DNA from: Clostridiales bacterium
GTDB lineage: Bacteria > Bacillota > Clostridia > Saccharofermentanales > Saccharofermentanaceae
Length of the DNA stretch: 64,000 bases
Reading direction: 5' to 3'
Assembly (NCBI GenBank): GCA_017515465.1
Contig: JAFWFV010000049.1
Coordinates: 1-64,000, forward strand
In this document: positions 1 to 64,000 of the stretch, one piece after another
Layout of the letters: the number at the start of each line of letters is the position of its first letter
Numbering within the stretch: the stretch's first letter is position 1
Program-made: the position numbers and the translations under genes
Notes under the pieces: model-generated
Databases searched by the model: none
What the model was told of the DNA's origin: nothing
The model's input: only the letters and a program-made list of their open reading frames with translations

Positions 1-147
1 AGCAATAATTGCTTTGACCAGAAAAATAGCAAGAATAGTGTTTGTAATGCTTGAGAACAGAGAAACATTTAATCCTGATCTCATGTTGAGCAAATAGAAA
101 AATACAGCAAACAGCTGAAACTGTTTGACTTTTTATGGGAGAATATT
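1..147 (+). other. Left-edge non-coding stretch upstream of larA
   Basis: No open reading frame of note is seen. It holds a small inverted repeat (AAACAG ... CTGTTT, near 110-126) just before the larA ribosome site GGGAG (136-141). It may be the 5' leader of larA; its promoter could lie here or left of the window. Confidence 0.4.
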
Positions 148-1401
148 ATGAACACATTGGTCGGATTCGGTAAGAACAAGGTTGAGATCAGCATTCCTGA
201 CGACAGGTATATGGGAACTCTCGTTCCCAATGAGGTCGCCATAGATCTCACGGGAATGGAGGAGGTCAGAAGATCTCTTCAGGAGCCCATCGGAAGTCCC
301 AAGCTTTCCGAGATAGTAAAGCCCGGTGAGAAGGTCGTCATCGTAACGTCCGACGTAACACGTCCCATCCCCAGCTACAAGGTCCTGCCTCCCGTATTGG
401 ACGAGCTGACAAAGGCCGGTGTGTCAGACGATGACATCACGGTCGTATTCGCACTGGGAAGCCACGGCGGCCATTCCGAGGAACGCAAGCGCTCTTTGGT
501 TGGAGATGAGATCTATGACAGGGTCAGATGCATCGATTCCGACATGGGCGATGTCAAGCGGATGGGCGTGACATCACGCGGAACACCCGTTGACATATTC
601 ACACCCGTTGCAGAGGCCGACAGGGTCATCTGTCTAGGTAATATCGAGTACCACTATTTTGCCGGTTATTCAGGTGGAGCCAAGGCTCTCATGCCGGGTG
701 TTTCCACGAGAGATGCCATCCAGAACAACCACAGCAGGATGGTCATGCCTGAGGCATGTGCCGGCAGGCTGGAGGGAAATCCCGTCCGTGAGGACATCGA
801 GGAGTCGGGTGCCATCGTGGGTATCGATTTCATCGTCAATGTCGTTCTCAATGAAAAGAAAGAGATAATCAAGAGCTTTGCAGGTGACAGCGTAAAGGCA
901 CATAGAGAGGGATGCAGGTTCCTGGATTCCTTCTATGCGATCAAGCTCCAGGAAAAGGCTGATATCGTCGTTGTAAGCGCCGGAGGCTTTCCCAAGGACA
1001 TCAACATGTATCAGGCACAGAAAGCCCTGGACAATGCAAAGCATGCGGTAAAGGACGGCGGTATCATCGTGTGGATCGCAGCCTGCTCGGAGGGCTTGGG
1101 TGAAAAGCACTTCGAACAGTGGATGACAGGACACGAGAAGGCATCGGACATGATATCCCATATCAAGGAAGAATTCATCCTGGGAGGACACAAGGCCGCA
1201 GCCATCGCTCTCGTTCTGGAGAGGGCGAGGATAATACTGGTATCTGAGCTGGATCCGGATTTCGTCAGGAGCGTGCATCTGGAGCCTCATTCTGACGTTC
1301 AGGGAGCGATAGACGAAGCAATAGCTGAGATGAGTAAGGTCAATCCCGGATGCAAGGTCCTGGTTATGCCTTACGGCGGATCAACCCTGCCCAGAGTCTG
1401 A
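148..1401 (+). CDS. larA: LarA-type nickel-dependent racemase (lactate racemase family, DUF2088)
   Basis: The 417-residue product matches the LarA family in length and motifs. It has the N-terminal segment VTSDVTRPIP, a GSHGGH-S-E-E segment where LarA has its GTHRxxT active-site loop, and the strongly conserved HYFAGYSGGAKALMPGVS block with a downstream NNH, which in LarA carries the lysine that binds the nickel-pincer nucleotide and a catalytic histidine. Known members racemise lactate or other 2-hydroxyacids in the cytoplasm. The maturation genes larB, larC and larE are not in this window, so they must lie elsewhere if the enzyme is active. The GSHGG variant suggests the substrate may be another 2-hydroxyacid. 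The start is supported by GGGAGA upstream. The 3' end overlaps the convergent next gene by 21 bp. Confidence 0.8.
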   Translation: MNTLVGFGKNKVEISIPDDRYMGTLVPNEVAIDLTGMEEVRRSLQEPIGSPKLSEIVKPGEKVVIVTSDVTRPIPSYKVLPPVLDELTKAGVSDDDITVVFALGSHGGHSEERKRSLVGDEIYDRVRCIDSDMGDVKRMGVTSRGTPVDIFTPVAEADRVICLGNIEYHYFAGYSGGAKALMPGVSTRDAIQNNHSRMVMPEACAGRLEGNPVREDIEESGAIVGIDFIVNVVLNEKKEIIKSFAGDSVKAHREGCRFLDSFYAIKLQEKADIVVVSAGGFPKDINMYQAQKALDNAKHAVKDGGIIVWIAACSEGLGEKHFEQWMTGHEKASDMISHIKEEFILGGHKAAAIALVLERARIILVSELDPDFVRSVHLEPHSDVQGAIDEAIAEMSKVNPGCKVLVMPYGGSTLPRV

Positions 1402-1890
1402 GCTTTCCATCCTGCACAGTGAGCAGATCTTTTCCCCATCCATAAGGAGCAAGCCGCACTTGGGACAATACCCGGGTTCTGAGACAGATCTCTCAGGCTC
1501 GACGTAGTCATTCCTGAACCGGCGGACCTCGTCTGCCAGTTTCTTTTCTTCCCACTGTGAGTGTTTAAGCGCCAGGGCAGATGCTTTCCTGAAGGCGCTC
1601 TTCTCGAGCATTATGCAGATTATGAACCAGATGGCGAGTATTCCCAGGGGGACAACTGCCAGAAATACGCCGTTAAAGCCCTCGACCATGTTCTCAACTC
1701 CGCCGATGATGCCTTCCCTGTCGTTGGTCTGGAGGAGATGGATATATATCCCCAGGGCTATCATGACTGCAGAAGCCAGTGATATGGAAATGATCAGTGA
1801 GATCTTGTTTATCCTCAGAAAGGGAGGTATCTTGCTGTATTCCTCCTGAAAAGCAGAGTCCAGGAAATCGTCATTGCTCCGTGATTTCAT
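1381..1890 (-). CDS. Small two-helix membrane protein with C-terminal zinc ribbon
   Basis: This 169-residue protein is not recognised as a named family. It has two predicted transmembrane helices (about residues 30-50 and 75-95) and a C-terminal CPKCG ... CSLC zinc-ribbon pair. The ATG at 1890 is chosen over the longer frame start because it begins MKSRSNDD and lies just inside the end of the upstream gene, a 20-bp overlap typical of translational coupling. It is probably co-transcribed with the TVP38/TMEM64 gene before it. Its 3' end overlaps larA tail to tail. Function is unknown. Confidence 0.6.
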   Translation of the reverse strand: MKSRSNDDFLDSAFQEEYSKIPPFLRINKISLIISISLASAVMIALGIYIHLLQTNDREGIIGGVENMVEGFNGVFLAVVPLGILAIWFIICIMLEKSAFRKASALALKHSQWEEKKLADEVRRFRNDYVEPERSVSEPGYCPKCGLLLMDGEKICSLCRMESSDSGQG

Positions 1891-2578
1891 CTGTCTTGTT
1901 CTTCCTCTTGATGATAGCCGAATAGATGAGCATTCCCACGAGGCTGACCACAGCTGTTGCAATGAATGCGATCACTGCTACGGTATAGTTGCCTGATTCG
2001 ATGGCCTGCCCGCCGACGGCTGTTCCTATTACTGCAGGAAGACGCCCAAGAGTTGCGATCACTATGAATGCAGATACTTTCATCTTTGTAAGTCCTGCAA
2101 CGTAGCACAGCAGATCCTTGGGACATCCGGGTATTATAAATAATATCATAAATATAAAGTTGAGCTTCTGTTCGTCTTCCAGGAACGCCAGTTTCTTTAT
2201 CTGTTTCTTCGAGAACTGGGTCTCTACAAAATCCCTGCCGAACTTGCGGACCAGACCGAATGATATGAGGCTGCCCAGAAAAGCTCCCGTCAGGAACAGG
2301 ACAGTCCCCAGCAGGGCCCCGAAAGCGTACCCGCCGGCAAGTTCCAGCGGCCCTCCGGGAATGACCGTGATTATTATCTGCAGGATGGTGATCACCACAT
2401 AGACCACTCCGCCCCATATGCCGTGACTTCTGATCCATGAAGAGAATTCCCTGGGGTCTGCAATGAATCTGTAGCTGAGATAGCCCAGGAGACATACCAG
2501 ACCGATGATCAGTATGGCGCTGACCACTTTGAAGACAGTTATGAACTTGCTGTTCTTCTTTTTCTCCGTATCCGGCAT
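1871..2578 (-). CDS. TVP38/TMEM64 (VTT/SNARE-associated) membrane protein
   Basis: The 235-residue product has about six hydrophobic helices and the VTT-domain hallmarks: a re-entrant segment ITVIPGGPLELAGGYAFG followed by GxxLGSxxSF, and a second half with IPGCPKDLLCYVAGL. Proteins of this family, related to DedA, are integral membrane proteins; some move phospholipids across the bilayer, but the substrate here cannot be told. It is the first gene of a short minus-strand unit with the zinc-ribbon protein and is divergent from the TetR operon. Confidence 0.8.
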   Translation of the reverse strand: MPDTEKKKNSKFITVFKVVSAILIIGLVCLLGYLSYRFIADPREFSSWIRSHGIWGGVVYVVITILQIIITVIPGGPLELAGGYAFGALLGTVLFLTGAFLGSLISFGLVRKFGRDFVETQFSKKQIKKLAFLEDEQKLNFIFMILFIIPGCPKDLLCYVAGLTKMKVSAFIVIATLGRLPAVIGTAVGGQAIESGNYTVAVIAFIATAVVSLVGMLIYSAIIKRKNKTDEITEQ

Positions 2579-2720
2579 TACATTTTCCCTTATTCAGTAA
2601 ATTGAGCATAGTATAAACATAGGGAATGGGAATGGCAAATGCCATTTGTGGAAAAAGTGGGCGATTATTACGATGATTTGTGCATTCTTCACAAGCAGAG
2701 GAAACTATCTTTGTTAATTC

Positions 2721-2795
2721 AGTTTCCACACTTTTCGCCGCAGGGTGTTATCATATGGGTGTAGAAACTGAGATCACCGATCTGAGTTTCCACAC
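2721..2795. promoter_or_regulatory. TetR-type operator candidate: 37-bp palindrome plus an extra half-site
   Basis: Positions 2759-2775 and 2779-2795 form an imperfect palindrome whose 17-nt arms match at 15 of 17 positions, with a three-base centre. The outer 11 bases of the right arm, AGTTTCCACAC, also occur as a direct copy at 2721-2731. The block sits in the divergent space 2579-2842, 48 bases before the TetR start. TetR proteins often bind palindromes next to their own gene, so autoregulation is inferred; an RNA hairpin is the alternative. Confidence 0.5.
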
Positions 2796-2842
2796 CTGAA
2801 ATTAGCCAACCAACCCAAACCCACCTAATGAGGCGTATCACC

Positions 2843-3421
2843 ATGGGAACCGGATTTAATGATGAACTAAGACTACGAATTCTCCTTTCAACCATACAGG
2901 TCTTTAACACTCACGGAATGCGGTTCACCATGGATGATATCGCTTCATACATGAAGATCAGCAAAAAGACCATCTACACGGTCTATAAGAGCAAAGACGA
3001 CATGATGCTGGATATGGTGGATTACCTGTTTGACAGTATAGCCGTTTCCAAGAAAAAGATACTAGATAACCCGGATATGCCGCTCAAGGAAAAGATCAAG
3101 GCTTATCTGATCGGCATGCCGGATTCATTCCAGAGCATTAAGTTCACTGAATTATTCCTGCTGAGGGATAAGTACCCTCACATCTATGCAAAGGTCAGGG
3201 ACAGACTCGATTCTGACTGGGAACCTGCCTTTGAACTCCTCAGAAAAGGACAGAAGGACGGCATCATAAAGAAAGATGCGAACCTTCCTTTATTCAAGGT
3301 AATGATGGAGAATTCCATCTCCGCTTTCTTCGAAAGTGACATACTGAAGAAATTGGGCCTGTCTTACCGCGAAGGACTGGAAACCGTTGCAGACATCCTG
3401 CTGGACGGCATCAAAGCTTAA
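2843..3421 (+). CDS. TetR/AcrR-family transcriptional regulator
   Basis: The 192-residue protein has the TetR layout: an N-terminal helix-turn-helix (about residues 8-52, with FTMDDIASYMKISKKTIYTVYKSKDDMM) and a long variable ligand-binding half that ends in a segment like VADILLDGI. The ATG at 2843 is preferred to the one at 2828 because TGAGG lies nine bases before it, while nothing like a ribosome site precedes 2828. It is the first gene of the operon that runs through the glycosyltransferase, sugar transporter, alpha-galactosidase and NUDIX genes, so it probably controls them from the palindrome just upstream. The ligand is unknown. Confidence 0.85.
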   Translation: MGTGFNDELRLRILLSTIQVFNTHGMRFTMDDIASYMKISKKTIYTVYKSKDDMMLDMVDYLFDSIAVSKKKILDNPDMPLKEKIKAYLIGMPDSFQSIKFTELFLLRDKYPHIYAKVRDRLDSDWEPAFELLRKGQKDGIIKKDANLPLFKVMMENSISAFFESDILKKLGLSYREGLETVADILLDGIKA

Positions 3422-3433
3422 GGAGACACCATC

Positions 3434-4915
3434 ATGACTGACAAGAGTATGGTCATCTTTGGTAACAGGATGACCGGTTCGACCATCAAAAAATCAGCCC
3501 GTTCCAAGAAAAAATTCATCAGGAAGTTCGGAGATGACAGCAATGCCGATTACAGGGCATGGACCGAGAAGAATCCCTCGATCGGAGATCTGCTCGGCGT
3601 TTATAACGTGTGTCTTTCCGGGGACGGAAAACCAGCCGGCGGAGATGGCGTATTTGATACGGAAAAGGGCATCATCGTAGGCAACATCAGGATGGGTTTC
3701 GGTCATTACCGTATCTCCATGGCCATGGCATCCTGTGCCAGGGCATTGGGCTATGTCCCTTACTGGATGGACCTTAACGGCTATCCTCATACTACATGTA
3801 CAAAGGTCATCTCATCACAGAACGATCTCTATTCCATGGGTTCCAGATTATCCACAAAGAGCAGGCTCTTTAACAAGCTTTTCTGGGAGCCGATGAACTA
3901 CGAAGGATTCAGGCAGTTGTCCTATAATTCCGCGGACCAGAAGAATGCGGAACTGATGGCTCCCGTCTACAGGAACATCCCCAAGGATATCCCCGTGATC
4001 GGAACCCACGTATGGCCCGCACAGGCCGCAGTTCATGCGGGAATGAAATATGTCGTCAATGCGATCCCTGACAACTGGCCCATGGCACTCCACTTTGCGG
4101 AAGGATCCGTTCATACGATCCAGACGCAGTATGCGTATCAGGGATACAGGATCTGCAACGGCATGTCCAAGAAAAAGGTCAACAATCCCATGCCTCAGGA
4201 TTCACTGGTCTATACGGGTCACTACATCGACCATGAACTGGTATCAAATATCGAGGCAGACTGCAGCGCCAGGATAAGCCGCAAAGAGAACGGAAAGCCC
4301 ATGAGGTTCCTTCTCACGATCGGCGGTGCAGGCGCCCAGAAAGAGGTATTCGCGGCGATAATAAACGAACTCATGCCGGATATCAGGGACGGCAAGGCAA
4401 TGCTCTATGTCAACATCGGAGATTACAGGAATGTCTATGATGATCTCCTTGCCATGTGTCCCGGAATGGACGGTCTTACCAAGACTCATTTCGACAACTG
4501 GGAAGAGACAGGATCATTTGCAGAAAAAGCCCTCGATCCCGGACAGGATATCAGCGGGATCCACCTGTTCTGTCACAGCAATATCTTTGAAGCAGTCTAC
4601 TGTACAAACCTGCTCATGAGGAGCTGCGATGTGCTCGTTACAAAGCCTTCGGAACTTAGCTTCTATCCCGTTCCCAAGATCTTCATCAAGAGGATCGGAG
4701 GACACGAGATGTGGGGCGCCATCCACTCTGCCGAAATGGGTGACGGAACACTTGAATGTGAGGACATCCCCCACACTCTCCAGATGATCAGGCTCTTCAA
4801 GGATGAGGACATGCCTCTGAGGAATATGTGTGAGAACATCATCAACAACAAAAAGACGGGTCTTTACGACGGAGCATATAAAGTCGTTAAGACCGCAATG
4901 GGAATGAAGGGATAA
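3434..4915 (+). CDS. Putative GT-B fold glycosyltransferase (MurG/MGDG-synthase-like), uncharacterised
   Basis: This 493-residue soluble protein is not a family I can name with certainty. An N-terminal GNIRMGFGHYRIS segment (about residues 80-92) resembles the GGGHR/GxGHxR loop of GT28-like enzymes such as MurG and diacylglycerol galactosyltransferases. A central LLTIGGAGAQKE (about 287) fits the start of a second Rossmann domain, and CDVLVTKPSELSFYP near residue 400 fits the nucleotide-sugar-binding C-terminal segment. It has no signal peptide or membrane helix. It starts 12 bp after the regulator with AAGGAG and is 14 bp before a sugar transporter, so a role in making a galactose-type glycan or glycolipid is possible but inferred only. 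Confidence 0.45.
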   Translation: MTDKSMVIFGNRMTGSTIKKSARSKKKFIRKFGDDSNADYRAWTEKNPSIGDLLGVYNVCLSGDGKPAGGDGVFDTEKGIIVGNIRMGFGHYRISMAMASCARALGYVPYWMDLNGYPHTTCTKVISSQNDLYSMGSRLSTKSRLFNKLFWEPMNYEGFRQLSYNSADQKNAELMAPVYRNIPKDIPVIGTHVWPAQAAVHAGMKYVVNAIPDNWPMALHFAEGSVHTIQTQYAYQGYRICNGMSKKKVNNPMPQDSLVYTGHYIDHELVSNIEADCSARISRKENGKPMRFLLTIGGAGAQKEVFAAIINELMPDIRDGKAMLYVNIGDYRNVYDDLLAMCPGMDGLTKTHFDNWEETGSFAEKALDPGQDISGIHLFCHSNIFEAVYCTNLLMRSCDVLVTKPSELSFYPVPKIFIKRIGGHEMWGAIHSAEMGDGTLECEDIPHTLQMIRLFKDEDMPLRNMCENIINNKKTGLYDGAYKVVKTAMGMKG

Positions 4916-4929
4916 AGGAGGAGAACAAG

Positions 4930-6783
4930 ATGGAAGAGCGTAAGAGATTATCAGGTCTGGAGAAATTCGCATACGGCATCGGAGCAGTCGGAAAAGACAT
5001 GGTCTACATGTTGTCTGCCTCTTATGTCCTTTACTATTTCCAGGATATCATGGGCGTATCGGCGATCGCCATGGGCATCATCCTCCTGGTGGCCAGGGTG
5101 TTTGATGCATTCAACGATCCCATCATGGGAGTCATCGTTGCCAAGACAAAGACCAAGTGGGGCAAGTTCCGTCCCTGGCTCCTTATCGGAACCATAACAA
5201 ATGCCGTCATCCTCATCGTCATGTTCGCGGCACCTCCCTCACTGGACGGCAAGGGACTTATCGCATATGCTGCCGTTACGTACATCCTCTGGGGCATCAC
5301 TTATACCATGATGGACATTCCTTACTGGTCTATGGTGCCTGCATTCACGGAATCAGGCAAGGAACGTGAGAACCTCTCCGCACTCGCCAGGTCATGTGCC
5401 GGTGTCGGTTCTGCCATAGTAACCATCGTGACGGTAATGGCAGTCTCATTCCTCGGAAATGCGCTGGCAGGCAAAAAGACACAGACTACAACTGTTACTT
5501 ACGATACTGCAAATAACGGCATTACGGCTTATGCAGTAAAACTGGATAATGACGGTAATCCCACTTCCGAGGTCTGGGAATTCGGACCTGACAGGAACAT
5601 GCTCACTGTAAACATCACCGGAACAGACAAGGTCTTTGAAGGTGTAGAGGTCGAGGATAAGGAAGAAAACAAGGTATATGAGAACATAATCAACGTCAAC
5701 TCCGGCAATGCCAAGATCAGCTATTCCATATTCGGTATCGAGTCAGAAGAAGGCAATGCATCTTTTGTCATTGACAGCAAGGACGGATCTGAATCCGTTC
5801 TGGTACTGTACGTCGGCGAGGATGACTTTTATAAGCTCGCTGCGGCCCAGGTCCTGGACGGTACCGTAAACATGAACTCTACTCTCGAAGTGGAGAGGAT
5901 CGGCTTTAAATACTTCACCATCATAATCGGTGTACTGTTCGTTATCTTCACGGTCATCACATGCGTAGTCATCAAGGAGAAGTCCTCCGTTGAGATGCAG
6001 ACCGCGTCCGTTGGACAGATGTTCAAGGCGCTCATCCAGAATGATCAGGCGATGGCGATAGTCGAGACCATAGTTCTCGTTAACGTTGCAGTCTACATAA
6101 CGTCCAACCTCCTGATCTACTTCTTCAAATACGATCTGGGCGGTTCAAACTGGCAGGGCAATTACACGCTGTTCAACATGTTCATCGGAGGAGTTCAGAT
6201 CATCGCCATGATGGTATTCTTCCCGCTCCTGCGCAAGTTCTTCAAGATCATGAAACTGTTCTACTATAGCTGCTATTCCGCAGTTGCAGGATATCTGATC
6301 CTGCTGGGAATGTCCCTGGCAGGCGTCAGGAACGTATATGTGCTGTTCATTCCCGGTTTCTTCATCATGGCAGCCGTCGGAATGATCAACGTAATGGTAA
6401 CAGTATTCCTGGCTAATACCGTTGATTACGGTGAACTCAAGAACAACAGGAGAGACGAATCAGTCATATTCTCCATGCAGACATTTGTCGTTAAGCTGGC
6501 ATCCGGCATCGCAGCACTTGTTGCATCCATCTGCCTTACGGTATTTAATATACAGGAAGACTCCGCCGGAGCTGCTACGGTTTCCATGATGGTCAGGAAG
6601 ATAAATGCACTCATTACGGGTGAAGGCGCTACCATCGACGATTCAGCGGTCATCGGTCTGAGACTGGTAATGACGCTGGCGCCGGTCATCGTACTTGCAG
6701 TCGCAATGTATATCCACAGGACCAAGTACATACTGACAGACAAGAAACTCGAGGAGATAACTGCAGAATTGAAGAAGAGGTGA
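4930..6783 (+). CDS. GPH-family (MelB-like) sugar:cation symporter with extracellular insertion
   Basis: The 617-residue protein is a glycoside-pentoside-hexuronide transporter: an N-terminal LSGLEKFAYGIGAVGKDM, the FDAFNDPIMG motif in helix 2 and the RPWLL loop are all family marks. Usual length is 450-500 residues. The excess is a hydrophilic block of about 145 residues (about 180-325) between helices 5 and 6, a loop that faces outside in MelB. It is rich in beta-type sequence and acidic residues. The gene precedes a GH36 alpha-galactosidase by 4 bp, so the cargo is probably an alpha-galactoside such as melibiose or a related oligosaccharide. GGAGGAG precedes the start. Confidence 0.85.
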   Translation: MEERKRLSGLEKFAYGIGAVGKDMVYMLSASYVLYYFQDIMGVSAIAMGIILLVARVFDAFNDPIMGVIVAKTKTKWGKFRPWLLIGTITNAVILIVMFAAPPSLDGKGLIAYAAVTYILWGITYTMMDIPYWSMVPAFTESGKERENLSALARSCAGVGSAIVTIVTVMAVSFLGNALAGKKTQTTTVTYDTANNGITAYAVKLDNDGNPTSEVWEFGPDRNMLTVNITGTDKVFEGVEVEDKEENKVYENIINVNSGNAKISYSIFGIESEEGNASFVIDSKDGSESVLVLYVGEDDFYKLAAAQVLDGTVNMNSTLEVERIGFKYFTIIIGVLFVIFTVITCVVIKEKSSVEMQTASVGQMFKALIQNDQAMAIVETIVLVNVAVYITSNLLIYFFKYDLGGSNWQGNYTLFNMFIGGVQIIAMMVFFPLLRKFFKIMKLFYYSCYSAVAGYLILLGMSLAGVRNVYVLFIPGFFIMAAVGMINVMVTVFLANTVDYGELKNNRRDESVIFSMQTFVVKLASGIAALVASICLTVFNIQEDSAGAATVSMMVRKINALITGEGATIDDSAVIGLRLVMTLAPVIVLAVAMYIHRTKYILTDKKLEEITAELKKR

Positions 6784-6787
6784 TCCC

Positions 6788-9223
6788 ATGATCAGGGTTA
6801 TTGAGGAAAAGACTCCCTTATTCGTACTCGGCACTGACAACACCAGCTATCTGTTCAAGGTAACGGATACGGGCCATCTGGAGCATCTGTACTATGGTGC
6901 CAGGATAACAGCTGAATCCTCAGACGGACTTACCGAACCCCATGAATTCGCGGAGGGAAATACCAATTCGGTGGATGATGATCACAAGAACTTTTCACTC
7001 GAGAACATACGCCTCGAAATGAGTTCCTACGGCAAGGGTGACATACGTGAACCCATGTTGGAGATCACCAACAGCGACGGCAGTTCCACATCCGATTTCA
7101 GGTACGGCTCATATGAGATCTCCCGTGGCAAGGCTGAGCCTGAGGACTTCCCCGGTTCCTACGGCAGCGAGGAAGAGACGGAATGCCTCAAGATAGTTCT
7201 CTCCGACAGTGAGAACAGGCTGAAACTGGAAATGTACTACTATGTATATCCGGCATGCAATGTGATCACCAGGAAAAATGTCATCATCAACAACGGCTCT
7301 TCCGCCGTGACATTGGAGAGATTCATGAGCATGCTCATGGACATGGATAACGGCAGCTATACGATGCATACCTTTACCGGCGCGTGGGCCAGGGAGATGC
7401 ACAGGTCCGACCTGGATATCAGGGCAGGCAAGACAGTGGTCTCATCCTGCACCGGAACGTCGTCCAGCAGGGCCAATCCTCTGGTCATGATCTCTCAGGG
7501 ATATGCCAACGAGGAATATGGAAAAGTATACGGCTTCAATCTCATCTACAGCGGCAATCATTACGAGTGCTGTGAGATGAGCCCCTACGGGAAGGTAAGG
7601 TTTGTAGCAGGCATCAATCCCACGGGATTCAGATGGAAGCTCGAACCAGGCAGTTCCTTCGAAAGTCCTGAGGAGATAATGACTTTTTCCGCTTCCGGTT
7701 TCAATAACATGAGCCATAATTTCCATGATTTCATCAACACTCACGTCGTCAGAGGTGAGTGGAAGGAGCGGCTTCGGCCCATTCTCCTGAATTCGTGGGA
7801 AGCAGCTTATTTCAAGATAAGCGAGGATAAGCTGGTATCGATCGCCAGACGTGCAAAAAAGATAGGCATAGAACTGTTCGTCATGGATGACGGCTGGTTC
7901 GGCCAACGCAATGACGATACGTCTTCTCTGGGCGACTGGTATGCAAACACGAAGAAACTGCCAAACGGTGTAAAGGGCCTGTGCAATAAGATCCGCGACA
8001 TCGGAATGGATTTCGGCATCTGGGTGGAACCCGAGATGATAAGCGAGAACAGCGAACTCTTCCGTTCCCACCCGGAATGGGCCGTCAGGATACCTGACAA
8101 GGCACATTCCAAAGGCAGGAACCAGATGATCCTGGATCTGACCAGAGATGATGTTCAGAGATTCATCATAACTATGATGACTGACCTCCTGTCATCATGC
8201 GAGATATCGTATGTAAAATGGGACATGAACAGAACGTTTACTGACGTCTATTCCGCCGCCCTTCCCGGGGACAGGCAGGGGGAGATGATCCACAGGTATT
8301 ACATGGGTCTGTATCATGTAATGAACGTGATCACAAAGAGATTTCCCAAGGTGCTCTTTGAGGGGTGTTCCGCAGGCGGAAACAGGTTCGATCTGGGAAT
8401 ACTGTCATACTTTCCCCAGATATGGGCAAGCGATGATACTGATGCCGCAGTAAGGGCGGAGATCCAGACCTCATACAGCTACGGATATCCTCTGAGCACG
8501 ATCTCGTGCCATGTATCAGATTCGCCCAACCATCAGACACTGCGCCGCACACATTCCGGCACCAGGTTCAACGTTGCATCATTCGGTGTCCTCGGTTACG
8601 AGTGCAACTTGACTGACATGAGCAGGTTCCAGCTGGACGGATTCAGGAAGCAGATAGAAGCATATAAATCCTGGCGCAGGACCATGCAGTACGGCAGGTT
8701 CTACAGGATAATGAACATCCGGGATTCCCTGACGGAGACACCGTCAGTTATAACCCCTACGACAGGAAAGCACCTGGAGTGGTGTGTGGTATCTCCCGAC
8801 AGGTCCTTTGCCGTATCCATGATCCTGCAGCTGGCAGCAGTCCCCAACTCCCAGAGCGCAGTCATACATCCTGCAGGGCTGGACGGTGATACACTCTACG
8901 ACGTAAGAGGCAGGGACATAACATTCAGCATCCTGGAATTCGGCAGCCTGATCAACACCTCATCTCCCGTCCACATCCGACCAGAAGGACAGAACCACCA
9001 CATAATCGACAAGTTCGTGCGCATGTCTTCCGAAAAGGAGGAACACACCATGTACGGGGATGCTATAATGAATGCCGGGATACATCTGAAATCTGCGTTT
9101 GCCGCAGTCGGTTATAACGACAACGTCAGGTTCTATCAGGATTATGCATCCAGGATATACACGATCACGAGTGTTGAAAAAGAACACGCATCTGAGGACA
9201 AGGAGAGCAAGACGGATGGCTGA
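6788..9223 (+). CDS. Alpha-galactosidase, glycoside hydrolase family 36
   Basis: The 811-residue protein hydrolyses terminal alpha-galactosyl residues. It shows the GH36 catalytic (beta/alpha)8 barrel with FVMDDGWFG, WVEPEMIS, and the nucleophile motif KWDMNR with Asp479. The acid/base motif is SDDTDA with Asp549. These numbers match the spacing of known bacterial GH36 enzymes. It is somewhat longer than the usual 730 residues because of a C-terminal extension after about residue 740. No signal peptide is present, so it acts inside the cell on imported sugar, consistent with the transporter immediately upstream. GAGGTGA, which contains the transporter stop, serves as its ribosome site. The 3' end overlaps the NUDIX gene by 8 bp. 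Confidence 0.92.
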   Translation: MIRVIEEKTPLFVLGTDNTSYLFKVTDTGHLEHLYYGARITAESSDGLTEPHEFAEGNTNSVDDDHKNFSLENIRLEMSSYGKGDIREPMLEITNSDGSSTSDFRYGSYEISRGKAEPEDFPGSYGSEEETECLKIVLSDSENRLKLEMYYYVYPACNVITRKNVIINNGSSAVTLERFMSMLMDMDNGSYTMHTFTGAWAREMHRSDLDIRAGKTVVSSCTGTSSSRANPLVMISQGYANEEYGKVYGFNLIYSGNHYECCEMSPYGKVRFVAGINPTGFRWKLEPGSSFESPEEIMTFSASGFNNMSHNFHDFINTHVVRGEWKERLRPILLNSWEAAYFKISEDKLVSIARRAKKIGIELFVMDDGWFGQRNDDTSSLGDWYANTKKLPNGVKGLCNKIRDIGMDFGIWVEPEMISENSELFRSHPEWAVRIPDKAHSKGRNQMILDLTRDDVQRFIITMMTDLLSSCEISYVKWDMNRTFTDVYSAALPGDRQGEMIHRYYMGLYHVMNVITKRFPKVLFEGCSAGGNRFDLGILSYFPQIWASDDTDAAVRAEIQTSYSYGYPLSTISCHVSDSPNHQTLRRTHSGTRFNVASFGVLGYECNLTDMSRFQLDGFRKQIEAYKSWRRTMQYGRFYRIMNIRDSLTETPSVITPTTGKHLEWCVVSPDRSFAVSMILQLAAVPNSQSAVIHPAGLDGDTLYDVRGRDITFSILEFGSLINTSSPVHIRPEGQNHHIIDKFVRMSSEKEEHTMYGDAIMNAGIHLKSAFAAVGYNDNVRFYQDYASRIYTITSVEKEHASEDKESKTDG

Positions 9224-9827
9224 GATAAACAAGATCACCAAGCTGACGGACAAGAGGTTCGTAAACCTCTATCAGGTAGACGGAGTTAATTCAAAAGGAT
9301 ATGAGTCACACTATCTGGTGGCATCCAGGTCAGAAACGGTGGAAGGCCTCAAGATGACAGATCACAAAGCCAGACCTGATGCAGTTGCCATCTACTCCAT
9401 AATGGACGGCAAGGTGGTACTGATCAGACAGTACAGATACCCCATCGACGGATGGATATATGAGTTCCCCGCAGGTCTCGTGGAGAACGGTGAGGATTAT
9501 CACGACACGGCGGTGAGGGAGCTTAAGGAAGAGACCGGTCTGGACCTGAAAGTCCTTAAGGCAGATCCCATGATCGAGAAGGCATGTTATACGTCCGTGG
9601 GAATGACTGATGAAGCGACTGCAACGGTGTATGGCTATGCATCCGGAGAGATCACTCACAGGTTCGAGGAGATCAGTGAGGAGATCGAAGTTGTACTGGC
9701 AGACAAAGAGGAATGCAGACGCATCCTCAGAGAGGAAAATGTGGCCGTAATATGCCAGTATCAGCTGATGCATTTCATCAGCGATGAAGAGCCTTTCGGA
9801 TTCCTGAAAGACTTTGCTATTGAGTAA
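9216..9827 (+). CDS. NUDIX hydrolase, ADP-ribose pyrophosphatase-like
   Basis: The 203-residue protein has a full NUDIX box, GLVENGEDYHDTAVRELKEE followed by TGL, which binds Mg2+ and cleaves nucleoside diphosphate-X compounds. The preceding FPAGL segment and the size fit ADP-ribose or ADP-sugar pyrophosphatases. The start at 9216 with GGAGAG before it is chosen over a longer in-frame start at 9099 that would lie deep inside the alpha-galactosidase. It is the last gene of the operon. It may clean up a sugar nucleotide made by the neighbouring pathway, which is inference. Confidence 0.85.
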   Translation: MAEINKITKLTDKRFVNLYQVDGVNSKGYESHYLVASRSETVEGLKMTDHKARPDAVAIYSIMDGKVVLIRQYRYPIDGWIYEFPAGLVENGEDYHDTAVRELKEETGLDLKVLKADPMIEKACYTSVGMTDEATATVYGYASGEITHRFEEISEEIEVVLADKEECRRILREENVAVICQYQLMHFISDEEPFGFLKDFAIE

Positions 9828-9996
9828 ATCCGACTTTAATTTGCTTTATTTGTTCTCTTGCCGAGAAAACGCGAACAAAACCGCGGGTTTCCACCCTTTT
9901 TTTGTATGATTTGCCAACGGGACACGGCACCTTACGCGTGATAGAATTTTTATATCGGGTAAGTGTTTTCAGTTTTATCAAAAGAGGTTGATAATT
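9828..9996 (+). other. Intergenic space before carD with weak terminator
   Basis: A short palindrome AAACC-GCG-GGTTT (9878-9890) followed by CCACCC and seven T residues (to 9903) could end the alpha-galactosidase operon. An AT-rich TGATAGAAT (9939-9947) may be an extended -10 for carD, though no good -35 lies at the right spacing. Confidence 0.4.
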
Positions 9997-10527
9997 ATGG
10001 GTTTTACAGTAGGTGACGCAATCGTCTACGGCGGCAGCGGAGTATGTGAGATCGAAGATATCAGGGACATCAGTTTTTACCGTGAGCGTCCTCAGAAATA
10101 TTATGTTCTCAAGCCTCTGTTTTCTGCACAGTCAGCCGTGATGTATGTTCCCATGTCAAACAAGGAACAGGTGTCCAAGATCCACCCTGTAATGTCCAAG
10201 GATGAGGCAATGTCCATCATCAAGAAGATCCCCATCCCCGGAGTAAAGTGGATCGAAGACCGCAACGAGCGTAAAGAGACTTTCAACGGGATCGTAAACG
10301 ATGGCAAGAGAGAAGATATAGTCAGTCTCATCACCCTCATCGAGAAGCACAGGGATAATCTCCTGTCCGAGGGGAAGAAGCTCAATGCACAGGATGAGAG
10401 GATCCTGGTGGAGGCGTTGAGGAGGATCAACACCGAATTTGCCGTTGCACTCGGCATGGAACCTGATGCAGTGGACAGATTTATCAGGGACCGCATCTAC
10501 AAGGACAGCGCAAAGGCTCTGGCCTGA
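9997..10527 (+). CDS. CarD/CdnL-type transcriptional regulator
   Basis: The 176-residue protein has the CarD N-terminal RNA-polymerase-interaction domain: FTVGDAIVYGGSGVCEIEDI, then YYVLKPLF and MYVPMSNKE (residues 1-65), followed by an all-helical C-terminal domain. CarD proteins bind the RpoB beta1 lobe and stabilise open promoter complexes. The ATG at 9997 is used because AAAGAGG is spaced correctly; the nearby TTG at 9988 sits on the ribosome site itself. It stands alone between a weak terminator and a strong one. Confidence 0.88.
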   Translation: MGFTVGDAIVYGGSGVCEIEDIRDISFYRERPQKYYVLKPLFSAQSAVMYVPMSNKEQVSKIHPVMSKDEAMSIIKKIPIPGVKWIEDRNERKETFNGIVNDGKREDIVSLITLIEKHRDNLLSEGKKLNAQDERILVEALRRINTEFAVALGMEPDAVDRFIRDRIYKDSAKALA

Positions 10528-10552
10528 GCGCCGGAATAACACGACACATACG

Positions 10553-10580
10553 GGCTGTCTGGTCACAGACAGCCTTTTTT
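10553..10580 (+). terminator. Rho-independent terminator after carD
   Basis: A perfect 9-bp stem (GGCTGTCTG / CAGACAGCC) with a four-base loop is followed directly by six T residues. Confidence 0.9.
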
Positions 10581-10581
10581 A

Positions 10582-10610
10582 TTGCCATTAGCAGCCTTTA
10601 GCCTTATAAT
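10582..10610 (+). promoter_or_regulatory. Sigma-70-type promoter for glf
   Basis: TTGCCA (10582-10587) and TATAAT (10605-10610) are separated by 17 bases. The predicted start is near 10617, about 30 bases before the glf start codon. Confidence 0.7.
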
Positions 10611-10646
10611 ATATATTTGTTTTATTAGAAAGGTTTGGGTGAACTA

Positions 10647-11756
10647 ATGAGCGATTATGATTTTCTCATCGTAGGTGCGGGGCTTTACGGCGCTTCTTTT
10701 GCCAGGCTCGCAACCGACGACGGATACAGATGCCTCGTTATCGACAGGCGTGATAACATCGCCGGTAATGTATATACCGAGAATGTTCACGGCATCAATG
10801 TTTATAAATACGGCGCACATATCTTCCACACCGATGACGATGCTGTCTGGAAGTTTGCTCAGCGCTTTGCCGAATTCAACAGATACACCAATACGGTCAT
10901 AGCCAATTACAACGGGGAACTCTATTCTCTCCCGTTCAACATGTATACCTTCAACAAGATGTGGGGTGTCATAACTCCCGATGAGGCCAGGGCAAAGCTT
11001 GATGAGCAGATAGCCATGTGCCACGTTGATGAACCAAAGAATCTCGAGGAGCAGGCAATGTCTCTCATCGGCAGGGATATATACGAGAAGCTCATCAAGG
11101 GATATACCGAGAAGCAGTGGGGCAGGAAGGCAACGGAACTTCCCGGCTTCATCATCAAGAGGCTTCCCGTCAGGCTGACATACAACAACAACTATTTCAA
11201 TGACAAGTACCAGGGCATCCCCATCGGAGGATACACGGCATGGATATCCAAAATGCTGGATGGCATCGAGGTCAGGACAGGCGTTGATTATCTGAAGAAC
11301 AGGGAGGAACTGGATAAGCTGTCAGACAAGGTCATCTACACCGGCATGATCGATGAGTTCTACGGGTACAGGCTCGGCAACCTGGAATACAGGAGCCTGA
11401 GGTTCGAGACGGAATACATGCCTGACAAGGACGACTATCAGGGCAATGCCGTCGTTAACTACACGGACAGCGAGACACCCTATACGAGGATAATCGAACA
11501 TAAGCACTTTGAGTTCGGAAAGGGTGAAGGCACGGTGATCACCAGAGAGTATCCCTCAGACTGGAAGCCCGGCGACGAACCCTATTACCCTCTCAACAAC
11601 GAGAGGAACAACAAGCTGTATGAGGAGTACAGAAAGCTTGCCCTTGAGGATAACGTTTTCTTCGGAGGACGCCTTGGCAACTACAAGTACTTCGATATGG
11701 ATGATACGATTGCAGCCGCGATGAAGGACTATGCTATAATCTGCGCGGGGGAATAA
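10647..11756 (+). CDS. glf: UDP-galactopyranose mutase
   Basis: This 369-residue FAD enzyme interconverts UDP-galactopyranose and UDP-galactofuranose, the donor for galactofuranose-containing surface glycans. It has the N-terminal FAD-binding GAGLYGASFAR loop, the HIFHTDD and NRYTNTV segments, YTEKQWGRKATELP and the C-terminal GGRLGNYKYFDMDD motif, all typical of bacterial Glf. Length is normal. The ATG at 10647 follows GGGTGA; a TTG at 10635 is less likely. With an alpha-galactosidase nearby, galactose chemistry is a theme of this end of the window, though no galactofuranosyltransferase is seen. Confidence 0.93.
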   Translation: MSDYDFLIVGAGLYGASFARLATDDGYRCLVIDRRDNIAGNVYTENVHGINVYKYGAHIFHTDDDAVWKFAQRFAEFNRYTNTVIANYNGELYSLPFNMYTFNKMWGVITPDEARAKLDEQIAMCHVDEPKNLEEQAMSLIGRDIYEKLIKGYTEKQWGRKATELPGFIIKRLPVRLTYNNNYFNDKYQGIPIGGYTAWISKMLDGIEVRTGVDYLKNREELDKLSDKVIYTGMIDEFYGYRLGNLEYRSLRFETEYMPDKDDYQGNAVVNYTDSETPYTRIIEHKHFEFGKGEGTVITREYPSDWKPGDEPYYPLNNERNNKLYEEYRKLALEDNVFFGGRLGNYKYFDMDDTIAAAMKDYAIICAGE

Positions 11757-11776
11757 ATAACGGAGAGTTTTAGAAA

Positions 11777-13183
11777 ATGAAAATCACGAAGAAGATCATC
11801 ACAACACTGCTGGCAATGACAATGATCGTTTCAGCTTCTTCTGCCGTCGTACTGGCAGAGGATACGGCCGGGACCGATCCCGTCGTTGCTACCGAGTCAA
11901 CAGAAGAGACAAAGGACCTGTCCCAGTACACATTCCAGAATATCTACGGAAGCCAGCTGACGGCATATCTCGACCACCAGTACAGGTTCAACGGACAGGA
12001 TATCCCTCTTGCCGAATCGAACTTCTACTTCGTCAATGCATTCTTTGAACTGACACAGTATGCATATTACGGAATGTATCCCCAGACATCTGAGGGATTC
12101 GTTGACCTGTCAGCGGCATACTCGGATCCTTCGAAATATGCCACCTATGGCGATTTCCTCATCTCCTATGCGGAGAGGACTCTGGAGAGCAGTTGCATCA
12201 TCTGCAGCAAGGCTCAGGAAGAGAACCTGACCCTGTCAGAAGAGACACTGGCACAGATCGATCAGATGATCGACCAGCTGGCCACTGAGGCTGAGAAATC
12301 CAACCTGACACTCGAGCAGTATTTCCAGCTCTATTACGGACCTTCCTGCGATCAGGAATCCTACAGGAACGTTCTCAAGAACTACTATCTGGCAGATCTT
12401 TATGCATCCAAGTACTGCGAAGAGCACATCACTGATGACATGAGATATGTGCCCAACGTCAGATATGCCCTGTTCCAGGCTCCCGAAGAAACGGCAACAG
12501 CCGAGGAAAAGCAGACTGCAGAGACACTTGCAAATGAACTGGCAGCTGCAGCAGGAGGAGATCTGGACCTCCTCAAGACACTGGCAGACCAGAGCTATTC
12601 GGACGGAACATGCTATCAGTCCAGCGACATCACTGTAGCCAGGGGACAGACTGTTTCAGTCTTTGAGGAATGGACGTACGACCCCGCCAGACAGGAAGGT
12701 GATATCGAGGTCATCTACGCTCCTGAGTTCGGATATTTCACAGTAGGATATCTGGGACTGACAGAGCAGGATCAGGAGACACTGGACAGCCAGGTGGTCG
12801 CTCAGCTCTCACAGGAGATCTCTGAGTCCATCGACAATGGCGAATATGAGTTCGGAACGGATCAGCCCTATGCTCCTGCAGCTCCCGTATCAGGAGATAC
12901 TGCTCCCTCAGGTGAGGTCAATCCTGACGGAACACAGACAGCACCCGAAGAGGGAAGGTCATCCGTTGCAACAGTGCTGATCATCATCTTTGCCGTTATC
13001 GGAGGCGTTGCGGTAGTTGCCATCATAATCATCCTGACCACTTACATCGTAAAGAAGATCAACAGCGGCAAAAAGGAAAAGAACGCTGAAGATGAAGCAC
13101 AGGACGCTCCCGCCGGAGAGTTGGAAGAAACAGAAACACCTGTTGATACAACAGAAGAAACTAACGAAGAGGAAGATGAATAA
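11777..13183 (+). CDS. Secreted SurA/PrsA-like protein with C-terminal membrane anchor
   Basis: The 468-residue protein starts with a signal peptide (cleavage near residue 27, after VVLA), has a helical middle that resembles SurA/PrsA N-terminal chaperone domains (for example the LTLEQYFQLYYGPSCDQESY segment), an alanine/proline-rich linker, one strong transmembrane helix (about 395-418) and an acidic tail. The same helical pattern occurs in the protein at 18428-19984, so the two look like distant paralogues. A clear parvulin active-site motif is not visible. Its stop codon overlaps the gatC start by one base, so it is transcribed with the transamidase genes. Confidence 0.6.
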   Translation: MKITKKIITTLLAMTMIVSASSAVVLAEDTAGTDPVVATESTEETKDLSQYTFQNIYGSQLTAYLDHQYRFNGQDIPLAESNFYFVNAFFELTQYAYYGMYPQTSEGFVDLSAAYSDPSKYATYGDFLISYAERTLESSCIICSKAQEENLTLSEETLAQIDQMIDQLATEAEKSNLTLEQYFQLYYGPSCDQESYRNVLKNYYLADLYASKYCEEHITDDMRYVPNVRYALFQAPEETATAEEKQTAETLANELAAAAGGDLDLLKTLADQSYSDGTCYQSSDITVARGQTVSVFEEWTYDPARQEGDIEVIYAPEFGYFTVGYLGLTEQDQETLDSQVVAQLSQEISESIDNGEYEFGTDQPYAPAAPVSGDTAPSGEVNPDGTQTAPEEGRSSVATVLIIIFAVIGGVAVVAIIIILTTYIVKKINSGKKEKNAEDEAQDAPAGELEETETPVDTTEETNEEEDE

Positions 13184-13470
13184 TGGAGATCACACCTGAA
13201 TTGGTAGGTTATCTCGAGAAGCTCGGAAGGATCAGACTGACTCCCGAAGAGGAAGAGAGGACCCAGAAGGAATTGGGAAGCATCCTGGCTTATATCGACA
13301 AGCTGGGAGAACTGGACACGGCAGGAGTCGAGCCTCTGAGCCACGCATTCGGAAGGACGAATGTAGTCAGGGAGGATGCTGTCCTGAACGGGGACATGCA
13401 GGATCTGATCCTGGCCAATGCGGCAGAGACAAAGGACGGAGCTATCCTTGTTCCGAAGACTGTTGAGTGA
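13183..13470 (+). CDS. gatC: Asp-tRNA(Asn)/Glu-tRNA(Gln) amidotransferase subunit C
   Basis: The 95-residue protein has the standard GatC layout: an N-terminal segment ending in LGRIRLTPEEEE, the helical LGSILAYIDKLGELDT and the VEPLSHAF motif that wraps around GatA. It stabilises the GatAB complex that amidates misacylated Asp-tRNA(Asn) or Glu-tRNA(Gln). It is the first of the gatCAB set. Confidence 0.95.
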   Translation: MEITPELVGYLEKLGRIRLTPEEEERTQKELGSILAYIDKLGELDTAGVEPLSHAFGRTNVVREDAVLNGDMQDLILANAAETKDGAILVPKTVE

Positions 13471-13477
13471 GGAGCAT

Positions 13478-14920
13478 ATGAGTATGACAAACGAAGAGAT
13501 ATTGAGATTAAGTGCGTCAGAACTCGCTTCCGTCATCAGGGAAGGCAGTGTCTCCTCCGAGGAAGCGGCCAGAGCTTACATCGAAGCCATCAAGGCAGAG
13601 GATGGGAAATACAATTCATATGTCACAGTATGTGATGACGCCATAGAAGAAGCAAAGAGGATAGATGAAGGGATCAGGTCAGGTGAGATAGACTCACCTC
13701 TGGCAGGCGTGCCCGTTGCAGTCAAGGACAACATCTGTACCAAGGGCATCCTGACATCCTGCGGTTCCAGGATGCTCAGCAACTTCATCCCGCCCTACGA
13801 TGCCACGGTAGTAAGAAAGCTCAAGGAAGCCGGGATGGTCATCCTCGGCAAGACCAACATGGACGAATTTGCCATGGGTTCCACCACTGAGACATCATTT
13901 TACGGACCTACAGTAAATCCTCACGGAACAGGCAAGGTTCCCGGAGGTTCTTCCGGCGGATCTGCTGCATGCATGGCGGCAGGCCTGGCTCCCTTATCCC
14001 TGGGATCCGATACAGGCGGATCCATCAGGCAGCCCGCATCATTCTGCGGCGTTACGGGCCTAAAGCCTACATACGGTACAGTTTCCAGATATGGTCTGGT
14101 GGCGTTTGCCTCATCACTGGATCAGATAGGACCCATCGGCAAAAATGCCGAGGACTGCGCCCTGCTCTTTAACATCATCAGCGGTGTTGATGACAGGGAT
14201 CAGTCTTCCACGGAATCCGATAAGGTCGATCTGGATAAGATCAAAAACTTCGATGTTTCAGGAAAGAAGATCGGCATCCCTGAGGAATATTTCGGTGAAG
14301 GCATCGATGAGGATGTCAGGGCCAGAGTATCCGAGGCGGTCAGGTTCTTCGAGGAACGCGGCGCAACGGTCGAGAAGTTCAAGATGCCCATAATCGATTA
14401 TGCGATCCCCACCTATTACATCATCGCCTGCGCCGAGGCATGCTCCAACCTCTCCAGATATGACGGAGTCAAATATGGATTCAGACCCGAGGGCGTTGAT
14501 AACCTCATGGATCTCTACATCAGGTCCAGGAGCGAGGGATTCGGAATGGAGGTCAAGAGGAGGATCATGCTCGGCAACTTCGTTCTGTCCTCAGGCTATT
14601 ACGATGCTTACTATAACAAGGCACTGCAGGCAAAGGCTCTCATCAAGAAGGCCTTTGACGAGGCTTTCGAAAAATACGATGTGGTAATGGGCCCCGTTGC
14701 CCCCACAACGGCCCTCAACATGGGCGAGAGCCTGTCAGATCCGCTCAAGATGTACCTGGGTGATATCTGTACGGTACTGATCAACATCGTCGGACTGCCC
14801 GCCATTTCCATTCCCTGCGGAAATGACAGCAACAACATGCCCGTTGGTCTCCAGATCATAGGCAGGCACTACGACGAAGAGACGATACTCGGATTTGCCG
14901 CAAGTTACCAGAGAGGTTGA
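13478..14920 (+). CDS. gatA: Asp-tRNA(Asn)/Glu-tRNA(Gln) amidotransferase subunit A
   Basis: This 480-residue amidase-signature enzyme releases ammonia from glutamine for transfer to the misacylated tRNA. The Ser-cisSer-Lys triad is visible as the lysine of VAVKDNI, the cis-serine of GGSSGGSAA and the nucleophile serine in GSDTGGSIRQPA. Length is normal. The start at 13478 has GAGGAG six bases before it; an upstream in-frame ATG at 13418 lies inside gatC and is rejected. It starts 7 bp after gatC. Confidence 0.96.
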   Translation: MSMTNEEILRLSASELASVIREGSVSSEEAARAYIEAIKAEDGKYNSYVTVCDDAIEEAKRIDEGIRSGEIDSPLAGVPVAVKDNICTKGILTSCGSRMLSNFIPPYDATVVRKLKEAGMVILGKTNMDEFAMGSTTETSFYGPTVNPHGTGKVPGGSSGGSAACMAAGLAPLSLGSDTGGSIRQPASFCGVTGLKPTYGTVSRYGLVAFASSLDQIGPIGKNAEDCALLFNIISGVDDRDQSSTESDKVDLDKIKNFDVSGKKIGIPEEYFGEGIDEDVRARVSEAVRFFEERGATVEKFKMPIIDYAIPTYYIIACAEACSNLSRYDGVKYGFRPEGVDNLMDLYIRSRSEGFGMEVKRRIMLGNFVLSSGYYDAYYNKALQAKALIKKAFDEAFEKYDVVMGPVAPTTALNMGESLSDPLKMYLGDICTVLINIVGLPAISIPCGNDSNNMPVGLQIIGRHYDEETILGFAASYQRG

Positions 14921-14925
14921 TAGAG

Positions 14926-16365
14926 ATGACTGATTACGAGATGGTTATAGGACTGGAAGTTCACTGCGAGCTTTCGACGGAGTCCAAGATTTTCTGTTCA
15001 TGTTCCACCAAGTTCGGAGGAGCACCCAACACACATGTATGTGAAGTATGTTCCGGTATGCCGGGCACGCTTCCCACGCTCAACAGGCAGGTAGTCGAAT
15101 ATGCCGTCAAGGCAGGTCTGGCCCTGAACTGTGAGATCACCAGGAAGAACAAGTTCGACCGTAAGAATTACTTCTATCCCGACCTTCCCAAGGCTTACCA
15201 GATATCACAGCTCTACTTCCCCATATGCAGGAATGGTCATGTTGATATCAAGACTGAGAATGGGACTAAATCCATCGGTATCCACGAGATCCACATGGAG
15301 GAGGATGCGGGCAAGCTCGTGCACGATCCCCTTTCCGGCAAGACAATGGTCGATTTCAACAGGTGCGGTGTGCCCCTGATCGAGATCGTATCAGAGCCTG
15401 ATTTCAGATCGGCAGACGAGGTCATCAAATACCTCGAAAAGCTCAGGGATACTCTCCAGTATCTGGGCGTATCCGACTGCAAGATGCAGGAGGGCTCCAT
15501 GAGGGCTGATGTCAACCTGTCCGTCAGGCCCAGAGGCCAGAAGGAGTTCGGAACCAGAACGGAGATGAAGAACATCGCATCCCTCAAGGCCATCGCCAGA
15601 GCCATCGACTACGAATACGAACGTCAGGTGGATGCCATCGAGGCAGGCGAGAAGATCGTTCAGGAGACCAGGAGATGGGATGACGAGAAGGAATATACAT
15701 ATGCCATGAGGTCCAAGGAGGATGCTCAGGATTACAAGTATTTCCCCGACCCTGACCTCATGCCCATAGAGATCAGCGAAGAATACATAAGACAGATCAG
15801 GGAAGCTCTTCCCGAGCTTGCCGATGCAAAGCGCGACAGATATGTAAATGAGCTGGGACTCCCTGAATACGATGCGGACATCATCACGGGATCCACGACA
15901 CTTGTTAAGGTGTTCGAGACCTCATGCAGCATTACGGGAGCTCCCAAGGACTGCTCCAACTGGGTAATGACTGATCTGCTCAAGCTCTGCAACGATAATC
16001 ACATCTCACCTGAGGACATCACTTTCAGGCATGAATCATTAGGTGAGATCATCAAGATGGTAAACGACGGCAAGATCAACCGTAAGACGGGCCGCGATGT
16101 CTTTGCAAAGGTATTTACTGATAATGTGGATCCTGCAAAGTACGTTGAGGAGAACGGTCTGGCCCAGGTCTCTGACCTGTCTGCCATTGAGCCTGTCATC
16201 AGAGAGGTCCTGGCGAATAATGAGAAGGCCGTATCCGAGTATCTGGCAGGTTCCGAGAAGAACTTCCAGTTCCTGACAGGCCAGTCAATGAGATCGCTCA
16301 AGGGCAAGGCAGACCCTCAGGCCGTCAGGGCAACCCTGCAGAAGCTCCTTGATGAGATGAGGTAA
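14926..16365 (+). CDS. gatB: Asp-tRNA(Asn)/Glu-tRNA(Gln) amidotransferase subunit B
   Basis: The 479-residue protein is the kinase and amidotransferase subunit. It has the N-terminal MVIGLEVHCELSTESKIFC motif, a zinc-type cysteine set (CSCS ... CEVCSGMPG) and the C-terminal helical YqeY-like tail that binds the tRNA. GAGAGG precedes the ATG at 14926; the TTG at 14917 is on the ribosome site. It completes the gatCAB set, implying that this organism makes Gln-tRNA or Asn-tRNA by the indirect route. Confidence 0.96.
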   Translation: MTDYEMVIGLEVHCELSTESKIFCSCSTKFGGAPNTHVCEVCSGMPGTLPTLNRQVVEYAVKAGLALNCEITRKNKFDRKNYFYPDLPKAYQISQLYFPICRNGHVDIKTENGTKSIGIHEIHMEEDAGKLVHDPLSGKTMVDFNRCGVPLIEIVSEPDFRSADEVIKYLEKLRDTLQYLGVSDCKMQEGSMRADVNLSVRPRGQKEFGTRTEMKNIASLKAIARAIDYEYERQVDAIEAGEKIVQETRRWDDEKEYTYAMRSKEDAQDYKYFPDPDLMPIEISEEYIRQIREALPELADAKRDRYVNELGLPEYDADIITGSTTLVKVFETSCSITGAPKDCSNWVMTDLLKLCNDNHISPEDITFRHESLGEIIKMVNDGKINRKTGRDVFAKVFTDNVDPAKYVEENGLAQVSDLSAIEPVIREVLANNEKAVSEYLAGSEKNFQFLTGQSMRSLKGKADPQAVRATLQKLLDEMR

Positions 16366-16377
16366 TTACCGGGACAT

Positions 16378-17712
16378 ATGCAGACAGTTATCAGTCTTTT
16401 GGTAGTCATAATCCTCATACTCATCAATGCATTTTTCTCGGGAACCGAGATGGCAGTGATAACCCTTAACGATGCCAAGATCAGGAAGATGGCAGAGGAG
16501 GGCAACAGGAACGCAGAGAAGGTATTGAAGTTCATAGACAATCCTTCCAATTTCCTCGCCACGATCCAGGTGGGCGTAACATTTGCGGGATTCCTGTCTT
16601 CGGCTTTCGCTGCAAACAGCTTTTCCGAAAAAGCTGCGCTCCTGATAGATCCTGAAGGGAAGTTCACGTGGATGCCAGCTCTTTGCACCATAGTCATCAC
16701 CCTGATCCTTTCCTTTATCTCACTCATCTTCGGAGAACTGGTCCCCAAGAGGATCGCCCAGAAATACTCAGAGAAATGGGCATTCCTGTGTGCAGGTCTG
16801 GTGAGGTTCTTCGGCGTGATCACAAAGCCTTTCGTATTTCTCCTTACCGTCACTACCAACGGGATACTGAGACTGTTCAGGATCAACCCGGATGACAACG
16901 ACAAGGAAGTCACCGAGGAAGAGATCAGGATGATGGTGGACGTAGGCTCCGAGACCGGCAACATCGAGGATTCCGAAAAGGAGATGATCGAGAATATCTT
17001 CGAGTTCAACGACAAGGAAGTATCCGAGATCATGACTCACAGAAAGAAGATCGTCTCGCTTCCCATCGATGCAGGATTCGATGAGGTGATGAAGGTCGCC
17101 AGGGAGGAGAGATATACCAGGATCCCTGTCTATAACGAGAATATCGATGATATCGAGGGCATCCTCCACATCAAGGATCTTATCGGCATCGAAGCCCCCA
17201 CAGAGGAAAATCCCTTTGATCTCAGGAAGCTCATCAGAGAGCCCCTGGTGGTCCATGAGACCAGAAAGATCTCATCCCTGTTTGCAGAGATGAAGACCTG
17301 CGGCATGCAGATGGCCGTGATCGTTGACGAATACGGCGGAACCATGGGCATATGCACCATCGAGGACATGCTGGAGGAGATCGTAGGAAACATCACCGAC
17401 GAGTTCGACGATGAGGAACAGAACCTGATCAAGCTGTCCAACGGCGACATAATAGTCCCCGGCGATACGACCCTGTCCGATCTCGAAGACATACTGGACA
17501 TGAAGCTGGACGCAGAGGAATACGATACCATAGCAGGTCTTGTCATCCAGCTCCTGGACAGAGTTCCGGAGGAAAAGGAACATCCCGTGGTTAATTATAA
17601 GAATATAAGTATTAAAGTACTCCATATAGAAGACCGCTGGATCTCCAAGGTCATGATCCACAAACTTCCCGCAGAAGAAGATGCGGAAGCAGGGGAATCC
17701 GGTGATGAGTAA
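16378..17712 (+). CDS. CNNM/CBS-domain membrane protein (hemolysin C / CorC family)
   Basis: The 444-residue protein has an N-terminal DUF21/CNNM membrane domain with about three to four helices (residues 1-150, FFSGTEMAVITL near the start and GELVPKRIAQKYSE), then paired CBS domains (about 200-330, with RIPVYNENIDDIEGILHIKDL and the MAVIVDEYGGTMGICTIEDM motif) and a C-terminal CorC/HlyC domain. Related proteins move or sense Mg2+ or Co2+. It lies 12 bp after gatB and overlaps the next gene by 8 bp. Confidence 0.88.
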   Translation: MQTVISLLVVIILILINAFFSGTEMAVITLNDAKIRKMAEEGNRNAEKVLKFIDNPSNFLATIQVGVTFAGFLSSAFAANSFSEKAALLIDPEGKFTWMPALCTIVITLILSFISLIFGELVPKRIAQKYSEKWAFLCAGLVRFFGVITKPFVFLLTVTTNGILRLFRINPDDNDKEVTEEEIRMMVDVGSETGNIEDSEKEMIENIFEFNDKEVSEIMTHRKKIVSLPIDAGFDEVMKVAREERYTRIPVYNENIDDIEGILHIKDLIGIEAPTEENPFDLRKLIREPLVVHETRKISSLFAEMKTCGMQMAVIVDEYGGTMGICTIEDMLEEIVGNITDEFDDEEQNLIKLSNGDIIVPGDTTLSDLEDILDMKLDAEEYDTIAGLVIQLLDRVPEEKEHPVVNYKNISIKVLHIEDRWISKVMIHKLPAEEDAEAGESGDE

Positions 17713-18346
17713 AGGATATGAGGCCATAATCTACGACCTGGACGGAACCCTTACCGATTCCATCCCCCTCATAATGAAGACTTTTAAGCTGGCCTATAAG
17801 GAGGTCTTCGGAAAGGTCGAAAGGACCGATGAAGACTTGATGTCCTATATCGGCAAGCCTCTGATGCAGACCTTTTCGGATGTTCACGATGAGAAAACGG
17901 CCAGGCTGCTCTTTGATACATACCTCAGCATCAATGAAAAGATGCTGGCAAATAATGAGCTTCTGCTGTTTCCCGGAGTCAGGGATTCGCTTGCGAGGAT
18001 AAAAGAGGCGGGAGTGCCTCAGGCGATAGTGACTTCCAAGAGGTTTTCTTCGGCCAGGATCACACTGGAACTGCAGGACTTGAACGGCCTGTTCGATCAG
18101 GGGGTATTCCTCGAGGACACGAAGGAGCACAAGCCTTCTCCCGAACCTCTCTTTGAATGTGCAAGGAGGCTGGGGATCACAGACATGAGCAAAGTCGTAT
18201 ATGTCGGGGATGCCGTAGTGGATTTCGAGTGTGCCATAAATGCCGGCGCGGACTTTGCCCTGGTGTCCTGGACAAGGATGGATATTGACGGCATAAGACG
18301 CCTGGGACAGCCCCGGATCATATCAAAGCTGGAAGAACTCCTGTAA
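17705..18346 (+). CDS. HAD-superfamily phosphatase (PpaX/Gph-like)
   Basis: The 213-residue protein has HAD motif I IYDLDGTLTDS, motif II VTSK, a lysine in EHKPSPEPL and motif III VGDAVVDFECAINAG. The alpha-helical cap after motif I is of the phosphoglycolate phosphatase/pyrophosphatase PpaX type. Substrate cannot be fixed. The ATG at 17705 is inside the previous gene's end, an 8-bp overlap consistent with translational coupling. Confidence 0.85.
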   Translation: MSKGYEAIIYDLDGTLTDSIPLIMKTFKLAYKEVFGKVERTDEDLMSYIGKPLMQTFSDVHDEKTARLLFDTYLSINEKMLANNELLLFPGVRDSLARIKEAGVPQAIVTSKRFSSARITLELQDLNGLFDQGVFLEDTKEHKPSPEPLFECARRLGITDMSKVVYVGDAVVDFECAINAGADFALVSWTRMDIDGIRRLGQPRIISKLEELL

Positions 18347-18348
18347 TC

Positions 18349-18377
18349 TTGCAATATTAAAAATCCTCTACTATAAT
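18349..18377 (+). promoter_or_regulatory. Sigma-70-type promoter for the PrsA/SurA-like gene
   Basis: TTGCAA (18349-18354) and TATAAT (18372-18377) are 17 bases apart. The -35 begins two bases after the end of the HAD gene. The predicted leader is about 44 bases, ending in the strong ribosome site AAAGGCGG. Confidence 0.75.
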
Positions 18378-18427
18378 GTCTTGGTATTATGCCCAAAATA
18401 TAAATTCGGATAAAAGGCGGTTTTAAA

Positions 18428-19984
18428 ATGGCTTCAGGTAAGGTTAAGAAAGCTTCGGCTACTAAGGCTAAGATAAATCTGATCAAGGGACTCGTCATCA
18501 CAGTGCTCTTAATCTGTGTTGTAGGTTTCTTTGTATATATCTCGGGAATCCTTCCCAGACTGGTTACGGGAGTTAAGGTCGTAGAGACAGCCGCAGACGG
18601 TACTCAGACTACGGTCGAGAACGTTTCCGCAATGGAGACCAACTATCACTTCGTTGAGGTCTTCGGAATGTATTCCATGTACGGCATGGTCTCCAACGAC
18701 AAGCTGGATGAGGTCATGGATGCGACAGTACCTGCCGAGGAACAGCAGACATATAGAGAATACATCTACGATACTGCTGCAGAGGAGCTCATGAACGCCG
18801 CACTGGTCAGGAGATCCGCCAAGGACTACGATTATGAGGCACATTCCGGTGCTGCCAGATATGCACAGCTCCAGATGGATGCCATGAGGGCTACTGCCGA
18901 GAACAGCGGTTATCCCTCATTCTCACAGTATATGCAGGCAGTTTACGGAACAGGCTTCAGTGCCAACGATTACAGGACCTTCACTGAGCGTGAGGGATTC
19001 GTAAACGAATTCGAGAACTACATGAGACAGTTCATCCTCGTTCCTTCCACAGAGGAGATCCAGGCTGCTTATAACAACGATCCCACAGTTTATGAGAGAG
19101 CAGACCTCAACTACTATTTCTTCGCTGCAGGAACAGACGATGACGGCAACATCACAGGCCTCGACAAGACTGTTTCAGACGCTACTGCTGTAATGAACGC
19201 AGTAAACCGCGGCAAGGCATTCAAGGATGCTGTCAAGACGATCCTCGAGAGAGACAGGGTCGCAAACGAGAATGCACTCGTATCTTTCTCTGATGATACG
19301 GTAGATCCCACATTCGTAAGCGGATACACAAAGGAGACTGCCGAGTATCAGTTCAAGGAAGAGGTAGCAAACGTGATCTTCGGTGAGGATACCGTTCCCG
19401 GCGAGGCTCAGATCGTTGAGCTCGATAACGGCACATATGTAGTAAGTCTCGTAAACAGATCAGTTGATGAGACCCCTACCGTTTCATACAGGACACTTAC
19501 ACTTGCCAACCCTGTATCAGGGAATAGCGAGGCAACTCCCGAGCAGATCGCAGCAGAGATCGCAGATCTCCAGGCTCAGGCTACCAAGATCTCCGGCGAG
19601 GTTACTGCTGATCCCATCACTTTTGCTGATGCTGTCAAGAAGTATTCCACAAACGCTTCCGAGATCCTCACAGCAGGCTACATCAGCGGTGACAAGCTCG
19701 AGGGATATCAGAGCAGCGGTGAAGAGGAGGTCTCACAGGTACAGGCAGACCTCGGAGCATGGCTGTTCGATGAGTCCAGGGCCGCAGGCGACATCAAGAT
19801 CGTTACTGCAGAGGACAATTCCAACGTTACGATCTATTATTTCGAGAGCCTGACACCCGCATGGATGAATACTGCCAGGGATCAGATCACCACAGCGCTT
19901 GTTAACGGCTGGTCTGAAGACCTTAAGGCAAATACACCTTCCACGGTCATTCACTACAATCTTCTCAAGACACTTCTGTACTGA
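18428..19984 (+). CDS. Membrane-anchored SurA/PrsA-like foldase
   Basis: The 518-residue protein has a basic N-terminus, one uncleaved transmembrane helix (about residues 20-43) and a long extracytoplasmic region. Residues about 60-210 look like a SurA-type helical chaperone domain (YPSFSQYMQAVYGTGFSANDY). Residues about 300-480 resemble a peptidyl-prolyl isomerase domain (ADAVKKYSTNASEILTAGYI ... GAWLFDESRAAGDI), although catalytic residues are not obvious. Its likely role is folding secreted proteins at the membrane surface. It has its own promoter and is followed by the promoter region of rpoB. Confidence 0.7.
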   Translation: MASGKVKKASATKAKINLIKGLVITVLLICVVGFFVYISGILPRLVTGVKVVETAADGTQTTVENVSAMETNYHFVEVFGMYSMYGMVSNDKLDEVMDATVPAEEQQTYREYIYDTAAEELMNAALVRRSAKDYDYEAHSGAARYAQLQMDAMRATAENSGYPSFSQYMQAVYGTGFSANDYRTFTEREGFVNEFENYMRQFILVPSTEEIQAAYNNDPTVYERADLNYYFFAAGTDDDGNITGLDKTVSDATAVMNAVNRGKAFKDAVKTILERDRVANENALVSFSDDTVDPTFVSGYTKETAEYQFKEEVANVIFGEDTVPGEAQIVELDNGTYVVSLVNRSVDETPTVSYRTLTLANPVSGNSEATPEQIAAEIADLQAQATKISGEVTADPITFADAVKKYSTNASEILTAGYISGDKLEGYQSSGEEEVSQVQADLGAWLFDESRAAGDIKIVTAEDNSNVTIYYFESLTPAWMNTARDQITTALVNGWSEDLKANTPSTVIHYNLLKTLLY

Positions 19985-20009
19985 TCTTTGAGGCCGGATA
20001 AATTTCCGG

Positions 20010-20038
20010 TTGACAAATCTTGATTTGGTGCCTATAAT
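20010..20038 (+). promoter_or_regulatory. Consensus sigma-70 promoter of rpoBC
   Basis: TTGACA (20010-20015) and TATAAT (20033-20038) are both exact consensus hexamers with the ideal 17-base spacer. The predicted start is near 20045. A second, weaker match (TTGACG 20085-20090, 17 bases, TATGTC 20108-20113) lies in the leader. Confidence 0.88.
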
Positions 20039-20044
20039 TTTTTA

Positions 20045-20182
20045 TTGCGTCGTATTGTGTTTAGGGGTACTATGCCCTGTTCACTTGACGATGCTGGCTT
20101 TTTATGGTATGTCATAAAGCCATTTTGAGAATTAAGCCGCTAGAGATTACGGTCTCGAAGCATCATGAGAGGTGATTTGATA
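20045..20182 (+). promoter_or_regulatory. Long structured leader of rpoB
   Basis: About 138 bases of untranslated leader lie between the predicted start and the rpoB ATG. Short inverted repeats are visible: AGGG/CCCT near 20063-20077, GGCTTTTTATG/CATAAAGCC (20096-20121, with two unpaired T) followed by ATTTTG, and GAGA/TCTC near 20145-20156. This could allow attenuation or feedback control; no known riboswitch or ribosomal-protein leader is recognised. Confidence 0.45.
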
Positions 20183-23100
20183 ATGGTTCATCCCGTCAAA
20201 CAGGGCAAGACTGAGAGACAGTCTTATTCTCGTATCAACGAGGTCATTGAGGTACCGAATCTCATTGATATCCAGAGGAATTCCTACGATTGGTTCATCA
20301 ACGAAGGCATGCAGCAGATCTTGGATGAGATCTCTCCTGTAACAGATTCCCAGGGCATCTACGAGATTTATTTCCTTGGCAAGAAGTTCGATCCTGCAAC
20401 TGCAACAGACCCGGAGAAGACGACATCTGACAAAAAAGCAGGTGAGCCTTCCGGACTTTCAGCTGAGGACATCATCGACAAGTGTAAGAAGAACGACAGC
20501 AACTATGCTGCTCCTCTGTACTTTACACTCCGTTTCCGCAACAAGGACAAGGGTACGATCTATGATCAGGATGCCTATGCGGGTGATTTCCCTATAATGA
20601 CAGAACACGGCACGTTCATCATCAACGGCGCCGAGAGAGTTGTAATAAGCCAGATCGTAAGATCTCCCAGAGCTTATTTCAGCCAGACAAAGGGTAAGCT
20701 CGGTGAGAGACTCTTCACCTCACAGATAATCCCTAACAGAGGCGCATGGTTCGAGCTCGAAGAGGATGAGCAGGGCATCGTCTACGTAAAGGTAGACCGT
20801 TCACGTAAGTTCCCTCTCACAGTAATCCTCAGAGCAATGGGACTGGAAACAAACGAGGACATCACCGCAGTATTCGGTGAGGAGGAGCCTCTTACAAAGA
20901 CATTTGAAAAGGATACTATCTCCACAAAGGTTGCAGCTCTCGAGGAGTTCTACCGCAAGGTAAGACCCGGCGAGCCTGTCAGCAGCGATGCTGCAGAGAC
21001 ACACCTGGGCAACCTCTTCTTCGATCCCAGGAGATATGACCTGGCCAAGGTAGGTATCTACAAGCTCAATAAAAAGCTTTCACTGGCTTCCAGGATCATC
21101 GGCCACAAGGCAGCAGAGAACGTTGTAACATCCGACGGTGAGATCATCGTCAAGGAAGGTGCCATCATCTCCGCACAGGAGGCTTCCGACATCGAGGAGG
21201 CAGGCATCACCAGCTGCCTTATATATCCTATCAGCAAGGTCGGTGACACATACACCATCTCCGAGGTTCCCCACAAGGTAATCGGCAACGGCAGGGTAGA
21301 CTGTGACAAGTTCATCCGTTCCAGCTTTACCGAGAAGGAACTCAAGGGCTTCGACATCAGCAATACAACGATCAATGAGCGCGTAAGAGCAGACGTTCTC
21401 CGCGAGATCATTGAGAATGTCAGGACAAACTTCAAGAAGTCTGAGTACGTAAACGAGCTCACATATCAGCTCACAGAGCGCAAGGGTGACCTCATGCCCA
21501 GACATCTCGTTATCGACGATATCTACGCATTCATCTCCTACTATATCGGTCTGAGACACGGCGTAGGCAACCTGGATAACATCGACCACCTGGGCAACAG
21601 AAGGATCCGTTCAGTAGGCGAGCTCCTCCAGAACCAGATGCGTCAGGGTATGGCACGTGTTGAGAAGAACATCCGTGAGAAGATCTCCGGCATCAACCCT
21701 GCAGAGGACGATAAGGTAACAGCTATCTCTCTCGTAAATACGAGACCTCTCATCGCTTCCTTCAGGGAGTTCTTCGGTTCATCACAGCTGTCCGCATTCG
21801 GCGACCAGCAGAACCCTCTTGCTGAGCTTACTCACAAGAGAAGGCTCTCAGCACTGGGCCCCGGCGGTATCTCCAGAGACAGGGCTTCATTCGAGGTTCG
21901 TGATATTAACCCCACACACTATGGCAGAATGTGTCCCATCGAGACACCTGAAGGCCAGAACATCGGTCTTATCACATCACTTGCAACATATGCGAGAGTA
22001 AACGACTACGGCTTTATCGAGACTCCTTACAGGAAGTTCGACAAGGACAAGGGCGTTGTAACCGATGAGGTCAGATACATGACCGCTGACGAAGAGGATA
22101 ACTACAATATCGCTCAGGCTAACGAACCCCTTGATGACAAGGGACATTTCGTTAACAACAGGATCGTGTGCCGTCACCTCGACCAGTTCCTGCAGCTGGA
22201 GCACAAGGATATCGACTACATGGACGTTTCTCCTAAGCAGCTGGTATCCGTTTCCACATCACTTATTCCTTTCCTCGGAAACGACGACGCTAAACGTGCC
22301 CTCATGGGTTCCAACATGCAGCGTCAGGCAGTACCTCTCATCAAGCCGGAAGCACCTATCATCGGTACCGGTATGGAGTACCGTGCTGCTAAGGACTCAG
22401 GTGTATGTGCAGTAGCAAGGAAGGACGGTGTTGTTTCATTCGTATCCTCCAACAGGATCGAGATCACATCCAAGGACGGATCCGTAGAGGTTTACACACT
22501 GTCCAAGTACAAGAGATCCAACCAGAGCACATGTATCAACCAGAGACCCATCGTTGAGAAGGGTGAGAAGGTCAAGGCAGGCGACGTAATCGCTGACGGT
22601 CCTTCCACAGACAACGGTGAGCTTGCTCTTGGCAGAAACGTTCTCATCGGATTTACCACATGGGAAGGTTATAACTACGAGGACGCCGTTCTCGTAAACG
22701 AGAGGATCGTAAGAGACGACGTTTATACATCCATCCACATCGAGGAGCACGAGTGTGAGGCCAGAGAGACAGCCAAGCTGGGTTCTGAGCAGATCACCAG
22801 AGAGGTTCCCAACGTTGGTGACGATGCACTCTCCAAGCTCGACGAGCGCGGAATCATCATGGTAGGTGCCGAGGTCAAGGACGGCGACATCCTGGTAGGT
22901 AAGGTTTCCCCTAAGGGTGAGACTGACCAGACAGCAGAAGAGAGACTTTACAAGGCTATCTTCGGTGAGAAGGCAAGAGAGGTTAAGGATACCTCCAAGC
23001 GTGTTCCTCACGGTGGTTCCGGTGTCGTTGTAGACGTTGTTGTCTCCACAAGAGAGACCAACAAGAACCTCAAGAACGGCGTAAACATGAGAGTCAGAGT

Positions 23101-24010
23101 ATATGTTGCCCAGAAGAGAAAGCTCTCCGTAGGTGACAAGATGGCCGGCCGTCACGGAAACAAGGGTGTTGTCTCCAGGATCCTTCCTGAAGAGGATATG
23201 CCTTTCCTCCCCGATGGCACAACGCTTGATATCGTACTCAATCCTTTGGGCGTTCCTTCACGTATGAACATCGGTCAGCTCCTCGAGGTTCACCTCGGCA
23301 GAGCTGCAAGAGCACTCAACTGGAAGATCGCAACTCCCGTATTCGACGGCGCTAACGAGAGCGACATCATGGAAGCATTCGAGAAGGCTGGAATAGACAG
23401 TGACGGTAAGACCGTCCTCTACGACGGCAGAACAGGTGAGCCTTTTGAGAACAGGGTAACAGTAGGTGTTATGTACTATCTCAAGCTCCACCACCTGGTT
23501 GACGATAAGATGCACGCCAGATCCACAGGACCTTACTCACTCGTTACTCAGCAGCCTCTCGGAGGTAAGGCTCAGTTCGGTGGTCAGAGATTCGGTGAGA
23601 TGGAAGTTTGGGCCCTCGAGGCATACGGTGCAGCTCATACTCTTTCCGAGATCCTTACCGTCAAGTCTGACGATATCGAAGGAAGATCCAAGACATACGA
23701 TGCGATCATCAGGGGCAAGAACGTTCCTGATCCCGGAATCCCTGAGTCCTTCAACGTTCTTAAGAGAGAGCTCATGGCTCTGGCACTCGATATCAGGGTA
23801 TTCCCCGATCCCGAGACAGGCGAGACTCTCAATACCAAGTCATACGGCAGTGAGACTCTTGTTGAGATGGACGAAGAGAGAAGGAACACGCTGGACGGCG
23901 AGTACTCCTCCTCTGAAGATCTCCTCAGCAACGGTTTCGTAGAGGTAGACGAGTCCGGTTCCATCCTCGAAGAGGACATGAACGGTTCCGACGGTGACTT
24001 TGAAGACTGA
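20183..24010 (+). CDS. rpoB: RNA polymerase subunit beta
   Basis: The 1275-residue protein is the beta subunit, which forms half of the catalytic cleft of RNA polymerase. Recognisable parts include the N-terminal [15 protein letters not shown], the rifampicin pocket starting [14 protein letters not shown] (about residue 534), [41 protein letters not shown], the [13 protein letters not shown] loop near residue 990 and the C-terminal [18 protein letters not shown] clamp segment. The rifampicin pocket differs from Escherichia coli and Bacillus at Gln513 and Met515 (E. coli numbering), which are Ala538 and Gly540 here. Start 20183 follows GAGAGGTGAT; the ATG at 20165 overlaps that site. It lies 20 bp before rpoC and is not preceded by rplJL. 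Confidence 0.98.
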
Positions 24011-24030
24011 TATAAGGAGAATTTAGATAT

Positions 24031-27000
24031 ATGAATGATACAAATCGTCTTACACAAATAAGCATCAGACTTGCTTCTCCTGAGGTCATCAAGGGATGGT
24101 CACACGGCGAGGTCAAAAAGCCTGAAACTATCAACTACCGTACACAGAAGCCTGAGGTAGACGGTCTGTTCTGTGAGAAGATCTTTGGACCCACAAAGTC
24201 CTGGGAATGCCACTGCGGTAAGTATAAGAAGATCAGATTCAAGGGCATGGTATGTGACAAGTGCGGCGTTGAGGTAACAAAGAATACCGTACGCCGTGAG
24301 AGAATGGGTCACATCGAGCTTGCTACTCCTGTTTCACACCTCTGGTATTTCAAGGGTGTACCCAGTAGGATGAGCATCCTCCTGGACATTCCTCCCAAGA
24401 AGCTGGAGAAGGTCCTCTACTATGCAGCATATCTCGTACTCGATCCCGGTGAGGCTCCTGATCTCAACAGAGGCGACATCATCGACGAAGTACAGTACAG
24501 AGAGCTCTACAGAACACCCGGCTTCGTAGCAAAGATGGGTGCTGAGGCTGTTAAGGACATGCTCGAGAAGATCGATCTCGACCAGCTGACAGAAGAACTC
24601 AACGAAGAGCGTAAGACTGCTTCCGGTTCCGTTCAGAAGAAGGCCAAGATCATCAAGAGACTCGAAGTCGTAGAGTCATTCAAGACATCAGGCAACAAGC
24701 CCGAGTGGATGATCCTCACGGTGCTTCCCGTTCTCCCTCCTGAACTCAGGCCTATGGTGCCTCTGGATGGCGGCAGATATGCAACATCAGATCTTAACGA
24801 TCTCTACAGAAGAGTAATCAACAGAAACAACCGTCTCAAGAAGCTCCTCGAGCTCGGTGCTCCCGACATCATCGTCAGGAACGAGAAGAGAATGCTCCAG
24901 GAAGCAGTTGACTCCCTTATCGATAACGGTAAGAGAGGCAGAGCCGTTACAGGTTCCACATCTGCTACCAGCAACAGACAGCTCAAGTCCCTTACAGACA
25001 TGCTCAAGGGTAAGCAGGGCCGTTTCAGACAGAACCTGCTCGGTAAGCGTGTTGACTATTCCGGACGTTCCGTTATCATCGTTGGACCTGAGCTCAAGAT
25101 GCATCAGTGCGGTCTGCCTAAGGAAATGGCACTCGAGCTCTTCAAGCCCTTCGTTATCAAGAAGCTCGTTGATCTCAACGAGAAGCTCAATATCAAGACA
25201 GCCAGAAAGCTCGTAGACAGAGCAGATCCCAAGGTATGGGATATCCTCGAAGAGATCATCAAGGATCACCCCGTTCTCCTGAACCGTGCTCCTACGCTTC
25301 ACAGACTCGGTATCCAGGCATTTGAGCCTATCCTCGTAGAGGGCCGTGCCATCAAGCTTCACCCTCTCGTATGTACGGCTTTCAACGCTGACTTCGATGG
25401 TGACCAGATGGCTGTTCACGTACCTCTGTCTGCAGAGGCACAGGCTGAGGCCAGATTCCTCATGCTCTCCACGAATAACCTCCTGAAGCCTCAGGACGGT
25501 AAGCCTGTAACAGTTCCTACACAGGATATGATCCTGGGCTGCTACTACCTCACCATGGAGCGTGAAGGCGTAAAGGGCGAGGGCATGGTATTCTCATCCC
25601 TGGATGAAGCATTCATGGCATATGGCGAGCACCAGCTCGACCTCCACGCCAAGATCAAGGTCCGTGTTACAAAGGATGTAAACGGCGGGGAAGTAACAAG
25701 TCTCGTAGAGTCCACACTCGGACGCTTTATCTTCAACGAGATCGTTCCTCAGGATCTGGGCTATGTTGACAGAGCAGCTGAGGGCAACGAGCTCGTTCTC
25801 GAGTGCGACTTCCTCATCGGCAAGAAGAAGCTGGAGGATATCATCTCCAGATGTATCGCAGTCCACGGCACAGAGAGAACAACAAAGTTCCTCGATGATG
25901 CAAAGGGACTCGGTTACAAGTATTCAACAATAAGCGGTATCTCCATCGGTATCGAGGACATGATCATCCCTGACATCAAGGACAAGATGATCAGAGAAGC
26001 TGATGCCAAGGTCGAGAAGATCGCAGCAGGTTACCAGAAGGGTCTCCTCAAGGAGAAGGACCGTCACAACGAAGTCGTCAGAGTATGGGAGAAGACAACT
26101 GATGCTATCACCAAGGAGCTCATGGAGAGCCTTGATGCATACAACCCCATCAAGATGATGGCAGACTCCGGTGCCCGTGGTAACGCAAACCAGATCAAGC
26201 AGCTCGCAGGTATGCGTGGACTTATGAACGATACATCCGGTAACATCATCGAGATCCCTATCAAGTCCAACCTCCGTGAAGGTATGAACGTTATCGACTT
26301 CTTCATCTCTTCACACGGTGCCCGTAAGGCTCTGTCCGATACGGCTATCAAGACGGCTGACTCCGGTTACCTCACGAGAAGACTCGTAGACGTATCCCAG
26401 GAAGTTGTCATCACAGAGGATGACTGCGGTACTACTGACTTTACATGGGTTAGGGAGATCGCTACCATCGCTAACAACAAGAAGGATGTTGTAAAGCCCC
26501 TGAGAGACCGTCTCTACGGCAGATATGCTGCTGCAGGCTGTGACATCATCAATCCTGTTACAGGCGAGGTAATGGTAAAGGGCAACGAGCTCATCTCTTC
26601 CACAATGGCAAGAAAGATCGAGGATGCTGTCAAGGAAGCTCAGGCCAGAGCCACAGAGGAAGGCAAGAGCGTTTCCGAGATCGAAGCCATCGGCAAGATC
26701 AAGATCAGATCAGTATTCGACTGCCGTTCCAGACACGGTGTATGCGCTAAGTGCTACGGTATCAACCTTGCTACCGCTGCTCCCGCATCTGCAGGTGAGG
26801 CAGTAGGTATCATGGCAGCACAGTCCATCGGTGAGCCTGGTACACAGCTGACAATGAGAACCTTCCACTCCGGTGGTATCGCTTCAGGCGATGACATCAC
26901 ACAGGGTCTCCCCCGTGTCGAAGAGCTCTTCGAGGCACGTACTCCTAAGGGAGAGGCTGTTATCTCCGAGATCGACGGTGTCGTATCCATCGTTTCCGGT

Positions 27001-27810
27001 GAGAAGGGTAAGAGAGACATCAAGGTCGAGGCAGTCCTCACAGGTGAAGATGCTGACGAGATCAGAACAGACGACAAGGGTCAGCCCATCACTGAGAAGA
27101 GCTATCCTATCCCGCTCCACGCAACCATCACAGTTAGTGAAGGTCAGCACGTTGAGGCAGGCCAGGCTCTTACAGACGGTAACGTTAACCCCAGCAAGAT
27201 CCTCAAGATCAAGGATATCCGTGGTGTTCAGAAGTACATCGTCAGCGAAGTATCCAAGGTTTATAAGAACGGTGGTGTTAACATCAACGATAAGCATATC
27301 GAGATCATCACCAGACAGATGATGAGAAGAGTAAGGATCGAAGATCCGGGTGATACAGGCTTCATGACAGGTACTACTGTTGACTGGTATGATTTCATCG
27401 CAGCCAACGACAAGTGCGAAGCAGAAGGTAAGGCACCTGCCATCGGCAAGAGACAGCTCCTCGGTGTTACCAAGGCAGCTCTGGCTACCGACTCCTTCCT
27501 GTCAGCAGCATCATTCCAGGAGACTGCAAGAGTCCTCACAGATGCAGCTGTTAAGGGTAAGGTAGATCCTCTGATCGGTCTCAAGGAGAACGTAATCATC
27601 GGTTCACTGATCCCTGCAGGTACAGGTCTCGACTCACACCGCAACATCACTGCAGTTCCCGTTATCCCTGCAAATGCAAAGCTCATCACGGGCGAGGATT
27701 ACGACGAGAACTCAGAGAATGCTTCCATGTTCAAGAACGAATATCTTGAGGCTGTTAACCAGCAGAACGAGATCCTCGATTCCAAGGAAGCTGCCATGGC
27801 AGAAGACTGA
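24031..27810 (+). CDS. rpoC: RNA polymerase subunit beta-prime
   Basis: The 1259-residue protein carries the polymerase active site [16 protein letters not shown], which binds the catalytic Mg2+. The N-terminal zinc ribbon is [18 protein letters not shown] then DKCG, and a second zinc site is [13 protein letters not shown] near residue 905. Bridge-helix and trigger-loop sequences around [19 protein letters not shown] and TMRTFHSGG are intact. AAGGAG precedes the start. No long lineage-specific insertion is seen. The gene ends in a strong terminator rather than running into rpsL-rpsG-fusA. Confidence 0.98.
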
Positions 27811-27836
27811 TATCTGAACAGATAAGAACAGAAATA

Positions 27837-27869
27837 CGGGGCACAGATCACTGTGCCCCGTTTGATTTT
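27837..27869 (+). terminator. Rho-independent terminator of rpoBC
   Basis: A perfect 10-bp stem (CGGGGCACAG / CTGTGCCCCG) with loop ATCA is followed by TTTGATTTT. It isolates rpoBC from the next gene. Confidence 0.92.
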
Positions 27870-27919
27870 GCAACCGACTTGTTACATAATTGCCCCATTA
27901 TTTGGATGACAAACGTATT

Positions 27920-27948
27920 TTGATTATGTAAAATAAGTTTGCTAATGT
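27920..27948 (+). promoter_or_regulatory. Possible promoter of the NlpC/P60 gene
   Basis: TTGATT (27920-27925) and TAATGT (27943-27948) are 17 bases apart, 31 bases before the start codon. Both hexamers are imperfect. Confidence 0.45.
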
Positions 27949-27979
27949 AGCGTACTATGTTTAAGAGGCAGAAAGAGAC

Positions 27980-29167
27980 ATGATATTTAAACATAACAAC
28001 AAACAGCATATCCTGGCACTCGTTGTAGGTGCCGTTGTTGCTGTGCCTGTCCTTACTCTGCCCATAGGTGTCAGAGCCGGCATCAGACCCGCCCTGGCAG
28101 TATCCAACGCTTACAATGCAGCCTTCGGCATCAATGAGGAATACGGTAACGTATTAGGCAACGAAGGCGACGTAGTCATCGAGGACTGGGCCATCATCGG
28201 CGATGAGGGCATGATCGACAGTGAGAATATGGAATCTGACGTTGATCCTGACGAGGAGCCCGAGGTAACTCCCACTGAGGTTGACTACACATATACAGAT
28301 GTTCCCAAATACACGGTCTATCAGCAGTATGACTCAGCGTCAAATCTGCCTATAGAGCTTCTCGATCCCCAGTATTTCGCAGCTGACGATACCCAGTATT
28401 ACGTTCAGGCCAGGAATACGATCATGAAGCAGTACCCCGACATGACCACCCTGACTCTCAAGCAGATGAATCTCGGTGAGGGTGTCAGACGTATCGGTAT
28501 CGGTGATACCTGGTCAAAGGTCAGGACAAAGGATGGTCAGGAGGGTTATATCCTCTCCAACTGCATTACCGATGAGATGGTATGGGTACCTATAGACCTT
28601 ACAGTATGGGTAGATACAGGCAGCCTCATCTTGAGAAAGGAACCTTCGACTGCAGCAGAGCAGCTTAAGGAAGTCCATCTCCATGACAGGCTCCATGTAG
28701 TAGCATATGCAGATAAGTGGTACAAGGTCGTAACAAAAGACGGAACCACAGGTTATGTATATAAGTCATTTACGACACAGAAACCACCGCCGACACCTAC
28801 GCCTACTCCCACCCCCAGACCCACAGCAACCAGGTCGTCCAGGGGAGGATATACCGGAACTACGGGAAATGTCGGATCACTTCCCAAGATCACCGGTAAG
28901 AATGGTGAGAGTATCGTAAGTATCGCAGCTTCTATGCTCGGTGTCAGATATGTCTACGCCGGCAGCAGCAGGAGCGGAATCGACTGTTCAGGACTCGTAA
29001 TGTACTGTTATGCACAGATCGGTATCGGAGTACCTCATGGTGCCAACCAGATCTGCAACAGGAGCGGCGTCAAGATCGCCAGGAGCGATGTAGCTCTGGG
29101 TGACGTAATCTGTTACGACTACGGAGGCAGATGCGGACACGTTGCCATATATGCCGGTGGAGGATAG
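27980..29167 (+). CDS. Secreted SH3b-NlpC/P60 cell-wall hydrolase, ended early by an in-frame TAG
   Basis: The 395-residue frame encodes a signal peptide (about residues 1-40), an acidic region, two SH3-like domains (about 150-270, each ending in a GYILSNC or GYVYKSF type strand), a Thr/Pro linker and an NlpC/P60 domain (about 308 on). The catalytic cysteine is in GIDCSGLVMYCYAQ and the histidine in CGHVAIYAGGG. Right after this, TAG (29165-29167) ends the frame, yet the same frame continues with the expected third-residue motif VIHAS and a normal C-terminus. As read, the enzyme lacks its third catalytic residue and last strands. It may be a fresh pseudogene, or the TAG may be read through. 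Confidence 0.85.
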   Translation: MIFKHNNKQHILALVVGAVVAVPVLTLPIGVRAGIRPALAVSNAYNAAFGINEEYGNVLGNEGDVVIEDWAIIGDEGMIDSENMESDVDPDEEPEVTPTEVDYTYTDVPKYTVYQQYDSASNLPIELLDPQYFAADDTQYYVQARNTIMKQYPDMTTLTLKQMNLGEGVRRIGIGDTWSKVRTKDGQEGYILSNCITDEMVWVPIDLTVWVDTGSLILRKEPSTAAEQLKEVHLHDRLHVVAYADKWYKVVTKDGTTGYVYKSFTTQKPPPTPTPTPTPRPTATRSSRGGYTGTTGNVGSLPKITGKNGESIVSIAASMLGVRYVYAGSSRSGIDCSGLVMYCYAQIGIGVPHGANQICNRSGVKIARSDVALGDVICYDYGGRCGHVAIYAGGG

Positions 29168-29257
29168 GTAATCCACGCGTCCCAGTCCAGAGGCAGGGTA
29201 TGTTACGGTAATGTCGACATGTTGCCGATCAGAGCCATTAAACGTTTGATCCAGTAA
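29168..29257 (+). pseudogene. In-frame continuation of the NlpC/P60 domain beyond the TAG
   Basis: These 29 codons plus TAA are in the same frame as the gene before them. They start VIHASQSRGRV, which matches the standard NlpC/P60 motif containing the third catalytic histidine, and end with a plausible C-terminus (AIKRLIQ). No ribosome site or start codon explains them as a separate gene. Read through, the full protein would have about 425 residues. Confidence 0.8.
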
Positions 29258-29262
29258 GACCT

Positions 29263-29296
29263 AAAGCCCGCATTAGACAAAGCGGGCTTTACTTAT
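29263..29296 (+). terminator. Rho-independent terminator after NlpC/P60
   Basis: Perfect 9-bp stem AAAGCCCGC / GCGGGCTTT (29263-29271 with 29282-29290), then ACTTATT. It starts six bases after the downstream TAA, so the transcript is built to include the region behind the TAG. Confidence 0.8.
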
Positions 29297-29323
29297 TACA
29301 ATAAATGCCGGAGGATCGGTAAT

Positions 29324-29944
29324 ATGAATAAAGATATAGATTTGTTTTTGAATGATCTGGCCTCATCAGCACCCACACCGGGAGGCGGAGGAGCTTCCAG
29401 TCTGGTCGGAGCCGTTGGCGTTGCATTGTGCAGCATGGTCGCCAATCTCACGTCAGGCAAGAAGAAATATGCCGAATACCAGCAGGACATTGAGGCCGTG
29501 CTGGAACAGGCTGAAGGGCTCAGGTTAAGGCTTCTGGAGCTTATAGATGAGGATGCCAGGGCTTTCGAGCCTCTGGCAAAGGCTTACGGAATTCCCAAGG
29601 ACAATCCCGGCAGGGACGTTATGCTGGAGGATGCCCTGAAGGGAGCAAGTGATGCACCCTACGATATCCTGTGCACGCTCGATGCATGTTCAGACCTCGT
29701 TGTGGAACTGAGCACAAAGGGTTCCAGACTCGCCATAAGCGATGTGGGATGTGCAGCCGCAATGATATCCGCTGCCGCCAAGGGCGCGGTGATGAACGTA
29801 TACATCAACACAAAGCTCATGACTGACAGGGAATATGCTGATAATCTGAACGACAAGGCGATCACCCTGGTCAGGAGCATCACATCCAAGTGTGACAGGG
29901 TTTACGATATTGTTGCAGAGAGCCTCGGCGGAGCTCCCATGTGA
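29324..29944 (+). CDS. fchA: Methenyltetrahydrofolate cyclohydrolase, FchA / formiminotransferase-cyclodeaminase C-domain family
   Basis: The 206-residue all-helical protein matches the cyclodeaminase/cyclohydrolase family: the N-terminal FLNDLASSAPTPGGGGASS loop, the VGALC-type helix, a DEDARAFEPLAKAYGIPKD segment and AISDVGCAAAM near the middle. Stand-alone members open the ring of 5,10-methenyl-THF. It lies 24 bp before folD in the same direction. Because the neighbouring FolD lacks its own cyclohydrolase residues, this gene probably supplies that step in one-carbon metabolism. Confidence 0.82.
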   Translation: MNKDIDLFLNDLASSAPTPGGGGASSLVGAVGVALCSMVANLTSGKKKYAEYQQDIEAVLEQAEGLRLRLLELIDEDARAFEPLAKAYGIPKDNPGRDVMLEDALKGASDAPYDILCTLDACSDLVVELSTKGSRLAISDVGCAAAMISAAAKGAVMNVYINTKLMTDREYADNLNDKAITLVRSITSKCDRVYDIVAESLGGAPM

Positions 29945-29968
29945 CCTTAAGAGAAAGAGGAAAAGCAG

Positions 29969-30826
29969 ATGACGGAATTAAGAGGCAAGGCAGTAGCAGA
30001 CCACATTACATCCATCGCGTCTGATGACATAGCTAAGCTCAAGGCAATTGGGATCAATCCCAAGCTGGCAGTGATCAGGGTCGGTGCAAAGCCGGATGAT
30101 CTGGCTTACGAGAGAGGGATCCTGAAGAGATTCGAAGCAGCAGGATGTAAGTGTGAAGTATTCGAACTGAGCGCCACCTGTTCCCAGAAGGAACTGGACG
30201 AGTGCTTCGACGCCAGGAACAAGGATGACATGATCCACGGCATCCTGGTATTCAGACCTCTGCCCAAGCATCTTAATGATGAACACATCAGGAGCACCAT
30301 CAATCCCAGAAAAGACATAGACGCCATGGGTCCTTATAATCAGGCAGAGCTGTTCGCTGGCAAGAAGGAGGCTTATGCTCCCTGCACTGCCCAGGCCGTC
30401 ATGGAGATACTGAAGTTCTACAACATCGATCTGACGGGCAAGAGAGTAACAGTAGTAGGCAGGAGCATGGTAATAGGCAAGCCCGTTTCCATTATGCTCA
30501 CATCAGCAAATGCGACGGTTACGATCTGCCATACAAAGACCGCCGACCTGTCTTCGGAACTGAAGAGGGCAGACATCATAGTCGCCGCTGCAGGCAGACC
30601 CAGGATGATCACTGCCGGAGACGTAAGACCCGAACAGATCATCATTGATGTGGGAATGAGCGCAGATCAGAACGGCAAGCTCTGCGGAGATGTGGATTAT
30701 GAGAACGTAGCACCCCTCGTGGATTCCATCACTCCGGTACCCGGCGGCGTCGGCGCCGTTACCACATCAGTCCTCCTGAGCTATACTGTGGCAAGTGCCA
30801 AGAAAAAGGTATATGGCAAAGTGTAA
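29969..30826 (+). CDS. folD: Methylenetetrahydrofolate dehydrogenase (FolD family), predicted dehydrogenase only
   Basis: The 285-residue protein has the FolD fold and the NAD(P)-binding Rossmann motif GRSMVIGKPVSIML near residue 170, KDIDAMGPYN and a C-terminal PVPGGVGAVTTS. In standard bifunctional FolD a Tyr-x-x-x-Lys carries the cyclohydrolase lysine (K54 in E. coli). Here the alignment is gap-free and reads Y47-E-R-G-I51, so the lysine is replaced. The QLPLP loop reads FRPLP, so Gln98 is also lost. Both changes predict dehydrogenase activity without cyclohydrolase activity. It overlaps the next gene by 14 bp. Confidence 0.88.
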   Translation: MTELRGKAVADHITSIASDDIAKLKAIGINPKLAVIRVGAKPDDLAYERGILKRFEAAGCKCEVFELSATCSQKELDECFDARNKDDMIHGILVFRPLPKHLNDEHIRSTINPRKDIDAMGPYNQAELFAGKKEAYAPCTAQAVMEILKFYNIDLTGKRVTVVGRSMVIGKPVSIMLTSANATVTICHTKTADLSSELKRADIIVAAAGRPRMITAGDVRPEQIIIDVGMSADQNGKLCGDVDYENVAPLVDSITPVPGGVGAVTTSVLLSYTVASAKKKVYGKV

Positions 30827-31958
30827 GGTATCTGATGTCTGCGGGAGCTGTAAGTATATAGGCAAGCCCTATGAGCTTCAGCTTGCCGAAAAGATGCATT
30901 ATATCGAGGAGCTGTTCGGTAAGTATACCAACGTCAACTTCATCATTCCCTGCAGTGAGCCGTACTATTACCGCAACAAGGTAAACTTCCCGTTCAAGCG
31001 CGTCAGGGGCGGTGCCATAATCTATGGCACATATGAGGCCGGTTCTCACAGGATCGTCGAACGCGATAAATGCATGATCGAGAACAAAAAGGCCCAGGAG
31101 ATCGCAGCTACCATCAGGGACATTGCCAAAAAGAGAAAGATGTCCATCTACGATGAGAGGACCGGCATCGGTCTTTTGAGACGTGTCCTGATCAGGGTCT
31201 CTGAAACCACGGGACAGATAATGGTGGTTATCGTAACCGGACAGAAATACTTTGTGGGCAAGACTGATTTCATAAAGGAACTGAGGACCCGTCATCCTGA
31301 GATCACCACGATATTGACTAATCTGAACGAACGCCGCGATTCCATGATCCTTGGCAGCATGACCAAGAAGGAATACGGCAAGGGATATATAGAGGACATC
31401 ATCCTCGGCAAGAAGTTCAGGATCTCTCCCGAATCCTTCTTCCAGGTCAATACAAAGCAGGCAGAACTGCTCTATACCGAGGCCATGTTCATGTCCGGAA
31501 TAATGAAGTACGATAAGGTCCTGGACTGCTACTGTGGCACAGGCACCATCTCATGTATTGCAGCTGCACTGTCGGATAACGTGACGGGCGTGGAGCTCAA
31601 TCCCCATGCCGTAGCCGACGCCGTGATCAATGCAAAGAAGAATAAGATCGAAGGTGTCAGGTTCGTACAGGCTGATGCAACCGAGTACATGACTGAAGCT
31701 GCGAGGGAAGGGATCCGTTACGATGTGGTCATAATGGATCCGCCGAGGGCAGGTTCCACAGAAAGATTCATACATGCATGTACGGGCATGGCACCCAAAA
31801 CTGTAGTCTACATCTCCTGCAACCCCGATACACTCATGAGGGATGCACTCCTGTTCTTCAAACTGGGATATGAGATGCAGGAGCTGACGCCGGTCGATAT
31901 GTTCCCATGGACAGACGACATAGAATGCGTGGCTGTCTTCAGGAGAAGGAACCCATAA
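30813..31958 (+). CDS. 23S rRNA (uracil-5)-methyltransferase, RlmD/RumA-type
   Basis: The 381-residue protein has an N-terminal iron-sulfur cysteine cluster (CKVSDVCGSCKYIGKPY), the SAM-binding VLDCYCGTGTISCIAA, DPPRAGS, and the catalytic cysteine motif YISCNPDTLMRD. It methylates C5 of a uracil in 23S rRNA using a covalent cysteine intermediate. It lacks the N-terminal TRAM domain of longer relatives. The ATG at 30813, inside the end of folD, begins MAKCKVSD; the start 18 bases upstream has no ribosome site. Confidence 0.87.
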   Translation: MAKCKVSDVCGSCKYIGKPYELQLAEKMHYIEELFGKYTNVNFIIPCSEPYYYRNKVNFPFKRVRGGAIIYGTYEAGSHRIVERDKCMIENKKAQEIAATIRDIAKKRKMSIYDERTGIGLLRRVLIRVSETTGQIMVVIVTGQKYFVGKTDFIKELRTRHPEITTILTNLNERRDSMILGSMTKKEYGKGYIEDIILGKKFRISPESFFQVNTKQAELLYTEAMFMSGIMKYDKVLDCYCGTGTISCIAAALSDNVTGVELNPHAVADAVINAKKNKIEGVRFVQADATEYMTEAAREGIRYDVVIMDPPRAGSTERFIHACTGMAPKTVVYISCNPDTLMRDALLFFKLGYEMQELTPVDMFPWTDDIECVAVFRRRNP

Positions 31959-31971
31959 AACGGGCGAATTG

Positions 31972-31980
31972 TGTTATATT
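31972..31980 (+). promoter_or_regulatory. Extended -10 for the FkbH-ACP-MBOAT operon
   Basis: TGTTATATT fits an extended -10, 29 bases before the start codon at 32010. There is no clear -35, which extended -10 promoters can lack. Confidence 0.5.
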
Positions 31981-32009
31981 ATCAGTGATCAAACAATATG
32001 GGAGAAGAT

Positions 32010-32429
32010 ATGCTGACACTTCAATATCCATACGATGCAGACTATATCCTGCGCAAGAAAAAATCCATAAAAAAAGAACTTCTCGCCCGTGAGGATGTTT
32101 CATATATAACAAAGAAGATCGCAGTCCTGGGAGGCTCCACCACATCCAATATAGTACTGATGCTGGAACTGTTCCTGCTGGACAACGGGATCAAGGCTGA
32201 GTTCTATGAATCTGAATACAACAAATACTGGGAGGATGCCGTATTCGGTAATCCCGAACTCGATGAATTCTCTCCCGATCTCGTGATCTTTCATACCACG
32301 TCCAGGAACATCAGGACATGCCTACCGTCAAGGACAGCAAGGATACTATCGAGAGCATGGCTGAGGCGGAGTTTGCCAGATTCCGCAAGGCATGGGAGGG
32401 TGTGGCAAACCGCTACCACTGCACCATAA
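32010..32429 (+). pseudogene. N-terminal part of FkbH-like protein, out of frame with the rest
   Basis: The frame starts MLTLQYPYDADYILRKKKS and continues through KKIAVLGGSTTSN and ELDEFSPDLVIFHTTSRNIR, the standard N-terminus of Clostridia FkbH-like proteins. It then reads an unrelated tail to a stop at 32429. Homologous sequence carries on in the -1 frame from about 32318. A single-base loss near 32310-32322 explains this; re-reading one base at the junction gives SRNIRDMPTVKDSKD. No slippery heptamer is visible. ATG 32010 has GGGAGA upstream. Confidence 0.8.
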
Positions 32430-33793
32430 TACAGAATAATTTTGAGCAGCCTTTCTTCAGGCTGATGGGTAATTCGGATGTCTCCGATATCCACGGCAGG
32501 CTCAACTACATCAACAGGCTCAATGAGATGTTCTACGGGTATTCACAGAACCATGAGACATTCCACATCCACGACTGCAATTACCAGGCATCGGTATACG
32601 GAATCAAGCGCTGGGCCGATCCTGCTGACTGGTACAGATATAAGTATGCCATGGCCGTATCTGCGATCCCCGATTTTGCGTTTTCACTCTCGCACATAAT
32701 CAAATCCATCTACGGAAAGAACAAGAAAGCCCTCACGCTGGATCTCGATAACACACTGTGGGGCGGCATCGTAGGCGACGACGGCCCGGAGAATATCAAG
32801 ATAGGTCAGGAAGATGCAGTATCCGAACTCTACAGCGAGTTTCAGGAATACGTCAAGGCGCACAAGGATCTGGGGATCCTGTTGACCGTCAATTCCAAGA
32901 ACGATGAGGAGAATGCCATAGCAGGCCTGTCCAGACCTGATTCAGTCCTGAAGCCTGATGACTTCCTCGTGATCAAGGCTAACTGGGAGAACAAGGACAG
33001 GAACCTGATGGCAACTGCCAAGGAGATCAACATCGGTGTGGATTCCCTGGTATTCATAGACGACAATCCCGCTGAAAGAGCGATCGTCAGAGACAGCGTA
33101 AAGAGCTCAACCGTTCCCGAGGTAGGCTCACCTGAGAGTTACATTGATGTCATAGATTCCAACGGATTCTTTGAAGTTACGGGAATATCGGATGAGGACT
33201 TGAAGCGCAACGAGATGTATAAGGCAAATCTGGCCAGACAGCAGGTGGAGGACAGCTTTACCGATTACGGTGAGTACCTGACATCACTGGAGATGAAGGG
33301 TGAGATATTGCCTTTTGCGCCGATGTATCTGGCCAGGATCGCAGAGCTTACCAACAAGAGCAATCAGTTCAACCTCACCACCAGGAGATGTTCCCTGTCC
33401 GAGATAGAACAGATCGCATCAGACGGCAGATACGTGACCCTCTACGGCAAACTCACAGATAAGTTTGGTGATAACGGTGTCGTATCCGTTGCATTTGGTC
33501 ATGTTGAAGGAAAAATATGTGATATCGATCTGTGGCTTATGAGCTGCAGAGTCTTAAAACGCGATATGGAATGTGCTATGATGGATGAGTTCGTAAGACT
33601 CTGCCGGGAGAGAGGTGTGACGACTATCGTCGGGCATTACTATCCCACGGCAAAGAACAAGATGGTGAAGGATTTCTTCACTGACAGAGGCTTTACGATG
33701 GCAGATGAAGACGGCGACGGGAACAGGCTCTATGAGCTCGATATCTCAGCCGGATACGAGAATAAGAACAGATACATAAAAGTAAACCCGTGA
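32318..33793 (+). CDS. FkbH-like HAD-IIIC enzyme, main part
   Basis: The 491-residue frame contains the full HAD domain: LDLDNTLWGGIVGDDG with the nucleophile aspartates near residue 143, VNSKNDEENA and VFIDDNPAERAIV, followed by a C-terminal acetyltransferase-like domain (TNKSNQFNLTTRR). FkbH-type proteins take 1,3-bisphosphoglycerate, remove phosphate and load a glyceryl group onto an acyl carrier protein. The next gene is an ACP, which fits. With the N-terminal part (32010-32322) the frame-corrected protein would have about 594 residues. It is not certain that translation starts at 32318, because no good ribosome site is seen there. Confidence 0.83.
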   Translation: MPTVKDSKDTIESMAEAEFARFRKAWEGVANRYHCTIIQNNFEQPFFRLMGNSDVSDIHGRLNYINRLNEMFYGYSQNHETFHIHDCNYQASVYGIKRWADPADWYRYKYAMAVSAIPDFAFSLSHIIKSIYGKNKKALTLDLDNTLWGGIVGDDGPENIKIGQEDAVSELYSEFQEYVKAHKDLGILLTVNSKNDEENAIAGLSRPDSVLKPDDFLVIKANWENKDRNLMATAKEINIGVDSLVFIDDNPAERAIVRDSVKSSTVPEVGSPESYIDVIDSNGFFEVTGISDEDLKRNEMYKANLARQQVEDSFTDYGEYLTSLEMKGEILPFAPMYLARIAELTNKSNQFNLTTRRCSLSEIEQIASDGRYVTLYGKLTDKFGDNGVVSVAFGHVEGKICDIDLWLMSCRVLKRDMECAMMDEFVRLCRERGVTTIVGHYYPTAKNKMVKDFFTDRGFTMADEDGDGNRLYELDISAGYENKNRYIKVNP

Positions 33794-33808
33794 CGGGAGG
33801 ATGAAACA

Positions 33809-34051
33809 ATGTCAAGAGAAGAGATCTACGTTAAGCTCAATGAAGTATTTCAGGACGTTTTCGACGATGAGGATATCACCGTAACTGATGCTACCACTGC
33901 AGACGACATTGAGGACTGGGATTCCCTGGAACATATCAATCTCATCGTTGCAGTTGAGCGTGCATTCGGCATCAAGTTCACCATGGGTGAGACAACATCC
34001 ATGAAGAACGTAGGTGCCATGGTCGACATCATCGCGGAGAGAGCCGGCTGA
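33809..34051 (+). CDS. Acyl carrier protein, stand-alone
   Basis: The 80-residue protein has the phosphopantetheine attachment motif DWDSLEHINLI with the serine at about residue 38, a four-helix ACP pattern and an acidic surface. It differs from the fatty-acid ACP type by its first helix and by context: it sits between an FkbH-like loading enzyme and a VOC/MBOAT pair, so it probably carries a glyceryl or similar short acyl group. Its stop overlaps the next start by one base. GGGAGG precedes the ATG. Confidence 0.88.
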   Translation: MSREEIYVKLNEVFQDVFDDEDITVTDATTADDIEDWDSLEHINLIVAVERAFGIKFTMGETTSMKNVGAMVDIIAERAG

Positions 34052-34455
34052 TGAAGGTACACCACGTAGGGTATCTTGTTAAGAGACTTGGCAGGTCCGA
34101 GGAAGCTTTTATCCGTCTCGGCTATGAGATAGAATGCGAAGTCAGATACGACGATGTCCGCGATGTAAACATATCCTTTCTGAGGAACGGCGATTACAGG
34201 GTGGAGCTGATCGAACCCGCATCAAAATCGTCACCCCTTTATCCGCTCCTTAAGAACTACAAGAATTCACCTTACCATATCTGCTATATAGTCAGTGATC
34301 TCGAAGCGTCAAAAAAGTCTCTCGAATCTGACGGATTCATGGTGATACAGGATACTCAGACCGCACCTGCTCTGGACGGCAGGAACGTCGTCTTTATGGT
34401 CAGCGCGGATCTGGGCATAATCGAACTGGTGGAAGATTCGGGCGGTAATTTCTGA
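34051..34455 (+). CDS. VOC-family (glyoxalase fold) protein
   Basis: The 134-residue protein begins MKVHHVGYLVKRLGRSEEAF and has the paired beta-alpha-beta modules of the vicinal oxygen chelate fold, as in methylmalonyl-CoA epimerase and glyoxalase (VELIEPASKSSPLYPLLK, then HICYIVSDLEAS and a GIIELVED end). Metal ligands are suggested by His5, Glu (VELIE), His (YHICYIV) and Glu (IIELVE). The reaction is unknown; an epimerase or isomerase of the ACP-bound group is a guess. It overlaps both neighbours by one base. Confidence 0.8.
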   Translation: MKVHHVGYLVKRLGRSEEAFIRLGYEIECEVRYDDVRDVNISFLRNGDYRVELIEPASKSSPLYPLLKNYKNSPYHICYIVSDLEASKKSLESDGFMVIQDTQTAPALDGRNVVFMVSADLGIIELVEDSGGNF

Positions 34456-35969
34456 TGAGCCTCGTATCATTCAATTTCCTCGTGTTTGTTCTGGCGGTAT
34501 TCGTGCTCTATTACGTATGCCCCGTTAAGTTCAGGAAATACGTACTCATTCCTGCCAACATCGCATTCTGCTGCTTTGCCGGGATCTATACCCTGGCCTT
34601 TGTCATGGTATCCGTCATCACCACTTTCTTAGGCGGCTTTCTGTCAGGCAAAAAGGAATGGAAGAACGGGGCAAGGAACACAGTTGCTGCCGTTACGATA
34701 GTATTCAATTTTGCACTGCTCTGTGCAGTCAAGTTCTACGGCGTAATGGATCTGGTATCAGAGAGGCTCAATGCCCTCCTCGGCGCATCCTCCGGATCCT
34801 GGCTGGCATTTGCCGTCCCCCTCGGAATGTCGTTCTACACGCTGCAGCTCATCGGCTATGTCCTCGACTGCCTGTGGGGCAAGATCGAACCTGAAAAGAA
34901 TTTCATCAATTACCTTATATTCGGCTCATATTTCCCGTATCTCACATCGGGTCCCATGAACCGTTATTCCGATCTGTCAGCAGAGATATCCCGTGAGCAC
35001 CGCCTGTCCCTTGATAACATCAAGACGGGCATGATCAGGATCAGCTGGGGCTTTTTTAAGAAGCTGATAATCGCAGAACGTGCAGGTGTGATCGTTAACG
35101 CCGTATATGCAGACCATGTCAATTTTTCCGGCTGGTACATACCATTGGGCGTAGCTGCTTTTGCAGTCCAGCTCTATACCGACTTCTCGGGATGCATGGA
35201 TGTCGTAATAGGTGTTTCCAAACTCCTCGACATCAACATGCCGGAGAACTTTAACTCTCCTTACTTTGCAAAGAGCATCAGGGAATACTGGCGCAGATGG
35301 CACATCACCCTCGGAGATTACCTGGCAGATTACCTGTACTATCCTCTCCTCAAGAGTGCGCTCTTTATCAAGATCGGCGATGTATCCAAGAAAGCCTTCG
35401 GCAAGAAAAAGGGCAAGAAGGTACCGATCTACGTTGCGATGGTAGTCCTCTGGACAGCAATAGGATACTGGCACGGCGGAGTATGGAAATACATCATCGG
35501 TTCCGGTCTTCTTCATTGTCTCTACATCGTTTCCGGAATGCTGGCTGAGCCTCTGTTCGAGAAGATCAGGCCCGCCCTCAGGAGCGACAAGCTCCCCTAT
35601 AAACTGTTCCAGATCGCACGCACATTCGTGCTGGTCCTTCTGGGATTCGTGTTCTTCAGAGCAGCAAACGTGCCCGATGCCATCGACATGCTGGCATCAC
35701 TGTTCAGGTCTCCCGCAGGTGAGGGCGTGATCGATCTGTCCATGGCCAATTACATCGTGCTCGGTGTTTCGATCCTCATCCTTACGGCAGTGGATCTTTA
35801 CAAGTTCCGTCCCAAGGACACGGACGAACCCAGATCCGTCATCACTCTTACGGAAGGCAAACCCGTACTGACATGGCTGATACTGGTATTTCTCATCACG
35901 GCTGTCCTGGTATTCGGCATGTACGGCCTGGGATATAACGCAAGCTCATTTATTTATGCTAGTATATGA
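34455..35969 (+). CDS. MBOAT-family O-acyltransferase (DltB/AlgI-like)
   Basis: The 504-residue polytopic membrane protein has the MBOAT signature: FREYWRRWHITLGDYLADY type segment (here KSIREYWRRWHITLGDYLA) and the conserved membrane histidine in IGYWHGGVWKYI. DltB and AlgI use similar enzymes to move an acyl group across the membrane to a surface polymer. The ACP two genes upstream suggests that the donor is an acyl- or glyceryl-ACP. No DltD- or AlgJ-like partner is seen nearby, so the acceptor step is unexplained. It starts one base inside the VOC gene. Confidence 0.9.
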   Translation: MSLVSFNFLVFVLAVFVLYYVCPVKFRKYVLIPANIAFCCFAGIYTLAFVMVSVITTFLGGFLSGKKEWKNGARNTVAAVTIVFNFALLCAVKFYGVMDLVSERLNALLGASSGSWLAFAVPLGMSFYTLQLIGYVLDCLWGKIEPEKNFINYLIFGSYFPYLTSGPMNRYSDLSAEISREHRLSLDNIKTGMIRISWGFFKKLIIAERAGVIVNAVYADHVNFSGWYIPLGVAAFAVQLYTDFSGCMDVVIGVSKLLDINMPENFNSPYFAKSIREYWRRWHITLGDYLADYLYYPLLKSALFIKIGDVSKKAFGKKKGKKVPIYVAMVVLWTAIGYWHGGVWKYIIGSGLLHCLYIVSGMLAEPLFEKIRPALRSDKLPYKLFQIARTFVLVLLGFVFFRAANVPDAIDMLASLFRSPAGEGVIDLSMANYIVLGVSILILTAVDLYKFRPKDTDEPRSVITLTEGKPVLTWLILVFLITAVLVFGMYGLGYNASSFIYASI

Positions 35970-35987
35970 TCTATCGGAGGTTGATCT

Positions 35988-36587
35988 ATGAATATTGTCT
36001 GTTTGGATATGGAAGGCGTTCTCGTACCTGAGATCTGGATCGCTTTTTCAGAGGAGTCCGGCATACCGGAACTGAAGAGGACCACCAGGGACGAGCCCGA
36101 TTACGATAAGCTGATGCGCTGGAGACTGGGCATCCTCAAGGAGCATGGTCTTGGACTTCCCCAGATCCAGGAGGTTATCTCACGCATAGAGCCCCTGCCC
36201 GGTGCCCGTGAATTCCTCGATTCCCTCAGGGAAAAGACACAGGTAATAATCCTCAGCGATACCTTCGAGGAATTCGCCATGCCCCTCATGAAGAAGCTGG
36301 GCTATCCCTCACTGTTCTGCAACAGCCTCGAGGTAGCACCTGACGGTGAGATCACAGGCTTCAAGATGAGGATCGAAAATTCCAAGCTCACAACGGTTAA
36401 GGGCCTCCAATCCATCGGCTTCGATACCATCGCTGCAGGCGACAGCTACAACGACCTGGGCATGATCAAAGCCTCCAAGGCCGGCTTCCTCTTCAAGAGC
36501 ACAGAGCAGATCAAGAACGACAATCCCGACCTGCCCGCATACGAGGAGTTCGACGACCTTCTCAATGCGATAGTATCCGCACTGTGA
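35988..36587 (+). CDS. thrH: ThrH-type phosphoserine phosphatase/homoserine phosphotransferase
   Basis: The 199-residue HAD protein matches ThrH closely: CLDMEGVLVPEIWIAFSEESGI at the start, RLGILKEHGL, IILSDTFEEFAMPLM and AAGDSYNDLGMI. Known ThrH moves phosphate from phosphoserine to homoserine or simply hydrolyses phosphoserine. GGAGG precedes the ATG, 18 bp after the MBOAT gene. Its presence next to a glyceryl-loading operon may link to 3-phosphoglycerate or phosphoserine use, which is inference. Confidence 0.85.
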   Translation: MNIVCLDMEGVLVPEIWIAFSEESGIPELKRTTRDEPDYDKLMRWRLGILKEHGLGLPQIQEVISRIEPLPGAREFLDSLREKTQVIILSDTFEEFAMPLMKKLGYPSLFCNSLEVAPDGEITGFKMRIENSKLTTVKGLQSIGFDTIAAGDSYNDLGMIKASKAGFLFKSTEQIKNDNPDLPAYEEFDDLLNAIVSAL

Positions 36588-36598
36588 TCTAACCCGGC

Positions 36599-37909
36599 AT
36601 GAAAGACACACTGTTGTTGTTACTCAAGACCACAGCAATTATCATTGTCAGTGCCATAGCAGGTCTTGCATTGCTCTGTCTTGTGTATGCATTTGTTCCG
36701 GAAGACAGGATAGAGGAGAACGTCAAAGGATCCATTGTGCTGATAAGCAGCGAGCTGGATACTTTTAGCCATTATACTATCACTGATATATGTACGAGTG
36801 GTATTGATTCATATACAGATCCTCTTATGCTCCTGATTGCCAGCGATGATACAGAGGATACACTGACCAGACGTGCGCTGTTGAATTATTGGAAAAATGT
36901 TGACTTCTATGCTCCGGGAGACTCGCTGGCCGCACATTATATTTTCGGATTGGATTTTAACGAGCCGCAGCCCTATCCTCAATACTGGCACGGGTATCTG
37001 GTAATCCTTAAGCCGCTGTTGTTTTTCTTCGATTATTCAGGAGTGAGGATGGTAAATGCCATAATCCAGATCCTCTCTACTTCAGCAGTTGTTACTCTCA
37101 TGTATCTGAAAAAGAAAAAGGGGCTCATAATCCCATATCTCATAAACTATCTGATGATGATGCCTATGGCCATATCGATGTGCATGCAGTTTTCATCTTG
37201 TTTCTATATCTATACGGCAGGAACAGCTGTCTGCCTGCTGGTCGGAGATGATGAGAAAAAGTCGGATCTCCTGTTTCTTATGATCGGCATTTTCCTTGCA
37301 TTCTTCGATTTCCTGACATATCCGGTCATAACACTTGGTATACCACTGATCACATATGTTTTCATCGTAATGCAGGCAGAAGAACTCTCATGGAAGAGAA
37401 TTCTCATTACTACTATCAGGAAATGTGTTATCTGGGCTTACGGATATGCCGGGATGTGGATTGCTAAATGGATATTGGGAACATTATTTACTGATATAAA
37501 TGTGCTGAAGATGGGGATACTTTCAGTTATGTTCCGATCAGGTGATGCCACAGATGATACTGTGGGTTTTATTAACAGATTTAAATCTGTCGGTACCGGT
37601 TTGAAATACTTTTTTTATACACCGGCGTCCCTGTTATTTGCCGTATACGTTATTGGCATGATAATAGTCCTGACCACGAACAGAAAACGTTTGTCGAGAA
37701 ATATGGTTTCAGGCATCATACCGTTCCTGATGATATGCATGATACCTCTGGCATGGTTCTTTTTAGCGGCTAATCATACGCTGATCCACTACTATTTCAC
37801 AAACAAGGCTGCTGCAGTGTTAACATACGGAATAATGGTAATTCCGACGCTGCTCTTTTACAAGGCATGTGACAGAAAACAGCATAATCGTATGCTGATG
37901 GATCAGTAA
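36599..37909 (+). CDS. Polytopic membrane protein, GT-C glycosyltransferase-like, unrecognised
   Basis: The 436-residue protein has about ten hydrophobic helices. After helix 1 a long extracellular loop carries acidic residues and ends in PYPQYWHGYLVILKPLLFF, which looks like the first luminal loop and aromatic-rich motif of GT-C type enzymes, but no named family is certain. Base composition is more AT-rich, and codons such as ATA and TTT are commoner, than in its neighbours. The start has only a weak ribosome site. It lies 11 bp after ThrH, so it may belong to the surface-modification operon; the codon use hints at separate arrival. Confidence 0.55.
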   Translation: MKDTLLLLLKTTAIIIVSAIAGLALLCLVYAFVPEDRIEENVKGSIVLISSELDTFSHYTITDICTSGIDSYTDPLMLLIASDDTEDTLTRRALLNYWKNVDFYAPGDSLAAHYIFGLDFNEPQPYPQYWHGYLVILKPLLFFFDYSGVRMVNAIIQILSTSAVVTLMYLKKKKGLIIPYLINYLMMMPMAISMCMQFSSCFYIYTAGTAVCLLVGDDEKKSDLLFLMIGIFLAFFDFLTYPVITLGIPLITYVFIVMQAEELSWKRILITTIRKCVIWAYGYAGMWIAKWILGTLFTDINVLKMGILSVMFRSGDATDDTVGFINRFKSVGTGLKYFFYTPASLLFAVYVIGMIIVLTTNRKRLSRNMVSGIIPFLMICMIPLAWFFLAANHTLIHYYFTNKAAAVLTYGIMVIPTLLFYKACDRKQHNRMLMDQ

Positions 37910-38112
37910 ACAGTCTTTATATTTTCCACGCCCGTCTGTCTCATGAAATCATCTATCTCCTCCTGAGAGGTGACGAGCTTAAGGTCATGGAACTTCCCCG
38001 TTTGGATGTCTATGAAGCCGACGGTGGTCTCGCCCGTGCAGATGCTGCGCTTTACGGCGGGTTCTGATACAGCAGGGTCATATTCTATCTTTGATTTCTT
38101 TCTGCCAAACAT
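37903..38112 (-). CDS. Conserved small protein of unknown function
   Basis: The 69-residue protein begins MFGRKKSKIEYDPAVSEPAV, then SICTGETTVGFIDIQTGKF. Similar small proteins occur in many Clostridia and are sometimes mislabelled as aspartate dehydrogenase; the size rules that out. The single ICTGE cysteine motif is the only feature. The ATG at 38112 has GAGGTG before it, so the longer start at 38142 is not used. It overlaps the convergent membrane protein gene by 7 bp. Confidence 0.7.
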   Translation of the reverse strand: MFGRKKSKIEYDPAVSEPAVKRSICTGETTVGFIDIQTGKFHDLKLVTSQEEIDDFMRQTGVENIKTVY

Positions 38113-38190
38113 AAATGCACCTCGGTTATGCTGATTATACATTTCCCCAAAGAGATAGACAAACGGGCCAGGTGCTAATAAAATACTTCC

Positions 38191-38937
38191 GTGGGTGTTT
38201 TAGATTTAAAGACAGAAGATCTCAAAAAGTATCAGGTGTTGTCAGGCAGTGCATTGAAGGCTATTGCCGTTATTACCATGTTCATCGATCACTATGCCAT
38301 GATCTTACTGCCCCATGTGCAGTCTGCAATGGAACCGCTCTTTTTTGTGGGGCAGAAGGCTTATTCTCTATATACGATACTGAGGCTGATAGGCAGGATA
38401 GCATTCCCCTTATACGGCTTCCTTCTGGCGGAGGGATATACCCATACCCGCAGCAAGAAGAACTACGGATCATCCCTGCTCATATTTGCAGTCGTTTCCG
38501 AGATCCCGTGGAATCTCGCGCACAACTCCTCGTTCCTCTTTTCAAAGCAGAACGTCTTCTTTACGCTCTTCCTGGGATTTCTGGGGATCCATGTGATCAG
38601 CACTTTCGTTGAGGAGAAGAAGGAATATGTAAAGGCGGGGCTGTTTCTCATGCTGCTCTTTGCTGTTTCGTATCTGCTCAGGGCGGATTACGGATATGTG
38701 GGATTTGCGGCGATCCTGTTCATATATGTCATGCGCAGGCACAAACTGCTCAGAACAGTAATAGGTCCGGCACTATATGCCGACCCTATTGCCGTGCTCT
38801 TTGGATTTATCTTTATGGATCTTTACAACGGCAAACGCGGATTCATCAAGGGCAAGGTATTAAAGTATGCCTTCTATGCGTTTTATCCCGTTCATCTCCT
38901 GGTCTTGTATCTCATTACAAAGGCTGTTTACGGTTAA
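38191..38937 (+). CDS. TraX-family membrane protein
   Basis: The 248-residue protein has about seven helices and the TraX pattern: LSGSALKAIAVITMFIDH at the N-terminus, RIAFPLYGFLLAEGY and a C-terminal FYAFYPVHLLVLYLI. TraX in F plasmids acetylates pilin; chromosomal Clostridia copies are common and their substrate is unknown, perhaps acyl transfer to a surface polymer. The start is a GTG at 38191 with no good ribosome site, so the true start is uncertain. It overlaps the convergent GTPase gene by 4 bp. Confidence 0.75.
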   Translation: MGVLDLKTEDLKKYQVLSGSALKAIAVITMFIDHYAMILLPHVQSAMEPLFFVGQKAYSLYTILRLIGRIAFPLYGFLLAEGYTHTRSKKNYGSSLLIFAVVSEIPWNLAHNSSFLFSKQNVFFTLFLGFLGIHVISTFVEEKKEYVKAGLFLMLLFAVSYLLRADYGYVGFAAILFIYVMRRHKLLRTVIGPALYADPIAVLFGFIFMDLYNGKRGFIKGKVLKYAFYAFYPVHLLVLYLITKAVYG

Positions 38938-40100
38938 CCCTCATTATTCTTCTTTGCTGCCCTGGCACCCAGCTTGATGGCCTCAACGAACATCTTGCTG
39001 ATCTTTTCACGTCCCTCATCGGTACTGAGATCCGTCATGTTCATCTCACCCTTGCTGACCTGGATGAGGATCTGGATATAGACCTCGCCGAGGGCGAAAG
39101 TTATGGCTGCAGCCGTTGCTCCCGAGATGACTCCGCCAGCGGCAGAACCGGCACCGGGAATGAGCTTGAGCAGGTTGGATACTACCGTCCTGCCAAGTAC
39201 CGTTGCGCCGGCAGAACCGATGGTTCCTGAGATGACCGTCATGAGGGTTCCCTTGTCTACGGGGAAGCCGAAGGCTGCGGTAATGCCTGCCAGCATTGCG
39301 ATCTGGTCAGGAACGAGAACTGCCGCATCGGCAACGGGCAGCGGGATCGCACCTGCTGCTGCAGCGCCTGTTGCCGCCGTGGTAACGATCGCCCTTGCAC
39401 GTCTGATCTTAAGATTGAGGTTTGCTTTCTCAAGTGCGATGAAAGTATTCTGGATAGCTTCGGGCAGGATCTGCGACATGATCTCCGCCAGATCGTCGAT
39501 GCCGTATGCTCTCTTGGAGAGTTCATCTGAGATGGGATAGTCCTGTGCCAGGACAGGTATGATGGCTGATACGGGCAGGTTCTCCTGCTCGATAACGCGC
39601 TTCAGTTCCTCTGCATCCTTGCGTGAGAATGCCTGTGTCAGGACTATGATCACCGGAACGTTGTACCCCTTTATCTTGTCTGCGATCCTCTTGAGGAAAG
39701 CGCCCTCGGAGGGTTCGAACCTGTGGGATGCCGTATTAACGCAGTAGAGGATACAGTGGATCTCGTTGCCTTCGATGTCGTCCGTGAAGCATTCCGTGAT
39801 CACGTTGATGACTTGATCCGATAATGAGACAAAGGCATTGTCGCCCTTGAGCTCCAGACCGGGAGTATCGTACAGGGCCAGAGGAAAGTCTTTCTTTTCG
39901 ACTCTGACGATGTCAGATGTAACGGGCTTTCCGATGCCTGTCCTGACCAGTGAATCACCAAATATGCTGTTGATCAGCGTGCTCTTGCCGACACCTGTCT
40001 TGCCCAGCAGCATGATGTTCAGCTTGGGAAGCTTCTCGAACTCGTTCTTTACTGTTGATATGATCCTGTCGACCACATCTCTCGTCATCAGTTCACCCAT
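38934..40100 (-). CDS. DUF697-type membrane-associated GTPase, second of a tandem pair
   Basis: The 388-residue protein has an N-terminal GTPase domain with G1 GKTGVGKSTLINSIFG, a switch threonine in KPVTSD, G3 LYDTPGLE and a non-canonical G4 LTQAFSRKD in place of NKxD. The C-terminal half is hydrophobic and carries the DUF697 pattern PVADAAVLVPDQIAM, followed by glycine/alanine-rich helices. Family members are thought to associate with membranes; role unknown. AGGAGG precedes the start. It overlaps the upstream paralogue by 8 bp, which suggests tandem duplication and coupling. Confidence 0.8.
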   Translation of the reverse strand: MGELMTRDVVDRIISTVKNEFEKLPKLNIMLLGKTGVGKSTLINSIFGDSLVRTGIGKPVTSDIVRVEKKDFPLALYDTPGLELKGDNAFVSLSDQVINVITECFTDDIEGNEIHCILYCVNTASHRFEPSEGAFLKRIADKIKGYNVPVIIVLTQAFSRKDAEELKRVIEQENLPVSAIIPVLAQDYPISDELSKRAYGIDDLAEIMSQILPEAIQNTFIALEKANLNLKIRRARAIVTTAATGAAAAGAIPLPVADAAVLVPDQIAMLAGITAAFGFPVDKGTLMTVISGTIGSAGATVLGRTVVSNLLKLIPGAGSAAGGVISGATAAAITFALGEVYIQILIQVSKGEMNMTDLSTDEGREKISKMFVEAIKLGARAAKKNNEG

Positions 40101-41247
40101 TGTTTTCCTCCTTGTCTGCGGCGGGCGCAGTTATCATCTCACCTTTGAACATTCTCTGTATCATCTTCTTGCCTTCGGGAGTGTTGACCTCCTGCATCTT
40201 TATCTCTCCGGTATATACCATGGTTATGAGCTTGATGTAGGTCAGTCCCAGCGACTCCATGATCGTGGCGGCAGTGGTTCCTGATATGACATGTCCGACA
40301 CCGGGGATGAACTTCAGCAGGCTGAACCTCATCTGCTTGCCGAGAACGGTGGGTCCGATGGCATTCATGGTGCCCGTTATCAGAGAATCAGTTGTCTCCT
40401 TGTTGAGCTTGAATCCGAATGCCAGCGTTATGCCTGTGAGCATGGCGATCTGGTCCGGGATCAGGACGGCAGTATCAGCCAGGGGCACCGGTATTGCAGC
40501 AGTGACAGCTGCGGCCAGGCTGGCCGTATTAACGGCGCTCTTAGCTATCTTGAGCTTAAGAGTCAGGCTCGCACTCTCCAATGCGATGAATGTATTCCTT
40601 ACTGACTCGGGAAGGATCTCTGCCATCTTGTCAGTCAGTGTGTCAACTCCGTAGGGAGGGATGGTGATATCCTCGTCAAATTCATATTCATCTGCCAGTA
40701 CGGGGATGATGTCCGTGATGGGCAGGTTCTCCTCGCGTATGACGTTTGTCAGTGCCTCGGCATCGTTCTTGGAGAATGCCTGGGTGAGGACCATGATGAC
40801 GGGTACGTTATAGATCGTTATCTTGCCCAGGATATCCCTGAGGAAACTGGACTCAGCGCTCTCGAATCTGCGGGAAACTGTATTAACGCAGTAGATTATG
40901 CAGTGGATCTCGTTTCCGACTATCTTGTCGGTATAGTTATCCTTAATTAGCTTGGTTATCTGTTTGGACAGGGAGGAGTAGTCGTTATTGCCTGTCAGCT
41001 CCAGTCCGGGAGTATCGTAGAGGACCAGGGGGAACCCGTCCTGTTCCACCTTGGAGATATCGTTGGTAACCGGTTTGCCTGTGCCGGCCAGCACCATCTT
41101 CTCACCGAAGATGCTGTTGATCAGCGTGCTCTTGCCAACCCCGGTCTTGCCCAGGACCATAATGTTCAGTTTATCCAGTTTGTTGTACTCGTTATTGAGT
41201 TTTTTGATTACCTGATCTGTTATCTGACGGGAACTGATCCTGCTCAT
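40093..41247 (-). CDS. DUF697-type membrane-associated GTPase, first of a tandem pair
   Basis: The 384-residue protein is a clear paralogue of the gene after it, with the same order of G1 (GKTGVGKSTLINSIFG), switch KPVTND, G3 LYDTPGLE, G4 LTQAFSKND and the DUF697 segment PLADTAVLIPDQIAM. Pairwise identity by eye is high in the GTPase half and lower in the C-terminal half. Two coupled paralogues may form a heterodimer, as some dynamin-like pairs do; this is inference. GGAG lies upstream of the ATG at 41247. Confidence 0.8.
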   Translation of the reverse strand: MSRISSRQITDQVIKKLNNEYNKLDKLNIMVLGKTGVGKSTLINSIFGEKMVLAGTGKPVTNDISKVEQDGFPLVLYDTPGLELTGNNDYSSLSKQITKLIKDNYTDKIVGNEIHCIIYCVNTVSRRFESAESSFLRDILGKITIYNVPVIMVLTQAFSKNDAEALTNVIREENLPITDIIPVLADEYEFDEDITIPPYGVDTLTDKMAEILPESVRNTFIALESASLTLKLKIAKSAVNTASLAAAVTAAIPVPLADTAVLIPDQIAMLTGITLAFGFKLNKETTDSLITGTMNAIGPTVLGKQMRFSLLKFIPGVGHVISGTTAATIMESLGLTYIKLITMVYTGEIKMQEVNTPEGKKMIQRMFKGEMITAPAADKEENNG

Positions 41248-41358
41248 TAATTGGCTCCGTATTCAGCGTGGATTATATAAACATTTTACTATATTTCCGC
41301 ATGCTAAGGCGATAATGAATGTATAATTAGAAAAGATTTTTAACGGAGGTGATTTTGT

Positions 41359-41535
41359 ATGGATCTTCCAAGAGACCCCATGATGCTCCTGAGCTACGTA
41401 AACACCAAGCTTAGGGACGACTACCCGTCCCTGGATGAACTGGCAGGCTCCCTGGGAGCCGATCCTGACGATATCAAGGCCAAGTTAGCTGAAGTTAACT
41501 ACATATACGACGAACAGCTCAATAAATTTGTGTAA
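41359..41535 (+). CDS. DUF4250-type small protein
   Basis: The 58-residue protein, MDLPRDPMMLLSYVNTKLR then DDYPSLDELAGSLG, matches the small conserved Clostridia family DUF4250, whose function is unknown. It has a strong ribosome site GGAGGTGA seven bases before the ATG and a TATAAT at 41322-41327. It is too short for most ORF tracks. It lies between the GTPase pair and gpmI. Confidence 0.8.
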   Translation: MDLPRDPMMLLSYVNTKLRDDYPSLDELAGSLGADPDDIKAKLAEVNYIYDEQLNKFV

Positions 41536-41596
41536 TATTTTCTGCCGATCCATATTATAATAGGCAACGGATAAAAACAATCTGGAGGAAATATAT

Positions 41597-43192
41597 ATGA
41601 GACAGAAGCCAGTTGTACTTATGGTACTTGACGGTTACGGCATTTCAGACAAGACAGAGGGCAACGCCATCGCACTGGCAAAGACACCTGTTATGGACAA
41701 GCTCATGAGCGAGTGTCCTTACGTGCAGGGTTCAGCATCCGGTCTTGCAGTAGGACTGCCTGACGGACAGATGGGCAACTCCGAGGTAGGTCACATGAAC
41801 ATCGGATCCGGCAGGATCATCTACCAGGATCTTACGCTCATCACAAAGTATATCGAGGACGGCGTTTTCTTTGAGAACGAGGAACTCCTCAGAGCTATCA
41901 ACAACTGCAAGGAAAAGGGATCAGACCTTCATATCTGGGGACTCCTGTCCGACGGCGGCGTTCACAGCCACAACACACACCTCTATGCGATCATCGAGAT
42001 GTGCAAGAAGAACGGTCTCGACCGTGTTTACGTTCATCCCTTCTTTGACGGCCGTGATACACCTCCTGCATCAGGCAAGGACTATCTCCAGGCTCTGGTG
42101 GACAAGATGGCTGAGATCGGCTGCGGCAAGGTAGCATCCATGTCCGGACGTTACTACGCAATGGACAGGGACAATAACTGGGACCGTATCCAGAAGGCAT
42201 ACGATTCACTCGTCATCGGCGAAGGCGTAAAGGCAACAGATCCTGTTGCTGCTATGCAGGCATCTTACGATGAGGGCGTAACGGACGAGTTCGTTCTGCC
42301 TACAGTCATCGTCAATGAGGACGGAACTCCCGTATCTCTCGTAAAGCCTGATGATTCGATCATATTCTTCAATTTCCGTCCCGACCGTGCACGTGAGATA
42401 ACAAAGGCATTCTGCTTTGCAGATTCCGATATCGAGGCACAGGCAGGTTCTGCTGATGACCCCAAGTGCATCAAGTTCCTGAAGCGTCATAACGGCTTTA
42501 TGCCCCTCACATATGTCTGCTTCAAGGACTACGACGAGACGATCCCCAACAAGTTCGTTGCATTCAAGAAGGAAGAGATCACCAACACATTCGGTGAGTA
42601 TCTGGCGAACAACGGTCTCAAGCAGCTCCGTATCGCTGAGACAGAAAAGTATGCTCACGTAACATTCTTCTTCAACGGCGGTATCGAGGAACCCAACAAG
42701 GATGAGGACAGAACACTCGTTAATTCACCCAAGGTTGCAACATACGATCTCCAGCCTGAGATGAGCGCACCCGAGGTATCAGAGAAGCTGGATGCTGCCA
42801 TCACATCAGGTAAGTACGATGTCATCATCATCAACTTTGCCAACCCTGACATGGTAGGCCATACAGGTGTCATCGAGGCAGCAGTTGCAGCAGTCGAGAG
42901 GATCGACCAGTGTGTCGGCGCTGCAGTTGATGCAGTAAAGCAGATGGATGGCGTACTCTTTATCTGCGCTGACCACGGCAATGCAGAACAGATGGTAAAC
43001 TATGAGACAGGCGAGCCTCATACAGCTCATACCACAAATCCCGTACCGTTCATCCTCTACAACTACGATCCTTCCTACACTCTCCGCGAGGGCGGCAGGC
43101 TCTGCGATATCGCACCTACGCTGCTGCAGATAATGGATCTGCCCCAGCCGGCAGAGATGACAGGAAAGTCACTGCTGGTTAAGAAGGGCTGA
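41597..43192 (+). CDS. gpmI: 2,3-bisphosphoglycerate-independent phosphoglycerate mutase
   Basis: The 531-residue protein interconverts 3- and 2-phosphoglycerate in glycolysis using two Mn2+ ions. It shows the metal-ligand motif LDGYG near the start, the nucleophile serine in GQMGNSEVGHMN, HLYAIIEMCK, FDGRDTPP, SGRYYAMDRD and the C-terminal ADHGNAEQM and TAHTTNPVPF segments. Length is normal. GGAGGA precedes the ATG. It appears to be a single-gene unit; 160 bp of repeat-rich space follows. Confidence 0.96.
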   Translation: MRQKPVVLMVLDGYGISDKTEGNAIALAKTPVMDKLMSECPYVQGSASGLAVGLPDGQMGNSEVGHMNIGSGRIIYQDLTLITKYIEDGVFFENEELLRAINNCKEKGSDLHIWGLLSDGGVHSHNTHLYAIIEMCKKNGLDRVYVHPFFDGRDTPPASGKDYLQALVDKMAEIGCGKVASMSGRYYAMDRDNNWDRIQKAYDSLVIGEGVKATDPVAAMQASYDEGVTDEFVLPTVIVNEDGTPVSLVKPDDSIIFFNFRPDRAREITKAFCFADSDIEAQAGSADDPKCIKFLKRHNGFMPLTYVCFKDYDETIPNKFVAFKKEEITNTFGEYLANNGLKQLRIAETEKYAHVTFFFNGGIEEPNKDEDRTLVNSPKVATYDLQPEMSAPEVSEKLDAAITSGKYDVIIINFANPDMVGHTGVIEAAVAAVERIDQCVGAAVDAVKQMDGVLFICADHGNAEQMVNYETGEPHTAHTTNPVPFILYNYDPSYTLREGGRLCDIAPTLLQIMDLPQPAEMTGKSLLVKKG

Positions 43193-43344
43193 TTGGCGAC
43201 AGGTAACCGGCTGACAGCAAATGGCTGATGGCTGCCGGTACATGATTTTGTACATGTTTGATGTTTAATTGTACGGAAAGGTGTAATGTACACCTTTCCG
43301 TACATCTATTATACTGGGGTGTACAACAAGGTGTACGCCGCCAG
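43193..43344. other. Repeat-rich intergenic space between gpmI and the nuclease gene
   Basis: It holds the 14-bp hairpin listed separately, a weaker inverted repeat ACCGGC/GCCGGT spanning about 43206-43240 that could terminate gpmI, two copies of GTACATG (about 43238-43257) and two of GTGTAC downstream. No gene is seen. Confidence 0.5.
43271..43303. terminator. Perfect 14-bp hairpin between convergent genes
   Basis: GTACGGAAAGGTGT (43271-43284) is perfectly complementary to 43290-43303 with a five-base loop. It lies between the converging ends of gpmI and the nuclease gene, so a two-way terminator is likely, though no T run follows on either strand. Confidence 0.55.
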
Positions 43345-44106
43345 TTAATGCATCAGTATCACATGCTGCCTGCTGATCCCGTTGATCACTCCTGTCACTG
43401 TTTCTTCTATAGTGGAAGTGGCAGGCATCTTATTCTCCGTTCCGCAAAAGTAGATGATATCTTCCCCTGACATGATGCCGGCACGGCTGTATGTCATAAA
43501 CTTACTTCCTGATTCCTGGATCCTATGAGGATCGGTCATACTTCCAAAATACTCTATCAGGATGCAGCAGTTAAACTGGGGAAGCCAAATGACAAAATCA
43601 ACATCATATTCTTTTTTGCCAACCCATATCCTGACCTCGTATCTATACTGCAGACCCAGTTTGTCCAGAGTCTCTGCAAACCTTACTTCTGCTCTGGATC
43701 TGAAATGAGTGCCTTTATAACAATAGTTATTGTTCTTGGGGTATGTATTACATGAGCTTTGTAATCTGCTCCAAAAAGCATTATCAAGCGGATGTTTATA
43801 CTGGTCAGAGAACGAATATATGTCCTGTGCCTTTTTGTAATTCATGTTATAGGTGTTCTCAAATTCTGATATCAGAGAGTTTATCCTGTATTTCAGTTCA
43901 TTGCGTTTTTGGACTGATGACAGGAGTTTTCTTCCTTTTGGTGAATCTGCCTTGACCTGTCTGACACGCTGGGATCTGTCTATACCGCATTGGTATTCTC
44001 TTATGACCGCCTGGCCGCGGTGCACGCCCATCCTGTATTCAGGGATCTTTTCCAGTTCGCTCATCAGATAGCCTATAGTACCTACGTAGTATTCGGGATT
44101 GAACAT
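43345..44106 (-). CDS. Uncharacterised protein with restriction-endonuclease-like domain
   Basis: The 253-residue protein is not a named family. A C-terminal region (about 130-220) has RSRAEVRFAETLDKLGLQ, then KKEYDVDFVIWLP and CCILIEYFG. This order of a helix with E, a D in a strand and an E in a strand fits the PD-(D/E)XK nuclease fold, although the final lysine of the motif is Tyr/Phe here. The N-terminal half has helices and a YYVGTIGYL motif. The gene is alone, AT-richer than its neighbours and flanked by repeats, so an accessory or defence role is possible. Confidence 0.5.
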   Translation of the reverse strand: MFNPEYYVGTIGYLMSELEKIPEYRMGVHRGQAVIREYQCGIDRSQRVRQVKADSPKGRKLLSSVQKRNELKYRINSLISEFENTYNMNYKKAQDIYSFSDQYKHPLDNAFWSRLQSSCNTYPKNNNYCYKGTHFRSRAEVRFAETLDKLGLQYRYEVRIWVGKKEYDVDFVIWLPQFNCCILIEYFGSMTDPHRIQESGSKFMTYSRAGIMSGEDIIYFCGTENKMPATSTIEETVTGVINGISRQHVILMH

Positions 44107-44150
44107 GGTTCTTACCTCCTGATCTGATGTTACTACCCGGCACAGCCGGA

Positions 44151-44200
44151 AAATCTCCGAAATGGTCCGAAATGATACGAATTGGTCTGAACGGGTCTAT
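44151..44200. repeat. Degenerate 10-bp tandem repeat upstream of the nuclease gene
   Basis: Five successive ten-base blocks (AAATCTCCGA, AATGGTCCGA, AATGATACGA, ATTGGTCTGA, ACGGGTCTAT) share a common pattern. The period equals one helical turn. They lie 45-95 bases before the nuclease start, in the divergent space 44107-44310 shared with the thioesterase gene, so they could be an operator. Confidence 0.45.
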
Positions 44201-44310
44201 TAATGGACCACAAAACATGCTTTCACACAACATTTCCCAACATGGCTATTTGCAAAACGGGTAAAATTCTCTAATATTTTAGTTGATAGAAAAATTAATG
44301 GAGATCTTGA

Positions 44311-44742
44311 ATGTCACACGTAACAGTTCATGAACACAAGGTTCAGTACTATGAGACTGACCAGATGGCGATTGCCCATCATTCCAATTACATCAGGTGG
44401 TTCGAGGAGGCCAGGATCAAGCTCTTTGACGAGCTCGGCATAGGATACAAGGAATCTGAGGAGAAGGGGATAATAAGCCCTGTTGTATCCGTTGAGGCGA
44501 ACTACAAGAACATGAGCAGATTCTATGATGACCTGCTCATCAAGGTATGGATAGTGGATTATACGGGTGTCAGGGCAACTCTCAAATACGAGGTAACCGA
44601 CAAGAAAACGGGCGAACTCAGATGCACCGGAAAGAGCAAGCACTGCTTCATCAATCCGGAAGGCAGGGTGATCTCGATCAAGAAGGTCTCGCCCGAAGGA
44701 CACAAGATCCTGGAAGAAGCATGCGTTAAGGAGGAAGGTTGA
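44311..44742 (+). CDS. YbgC/FadM-type acyl-CoA thioesterase (hotdog fold)
   Basis: The 143-residue protein has the 4HBT signature: QYYETDQMAIAHHSNYIRWFEEAR with the catalytic aspartate near residue 17, and later VVSVEANYKNMSRFYDDLLI. These enzymes hydrolyse acyl-CoA or acyl-ACP thioesters. It is coupled to trxB, ending two bases before that gene's ATG. The start is supported by GGAG. Confidence 0.87.
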   Translation: MSHVTVHEHKVQYYETDQMAIAHHSNYIRWFEEARIKLFDELGIGYKESEEKGIISPVVSVEANYKNMSRFYDDLLIKVWIVDYTGVRATLKYEVTDKKTGELRCTGKSKHCFINPEGRVISIKKVSPEGHKILEEACVKEEG

Positions 44743-44744
44743 AC

Positions 44745-45656
44745 ATGGCTGACATAGTAATCATCGGAGCAGGTCCCGCAGGAATGTCTGCAGCAATATA
44801 TGCGAGGAGAGCAGGAATGTCCACCGTCATCTTTGAGGCTGATATGTACGGAGGCCAGATCGTTAACACTCCCGAGGTTGAGAATTACCCTGCTATTCAG
44901 AAGATCTCCGGCTTTGATTTTGCGATGAATCTCTATAACCAGGCATCCGATCTGGGTGCTGAGTTCAGGATGGAGCCCGTAGTTGCCATAGAGGGCGATG
45001 CGGAAACAGGCTTCAGGGTCAGGAGTGAATATTCAACAGAAGAGGCCAAGGCAGTCATCATTGCCACCGGTGCAAAGAACAGGCACATCGGCATAGAGAA
45101 CGAAGAACGCCTTACGGGCCGCGGAGTATCATACTGTGCAACCTGCGACGGTGCATTCTTTAAGGGCAAGGATGTCGCTGTATTCGGCGGTGGAAATACG
45201 GCCGTAGAGGATGCTCTCTATCTGGCTAATATCGTAAACAAGGTATATCTGATCCACAGACGTAATGAGTTCAGAGCCGAAAAAGCGCTGGTCGATCAAG
45301 CTGTTGCAAATGACAGGATCGAGATAGTCACTCCCAAGGTCGTAACCGCACTTAAGGGCGAGGACAAGCTCACGGCTATATCGCTGAGCGACATGGCTGA
45401 CGGCAGGGAGACCATGATAGACGTTGATGCACTCTTCATCGCCATCGGTCAGGTTCCTGCAGCTGCACCCTTTGCAGCGGTAGTTGAGCAGGATAACGGC
45501 TATATCGTTGCAGGCGAGGACTGTAAGACATCTGCCCCCGGAATATTCGTAGCGGGAGACGGCAGGACAAAGAACGTCAGACAGCTTACGACAGCTGCTT
45601 CAGATGGAGCAGTCGCAGCTCTTGCAGCATGTGATTTCGTCAGGGCATCAAGATAA
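44745..45656 (+). CDS. trxB: Thioredoxin reductase
   Basis: The 303-residue flavoprotein has the N-terminal FAD motif IIGAGPAGMSAAIYARRAG, the redox-active CATC in SYCATCDGAFF (about residues 132-135), the NAD(P)H motif FGGGNTAVEDALYL and a C-terminal GIFVAGDGRTKNVRQL. It keeps thioredoxin reduced. The ATG at 44745 follows AAGGAGGAAGG; the TTG at 44739 is less suitable. No thioredoxin gene is in the window. It overlaps the convergent protease gene by 17 bp. Confidence 0.95.
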   Translation: MADIVIIGAGPAGMSAAIYARRAGMSTVIFEADMYGGQIVNTPEVENYPAIQKISGFDFAMNLYNQASDLGAEFRMEPVVAIEGDAETGFRVRSEYSTEEAKAVIIATGAKNRHIGIENEERLTGRGVSYCATCDGAFFKGKDVAVFGGGNTAVEDALYLANIVNKVYLIHRRNEFRAEKALVDQAVANDRIEIVTPKVVTALKGEDKLTAISLSDMADGRETMIDVDALFIAIGQVPAAAPFAAVVEQDNGYIVAGEDCKTSAPGIFVAGDGRTKNVRQLTTAASDGAVAALAACDFVRASR

Positions 45657-46650
45657 GGAACATTTCCCTGGCAGCATTCATCGAAGCAAAAACGCTGGAG
45701 TAGGAATCCTCATACATCTTCAGGAACGCGGGGTTTGTGACCAGCATGATCACTCCGCCTGTCAGCATTAAGACCGTTGCGGCACCGGCGATGATGTAAT
45801 TACGCGTCAGCTTTCTGGTGCGTGACTTTTTCTCTTCTACGGGTACTTTCCCGGCAAGCTTGGGCATAAGGAGATGGAATCCCAGGCAGATCGCAAAGGG
45901 AGCCAGACAGAACAATATCATCGAGGAACCCAGCTGCATTACGGGATCGACATTCTTTAGTGCCGCATCAGCTATATCCTCAGAGATTATAAAGCCTCTG
46001 AAATAAGAGAGGATCGAACCGGAACCGTTGGTGAAAAAGTGGATCATCAGGGGCAGGAGGAAGTTATCCTTCTTTATCATGAGATATGCAGCCACTGCCC
46101 CCATCAGGGAAGTATTAATGAACCTGATGGGATCGGTATGCATGATCCCGAAGAAGATTCCGATGATGAGTACTACCAGCCAATCTTTTTTGACAGATCT
46201 GAAATGCGATAATACCGCACCTCTCTCGATGGATTCCTCACATATGGGAGCGACGATGGCTATCGTAAAGAAAGAAAGGAACGGGTTTGGTATGTCCAGT
46301 GCGGTATTGAGGTTCTCCAATACTTTCATGAAAGTACCGGGGAAGACGATCCATGCCAGATAGATGCTCATGAAGCCAAAGGCTAACGTTCCCGCCCACA
46401 GAAAGCCGGTACCAAAGAAATCCCTGAGGGATATCTTCCTGATGGGAAAGACCTCCTTGAGGGGAGTCTTCTGGATGAGAGTGTATGATATGGCCAGTAT
46501 GAGGAACAGCAATTCGGAACCGATCAGCCCAACGGGTCCGAGACTGCGCTGCATGAACCTGCCTAATGTGAGCAGCATGATCAGCGCTGCGACCTGCAGG
46601 ATCACGCCCTTCCACGGCTGCCATTTGCTTTGATAGCTCAGTTCTCTCAT
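45640..46650 (-). CDS. CPBP-family intramembrane metalloprotease (CAAX prenyl protease 2-like)
   Basis: The 336-residue polytopic membrane protein has the three zinc motifs of this family in order: EESIERG (EExxxR), IFFGIMHTDPI (FxxxH) and LMIHFFTNGSGS (HxxxN). Relatives in Gram-positive bacteria handle bacteriocin immunity or stress; substrate here unknown. There are about eight helices. It is a lone minus-strand gene divergent from a lipoprotein. Confidence 0.88.
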   Translation of the reverse strand: MRELSYQSKWQPWKGVILQVAALIMLLTLGRFMQRSLGPVGLIGSELLFLILAISYTLIQKTPLKEVFPIRKISLRDFFGTGFLWAGTLAFGFMSIYLAWIVFPGTFMKVLENLNTALDIPNPFLSFFTIAIVAPICEESIERGAVLSHFRSVKKDWLVVLIIGIFFGIMHTDPIRFINTSLMGAVAAYLMIKKDNFLLPLMIHFFTNGSGSILSYFRGFIISEDIADAALKNVDPVMQLGSSMILFCLAPFAICLGFHLLMPKLAGKVPVEEKKSRTRKLTRNYIIAGAATVLMLTGGVIMLVTNPAFLKMYEDSYSSVFASMNAAREMFLILMP

Positions 46651-46740
46651 ACCGTATTACCCCTAATATAATTTGAAAAAAGCACATGTGTGTGCAATAA
46701 TTATTTTATACTAAAAATAAATAGTAAAGGAAGGGTGACC

Positions 46741-47283
46741 ATGAAGAATTTTGTTAAAGGTGCGGTCTCAGCAGTTCTTGCCGGATCCATGATGCTGTCC
46801 ATCGCAGGATGCGCTAACTTCAATCTTATTACTTACAAGGATTTTAAGAATGCTCTCGAAGAGGCATTGGAGATGGATGATGACGAATACCGTGAGTATA
46901 AGAACAGCTCCGTATCAGGTTCTGATACAAAGCATGAGGTATATGCCAACGACGGTAACTGCCGTTATGCCTTCATTGAGTTTGATGATGCTGAGGATGC
47001 TTTCGATTATTTCGAGGATATCTACGATGAGTTCGAGGATACCATTGAGGACAAGGACTTTGACGGTAATTACAAGAAGGGCCTTGTTGAGGGATCTTCC
47101 GCTTCCGGTTACATCATCGTAAACGGCGACAGTGACAATTCTGAGTTCATCGACGGCAAGTGCTACGGCGGTATCTTCCTCAAGGAGAACACGATCGTTA
47201 TCGTTATGGCTAACAGCAACAAGTCCAAGGACATGGATAAGATCGATGCAATGCTGGATGCTATCGGCTATCCCAAGCCCTGA
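46741..47283 (+). CDS. Small lipoprotein, uncharacterised
   Basis: The 180-residue protein has a lipoprotein signal with lipobox SIAGC (Cys24) and then an acidic, Asp/Glu-rich secreted domain (DDDEYREYK, FDDAEDAFDYFEDIYDEFED). A repeating pattern of helix and strand suggests a small two-domain fold, but no family is recognised. AAAGGAAGG precedes the ATG at 46741, so the in-frame start at 46690 is rejected. It is followed by a hairpin. Confidence 0.72.
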   Translation: MKNFVKGAVSAVLAGSMMLSIAGCANFNLITYKDFKNALEEALEMDDDEYREYKNSSVSGSDTKHEVYANDGNCRYAFIEFDDAEDAFDYFEDIYDEFEDTIEDKDFDGNYKKGLVEGSSASGYIIVNGDSDNSEFIDGKCYGGIFLKENTIVIVMANSNKSKDMDKIDAMLDAIGYPKP

Positions 47284-47310
47284 TAGAGACAGAGATATGA
47301 TAATTATTGA

Positions 47311-47340
47311 GGCCGCTTCGATGGAAGCGGCCTTATCATT
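47311..47340 (+). terminator. Terminator after the small lipoprotein
   Basis: Perfect 9-bp GC-rich stem GGCCGCTTC / GAAGCGGCC (47311-47319 with 47324-47332) and loop GATG, followed by TTATCATTT. Confidence 0.7.
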
Positions 47341-47342
47341 TA

Positions 47343-47351
47343 TGCTATACT
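47343..47351 (+). promoter_or_regulatory. Extended -10 directly before aroK (possible leaderless start)
   Basis: TGCTATACT matches an extended -10. Its end is seven bases from the ATG at 47358, so the predicted transcription start coincides with the start codon. No ribosome site can be found upstream. Confidence 0.5.
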
Positions 47352-47357
47352 AGTCCC

Positions 47358-47894
47358 ATGTTCAAGAGATCAGTCATCCTAATAGGCATGCCGGGTTCAG
47401 GCAAATCAACGATCGGCAGGATCGTGGCTGAGGCATGCGGCATGGATTTCGTGGATACGGATCACCTCCTGGCTGAGGAAATCGGAATGTCGCTCCAGGA
47501 GTATCTGGACAGATTCGGGATGGAATCCTTTGCCGAGAAGGAGAGGGATATATTATCCGGCCTGTCCGGATCAGAGACTCCCCGTATAATCGCAACGGGC
47601 GGCAGCGCCGTTTTATATCCCGACGCCGCAGAGAATCTCAAGAAAGCAGGAACCGTAGTCTTTCTGGATTGTGATCTGCCTCTGCTCAGGAAGAGACTGT
47701 GGAATTTCGAATCCAGGGGTATCGTGATCGACGGTGTCAAGGACAGGGAACAGGCAATACTGGACCTTTACATGACCAGAGAACCCCTGTACTACAAGTA
47801 TAGTGATATCCGGATATCCCAGAGCGGCAAGAGCAAGAAGACCATAGTAAGCCAGGTCATAAAGAGCGTAGAGGAATATGAAGCAGGAACGTGA
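47358..47894 (+). CDS. aroK: Shikimate kinase family protein
   Basis: The 178-residue P-loop kinase has Walker A GMPGSGKST, the shikimate-type DTD motif (VDTDHLLAEE), ATGGSAVL and a lid region REPLYYKYSDIRI that holds a conserved Arg. The canonical FRxxE arginine that contacts shikimate reads FAEKE here, so activity on shikimate is not certain. Homologues with the same variant are common in Clostridia and are annotated as shikimate kinase. The start has no ribosome site but a -10 box immediately upstream. It overlaps the next gene by 17 bp. Confidence 0.72.
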   Translation: MFKRSVILIGMPGSGKSTIGRIVAEACGMDFVDTDHLLAEEIGMSLQEYLDRFGMESFAEKERDILSGLSGSETPRIIATGGSAVLYPDAAENLKKAGTVVFLDCDLPLLRKRLWNFESRGIVIDGVKDREQAILDLYMTREPLYYKYSDIRISQSGKSKKTIVSQVIKSVEEYEAGT

Positions 47895-49101
47895 TTTTAA
47901 GGCATTTCGGATATCTCCCAAGGCGGAAAGAGCTGTCAGGAACGGACATCCCTGGGTATATGATTCCGAGATAATCGAGGGGGATGAGGAAGGTGCCGGA
48001 AATGGTTCCATAGTCGATGTCCTGACGGACAACGGCAGATATCTTGGATCAGGTTTCCTGAGCAGGAACAGCAAGATCAGGATAAGGATATTAGGCAATA
48101 ATGCCAACGAGAGATACGGCCAGGATTTCTGGCTGAGGAGAGTCAGATATGCACTTGATTACAGAAAGACCGTCATGGGTGATGACTATTCCTGCTGCAG
48201 ACTGATACACGGGGAATCTGACGGATTTCCGGGACTTACGGTAGACAGATATAATGATCTCCTGTCCGTTGAGGTCCTGTCCTACGGAATGGAACAGGTC
48301 AAGGCAATGGTCTACGATGCACTCATAAAGTGTCTGGATAATGACGGCGTGGTAGTCAGGGGAATATATGAACGCAATGAGAGCGAGCTCAGGGTCAAAG
48401 AAGGACTGTCACAATACAAGGGCTGGTACATGGAGCCTTTTGACGCCTCTGCCAGAACGGATATCGTCGAGAACGGTATCAGATATACAGTGGACGTGGC
48501 TGAGGGACAGAAGACCGGATTCTTCCTGGATCAGAAATACAACAGGCTGCAGGTCGCAAAGATCAGCAAAGGCAAGACGGTCCTGGACTGCTTTACCCAT
48601 ACGGGCTCGTTCGGACTCAATGCCGCCATGGGCGGCGCCGCTCACGTAACCTGTGTTGACGTATCGAGGACTGCCGTTGAAATGGCAGAGCATAATGCAA
48701 AGATAAACGGTCTGGATTCCAGGATGGATTTCATCTGTGAGGATGTATTTGAGCTCCTGCCAAAACTGGCATCAGGCTCACAGTACAAGTACGATCTGAT
48801 CATATTGGATCCTCCCGCTTTTACGAAGAGCAGGGAGACGTCCGGAAGCGCATATAAGGGATATAAAGAGATCAATTACAGAGCCATGAAGCTGCTGCCC
48901 AGGGGAGGATATCTGGCAACCTGTTCATGCTCGCATTTCATGACCAATGAGAACTTCAAAAAGATGCTCCTGTCGGCAGCCAGAGACTGCAATGTCAGTC
49001 TCAAGCTGATAGAGGAGAGAAGAGCAGCGCCGGACCACCCTGTGGCTATGGCCATAGATGAGACGGATTATCTGAAATTCTATTTACTGCAGGTGGTGTG
49101 A
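47878..49101 (+). CDS. RlmI-like class I rRNA methyltransferase with PUA domain
   Basis: The 407-residue protein has an N-terminal PUA domain (VRNGHPWVYDSEI), a central domain containing EGQKTGFFLDQKYNR and a Rossmann methyltransferase domain with VLDCFTHTGSFGLNAAMGGA, LDPPAFTKSRE and the ATCSCSHFM motif. RlmI methylates C5 of a cytosine in 23S rRNA. GAGG precedes the ATG, which lies inside aroK. It is followed at 4 bp by surE. Confidence 0.85.
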   Translation: MKQERDFKAFRISPKAERAVRNGHPWVYDSEIIEGDEEGAGNGSIVDVLTDNGRYLGSGFLSRNSKIRIRILGNNANERYGQDFWLRRVRYALDYRKTVMGDDYSCCRLIHGESDGFPGLTVDRYNDLLSVEVLSYGMEQVKAMVYDALIKCLDNDGVVVRGIYERNESELRVKEGLSQYKGWYMEPFDASARTDIVENGIRYTVDVAEGQKTGFFLDQKYNRLQVAKISKGKTVLDCFTHTGSFGLNAAMGGAAHVTCVDVSRTAVEMAEHNAKINGLDSRMDFICEDVFELLPKLASGSQYKYDLIILDPPAFTKSRETSGSAYKGYKEINYRAMKLLPRGGYLATCSCSHFMTNENFKKMLLSAARDCNVSLKLIEERRAAPDHPVAMAIDETDYLKFYLLQVV

Positions 49102-49105
49102 TCGT

Positions 49106-49909
49106 ATGAATATCCTTGTTACAAATGATGACGGTTTTGGCGCTCCCGGATTGATAGCCATATCCGAGGCGCTGTCAAAGAAACACAACGTATATGTGAT
49201 CGCTCCTTCGGGGAACAGATCCGGCAAGGGAATGTCCGTGCATATCGCATCCCCGCTGGCATATAGCAGGTTTGACGACCATCATTTTGCATGTTCGGGA
49301 AATCCCGTGGACTGCGTCATTGCAGGTACGAGAACGAACATCGTTTCCTGTGACATAGATCTGGTGGTGTCAGGTATCAACAAGGGTCCCAACATGGGAA
49401 CGGATATCGTCTACTCAGGAACCTGTTCCGCTGCGGTACAGGCAACCTTTTTCGGCATCCCTGCCATTGCAGTATCAATGAACATGACTAATCCTGAACT
49501 GGAGTGGGAGGATGATTTCAACTGGGATTATGGACCTCTCGCAACTTTTGTTTCTGATAATCTCGACACACTCATTTCCCTGGCCCGCCCATCTCTGGAC
49601 GCTGACGGAAATGCTCAGCAGAGTTCCGGTGTGTTCGTAAACATCAATGCATTTGATAAACTCCCCTACAAAGGAATCAAGCAGACAGGATGCTGCTTCA
49701 TGAAGCATGACGGCAGATCCAAGGTCGATCTGACGGACGATAACAAAGGGGATTTCACATCCGTTTTCTGGGGTGTAAATGCAATTCCAGTCCGTAAGGA
49801 AGACTCTGACTACGAAGCCTGTGAACAGGGATACATCGCACTGTCGAGAGTGGCGGTGGATCCTTTCACAGAGCCTGCCGATCTCAGCTATATTACCTGG
49901 ACTTTATAG
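49106..49909 (+). CDS. surE: 5'-nucleotidase SurE
   Basis: The 267-residue metal-dependent phosphatase has MNILVTNDDGFGAPG (two aspartates of the metal site), APSGNRSGKGMS, SGNPVDCV and GINKGPNMGTDIVYSGTC. SurE hydrolyses nucleoside 5'-monophosphates. It ends with TAG, the only clear TAG stop in the window apart from the NlpC/P60 gene. Its 3' end overlaps the convergent trkH by 17 bp. It is the last gene of the aroK-rlmI-surE unit. Confidence 0.94.
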   Translation: MNILVTNDDGFGAPGLIAISEALSKKHNVYVIAPSGNRSGKGMSVHIASPLAYSRFDDHHFACSGNPVDCVIAGTRTNIVSCDIDLVVSGINKGPNMGTDIVYSGTCSAAVQATFFGIPAIAVSMNMTNPELEWEDDFNWDYGPLATFVSDNLDTLISLARPSLDADGNAQQSSGVFVNINAFDKLPYKGIKQTGCCFMKHDGRSKVDLTDDNKGDFTSVFWGVNAIPVRKEDSDYEACEQGYIALSRVAVDPFTEPADLSYITWTL

Positions 49910-51377
49910 GATCTATATAATCCGTCTTTGCCGATGCGGCGATGTTCCTGTAGAGCATCGGATGGAACAGTATCAGTATGGGGAACAGCTCCAGACGTCC
50001 CGCCAGCATGTCAAATATGAATACCAGTTTGGACAGGATAGTAAAGCCTGAAAAATTGAATGCAGGTCCGACTTCTGACAGTCCCGGTCCGATGTTGTTT
50101 ATCGTTGCTGCAACGGATGATATCGTGGTAACTATGTCTCTGCCCTCGATCGCTACAGCCAGTACGGACAGTATGTAGACCGTCATAAAAGCTACGAAAA
50201 AAGTGTTTACTGATCTGACGGTATCATGGTCTATTGCCTTTCCGTCAGACTGGATCTTCTTGATATTCTTGGGGTGCAGCAGGAGAGAGAACTGCTTTCC
50301 CAATGTCTTGCTTCCGATCATTAGCCTGGATACCTTGATGCCGCCGCCCGTGGATCCGGCGCAGGCTCCGCAGAACATGAGTCCCAGAAGAATGAGCCTG
50401 GAAAGCGTAGGCCAGCAATCAAAGTTCGTAGTAGAGAAACCGGTGGTGGTGATAATGCTTGCCACCTGGAAGAATGAATCAGTTATGGTCATTCCCAGGG
50501 AACTATACATGTGGCAGATGTTCACTGCGATGACTGCAGTAGAGGCAAGTATAATGAGCAGATACGTCCTGACCTCACCCATCTCAAAGCTCTTTCTGAA
50601 CTGGCGCATGATGAGGAAATAGTAGAAATTGAAATTGACGCCAAAGAGGATCATGAATATGGCGACTACCCATTTTCCATAGAGGGAATAACTTGCCAGG
50701 CTGTCATTCCTGATACCGAATCCTCCTGTTCCTGCAGTTGCAAATGCGGTGTTGACTGCTTCAAACAGTGAGTACCCGCCCAGGAGCAGGAATATGGCTT
50801 CCAGTGCAGTCAGGCCCAGGTAGATGAAATAAAGGATCTTGGCTGTCTGTCTGAGCTTGGGAACGAGCTTGCCTACAACGGGTCCCGGTGATTCTGCTTT
50901 CATGAGATTGACTTGGGATCCTCCCTTGGTAGGCAGCAGAGCCAGGAGGAATACCAGAACTCCCATTCCTCCGATGAGATGTGTCGTGGATCTCCACATC
51001 AATGTCGTATGGGACAGTCCCTCAACGTTATTAACAACGCTGGCACCGGTTGTGGTAAAACCGGATGCAGACTCGAACAGAGCATCGATAAAGCCGGGGA
51101 TCTCGCCTGTCAGGAACATAGGGAGTGCTCCGCAGATGCTCATTAGTATCCATGACATGGAGGTGGATACCAGGCCTTCCTTGAGATATATTGTGGTGTT
51201 GGCAGGCTTTACGAGTGCTATGAGAAAGCCGGCGAGCATAAGGCTCGATGCGACGATCACATATGTAATGCCTTCCTTTTCCTGATAGCACATGGCGCAG
51301 ATGCAGGGGATGAGCATGATCACGCCGATGACCAGGGCGACCTTTCCCAGAATATATCTGATCATCGAGATGTTCAT
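49893..51377 (-). CDS. trkH: Trk-type potassium uptake channel subunit TrkH
   Basis: The 494-residue membrane protein has the four P-loop selectivity segments of TrkH/KtrB, visible as ASGFTTTGAS, TAFATAGTGGFGI, ITTTGFSTTNF and AATINNIGPGLSEVG. It forms the K+ pore with TrkA as its gating ring. Its start overlaps the end of trkA as ATGA, a strong sign of coupling. Downstream it meets surE tail to tail. Confidence 0.95.
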   Translation of the reverse strand: MNISMIRYILGKVALVIGVIMLIPCICAMCYQEKEGITYVIVASSLMLAGFLIALVKPANTTIYLKEGLVSTSMSWILMSICGALPMFLTGEIPGFIDALFESASGFTTTGASVVNNVEGLSHTTLMWRSTTHLIGGMGVLVFLLALLPTKGGSQVNLMKAESPGPVVGKLVPKLRQTAKILYFIYLGLTALEAIFLLLGGYSLFEAVNTAFATAGTGGFGIRNDSLASYSLYGKWVVAIFMILFGVNFNFYYFLIMRQFRKSFEMGEVRTYLLIILASTAVIAVNICHMYSSLGMTITDSFFQVASIITTTGFSTTNFDCWPTLSRLILLGLMFCGACAGSTGGGIKVSRLMIGSKTLGKQFSLLLHPKNIKKIQSDGKAIDHDTVRSVNTFFVAFMTVYILSVLAVAIEGRDIVTTISSVAATINNIGPGLSEVGPAFNFSGFTILSKLVFIFDMLAGRLELFPILILFHPMLYRNIAASAKTDYIDPIKSR

Positions 51378-52741
51378 AGGAGAATATCCTCGATCTCGGT
51401 AAACCCGTGGTGGGTGGTGACGACCATAACGCTGTCACCCTCCTGGATGATATCATTACCGGAGGGGATGATGATCGTGTCCTTGTGATTGATGAATCCG
51501 ATCAGAACGTCCTTTTTGAACTTCAGATCCTTGAGTGGTATGTTTATGATCGCCGATCCTTTGTTTACGCTGAACTCCAGTGCCTCGGCACGGGCGTCAA
51601 ATATCTGATACAGTGTCTCCAGGTTGCTTCCTATCGTTGCCTTCTTGGCTCTGACATATCTGAGGATGGTCTCGGCGGTGATTAACTTGGGGTAGATGAC
51701 GCTGCCCAGATCCAGCTTGTTGATGACCTCTGAGAAATTGATCTTGGTAATCTTGGTTACCGCCTTTGCAGAGGATACCTCCTTGGCAAACAGGGTAAGG
51801 ACGATGTTCTCTTCGTCTATGCCCGTGAGGGGAACGAAGGACTGCGCGTGATGAATGCCTGCTTCCAGGAGGAGTTCCTTGTCGGCTGCATCACCATTTA
51901 TGATGGTGGCCTTGGGCAGGAGATCTGAAAGCTCATTACACCTGACGGGATCTCTCTCGATTATCTTTACGGCGATGCCTGATTTCAGAAGCTGATCAGC
52001 CAGATAGTAGCTGGCGATGCCGCCTCCTGCGATCATGGTATCCCTGACGCCCTTTGTATTGAAGCCGATGAGCTTCAGGAAGGACAGATAGTTTTTTCTG
52101 GTGGCAGCGATGGAGATGACATCTCCTGACTTGAGGACAAAATCACCATGGGGGATCACCAACTGGCCGTTTCTCTCAACGGCACAGATGAGGACACCTT
52201 CGGATTTCTGTCCCACGTAGGCGATCGCCTTTCCGTCCAGCAGGTTGCCTTCGGGGATCTTGAGCTTGATCATTTCCGCATGACCGTGAGCAAACGAGTT
52301 GATCTCCAGAGCGGTAGGCAGGAATAAGATCCTGGCGATCTCTTTTGTGGCTTCGAGTTCAGGATTGATTATGAGTGCCAGACCCAGCTTGTCTCTCAGG
52401 TATCCGACCTCTCTGTTGTATTCGGGATTCCTGACCCTGGCGATGGTGGCTGCATCACCGAACTGCTTTGCTATGGTGCAGCACAGCAGGTTGAGTTCGT
52501 CAGACTGGGTTACGGCGATGAACATATCGGCAGTTGCTATACCTGCCTCCTTGAGGGTGGCATATGTTGCACCGTTGCCTACAACGCCCATACAGTCACA
52601 TGACTGTGTAAACTCATCTATGACTACGGGATTTATATCCACTACCGTAACATCATGGCCCTCGTCAACAAGCTGGCTTACGATGGTACGTGCGATCTTT
52701 CCCGCACCTACGATTATGATCCTCAAACCCCTTTTGCTCAT
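51374..52741 (-). CDS. trkA: Trk potassium uptake regulatory subunit TrkA
   Basis: The 455-residue protein is a double RCK unit: two Rossmann domains (IIIVGAGKIARTIVSQL and MIAGGGIASYYLADQL) each followed by a TrkA-C domain. It binds NAD(H) or nucleotides and gates TrkH from the cytoplasmic side. GGGAGCGG lies upstream of the ATG. It is 15 bp after a CobW-type GTPase gene in the same direction, so potassium uptake is transcribed together with the metal GTPases. Confidence 0.95.
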   Translation of the reverse strand: MSKRGLRIIIVGAGKIARTIVSQLVDEGHDVTVVDINPVVIDEFTQSCDCMGVVGNGATYATLKEAGIATADMFIAVTQSDELNLLCCTIAKQFGDAATIARVRNPEYNREVGYLRDKLGLALIINPELEATKEIARILFLPTALEINSFAHGHAEMIKLKIPEGNLLDGKAIAYVGQKSEGVLICAVERNGQLVIPHGDFVLKSGDVISIAATRKNYLSFLKLIGFNTKGVRDTMIAGGGIASYYLADQLLKSGIAVKIIERDPVRCNELSDLLPKATIINGDAADKELLLEAGIHHAQSFVPLTGIDEENIVLTLFAKEVSSAKAVTKITKINFSEVINKLDLGSVIYPKLITAETILRYVRAKKATIGSNLETLYQIFDARAEALEFSVNKGSAIINIPLKDLKFKKDVLIGFINHKDTIIIPSGNDIIQEGDSVMVVTTHHGFTEIEDILL

Positions 52742-52756
52742 TAAACCGCTCCCTGA

Positions 52757-53818
52757 TCAGATGCCGAAGAGTTCACGGACTTTGTCTTTGTTGACATCCG
52801 CGCCGATAACGCAGAGCTTGCCTGTTACGTCGGAAGCACCGAACCTGACCTCAGCTTCTCCGGGTACATAGTCAAAGTGGATCCAGTTGCCGTCTTCTCC
52901 TGCAACGATACCCTTTGCCCTCAGGATCTGTCCGTAAGTTACATTGTCATCCAGCTTTGCAAGAGCATCCTCGATCTGTTCCTTTGTGAACTTTTTGGAT
53001 GTCTCGAGACCGATGCTGTCGAATACCTCATCAGCATGGTGGTGATGATGATCGTGGTCATGGCAACCGCATGTGCATCCCTCTCCGTGTTCGTGCTCAT
53101 GATCGTGGTGATGATGCTCATGCTCATGTTCGTGTTCGTGTTCATGGTCGTGATCATGATCATGGTGATGATGGTGATGCTCGTGTTCCTCAGCCTCGAG
53201 GAGTGCAGCAGCCATATCCTCTGCAGAAACAGGAGATTCGATGGCCTTGATGATCTGTACGCCTGAAAGCTGTTCCCAGGGAGTGGTGATGATCTGTGAG
53301 TGATCGTTTACACCACGGATGAGCTCAATTGCCTTGTCCAGCTTCTCCTGGGAGATGTTTCCTGTTCTGGACAGGATTATGGTTCCTGCATACTTGATTT
53401 GGTTCTCATAGAACTCAGCAAAGTTCTTGAGATAGATCTTGCACTTGGAGGCATCGATGACCGTGACGGTTCCGCACACCTCGCACTCCTCAACGCGCTC
53501 GATGGCAGCGACTACGTCAGAAAGCTTGCCGACGCCCGAGGGTTCGATGAGGATCCTGTCGGGATGGTACTGATCGATGACCTGCTTCAAAGCTGTTCCG
53601 AAGTCTCCGACCAGAGAGCAGCAGATACAGCCGGAATTCATCTCCGTGATCTCGATGCCGGCCTCCTTCAGGAAGCCTCCGTCTATTCCGATGTCGCCGA
53701 ACTCGTTCTCGATGAGGACGATCTTCTGCTTGTCATATCCGTCTGACAGGAGCTTCTTGATCAGTGTTGTCTTGCCTGCTCCTAAAAATCCTGAAAATAC
53801 ATCTACCTTTGTTGACAT
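52757..53818 (-). CDS. CobW/COG0523 metallochaperone-type GTPase with histidine-rich loop
   Basis: The 353-residue protein has P-loop GFLGAGKTTLI, ENEFGDIGIDG, the CxCC metal motif GCICCS (Cys64, Cys66, Cys67) and EPSG. Residues 211-261 are a run of His, Asp and Glu with GCTCGCH, a metal-binding insertion. COG0523 proteins deliver Zn, Co or Ni. The usual NKxD is replaced by SRTG (about residues 150-153), so nucleotide specificity may be altered. The ATG at 53818 follows GAGAGGTGAT; a GTG at 53827 lies inside that site. It is 20 bp after the next CobW-type gene. Confidence 0.88.
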   Translation of the reverse strand: MSTKVDVFSGFLGAGKTTLIKKLLSDGYDKQKIVLIENEFGDIGIDGGFLKEAGIEITEMNSGCICCSLVGDFGTALKQVIDQYHPDRILIEPSGVGKLSDVVAAIERVEECEVCGTVTVIDASKCKIYLKNFAEFYENQIKYAGTIILSRTGNISQEKLDKAIELIRGVNDHSQIITTPWEQLSGVQIIKAIESPVSAEDMAAALLEAEEHEHHHHHHDHDHDHEHEHEHEHEHHHHDHEHEHGEGCTCGCHDHDHHHHHADEVFDSIGLETSKKFTKEQIEDALAKLDDNVTYGQILRAKGIVAGEDGNWIHFDYVPGEAEVRFGASDVTGKLCVIGADVNKDKVRELFGI

Positions 53819-53838
53819 TTGTATCACCTCTCTATGAT

Positions 53839-54786
53839 TCAGTTAAAATATAAAACATCGTTTTCCGGCTTGCTGGTTATGGCATAGTCGTCCACCTCGA
53901 GGCAGGGAACGGCAACTTTCTGACCGTTCTGGTTATCCTCGAAATATTTGATGGTGCCGGTAACCTTGAGCCACTGTCCCTTAGGGAAATTGGAAGTAAC
54001 ATCCTTCATGCAGAGTATGCCCATGACCCCCACGTCTGCCGCGCAGCACGTAAAGGCCTGTCTCTGGAGAACGAAGGCCCTGCCTCTGAATTCCCTCAGT
54101 ATGACCGCCTCGCCGATGAGGCTGACGCGCTTGCCGTTATATCTCTTGACGTTGTCCAGTGCATCTGTGTAGAAGAGACCGAAATCATCAGCGGAGATGT
54201 CGCAGGGGTCGGCATTCAGGTCGTAGGGCAGATGGTCCTCGATCCTGATGATCTGATTATCCACGCTGAGGAAGTTGATGCTCATGGCGGGGTTGACGCT
54301 CTTTACGGATCCTCTGAGCTTCGGGATATTGTCCCTGTCCGTATCCACCCTGTTAAAGATGACCGTATCGCCGAACCTGAAATAGTCGGCAAAGAGGGTC
54401 TGCATGTTCTTGTAGTACAGGGAATAAGTCGATGCATCGATGACGACGACTGATGCCGCCAGCGCCCACCTCCCGGGCACGTCGCACTTATCAAAGAACT
54501 CCGCGGGAGATACTGACCCGTTCCACTCGATAAAGATGACGTCGGGCTTATACTTCTTCTCGATGTCAAAGGTCAGGGCCTTTGTTACTTCGGAAGTCTC
54601 ACAGTTGATGATCACCGGATCGGTACCTTCGTAGTTCTCGGGGATATATTCCTCCTCACCTTCCTCGGTGGAGATAACGGTAATCTTCTTGTCCTTGAAA
54701 TTCTCACCGCCGATCCAGGAACAGATCACAGATGTCTTGCCGCTGTCCAGGAATCCGGTGAAAAAGTAAACTAAACAGTCTTCCAT
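53839..54786 (-). CDS. Fusion of a CobW-like GTPase and a YcgQ/TIGR03943 C-terminal domain
   Basis: The 315-residue protein begins MEDCLVYFFTGFLDSGKTS, a CobW-type P-loop, and continues with a GTPase domain to about residue 200 (NRVD for NKxD). The remaining residues, with YNGKRVSLIGEAVIL, FVLQRQAFTCCAADVGVMGI and KGQWLKVTGTI, closely resemble the C-terminal OB-like half of YcgQ (TIGR03943 family) proteins, found with zinc-type permeases. No transmembrane half of YcgQ is present. The CxCC of COG0523 is absent. It is first in the four-gene unit ending with trkH. GAGGT precedes the start. Confidence 0.65.
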   Translation of the reverse strand: MEDCLVYFFTGFLDSGKTSVICSWIGGENFKDKKITVISTEEGEEEYIPENYEGTDPVIINCETSEVTKALTFDIEKKYKPDVIFIEWNGSVSPAEFFDKCDVPGRWALAASVVVIDASTYSLYYKNMQTLFADYFRFGDTVIFNRVDTDRDNIPKLRGSVKSVNPAMSINFLSVDNQIIRIEDHLPYDLNADPCDISADDFGLFYTDALDNVKRYNGKRVSLIGEAVILREFRGRAFVLQRQAFTCCAADVGVMGILCMKDVTSNFPKGQWLKVTGTIKYFEDNQNGQKVAVPCLEVDDYAITSKPENDVLYFN

Positions 54787-54808
54787 ATATGGTGTACCTC
54801 TTTTTCAC

Positions 54809-54836
54809 TTAACATATTGTATTCTTGTTTTATAAT
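54809..54836 (+). promoter_or_regulatory. Sigma-70-type promoter for dusB
   Basis: TTAACA (54809-54814) and TATAAT (54831-54836) are 16 bases apart, about 32 bases before the dusB ATG. The divergent CobW-YcgQ promoter must share this space. No Zur-like palindrome was seen. Confidence 0.6.
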
Positions 54837-54867
54837 AAATAAAAGTATTATTTGATAGGAATAGAGC

Positions 54868-55884
54868 ATGCTCCGAAGCGTTAAGATAGGCAATCTGACA
54901 ATAGATACCCCGATATGTCTTGCCCCTATGGCGGGCACTTCCACTGTCGTTTACAGGAGGATATGCCATGAGTTTGGAGCGGGTTTTTGCCCCACCGAAC
55001 TGTCATCGGCCAGATCGGTGAGGTTCGCGGGAACGGACAAGGGATTCAGATACATGAGGATCGACCCCGAAGGGGAGGGGATATGTTCCATCCAGCTCTT
55101 TGGCAGCGACCCCGAGGATTTTGACTATGCTGTCAGGGCCGTATGCGAAGATCCCAGGCTGTCAGGCGTTTCGATAATAGACATCAACATGGGATGTCCC
55201 GTACCCAAGGTGGTAAAGACCGGGGCAGGATCTGCATTGATCAGGACACCTGATCTGGCAGGCAGGATAGTTGGTGCCGCCCGCAGGGCTGCAGTGATCT
55301 ACGGCAAGCAGGTAACCGTCAAGACCAGGGTAGGATTTGACAGACCCCTGGAGAGCGCAGACCTTATCAGGGCAGTGCTGGATAACGGCGCTCAGATGGT
55401 ATGCATCCACGGCAGGACCAGGGATCAGATGTACATGGGCAACGCTGACTGGGATCAGCTGGCATCCCTGTCTGAGATCGTCCATGCTTATAAAGTCCCC
55501 TTCTTTGCCAACGGAGATATCAGGGATGTCCTATCCGCAAACAAGGTCATTGAACTGACGGGGGCAGAAGGTATAATGGTAGGACGGGCGGCAATGGGCA
55601 ATCCGTGGCTGTTCGCCGAACTGGCAAAGGAACTCTGCGGCGTGGATATAGACTGCAGAAAACCGACTGATAAAGACAGGGTCGACATGATCATGAGATA
55701 TCTGAACGAGACCCTGGAATACATCAGGGAAGAGGTGGCCGTAAAGGAGGCCCGGAGCGTTATGCCCCACTACATAAAGGGGATCAGAGGCGCCGCCAGG
55801 ATCAGATACGAACTGGTCAATGCCACCACCATCAATCAGGTGGAGCACATATTGTACGATATGTTATTAGGAGAAAAAGACTGA
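54868..55884 (+). CDS. dusB: tRNA-dihydrouridine synthase B
   Basis: The 338-residue FMN enzyme reduces uridines in tRNA D-loops. It has the Dus N-terminal LAPMAGTSTVVYRRIC, IDINMGCPVPKVVKTGAG with the catalytic cysteine, CIHGRTRDQMYMGNADW and FANGDI ... GAEGIMVGRAAMGNPW. Length and order are those of DusB. Its stop overlaps the next start by one base. Confidence 0.93.
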   Translation: MLRSVKIGNLTIDTPICLAPMAGTSTVVYRRICHEFGAGFCPTELSSARSVRFAGTDKGFRYMRIDPEGEGICSIQLFGSDPEDFDYAVRAVCEDPRLSGVSIIDINMGCPVPKVVKTGAGSALIRTPDLAGRIVGAARRAAVIYGKQVTVKTRVGFDRPLESADLIRAVLDNGAQMVCIHGRTRDQMYMGNADWDQLASLSEIVHAYKVPFFANGDIRDVLSANKVIELTGAEGIMVGRAAMGNPWLFAELAKELCGVDIDCRKPTDKDRVDMIMRYLNETLEYIREEVAVKEARSVMPHYIKGIRGAARIRYELVNATTINQVEHILYDMLLGEKD

Positions 55885-56510
55885 TGACGATGCTCATTGT
55901 TACATTACTGTCAGTTATCGGAGGAGCGATCTGCTGCTTTGCAGGTTACAGGATATTCCGCGTCGCCCTGTCTTTCATAGGGGCATGTCTGGGGGCTTAC
56001 CTGGGAATGCTCCTGTACGGATGGCTGTCAGGCATGGACATACCATTCATGCACATGGAGTATTCAGAGATAATAACGGTTGCCGTGTGCGCCATAGCGT
56101 TGGGTGCGCTGTCATTTGGACTGTACATGAAAGCCCTGGTTGCGGTGGTGACGATCATATGCGGATGGTATTTCTTTTCCGATGTCAATTCGGCCGGGAT
56201 CAGATTGCCCTGGTCTTCGCCTCTCATCACACTTGCAGTATCACTCCTGTTCGGACTGGTGATCGGTTTTGCCGTTTACTATCTCCAGGAATGGGCGATC
56301 AAGATCTTTACCGCATTCATCGGGGCAAAGATAATCGCATCCGTTCTGGTGCCCTTTCTCACGGCCCTCATTACCGAGCATCAGGGCAACTTTGTGATCA
56401 GCCTGCTGTCCAATGAGATCTCCAGTAATACGCAGATCGCAATAGGTGCTGCAGCGGTGCTGCTGCTCACCGGAGCGGGCATTGCAGTACAAATGTCAAA
56501 ACACGATTAA
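55884..56510 (+). CDS. Seven-helix membrane protein, DUF4203/TMEM198-like
   Basis: The 208-residue protein is almost entirely hydrophobic, with seven predicted helices and glycine-rich motifs GGAICCFAGYRIFR and GACLGAYLGMLLYG, as in DUF4203/TMEM198 proteins of unknown function. It begins one base inside the dusB stop. A role linked to dusB is not evident. Confidence 0.65.
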   Translation: MTMLIVTLLSVIGGAICCFAGYRIFRVALSFIGACLGAYLGMLLYGWLSGMDIPFMHMEYSEIITVAVCAIALGALSFGLYMKALVAVVTIICGWYFFSDVNSAGIRLPWSSPLITLAVSLLFGLVIGFAVYYLQEWAIKIFTAFIGAKIIASVLVPFLTALITEHQGNFVISLLSNEISSNTQIAIGAAAVLLLTGAGIAVQMSKHD

Positions 56511-56540
56511 TAATATTCATAGATTGTCGTAAATTTATAC

Positions 56541-56569
56541 TTGACCAGACCTGAATGGCGTGTTATCTT
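56541..56569 (+). promoter_or_regulatory. Promoter-like sequence in the gap after the membrane protein
   Basis: TTGACC (56541-56546) and TATCTT (56564-56569) are 17 bases apart, with TG two bases upstream of the -10. No coding gene follows on this strand. Confidence 0.5.
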
Positions 56570-56575
56570 TACTGC

Positions 56576-56690
56576 AACAAGTTGGAATAGATGGAATCGG
56601 ATGATTCATTAATTAAGCCAATCTACACACAATCTATCCCTTATTCCATGTCGAGGGCGCGCCAATTAATACTGGTGCGCCCTCGATATG
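56576..56690 (+). ncRNA. Candidate small RNA
   Basis: A transcript from the promoter at 56541-56569 would be about 115 bases long and end at the strong hairpin 56651-56686. Inside, TGGAATA (56583-56589) pairs with TATTCCA (56642-56648). No known RNA family is recognised. This rests on promoter and structure alone. Confidence 0.3.
56651..56686. terminator. Strong 14-bp hairpin between convergent genes
   Basis: TCGAGGGCGCGCCA (56651-56664) pairs with 56673-56686 apart from one G-T position. No T run follows on either strand, so this may end transcription only partly. Confidence 0.6.
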
Positions 56691-56699
56691 TTATGGGGA

Positions 56700-57668
56700 T
56701 CATACGATCCTGTTAAGCGTGCCTCCGGCAATGAAATCCTTCAGGTTTTCGGCGGCCATTTCTATGAGACGGATGCGGGTCTCCTGAGGTGCCCATGCGA
56801 TATGGGGAGTAAGGCATGCATTAGGACAGCCCAGCAGAGGATTATCCGCCAGCATGGGTTCCACATTGATGACATCGGCTGAATATCCTGCCAGACGTCC
56901 GTCTCTGAGAGCGGACGCAACTGCATCCTCGTCCACCAGGGGTCCGCGGGCGCAGTTGATGATAAATGCGGAAGGCTTTATGAGCTTTAATGTATCACCG
57001 TTTATCAGACCTTTTGTCTCATCCGTCAGAGGACAGTGGAGACTGATGACGTCAGCGTTCCTGAGGCCTTCTTCCAGAGGCCTGATCCCTACGGGTGTTC
57101 CAAAGCAGTCGACGGCATCAGATCCGGGATTCCTGTGGACTGTTGCGGTGACATTCATTCCCAGTGCACCGGCTATTGCGGCGACCCTCCTGCCGATCTT
57201 TCCGAGGCCTACTATGTGCAGATTCTTGTTCCACAATTCCGAGAGGGGCTGCTTAAAGAAGCAGAACTGTTCGGAGGTGACCCATTCACCCTTCATGACA
57301 GCCTCGTTATGCAGGCCAACCTTGTTTGCCATCTCCAGCATATGTGCTACTGTCATCTGGGCAGTTGCAAAGGTGCTGTATTCGGGAACGTTTGTAACGG
57401 CAATGCCTTTCTGTCTGCAGCAGTCGAGATCGACCACATTGTAACCAGTGGCCAGAACGCCGATATATTTCAAGTCAGGGAGCTGGTCGAGCTCCTCCTT
57501 TCCGAATATCCTCTTGTTGGTGATGGCACAGTCGAATCCACGTGTCCTTTCGACTACGTCCTTCTGATCAGTCGTATCGTATACTACCGTCTCTCCCAGA
57601 GCCTCTATCTCCTTCCATGAGATATCGCCGGGATTTGCTGCGGAACCGTCCAGGATCACTATGCGCAT
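56700..57668 (-). CDS. D-isomer specific 2-hydroxyacid dehydrogenase (glycerate dehydrogenase-like)
   Basis: The 322-residue NAD enzyme has VGLGKIGRRVAAIA, HCPLTDETKGLI, the catalytic arginine in NCARGPLVDEDA, the glutamate in VINVEP and the histidine in LTPHIAWAPQE, all in normal spacing. It is closest by eye to hydroxypyruvate/glycerate dehydrogenases, but the substrate is not fixed. GAGAGGTG precedes the ATG at 57668, so the GTG at 57677 is not used. Confidence 0.88.
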   Translation of the reverse strand: MRIVILDGSAANPGDISWKEIEALGETVVYDTTDQKDVVERTRGFDCAITNKRIFGKEELDQLPDLKYIGVLATGYNVVDLDCCRQKGIAVTNVPEYSTFATAQMTVAHMLEMANKVGLHNEAVMKGEWVTSEQFCFFKQPLSELWNKNLHIVGLGKIGRRVAAIAGALGMNVTATVHRNPGSDAVDCFGTPVGIRPLEEGLRNADVISLHCPLTDETKGLINGDTLKLIKPSAFIINCARGPLVDEDAVASALRDGRLAGYSADVINVEPMLADNPLLGCPNACLTPHIAWAPQETRIRLIEMAAENLKDFIAGGTLNRIV

Positions 57669-57716
57669 GATAAACACCTCTCTTTGGTAAATTATTTCTT
57701 GATTTTCATAAAGAAT

Positions 57717-57725
57717 GTTATATTA
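57717..57725 (+). promoter_or_regulatory. Extended -10 before the CbiG-like gene
   Basis: TGTTATATT (57717-57725) fits an extended -10; TTCTTG lies 17 bases upstream of its TATATT core. Start codon follows 35 bases downstream. Confidence 0.5.
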
Positions 57726-57759
57726 CAAGAGTATATACGCATTGCATGGAGGGACGCAA

Positions 57760-58830
57760 ATGTATTTGCTCTGCTATGGTAGATCCGATAATGCAAAAAA
57801 GACCGGTGACGGTCTTATCGGCAGGATCGGCGGAAGATGGATAGACAGTGCTGATTTCTTTACTTCGAGAGTTCCGGTATCTGCCAGTGAGAGAGATGCG
57901 GTAATTGTCCTCATCCTTCCCCTGGAGGCATCGATAGAGATATTGAACGGTAATTTCTCTCCCACGCTGTCAGGATTCCCTGTCATCTGCTGTTCTCCCG
58001 ACGGGCTTTTTGCTGCCGTCATCAGCAGGGGAGACGGATCGACCCTGGCTGACTGTGACGATGTCTATGGCAGGATCTGCGAATGCCTGGGGCCCAAGTG
58101 TTTCAGGAGCTTCGGCAGCAATGCGGACATTGCTCCGGATCTGTCCACAGCCATCGAATCATACGGCATGACTGCTAATGACAGTGAGAAACTGAGATCA
58201 TATCTCGCAATGATCAGGAGCGGTGAGAAGGTCAGCATATATACCGATCTGCCCATAGTATTTGCAGAGAGCGCGATCGATTCCATGATCTTTGACGTTA
58301 ACAGGTATTCGAGGGAGACCAAGGAATCATTCCTGCAGTCATATATATCACTGACTGCCAGTTCGTCCAGAGCGATATTCATCACATGTGCCAAGCTTCC
58401 GGACTGCCCCGGAGAGCCGCCTCTCGTCCTGATACCCAAGCTGGTCAGTGTGGGATTGGAACTTACGGGGAGATGTGATCCTGAATATGCTGCAGTACTG
58501 GTACTTGCAACACTGGAGAATCACGGCATAGATTCCAGATCCGTATCAACCATCGCCGTATCCCAGTCAGCCAGAGAGAGCGACATCGTACATAAGGTTG
58601 CCGAAATGTTCGGAGCATCCGTTACGGCATTTTCGACCAAGGTGCTCCAGGAGGTCAAGCTGCCTCTCAAGATGACCTTTGCCCCCGTCAGGGAACAGAC
58701 TGACATCGCAACGGCCGCATGCTATCAGACATCCGGAAACGGCAGGATACTCATCAGGCGCGCAGCGGAGAAGAGCGGCCTGGCGATCTCCGCATGTCTG
58801 AAAAGAGGAAATATATTATTAACTGAATAA
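57760..58830 (+). CDS. CbiG-like protein, orphan and degenerate
   Basis: The 356-residue protein resembles CbiG, cobalt-precorrin 5A hydrolase. The C-terminal third (about residues 225-355) has the CbiG/CobE layout: LVSVGLELTGRCDPE, then LATLENHGIDSRSVSTIAV, KVAEMFGASVTAFS and GRILIRRAAEKSGLAISAC. The N-terminal half follows the CbiG length and strand order but lacks the GGAN and GIAxR type motifs. No other cobalamin genes are near, so it may act elsewhere or be a relic with a new role. GGAGGG precedes the ATG at 57760. Confidence 0.55.
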   Translation: MYLLCYGRSDNAKKTGDGLIGRIGGRWIDSADFFTSRVPVSASERDAVIVLILPLEASIEILNGNFSPTLSGFPVICCSPDGLFAAVISRGDGSTLADCDDVYGRICECLGPKCFRSFGSNADIAPDLSTAIESYGMTANDSEKLRSYLAMIRSGEKVSIYTDLPIVFAESAIDSMIFDVNRYSRETKESFLQSYISLTASSSRAIFITCAKLPDCPGEPPLVLIPKLVSVGLELTGRCDPEYAAVLVLATLENHGIDSRSVSTIAVSQSARESDIVHKVAEMFGASVTAFSTKVLQEVKLPLKMTFAPVREQTDIATAACYQTSGNGRILIRRAAEKSGLAISACLKRGNILLTE

Positions 58831-58849
58831 ATATAAAGGAGTAAGAGTC

Positions 58850-59869
58850 ATGAAGAGATTATCCAAAAAAGCTGTAAACACAAGCAAAGGCATCATGATC
58901 GTCGTAGTATCCGTACTCGGCACGATAACACTGGCAGCATGCTCTATCAATTACAGAGAGCTCGCTGACGGCATAAATGACATCGGCAGGGGAATGGATC
59001 ACATGGTCAACGGAACGTCTTCGGCAAGAGAGACAGAAGATCCTTCTGATACTGATCCTACTGAGAGTTCTGAAACTGACGAGACGGCAGAAACGCCTGC
59101 TCCCACCGCAACACCTACACCTGCTCCTACGGGAACTCCCGTTCCGACACCTACACCCATGCCTGACAGGGTCGATTTCTCTGAACTGACAACTGATGAG
59201 ATCAGCGATACCCTGGAGGTCCAGCTGGAGGAATTTGCCGAGAGCCATCATGATGAAGAGGACGGTGAGGAGCTCGTAACATTCGCAGGAAACAGGATGG
59301 TACTGTCCATGCCTGAAAACGAGAATATCCAGCTGGCGCTGAACAGCCTGATAGATGGTTTCTACTATGAGGCAGAAGGACTGTACAACAGATATTCCGG
59401 CGAGGCCGATGCTGCATATGCCCTCGACAGTGAGATATACATGGAGGCTCCATATGCCGTTTCTGTCAATTTCTCATATTCATATAATGGTAGATTATTA
59501 TCTGTTATTAAGAACTACGAGGTAACACAGGGCGAGGAGAACATCATCGACGAGAAGAAAGAGATCGATACATACGATGTACTGACCGGCAATCTCGTAA
59601 CCCCTGCCATGGTTGCAAAGGATACTACTGCCCTCGGAAATGCACTTGCTGCTTCCATCGCATTTGCGGCATCAACAGAAGAGGTTCAGTACACTGCATC
59701 CCAGGTAACTGATCCCGTCATCGTAGTACACGCCCAGGGCAACGGAACAGCCTTTGCCGAAGCATATGGTTTCATCAACGGAACCAGGTTCAATGCACCT
59801 GTAGATCTGACCAATTACGCAGATTATCTAAATTCCTACGGCAAAATTGTATATAAGATCAACCGATGA
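58850..59869 (+). CDS. Lipoprotein with Thr/Pro linker and unrecognised C-terminal domain
   Basis: The 339-residue protein has a lipoprotein signal ending LAAC (Cys31), an acidic Thr/Ser/Pro/Ala-rich linker (about residues 55-105) and a C-terminal domain of about 215 residues. Part of this domain (VSVNFSYSYNGRLLSVIKN, then EKKEIDTYDVLTGNLVT) recalls the DUF3298/RsiV-type fold of Gram-positive anti-sigma and deacetylase proteins, but the match is weak. It follows the CbiG-like gene by 19 bp and may be co-transcribed. Confidence 0.65.
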   Translation: MKRLSKKAVNTSKGIMIVVVSVLGTITLAACSINYRELADGINDIGRGMDHMVNGTSSARETEDPSDTDPTESSETDETAETPAPTATPTPAPTGTPVPTPTPMPDRVDFSELTTDEISDTLEVQLEEFAESHHDEEDGEELVTFAGNRMVLSMPENENIQLALNSLIDGFYYEAEGLYNRYSGEADAAYALDSEIYMEAPYAVSVNFSYSYNGRLLSVIKNYEVTQGEENIIDEKKEIDTYDVLTGNLVTPAMVAKDTTALGNALAASIAFAASTEEVQYTASQVTDPVIVVHAQGNGTAFAEAYGFINGTRFNAPVDLTNYADYLNSYGKIVYKINR

Positions 59870-59902
59870 ATTGCGGCATTTATAAACTTGCATAAAAAAA
59901 AG

Positions 59903-59931
59903 TTGCATATTTGTGGTAATTGTTGTAAACT
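59903..59931 (+). promoter_or_regulatory. Possible promoter of the sugar-binding protein gene
   Basis: TTGCAT (59903-59908) and TAAACT (59926-59931) are 17 bases apart. The remaining leader is about 135 bases. Confidence 0.45.
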
Positions 59932-59937
59932 TCACTC

Positions 59938-60072
59938 GTAAGAATACGCGTTTTATGCGTTATGACGTATAAGGCAGGCGTATCGCGGGCGTACCTCCGG
60001 GTACGGCGCAAGCAAAATTTGGTCCTAATTGGACAGAAAATAAAACCTTAATTTATGAGGAGGAAAAAACAA
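59938..60072 (+). promoter_or_regulatory. Structured 5' leader of the sugar ABC operon
   Basis: It includes a perfect hairpin CGTACC-TCCG-GGTACG (59990-60005) and repeated GCGTAT-like motifs (about 59957-59984). It ends with GAGGAGG before the start codon. A regulatory RNA is possible; no known riboswitch is recognised. Confidence 0.35.
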
Positions 60073-61458
60073 ATGAAGACAAAGAAGATTGTTGCTTTGG
60101 TTCTGTCAATGGCAATGGTTCTCGGCGTTGTTGCAGCTTGTGATAAGACAGGCGAGTCTGAGACATCTGCAGCTTCCGAAACTTCTGCTGATGCTACAAC
60201 AGAAGCTCCTGAATCATCCGAAGAGACAGATCCTGTTGCTGACACATCTGAGTTCGTAGAGCTTCCCGTACAGGAAGTATCAGATGAGGGCGATAAGGTT
60301 CTTATCTATGGATGGAACGAGGAGTTCCCTGGACTCGTTGAGAAGTACTCTGACGTAGAGTTCGATCTCGAGACAACAGAGTCCAACGCATACCAGGCAA
60401 AGTTGGACCAGGTTCTTGCATCTCCTGATGAAGCACCTGACCTGTTCGTTTGTGATGCAGACTATGCTTCCAAGTACATGAACTCTTCCAACACCCTTGC
60501 AATCAATGACATTGGTATCGCTTATTCTGAGCTTTCAGAGATGTACAACTACACTCTGCAGTTCGCTACAGACGATAACAGCGTTATTAAGGGTCTGGCA
60601 TGGCAGGCTTGCCCTTGCGGCGTTTTCTACAACAAGGCTCTTACACAGGAGTACCTTGGCGTATCTGAGCCCGATGATGTTGCTCAGCACTTCGCATCAT
60701 GGGATGCATTCCTCGATGCTGCTAGAACAGTTAAGGAAGCTTCCAATGGTCAGGTTAAGATGATTTCTGGTATCGATGATATCTGGAGATCTTACCTCAA
60801 CACACGTACACAGGGCTGGATCGTTAACGGTGAGCTCGTAATCGACCCCGTTATGGAAGACTACTTCGATCTCGGTAAGGCTCTCCACGATGAGGACCTC
60901 ACATGGCAGACATCACAGTGGTCAGACGCTTGGACAAACAACGCTGGCAACAAGTCAACAGTAGCTTACTTTGGACCTATGTGGCTCGGTAACTTCTGTC
61001 TGCCTTTCGGTGCAGATGGATATGATGCTGCAACAAACGGCGCTTGGGGCCTCACAACAGCACCTGCTCCTTCATTCTGGGGCGGCACATGGATGATGGC
61101 TTCTAAGCACTGCGACATGAAGGCATCTTGCGCTCAGATCATGAGAGACGTAGCTCTTACAGCTGCTAACCTCGAGGATATGGCAAACGGCGGTGAGTTC
61201 GTTAACAGCGTAGCTATCATGACAGCTAAGGCTGCTGATACAAACTTCCACGTAGCTTGGCTCGATGGACAGAACCCTGCTTCTGTTCTCCTCGCTTCTG
61301 CTTCTACTCTTGACAACTCAACAGTAGGTCAGGACGACCAGACAATCAACAATGAGTTCACAACAGCTGCTAACTCTTACTTCGAAGGCACAATCGCTTC
61401 CGTAGCTGATGCTGAGGCTGCATTCGAGAGCGCTCTTTCTGAGCTCGGTATTATCTAA
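60073..61458 (+). CDS. Sugar ABC transporter substrate-binding lipoprotein (family 1)
   Basis: The 461-residue protein has a lipoprotein signal ending VVAAC (Cys23), a Ser/Glu/Thr linker and a two-lobed binding-protein domain (DKVLIYGWNEEFPGLVEKY, PDLFVCDADYASKYMNSS, CGVFYNKALTQEYLG). Codons such as GCT, AAG and GGT are strongly preferred, which suggests high expression. The ATG at 60073 has GAGGAGG upstream; the frame start at 60055 does not. It delivers a carbohydrate, identity unknown, to the permease encoded downstream. Confidence 0.88.
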   Translation: MKTKKIVALVLSMAMVLGVVAACDKTGESETSAASETSADATTEAPESSEETDPVADTSEFVELPVQEVSDEGDKVLIYGWNEEFPGLVEKYSDVEFDLETTESNAYQAKLDQVLASPDEAPDLFVCDADYASKYMNSSNTLAINDIGIAYSELSEMYNYTLQFATDDNSVIKGLAWQACPCGVFYNKALTQEYLGVSEPDDVAQHFASWDAFLDAARTVKEASNGQVKMISGIDDIWRSYLNTRTQGWIVNGELVIDPVMEDYFDLGKALHDEDLTWQTSQWSDAWTNNAGNKSTVAYFGPMWLGNFCLPFGADGYDAATNGAWGLTTAPAPSFWGGTWMMASKHCDMKASCAQIMRDVALTAANLEDMANGGEFVNSVAIMTAKAADTNFHVAWLDGQNPASVLLASASTLDNSTVGQDDQTINNEFTTAANSYFEGTIASVADAEAAFESALSELGII

Positions 61459-61496
61459 TTCTTAACTGAATTAAATAATTCAATCTAAGGTAATCG

Positions 61497-61528
61497 TGCG
61501 GGGCGGGGCAATACCCTGCCCCGCATTT
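61497..61528 (+). terminator. Stem-loop between binding protein and permease genes
   Basis: TGCGGGGC (61497-61504) pairs with GCCCCGCA (61518-61525), with further G-C pairing inside, then TTTCC. A partial terminator here is common in such operons and lets the binding protein be made in excess. Confidence 0.65.
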
Positions 61529-61587
61529 CCTTACTTTAACAAACAACAACAATTCAAACGGCAAATTAATTTTGGAGAGTGACGAAG

Positions 61588-64000
61588 ATGGCAAGAGCTA
61601 ATAACACAGGCAAGCGTAAGGGTATGAGCTATACCCGTTACGGCTACATCTTTATTGCTCCTTTCGTAATTGCTTACTGTATATTCAGTCTCTATCCCTT
61701 GCTTACTACATTCTGGTTTTCCACTGCCAACATGCAGTCCGCAACGGCACAGTTCTGGGGCTTCGGTAACTACGAAGCTTACTACGACCGTTACCTGGAT
61801 CTTACAAAGCTCTATTCTGACAGCTTTGAGCAGGATGTAGGAATCAAGAAGAATGAATACGTTAAGATCAGGAACTACTTCTCTGCACAGGACAAGGCAG
61901 ATACTTACGATCCTCTTAACGAAGAAGGCATTCAGGCAATTATTGCAAACGGAGCCAATTCTCTGGTATCCCAGAGCGCTATCGACGAGCTTCAGCAGGC
62001 TCTTAACAACAAAGACCTTGGTCTTCTTTCACAGAGCAGTGTAGAAGAACTTAAGGCATGGAGATCACAGTATTCTGATATCTCCCTCATAATCTCACAG
62101 AAGGTTTCTTCAATTGCAGGCACAGTTGCAGATATTGCAAATGCCGGTGCATCTGACGATGAGGAAGCAGCAGCTGAGGAAGAGACAGAGGCAGTAACAG
62201 CTGAGTCTATCTATACAGCTGAGAACTACGATACATTCGTAGAATCCCTTTCAAATTCAGACCTTACAGAGGAACAGCAGGCTCTGGTCAATTATCTCGC
62301 AGGACAGACAGGTTATCCTACTCTTCAGGAGTACTTTAATGCTGTTAAGAACGGCGAAGTATCAGTTGAAGATCCCATGTTCTTCTATGTTTTGACAAAT
62401 CTTAACAAGCCTAATGCCGTTACGGCTGCAGGCGAGAGCGTACCTGCTATCTCTGTACCTTTCATTGATACAGTTGAAGAGTACCTTAAGGCAAATGTTT
62501 GGGGCGATCTCGTTAAGTCACTCAATACATTTGACAGCCTCGAGGCATACGGTGACGGATCCAAGGGTCTCCACGAAGATGAGGAGAGTCTCTATGCAGA
62601 TCTCGAAACACTGAACAATGCAGGTATCATCAACATAGTCAAGCTGCAGGTATCCGGCTCCAGTGTTATCGTTTCCAACGATCAGAAGAGCGATGCCAAC
62701 GCACTGGCTATCTACCGTACTTTCATCGACACAGCATACGAAGCTAACGATACTGAGCTCGCTGCTGCTGTACAGATCTCCAAGCTGACCACATATTATG
62801 AGGATCAGGGACGTGTTCTCCTGACAGCTCTCGGAATCTCTGTTGATAAGTACATCTCATTTGACGGCACATTCGATCTTGATAAGTATTTCGCTTTCAA
62901 GAGCGAGGTAGGCCTTACAGACGCACTGAGCTATGACAGATATAAGGAGCTCGATGCTGCACGTAAGGAATCCAACGTTGCAAATGCTCAGAAGAAGCTC
63001 GAAGAAGCTGAGGCAGCAATCCCTGCAGCACAGGCTGCTTATGATGCCATCGGCGGAAACGACACTAATTCCAAAGAGTATAATGCTTTGAGAAAACTCG
63101 AACTCCAGGTTATCTCGTCCAAGGATACTATCAAGGATCCTACAGGTATCCTCGAGAAGGTTGATGCACGTTATGTTTATATCTTCGATGGTCTTAACAA
63201 CTATGCTGAGATATTCACAAACAAGACGAGATTCAACACGATCGTTGGTGCATTCTGGAATACAGCTTTGATGTGGGTCATCGGTTTCATACCTCAGATC
63301 CTCCTGGCTCTCCTCCTGTCTGCATGGTTCACAGATACAAAGCTCCACCTCAAGGGCCTCAGCCTCATGAAGGCGCTCATGTATCTGCCTAACGTTATCA
63401 CCGCTGTTACGGTAGCTATCTTCTTCAGAAGATTGTTCTCCTACTCATCCGGTGGTACGCTCACACCTTCACAGATAATCCTCCATGCTATGGGTATGGA
63501 ACAGGGTTATAACTTCTTTGCCAATGCATGGGCAACAAGACTCATCGTCTGCTTCATCAACTTCTGGATGTGGTACGGCAATACGATGATTGTCTTGATC
63601 GCAGGTATTACATCCATCAGTGAGTCTCTCTACGAGTCAGCTCAGATCGACGGTGCTAACTCATTCCAGACTTACACAAGGATCACGTTGCCTCTCCTGA
63701 GACCTATCGTTCTCTTCACATTGGTTACCTCCCTCATCGGTGGTCTCCAGATGTTCGATATCCCTCAGAACATCAACGTAAACCCTGCACTTGTTAATTT
63801 CAACGGAACAATGATCAAGTCCATCAGGACCGTTCTGATCTACATCAACAACCAGGCATTTGGTATGCAGGATGTTAAGCAGGTTGGTATCGCTGCAGCT
63901 ACATCAGTATTGCTGTTCGTCGTAACCACGATCCTGTCTATCATCATCTTCTACCTCATGAGAGATAAGGATGCTGCCAAGGCCAAGAGAGCTCTTAAGA
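61588..64000 (+). CDS. Sugar ABC transporter permease (MalF/UgpA type) with about 460-residue insertion, runs off the edge
   Basis: The frame is open to the last base, giving at least 804 residues; a normal permease of this class has about 300. Helix 1 is near residues 18-41. Helices from about 548 on have the standard order, with SLMKALMYLPNVITAVTVAIFF and the EAA loop ISESLYESAQIDGANSFQTY near 678-697, so the permease core is intact. Between them lies a hydrophilic, mostly helical, acidic block. A segment FWGFGNYEAYY near 56-66 and FDGLNNYAEIF near 533-543 both look like the usual FxGxxNY motif that follows helix 1, so the insertion sits between them. GGAGAG precedes the ATG. Confidence 0.85.
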   Translation, partial: MARANNTGKRKGMSYTRYGYIFIAPFVIAYCIFSLYPLLTTFWFSTANMQSATAQFWGFGNYEAYYDRYLDLTKLYSDSFEQDVGIKKNEYVKIRNYFSAQDKADTYDPLNEEGIQAIIANGANSLVSQSAIDELQQALNNKDLGLLSQSSVEELKAWRSQYSDISLIISQKVSSIAGTVADIANAGASDDEEAAAEEETEAVTAESIYTAENYDTFVESLSNSDLTEEQQALVNYLAGQTGYPTLQEYFNAVKNGEVSVEDPMFFYVLTNLNKPNAVTAAGESVPAISVPFIDTVEEYLKANVWGDLVKSLNTFDSLEAYGDGSKGLHEDEESLYADLETLNNAGIINIVKLQVSGSSVIVSNDQKSDANALAIYRTFIDTAYEANDTELAAAVQISKLTTYYEDQGRVLLTALGISVDKYISFDGTFDLDKYFAFKSEVGLTDALSYDRYKELDAARKESNVANAQKKLEEAEAAIPAAQAAYDAIGGNDTNSKEYNALRKLELQVISSKDTIKDPTGILEKVDARYVYIFDGLNNYAEIFTNKTRFNTIVGAFWNTALMWVIGFIPQILLALLLSAWFTDTKLHLKGLSLMKALMYLPNVITAVTVAIFFRRLFSYSSGGTLTPSQIILHAMGMEQGYNFFANAWATRLIVCFINFWMWYGNTMIVLIAGITSISESLYESAQIDGANSFQTYTRITLPLLRPIVLFTLVTSLIGGLQMFDIPQNINVNPALVNFNGTMIKSIRTVLIYINNQAFGMQDVKQVGIAAATSVLLFVVTTILSIIIFYLMRDKDAAKAKRALK

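Follow-up and report, generated by a model that had tools for sequence, protein, structure and literature searches.

The window, as we call the whole stretch of DNA that was analysed, is 64,000 nucleotides long and comes from a Clostridiales bacterium of the family Saccharofermentanaceae (contig JAFWFV010000049.1). As shown in Table 1, a solute-binding lipoprotein gene near its right-hand end is followed by the gene for a MalF/UgpA-type permease of the CUT1 class, in which a large extracytoplasmic domain is inserted between the first two membrane helices. Further downstream lie, in this order, a MalG/UgpE-type permease, a GH94 protein, a lipase-like protein and a second GH94-like protein. The MalG-type protein is the second permease that had been expected to the right of the window; it has an ordinary length of 291 aa and is not an insert carrier. 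The lipase-like protein (class 3-like, membrane-anchored through its N-terminus, 811 aa; L005:11695-14127, + strand, just right of the window) sits between the two GH94 genes, a position where it was not seen in the relatives examined. Most relatives also keep the CbiG_C-like protein and the lipoprotein with the Thr/Pro linker on the left flank, again upstream of the binding protein. A GH36 alpha-galactosidase (Melibiase), a further gene for oligosaccharide use, occupies 6788-9223 of the window.

Table 1. Features at the right-hand end of the window (residues of the permease are counted from ATG 61588)
Feature	Position	Strand	Evidence or remark
2-hydroxyacid dehydrogenase, syntenic left flank	56700..57677	-	synteny
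CbiG_C-like protein (weak likeness), syntenic left flank	57715..58830	+	synteny
Putative lipoprotein with Thr/Pro linker, syntenic left flank	58850..59869	+	synteny
Solute-binding lipoprotein (SBP_bac_1, 467 aa), taken as the cognate binding protein from its position	60055..61458	+	PF01547 E=4e-8; 8bfy E=8e-9
CUT1 permease of the MalF/UgpA type, carrying an insertion between helices 1 and 2	61588..64000	+	810 aa; stop at 64018-64020, beyond the window
Transmembrane helix 1, residues 16-45, aligned to MalF helix 3	61633..61722	+	hydropathy, alignment
Inserted extracytoplasmic domain, residues 59-528, predicted all-helical	61762..63171	+	AlphaFold2 mean pLDDT 90.8, pTM 0.67; profile confined to one bacterial family
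Acidic linker inside the domain, residues 189-199, predicted disordered	62152..62184	+	pLDDT<50
Coiled-coil hairpin, residues 449-516, tip length varies	62932..63135	+	predicted structure; about 80 extra residues in L058
Permease core helices 2-6, about residues 546-794	63223..63969	+	PF00528 above cut-off; MalF alignment
EAA coupling motif YESAQIDGANSFQTYTRITLPLL	63631..63699	+	aligned with MalF YEASAMDGAGPFQNFFKITLPLL

The permease frame is free of stops from 61579 to its stop codon just past the window (816 codons), as the original prediction of one uninterrupted frame had stated. It can start at GTG 61579 or at ATG 61588, the latter being favoured by conservation among relatives. A misassembly, or a separate gene fused by a frameshift or sequencing error, had been named as the finding that would overturn this architecture. 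However, of 25 related public contigs, which came from Saccharofermentans, Mageeibacillus and their relatives, 24 had the long frame, and the one exception, L059, is a short relative that lacks the insert. The frame also recurs in 32 genomes of the family, and an artefactual fusion was therefore rejected. Moreover, dN/dS between close relatives was 0.07-0.21 for the insert versus 0.02-0.13 for the core, and the sequence identities were 42% and 76%, respectively. By its dN/dS, the insert evolves under purifying selection. The insertion is thus real and inherited, and it is predicted to be folded and extracytoplasmic.

Hydropathy and the alignment with MalF predicted six membrane helices in the permease. 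The original estimate of about 460 hydrophilic residues between helix 1 and the remainder held and was refined: the extra block spans about residues 52-545, of which 59-528 make up a folded domain of about 470 residues. In Pfam and NCBIfam, the CUT1 permease fold was matched solely by the C-terminal part of the protein (PF00528, BPD_transp_1, 42.3 bits against a curated cut-off of 26.4). The nearest solved relatives were AlgM1, MalF and SugA. MalF 249-506 was aligned with P0001 526-791, and the EAA coupling motif was present between helices 4 and 5.

MalF has two additional N-terminal helices compared with the window permease, and in an alignment that included short paralogues its helix 3 (LFVLFPLVCT) fell on permease helix 1 (CIFSLYPLLTT). 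Therefore, the P2 domain of MalF and the insert lie in the same loop, and the earlier view that P2 lies between later helices had to be dropped. MalF P2 contains antiparallel beta-sheets and touches the binding protein in MalFGK2E (PMC3150292). Since P2 has beta-sheets whereas the insert is helical, and since hhalign found no sequence similarity between the two (probability 0.1%, E=0.79), they are analogous in place and not homologous by the tests applied. The common site would suit a role in regulation or gating, in which the domain would sense substrate outside the cell and tune the ATPase activity; titles cited in PMC8134467 attribute to MalF-P2 both the activation of substrate transport and the communication of substrate availability. 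Nevertheless, the insert has no sequence or fold relation to P2, and we regard such a role as very unlikely.

The AlphaFold2 model of the domain, built on 25 related sequences, was almost all-helical and of high confidence. A predicted coiled-coil hairpin (residues 449-487 and 496-516), with a tip of variable length, closes the domain and runs into the linker before helix 2; it corresponds to the coiled-coil-like stretch that had been noticed near residues 480-500. In the full-length model, the alignment was shallow and the membrane core reached a pLDDT of only about 45, so that no geometry of the domain relative to the pore is claimed. The block had also been described as helical and acidic. 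Both features hold, and the block is hydrophilic with a net charge of -44; its acidity, however, is not special, since the binding protein (-41) and the lipase-like protein (-69) are comparably acidic.

The predicted fold of the domain is confident and autonomous. Database comparisons gave it no credible sequence or fold relative. Pfam yielded no match to the domain of the window, and two isolated weak matches in other members look like chance; NCBIfam gave a single weak match below the cut-off. A profile search against PDB sequences reached E=0.59 at best, and Foldseek with the domain model gave E values of at least 1.0 for the PDB and at least 0.59 for viral models. The best VIA-align hit (Z 7.1 over 74 residues) was the hairpin alone; these structural comparisons covered mainly the hairpin and barely the rest of the domain, and do not establish that the fold is new. 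Profile-profile comparison detected no signal of internal repeats within the domain.

The large size of the domain, its fast change relative to the core and its variable hairpin tip would suit a part that faces the environment. It could accordingly bind another partner, such as a cello-oligosaccharide, cellulose, peptidoglycan or an extracellular enzyme, and act as a surface anchor or a substrate concentrator near the pore; the insert distances, which do not specifically track the binding protein, are in keeping with this. Against it, no carbohydrate- or wall-binding family or fold was matched, although such searches would miss a new fold, and the domain of most members has only two tryptophans, which are invariant and possibly in the core. 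The original proposal of polysaccharide binding thus gained no positive evidence, and we consider a partner of this kind unlikely.

The insert had also been thought to have arisen with duplication of an FxGxxNY motif. Two strings of this form, FWGFGNY and FDGLNNY, do bracket the insert in the window protein; the first copy, however, reads FWGFxNKEVYYD in most relatives. Shuffled sequences aligned as well as the flanks of the two motifs did (p=0.3 in the window protein; p<0.05 in 1 of 25 members), and a duplication is not borne out.

The insert architecture was detected in 32 of the 115 genomes of the family, in two genera. In the permease-core tree, all insert-bearing permeases fell into one clade (SH-aLRT 98), so that one origin suffices. 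Outside the family, the insert profile had no credible match in the sampled genomes of the class and phylum; the one marginal match among 398 phylum genomes covered the coiled-coil only. Within its own genome, no further copy was found beyond one weak coiled-coil match. The best matches to the core in the class, about 150 in number, were otherwise short, their open frames spanning about 290-375 codons apart from a read-through case of 599. The carriers belong to one family of gut and rumen bacteria. Since the constraint on the insert is weaker than that on the core, and the helix 1-2 loop varies freely in length among related permeases, which are 324-352 aa long or, in one case, 504 aa, the domain could be a passive spacer or a structural element that stabilises or helps to assemble the permease pair without a specific ligand. 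But 21 invariant positions across 25 sequences, together with a confident compact fold, exceed what a spacer needs, and this explanation appears doubtful.

The surrounding genes point to the substrate. The best solved relative of the binding protein is the cellobiose-binding protein 8bfy, and the first downstream GH94 protein matches cellobiose phosphorylase 3qde end to end. The binding protein, the insert permease and the MalG-type permease adjoin in nearly all relatives. A GH94 cellobiose phosphorylase lies within the available stretch at 17 of 25 insert loci, several others being cut by contig ends; in the second genus, it directly follows the insert-bearing cassette at both loci. In at least two genomes (G142 and G011), it is encoded on another contig. 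On this sequence evidence, the system is a probable CUT1 importer of cellobiose or cellodextrins. Since no ATPase gene was present among the operon genes examined, a shared ATPase of the MsmX/MsmK type is assumed and probably powers the importer.

Cellobiose phosphorylase was encoded in 107 of the 115 family genomes, far more than carry the insert permease. At 22 of 23 same-genus loci examined that lack the insert permease (L108, L109, L114, L116, L117 and L119-L135), the binding-protein gene lies immediately upstream of the cellobiose phosphorylase gene, no permease gene separating the two, and most such loci share the left flank of the window (2-hydroxyacid dehydrogenase, CbiG-like protein and lipoprotein). 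L118 (G002, same genus) has the flanks and cellobiose phosphorylase, with no detectable binding protein between them. The same pairing with cellobiose phosphorylase occurred at 12 loci of another genus (L110, L111, L115 and L138-L146), where the binding protein is more distant. On the cellobiose phosphorylase tree, well-supported branches require no fewer than three switches between loci with and without the insert cassette, which indicates that the cassette was repeatedly lost or gained. A hand count of 59 same-genus genomes gave 11 with the insert permease only, 7 with both it and the short paralogue, 36 with the short paralogue only and 5 with neither (Fisher p=2e-4, relatedness not being corrected for). 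From this pattern, it is plausible that a shared short permease serves the orphan binding protein.

Long branches were found for the orphan binding proteins that fall inside the insert-linked clade. In relative-rate comparisons, orphan L127 had 90 unique changes and its sister L043 had 30 (p=4e-8); the counts were 92:35 and 133:42 for L109 and L123, and ranged from 70:41 to 88:36 for L133, L114 and L132. Two comparisons between insert-linked binding proteins gave 33:56 and 59:65, and the deeper orphan L108 gave 47:34, which was not significant. Orphans of several same-genus lineages have thus evolved about 2 to 4 times faster than their insert-linked relatives. No acceleration was seen in the cellobiose phosphorylases encoded at L108, L109 and L114, whose end branches measure 0.031-0.064, and the two observations together fit a binding protein that is held by a dedicated permease. 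These comparisons support a constraint by the permease pair; they concern the pair and not the insert itself. In a mirror-tree analysis, the binding protein tracked the permease core (partial r 0.70), whereas the insert and the binding protein, with core and partner controlled, gave a partial r of 0.11, and 439 of 2000 permutations were as high. Both partners are strongly acidic, so that no simple charge complementarity between insert and binding protein was seen.

The most economical role for the insert is to dock or position the binding protein, and for docking we see the chances as evenly balanced. We infer it from the site shared with P2, the confident fold, the purifying selection, the linkage of the genes and the rate shift of the orphans. 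Against it stand the null mirror-tree result, the acidity of both partners, the lack of sequence similarity to P2 and the helical structure in place of beta-sheets. Furthermore, lipid-anchored binding proteins usually do without such a domain. The best reading is still that, in a cellobiose/cellodextrin importer, the domain serves the binding protein as a P2-like platform specific to this lineage, although some tests gave this no support and it may prove right or wrong with about equal probability. On this platform model, the helix 1-2 loop of the MalF-type subunit would have grown into a separate helical domain outside the membrane, standing over the mouth of the translocation path. Together with the MalG-type partner, the domain would hold or orient the cognate lipoprotein, and the loaded binding protein would thereby be kept at the pore, as MalE is by P2. 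The imported cellobiose would then be phosphorolysed by the neighbouring GH94 enzymes. A bolder form, which we consider rather improbable, is that a new helical domain family of single origin acts as a built-in dock that dedicates one permease pair to one binding protein; where the pair is lost, the binding protein would be freed, be served by a permease pair encoded elsewhere and change quickly.

How far extra loop domains account for the specificity between binding protein and permease is a question that is still open and for which MalF P2 has been the main basis. The present family provides an independent, larger domain at the P2 site, together with close relatives that keep the binding protein at an otherwise intact locus from which the permease pair is absent. 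Such a series makes it possible to ask whether loop domains determine which permease a binding protein works with, and it bears on cellobiose uptake by fibre users of the rumen and gut. If the bolder form given above is true, nature would have provided a series of importers, some intact and others rewired.

Among the relatives, the genus also has short MalF-type paralogues of 324-352 aa, which are 46-51% identical in the core and have their own binding protein and MalG-type partner. However, they are without the insert, their binding protein is only about 30% identical, and no GH94 gene was seen adjoining. The 504-aa L060 paralogue has about 170 extra residues at helix 1-2 that are unlike the domain of the window; this stretch (L060:3608-5119, - strand, the same as L027) includes a long Asp/Glu/Ala run. 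By context, the system resembles Athe_0595-0598 of Anaerocellum bescii, a CUT1 importer of cello-oligosaccharides in a Gram-positive anaerobe whose ATPase MsmK is encoded elsewhere, as would suit the window system; in the part of that report available, an enlarged extracellular domain is not mentioned (PMC12838199).

Large helix 1-2 domains in other permeases, which the original prediction had looked for, are already known. MalF P2 of E. coli MalFGK2E is likewise a large extracytoplasmic domain of a MalF-type subunit, in the equivalent loop and with the binding protein alongside. It differs in having about 180 residues, in belonging to a protein of eight helices instead of six, and in working beneath an outer membrane with soluble MalE, whereas the binding protein of the window is lipid-anchored. 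In the MalG1 and MalG2 proteins of Thermotogales, helices 1 and 2 are separated by about 500 hydrophilic residues, of which the function is not known (PMC2246101). Like the present insert, these are confined to one lineage and show no similarity to known proteins, and by their published description they match it in size and in position in a CUT1 permease; they are in the MalG-type subunit instead of the MalF-type one. With MalF P2, the Thermotogales MalG proteins and the extra stretch of L060 taken together, the helix 1-2 loop looks like a site at which lineages have repeatedly gained domains. The present domain is closest in kind to the helix 1-2 domains represented among CUT1 permeases by P2 and by the Thermotogales inserts, to which it adds a helical version of about 470 residues in a MalF-type subunit of one family.
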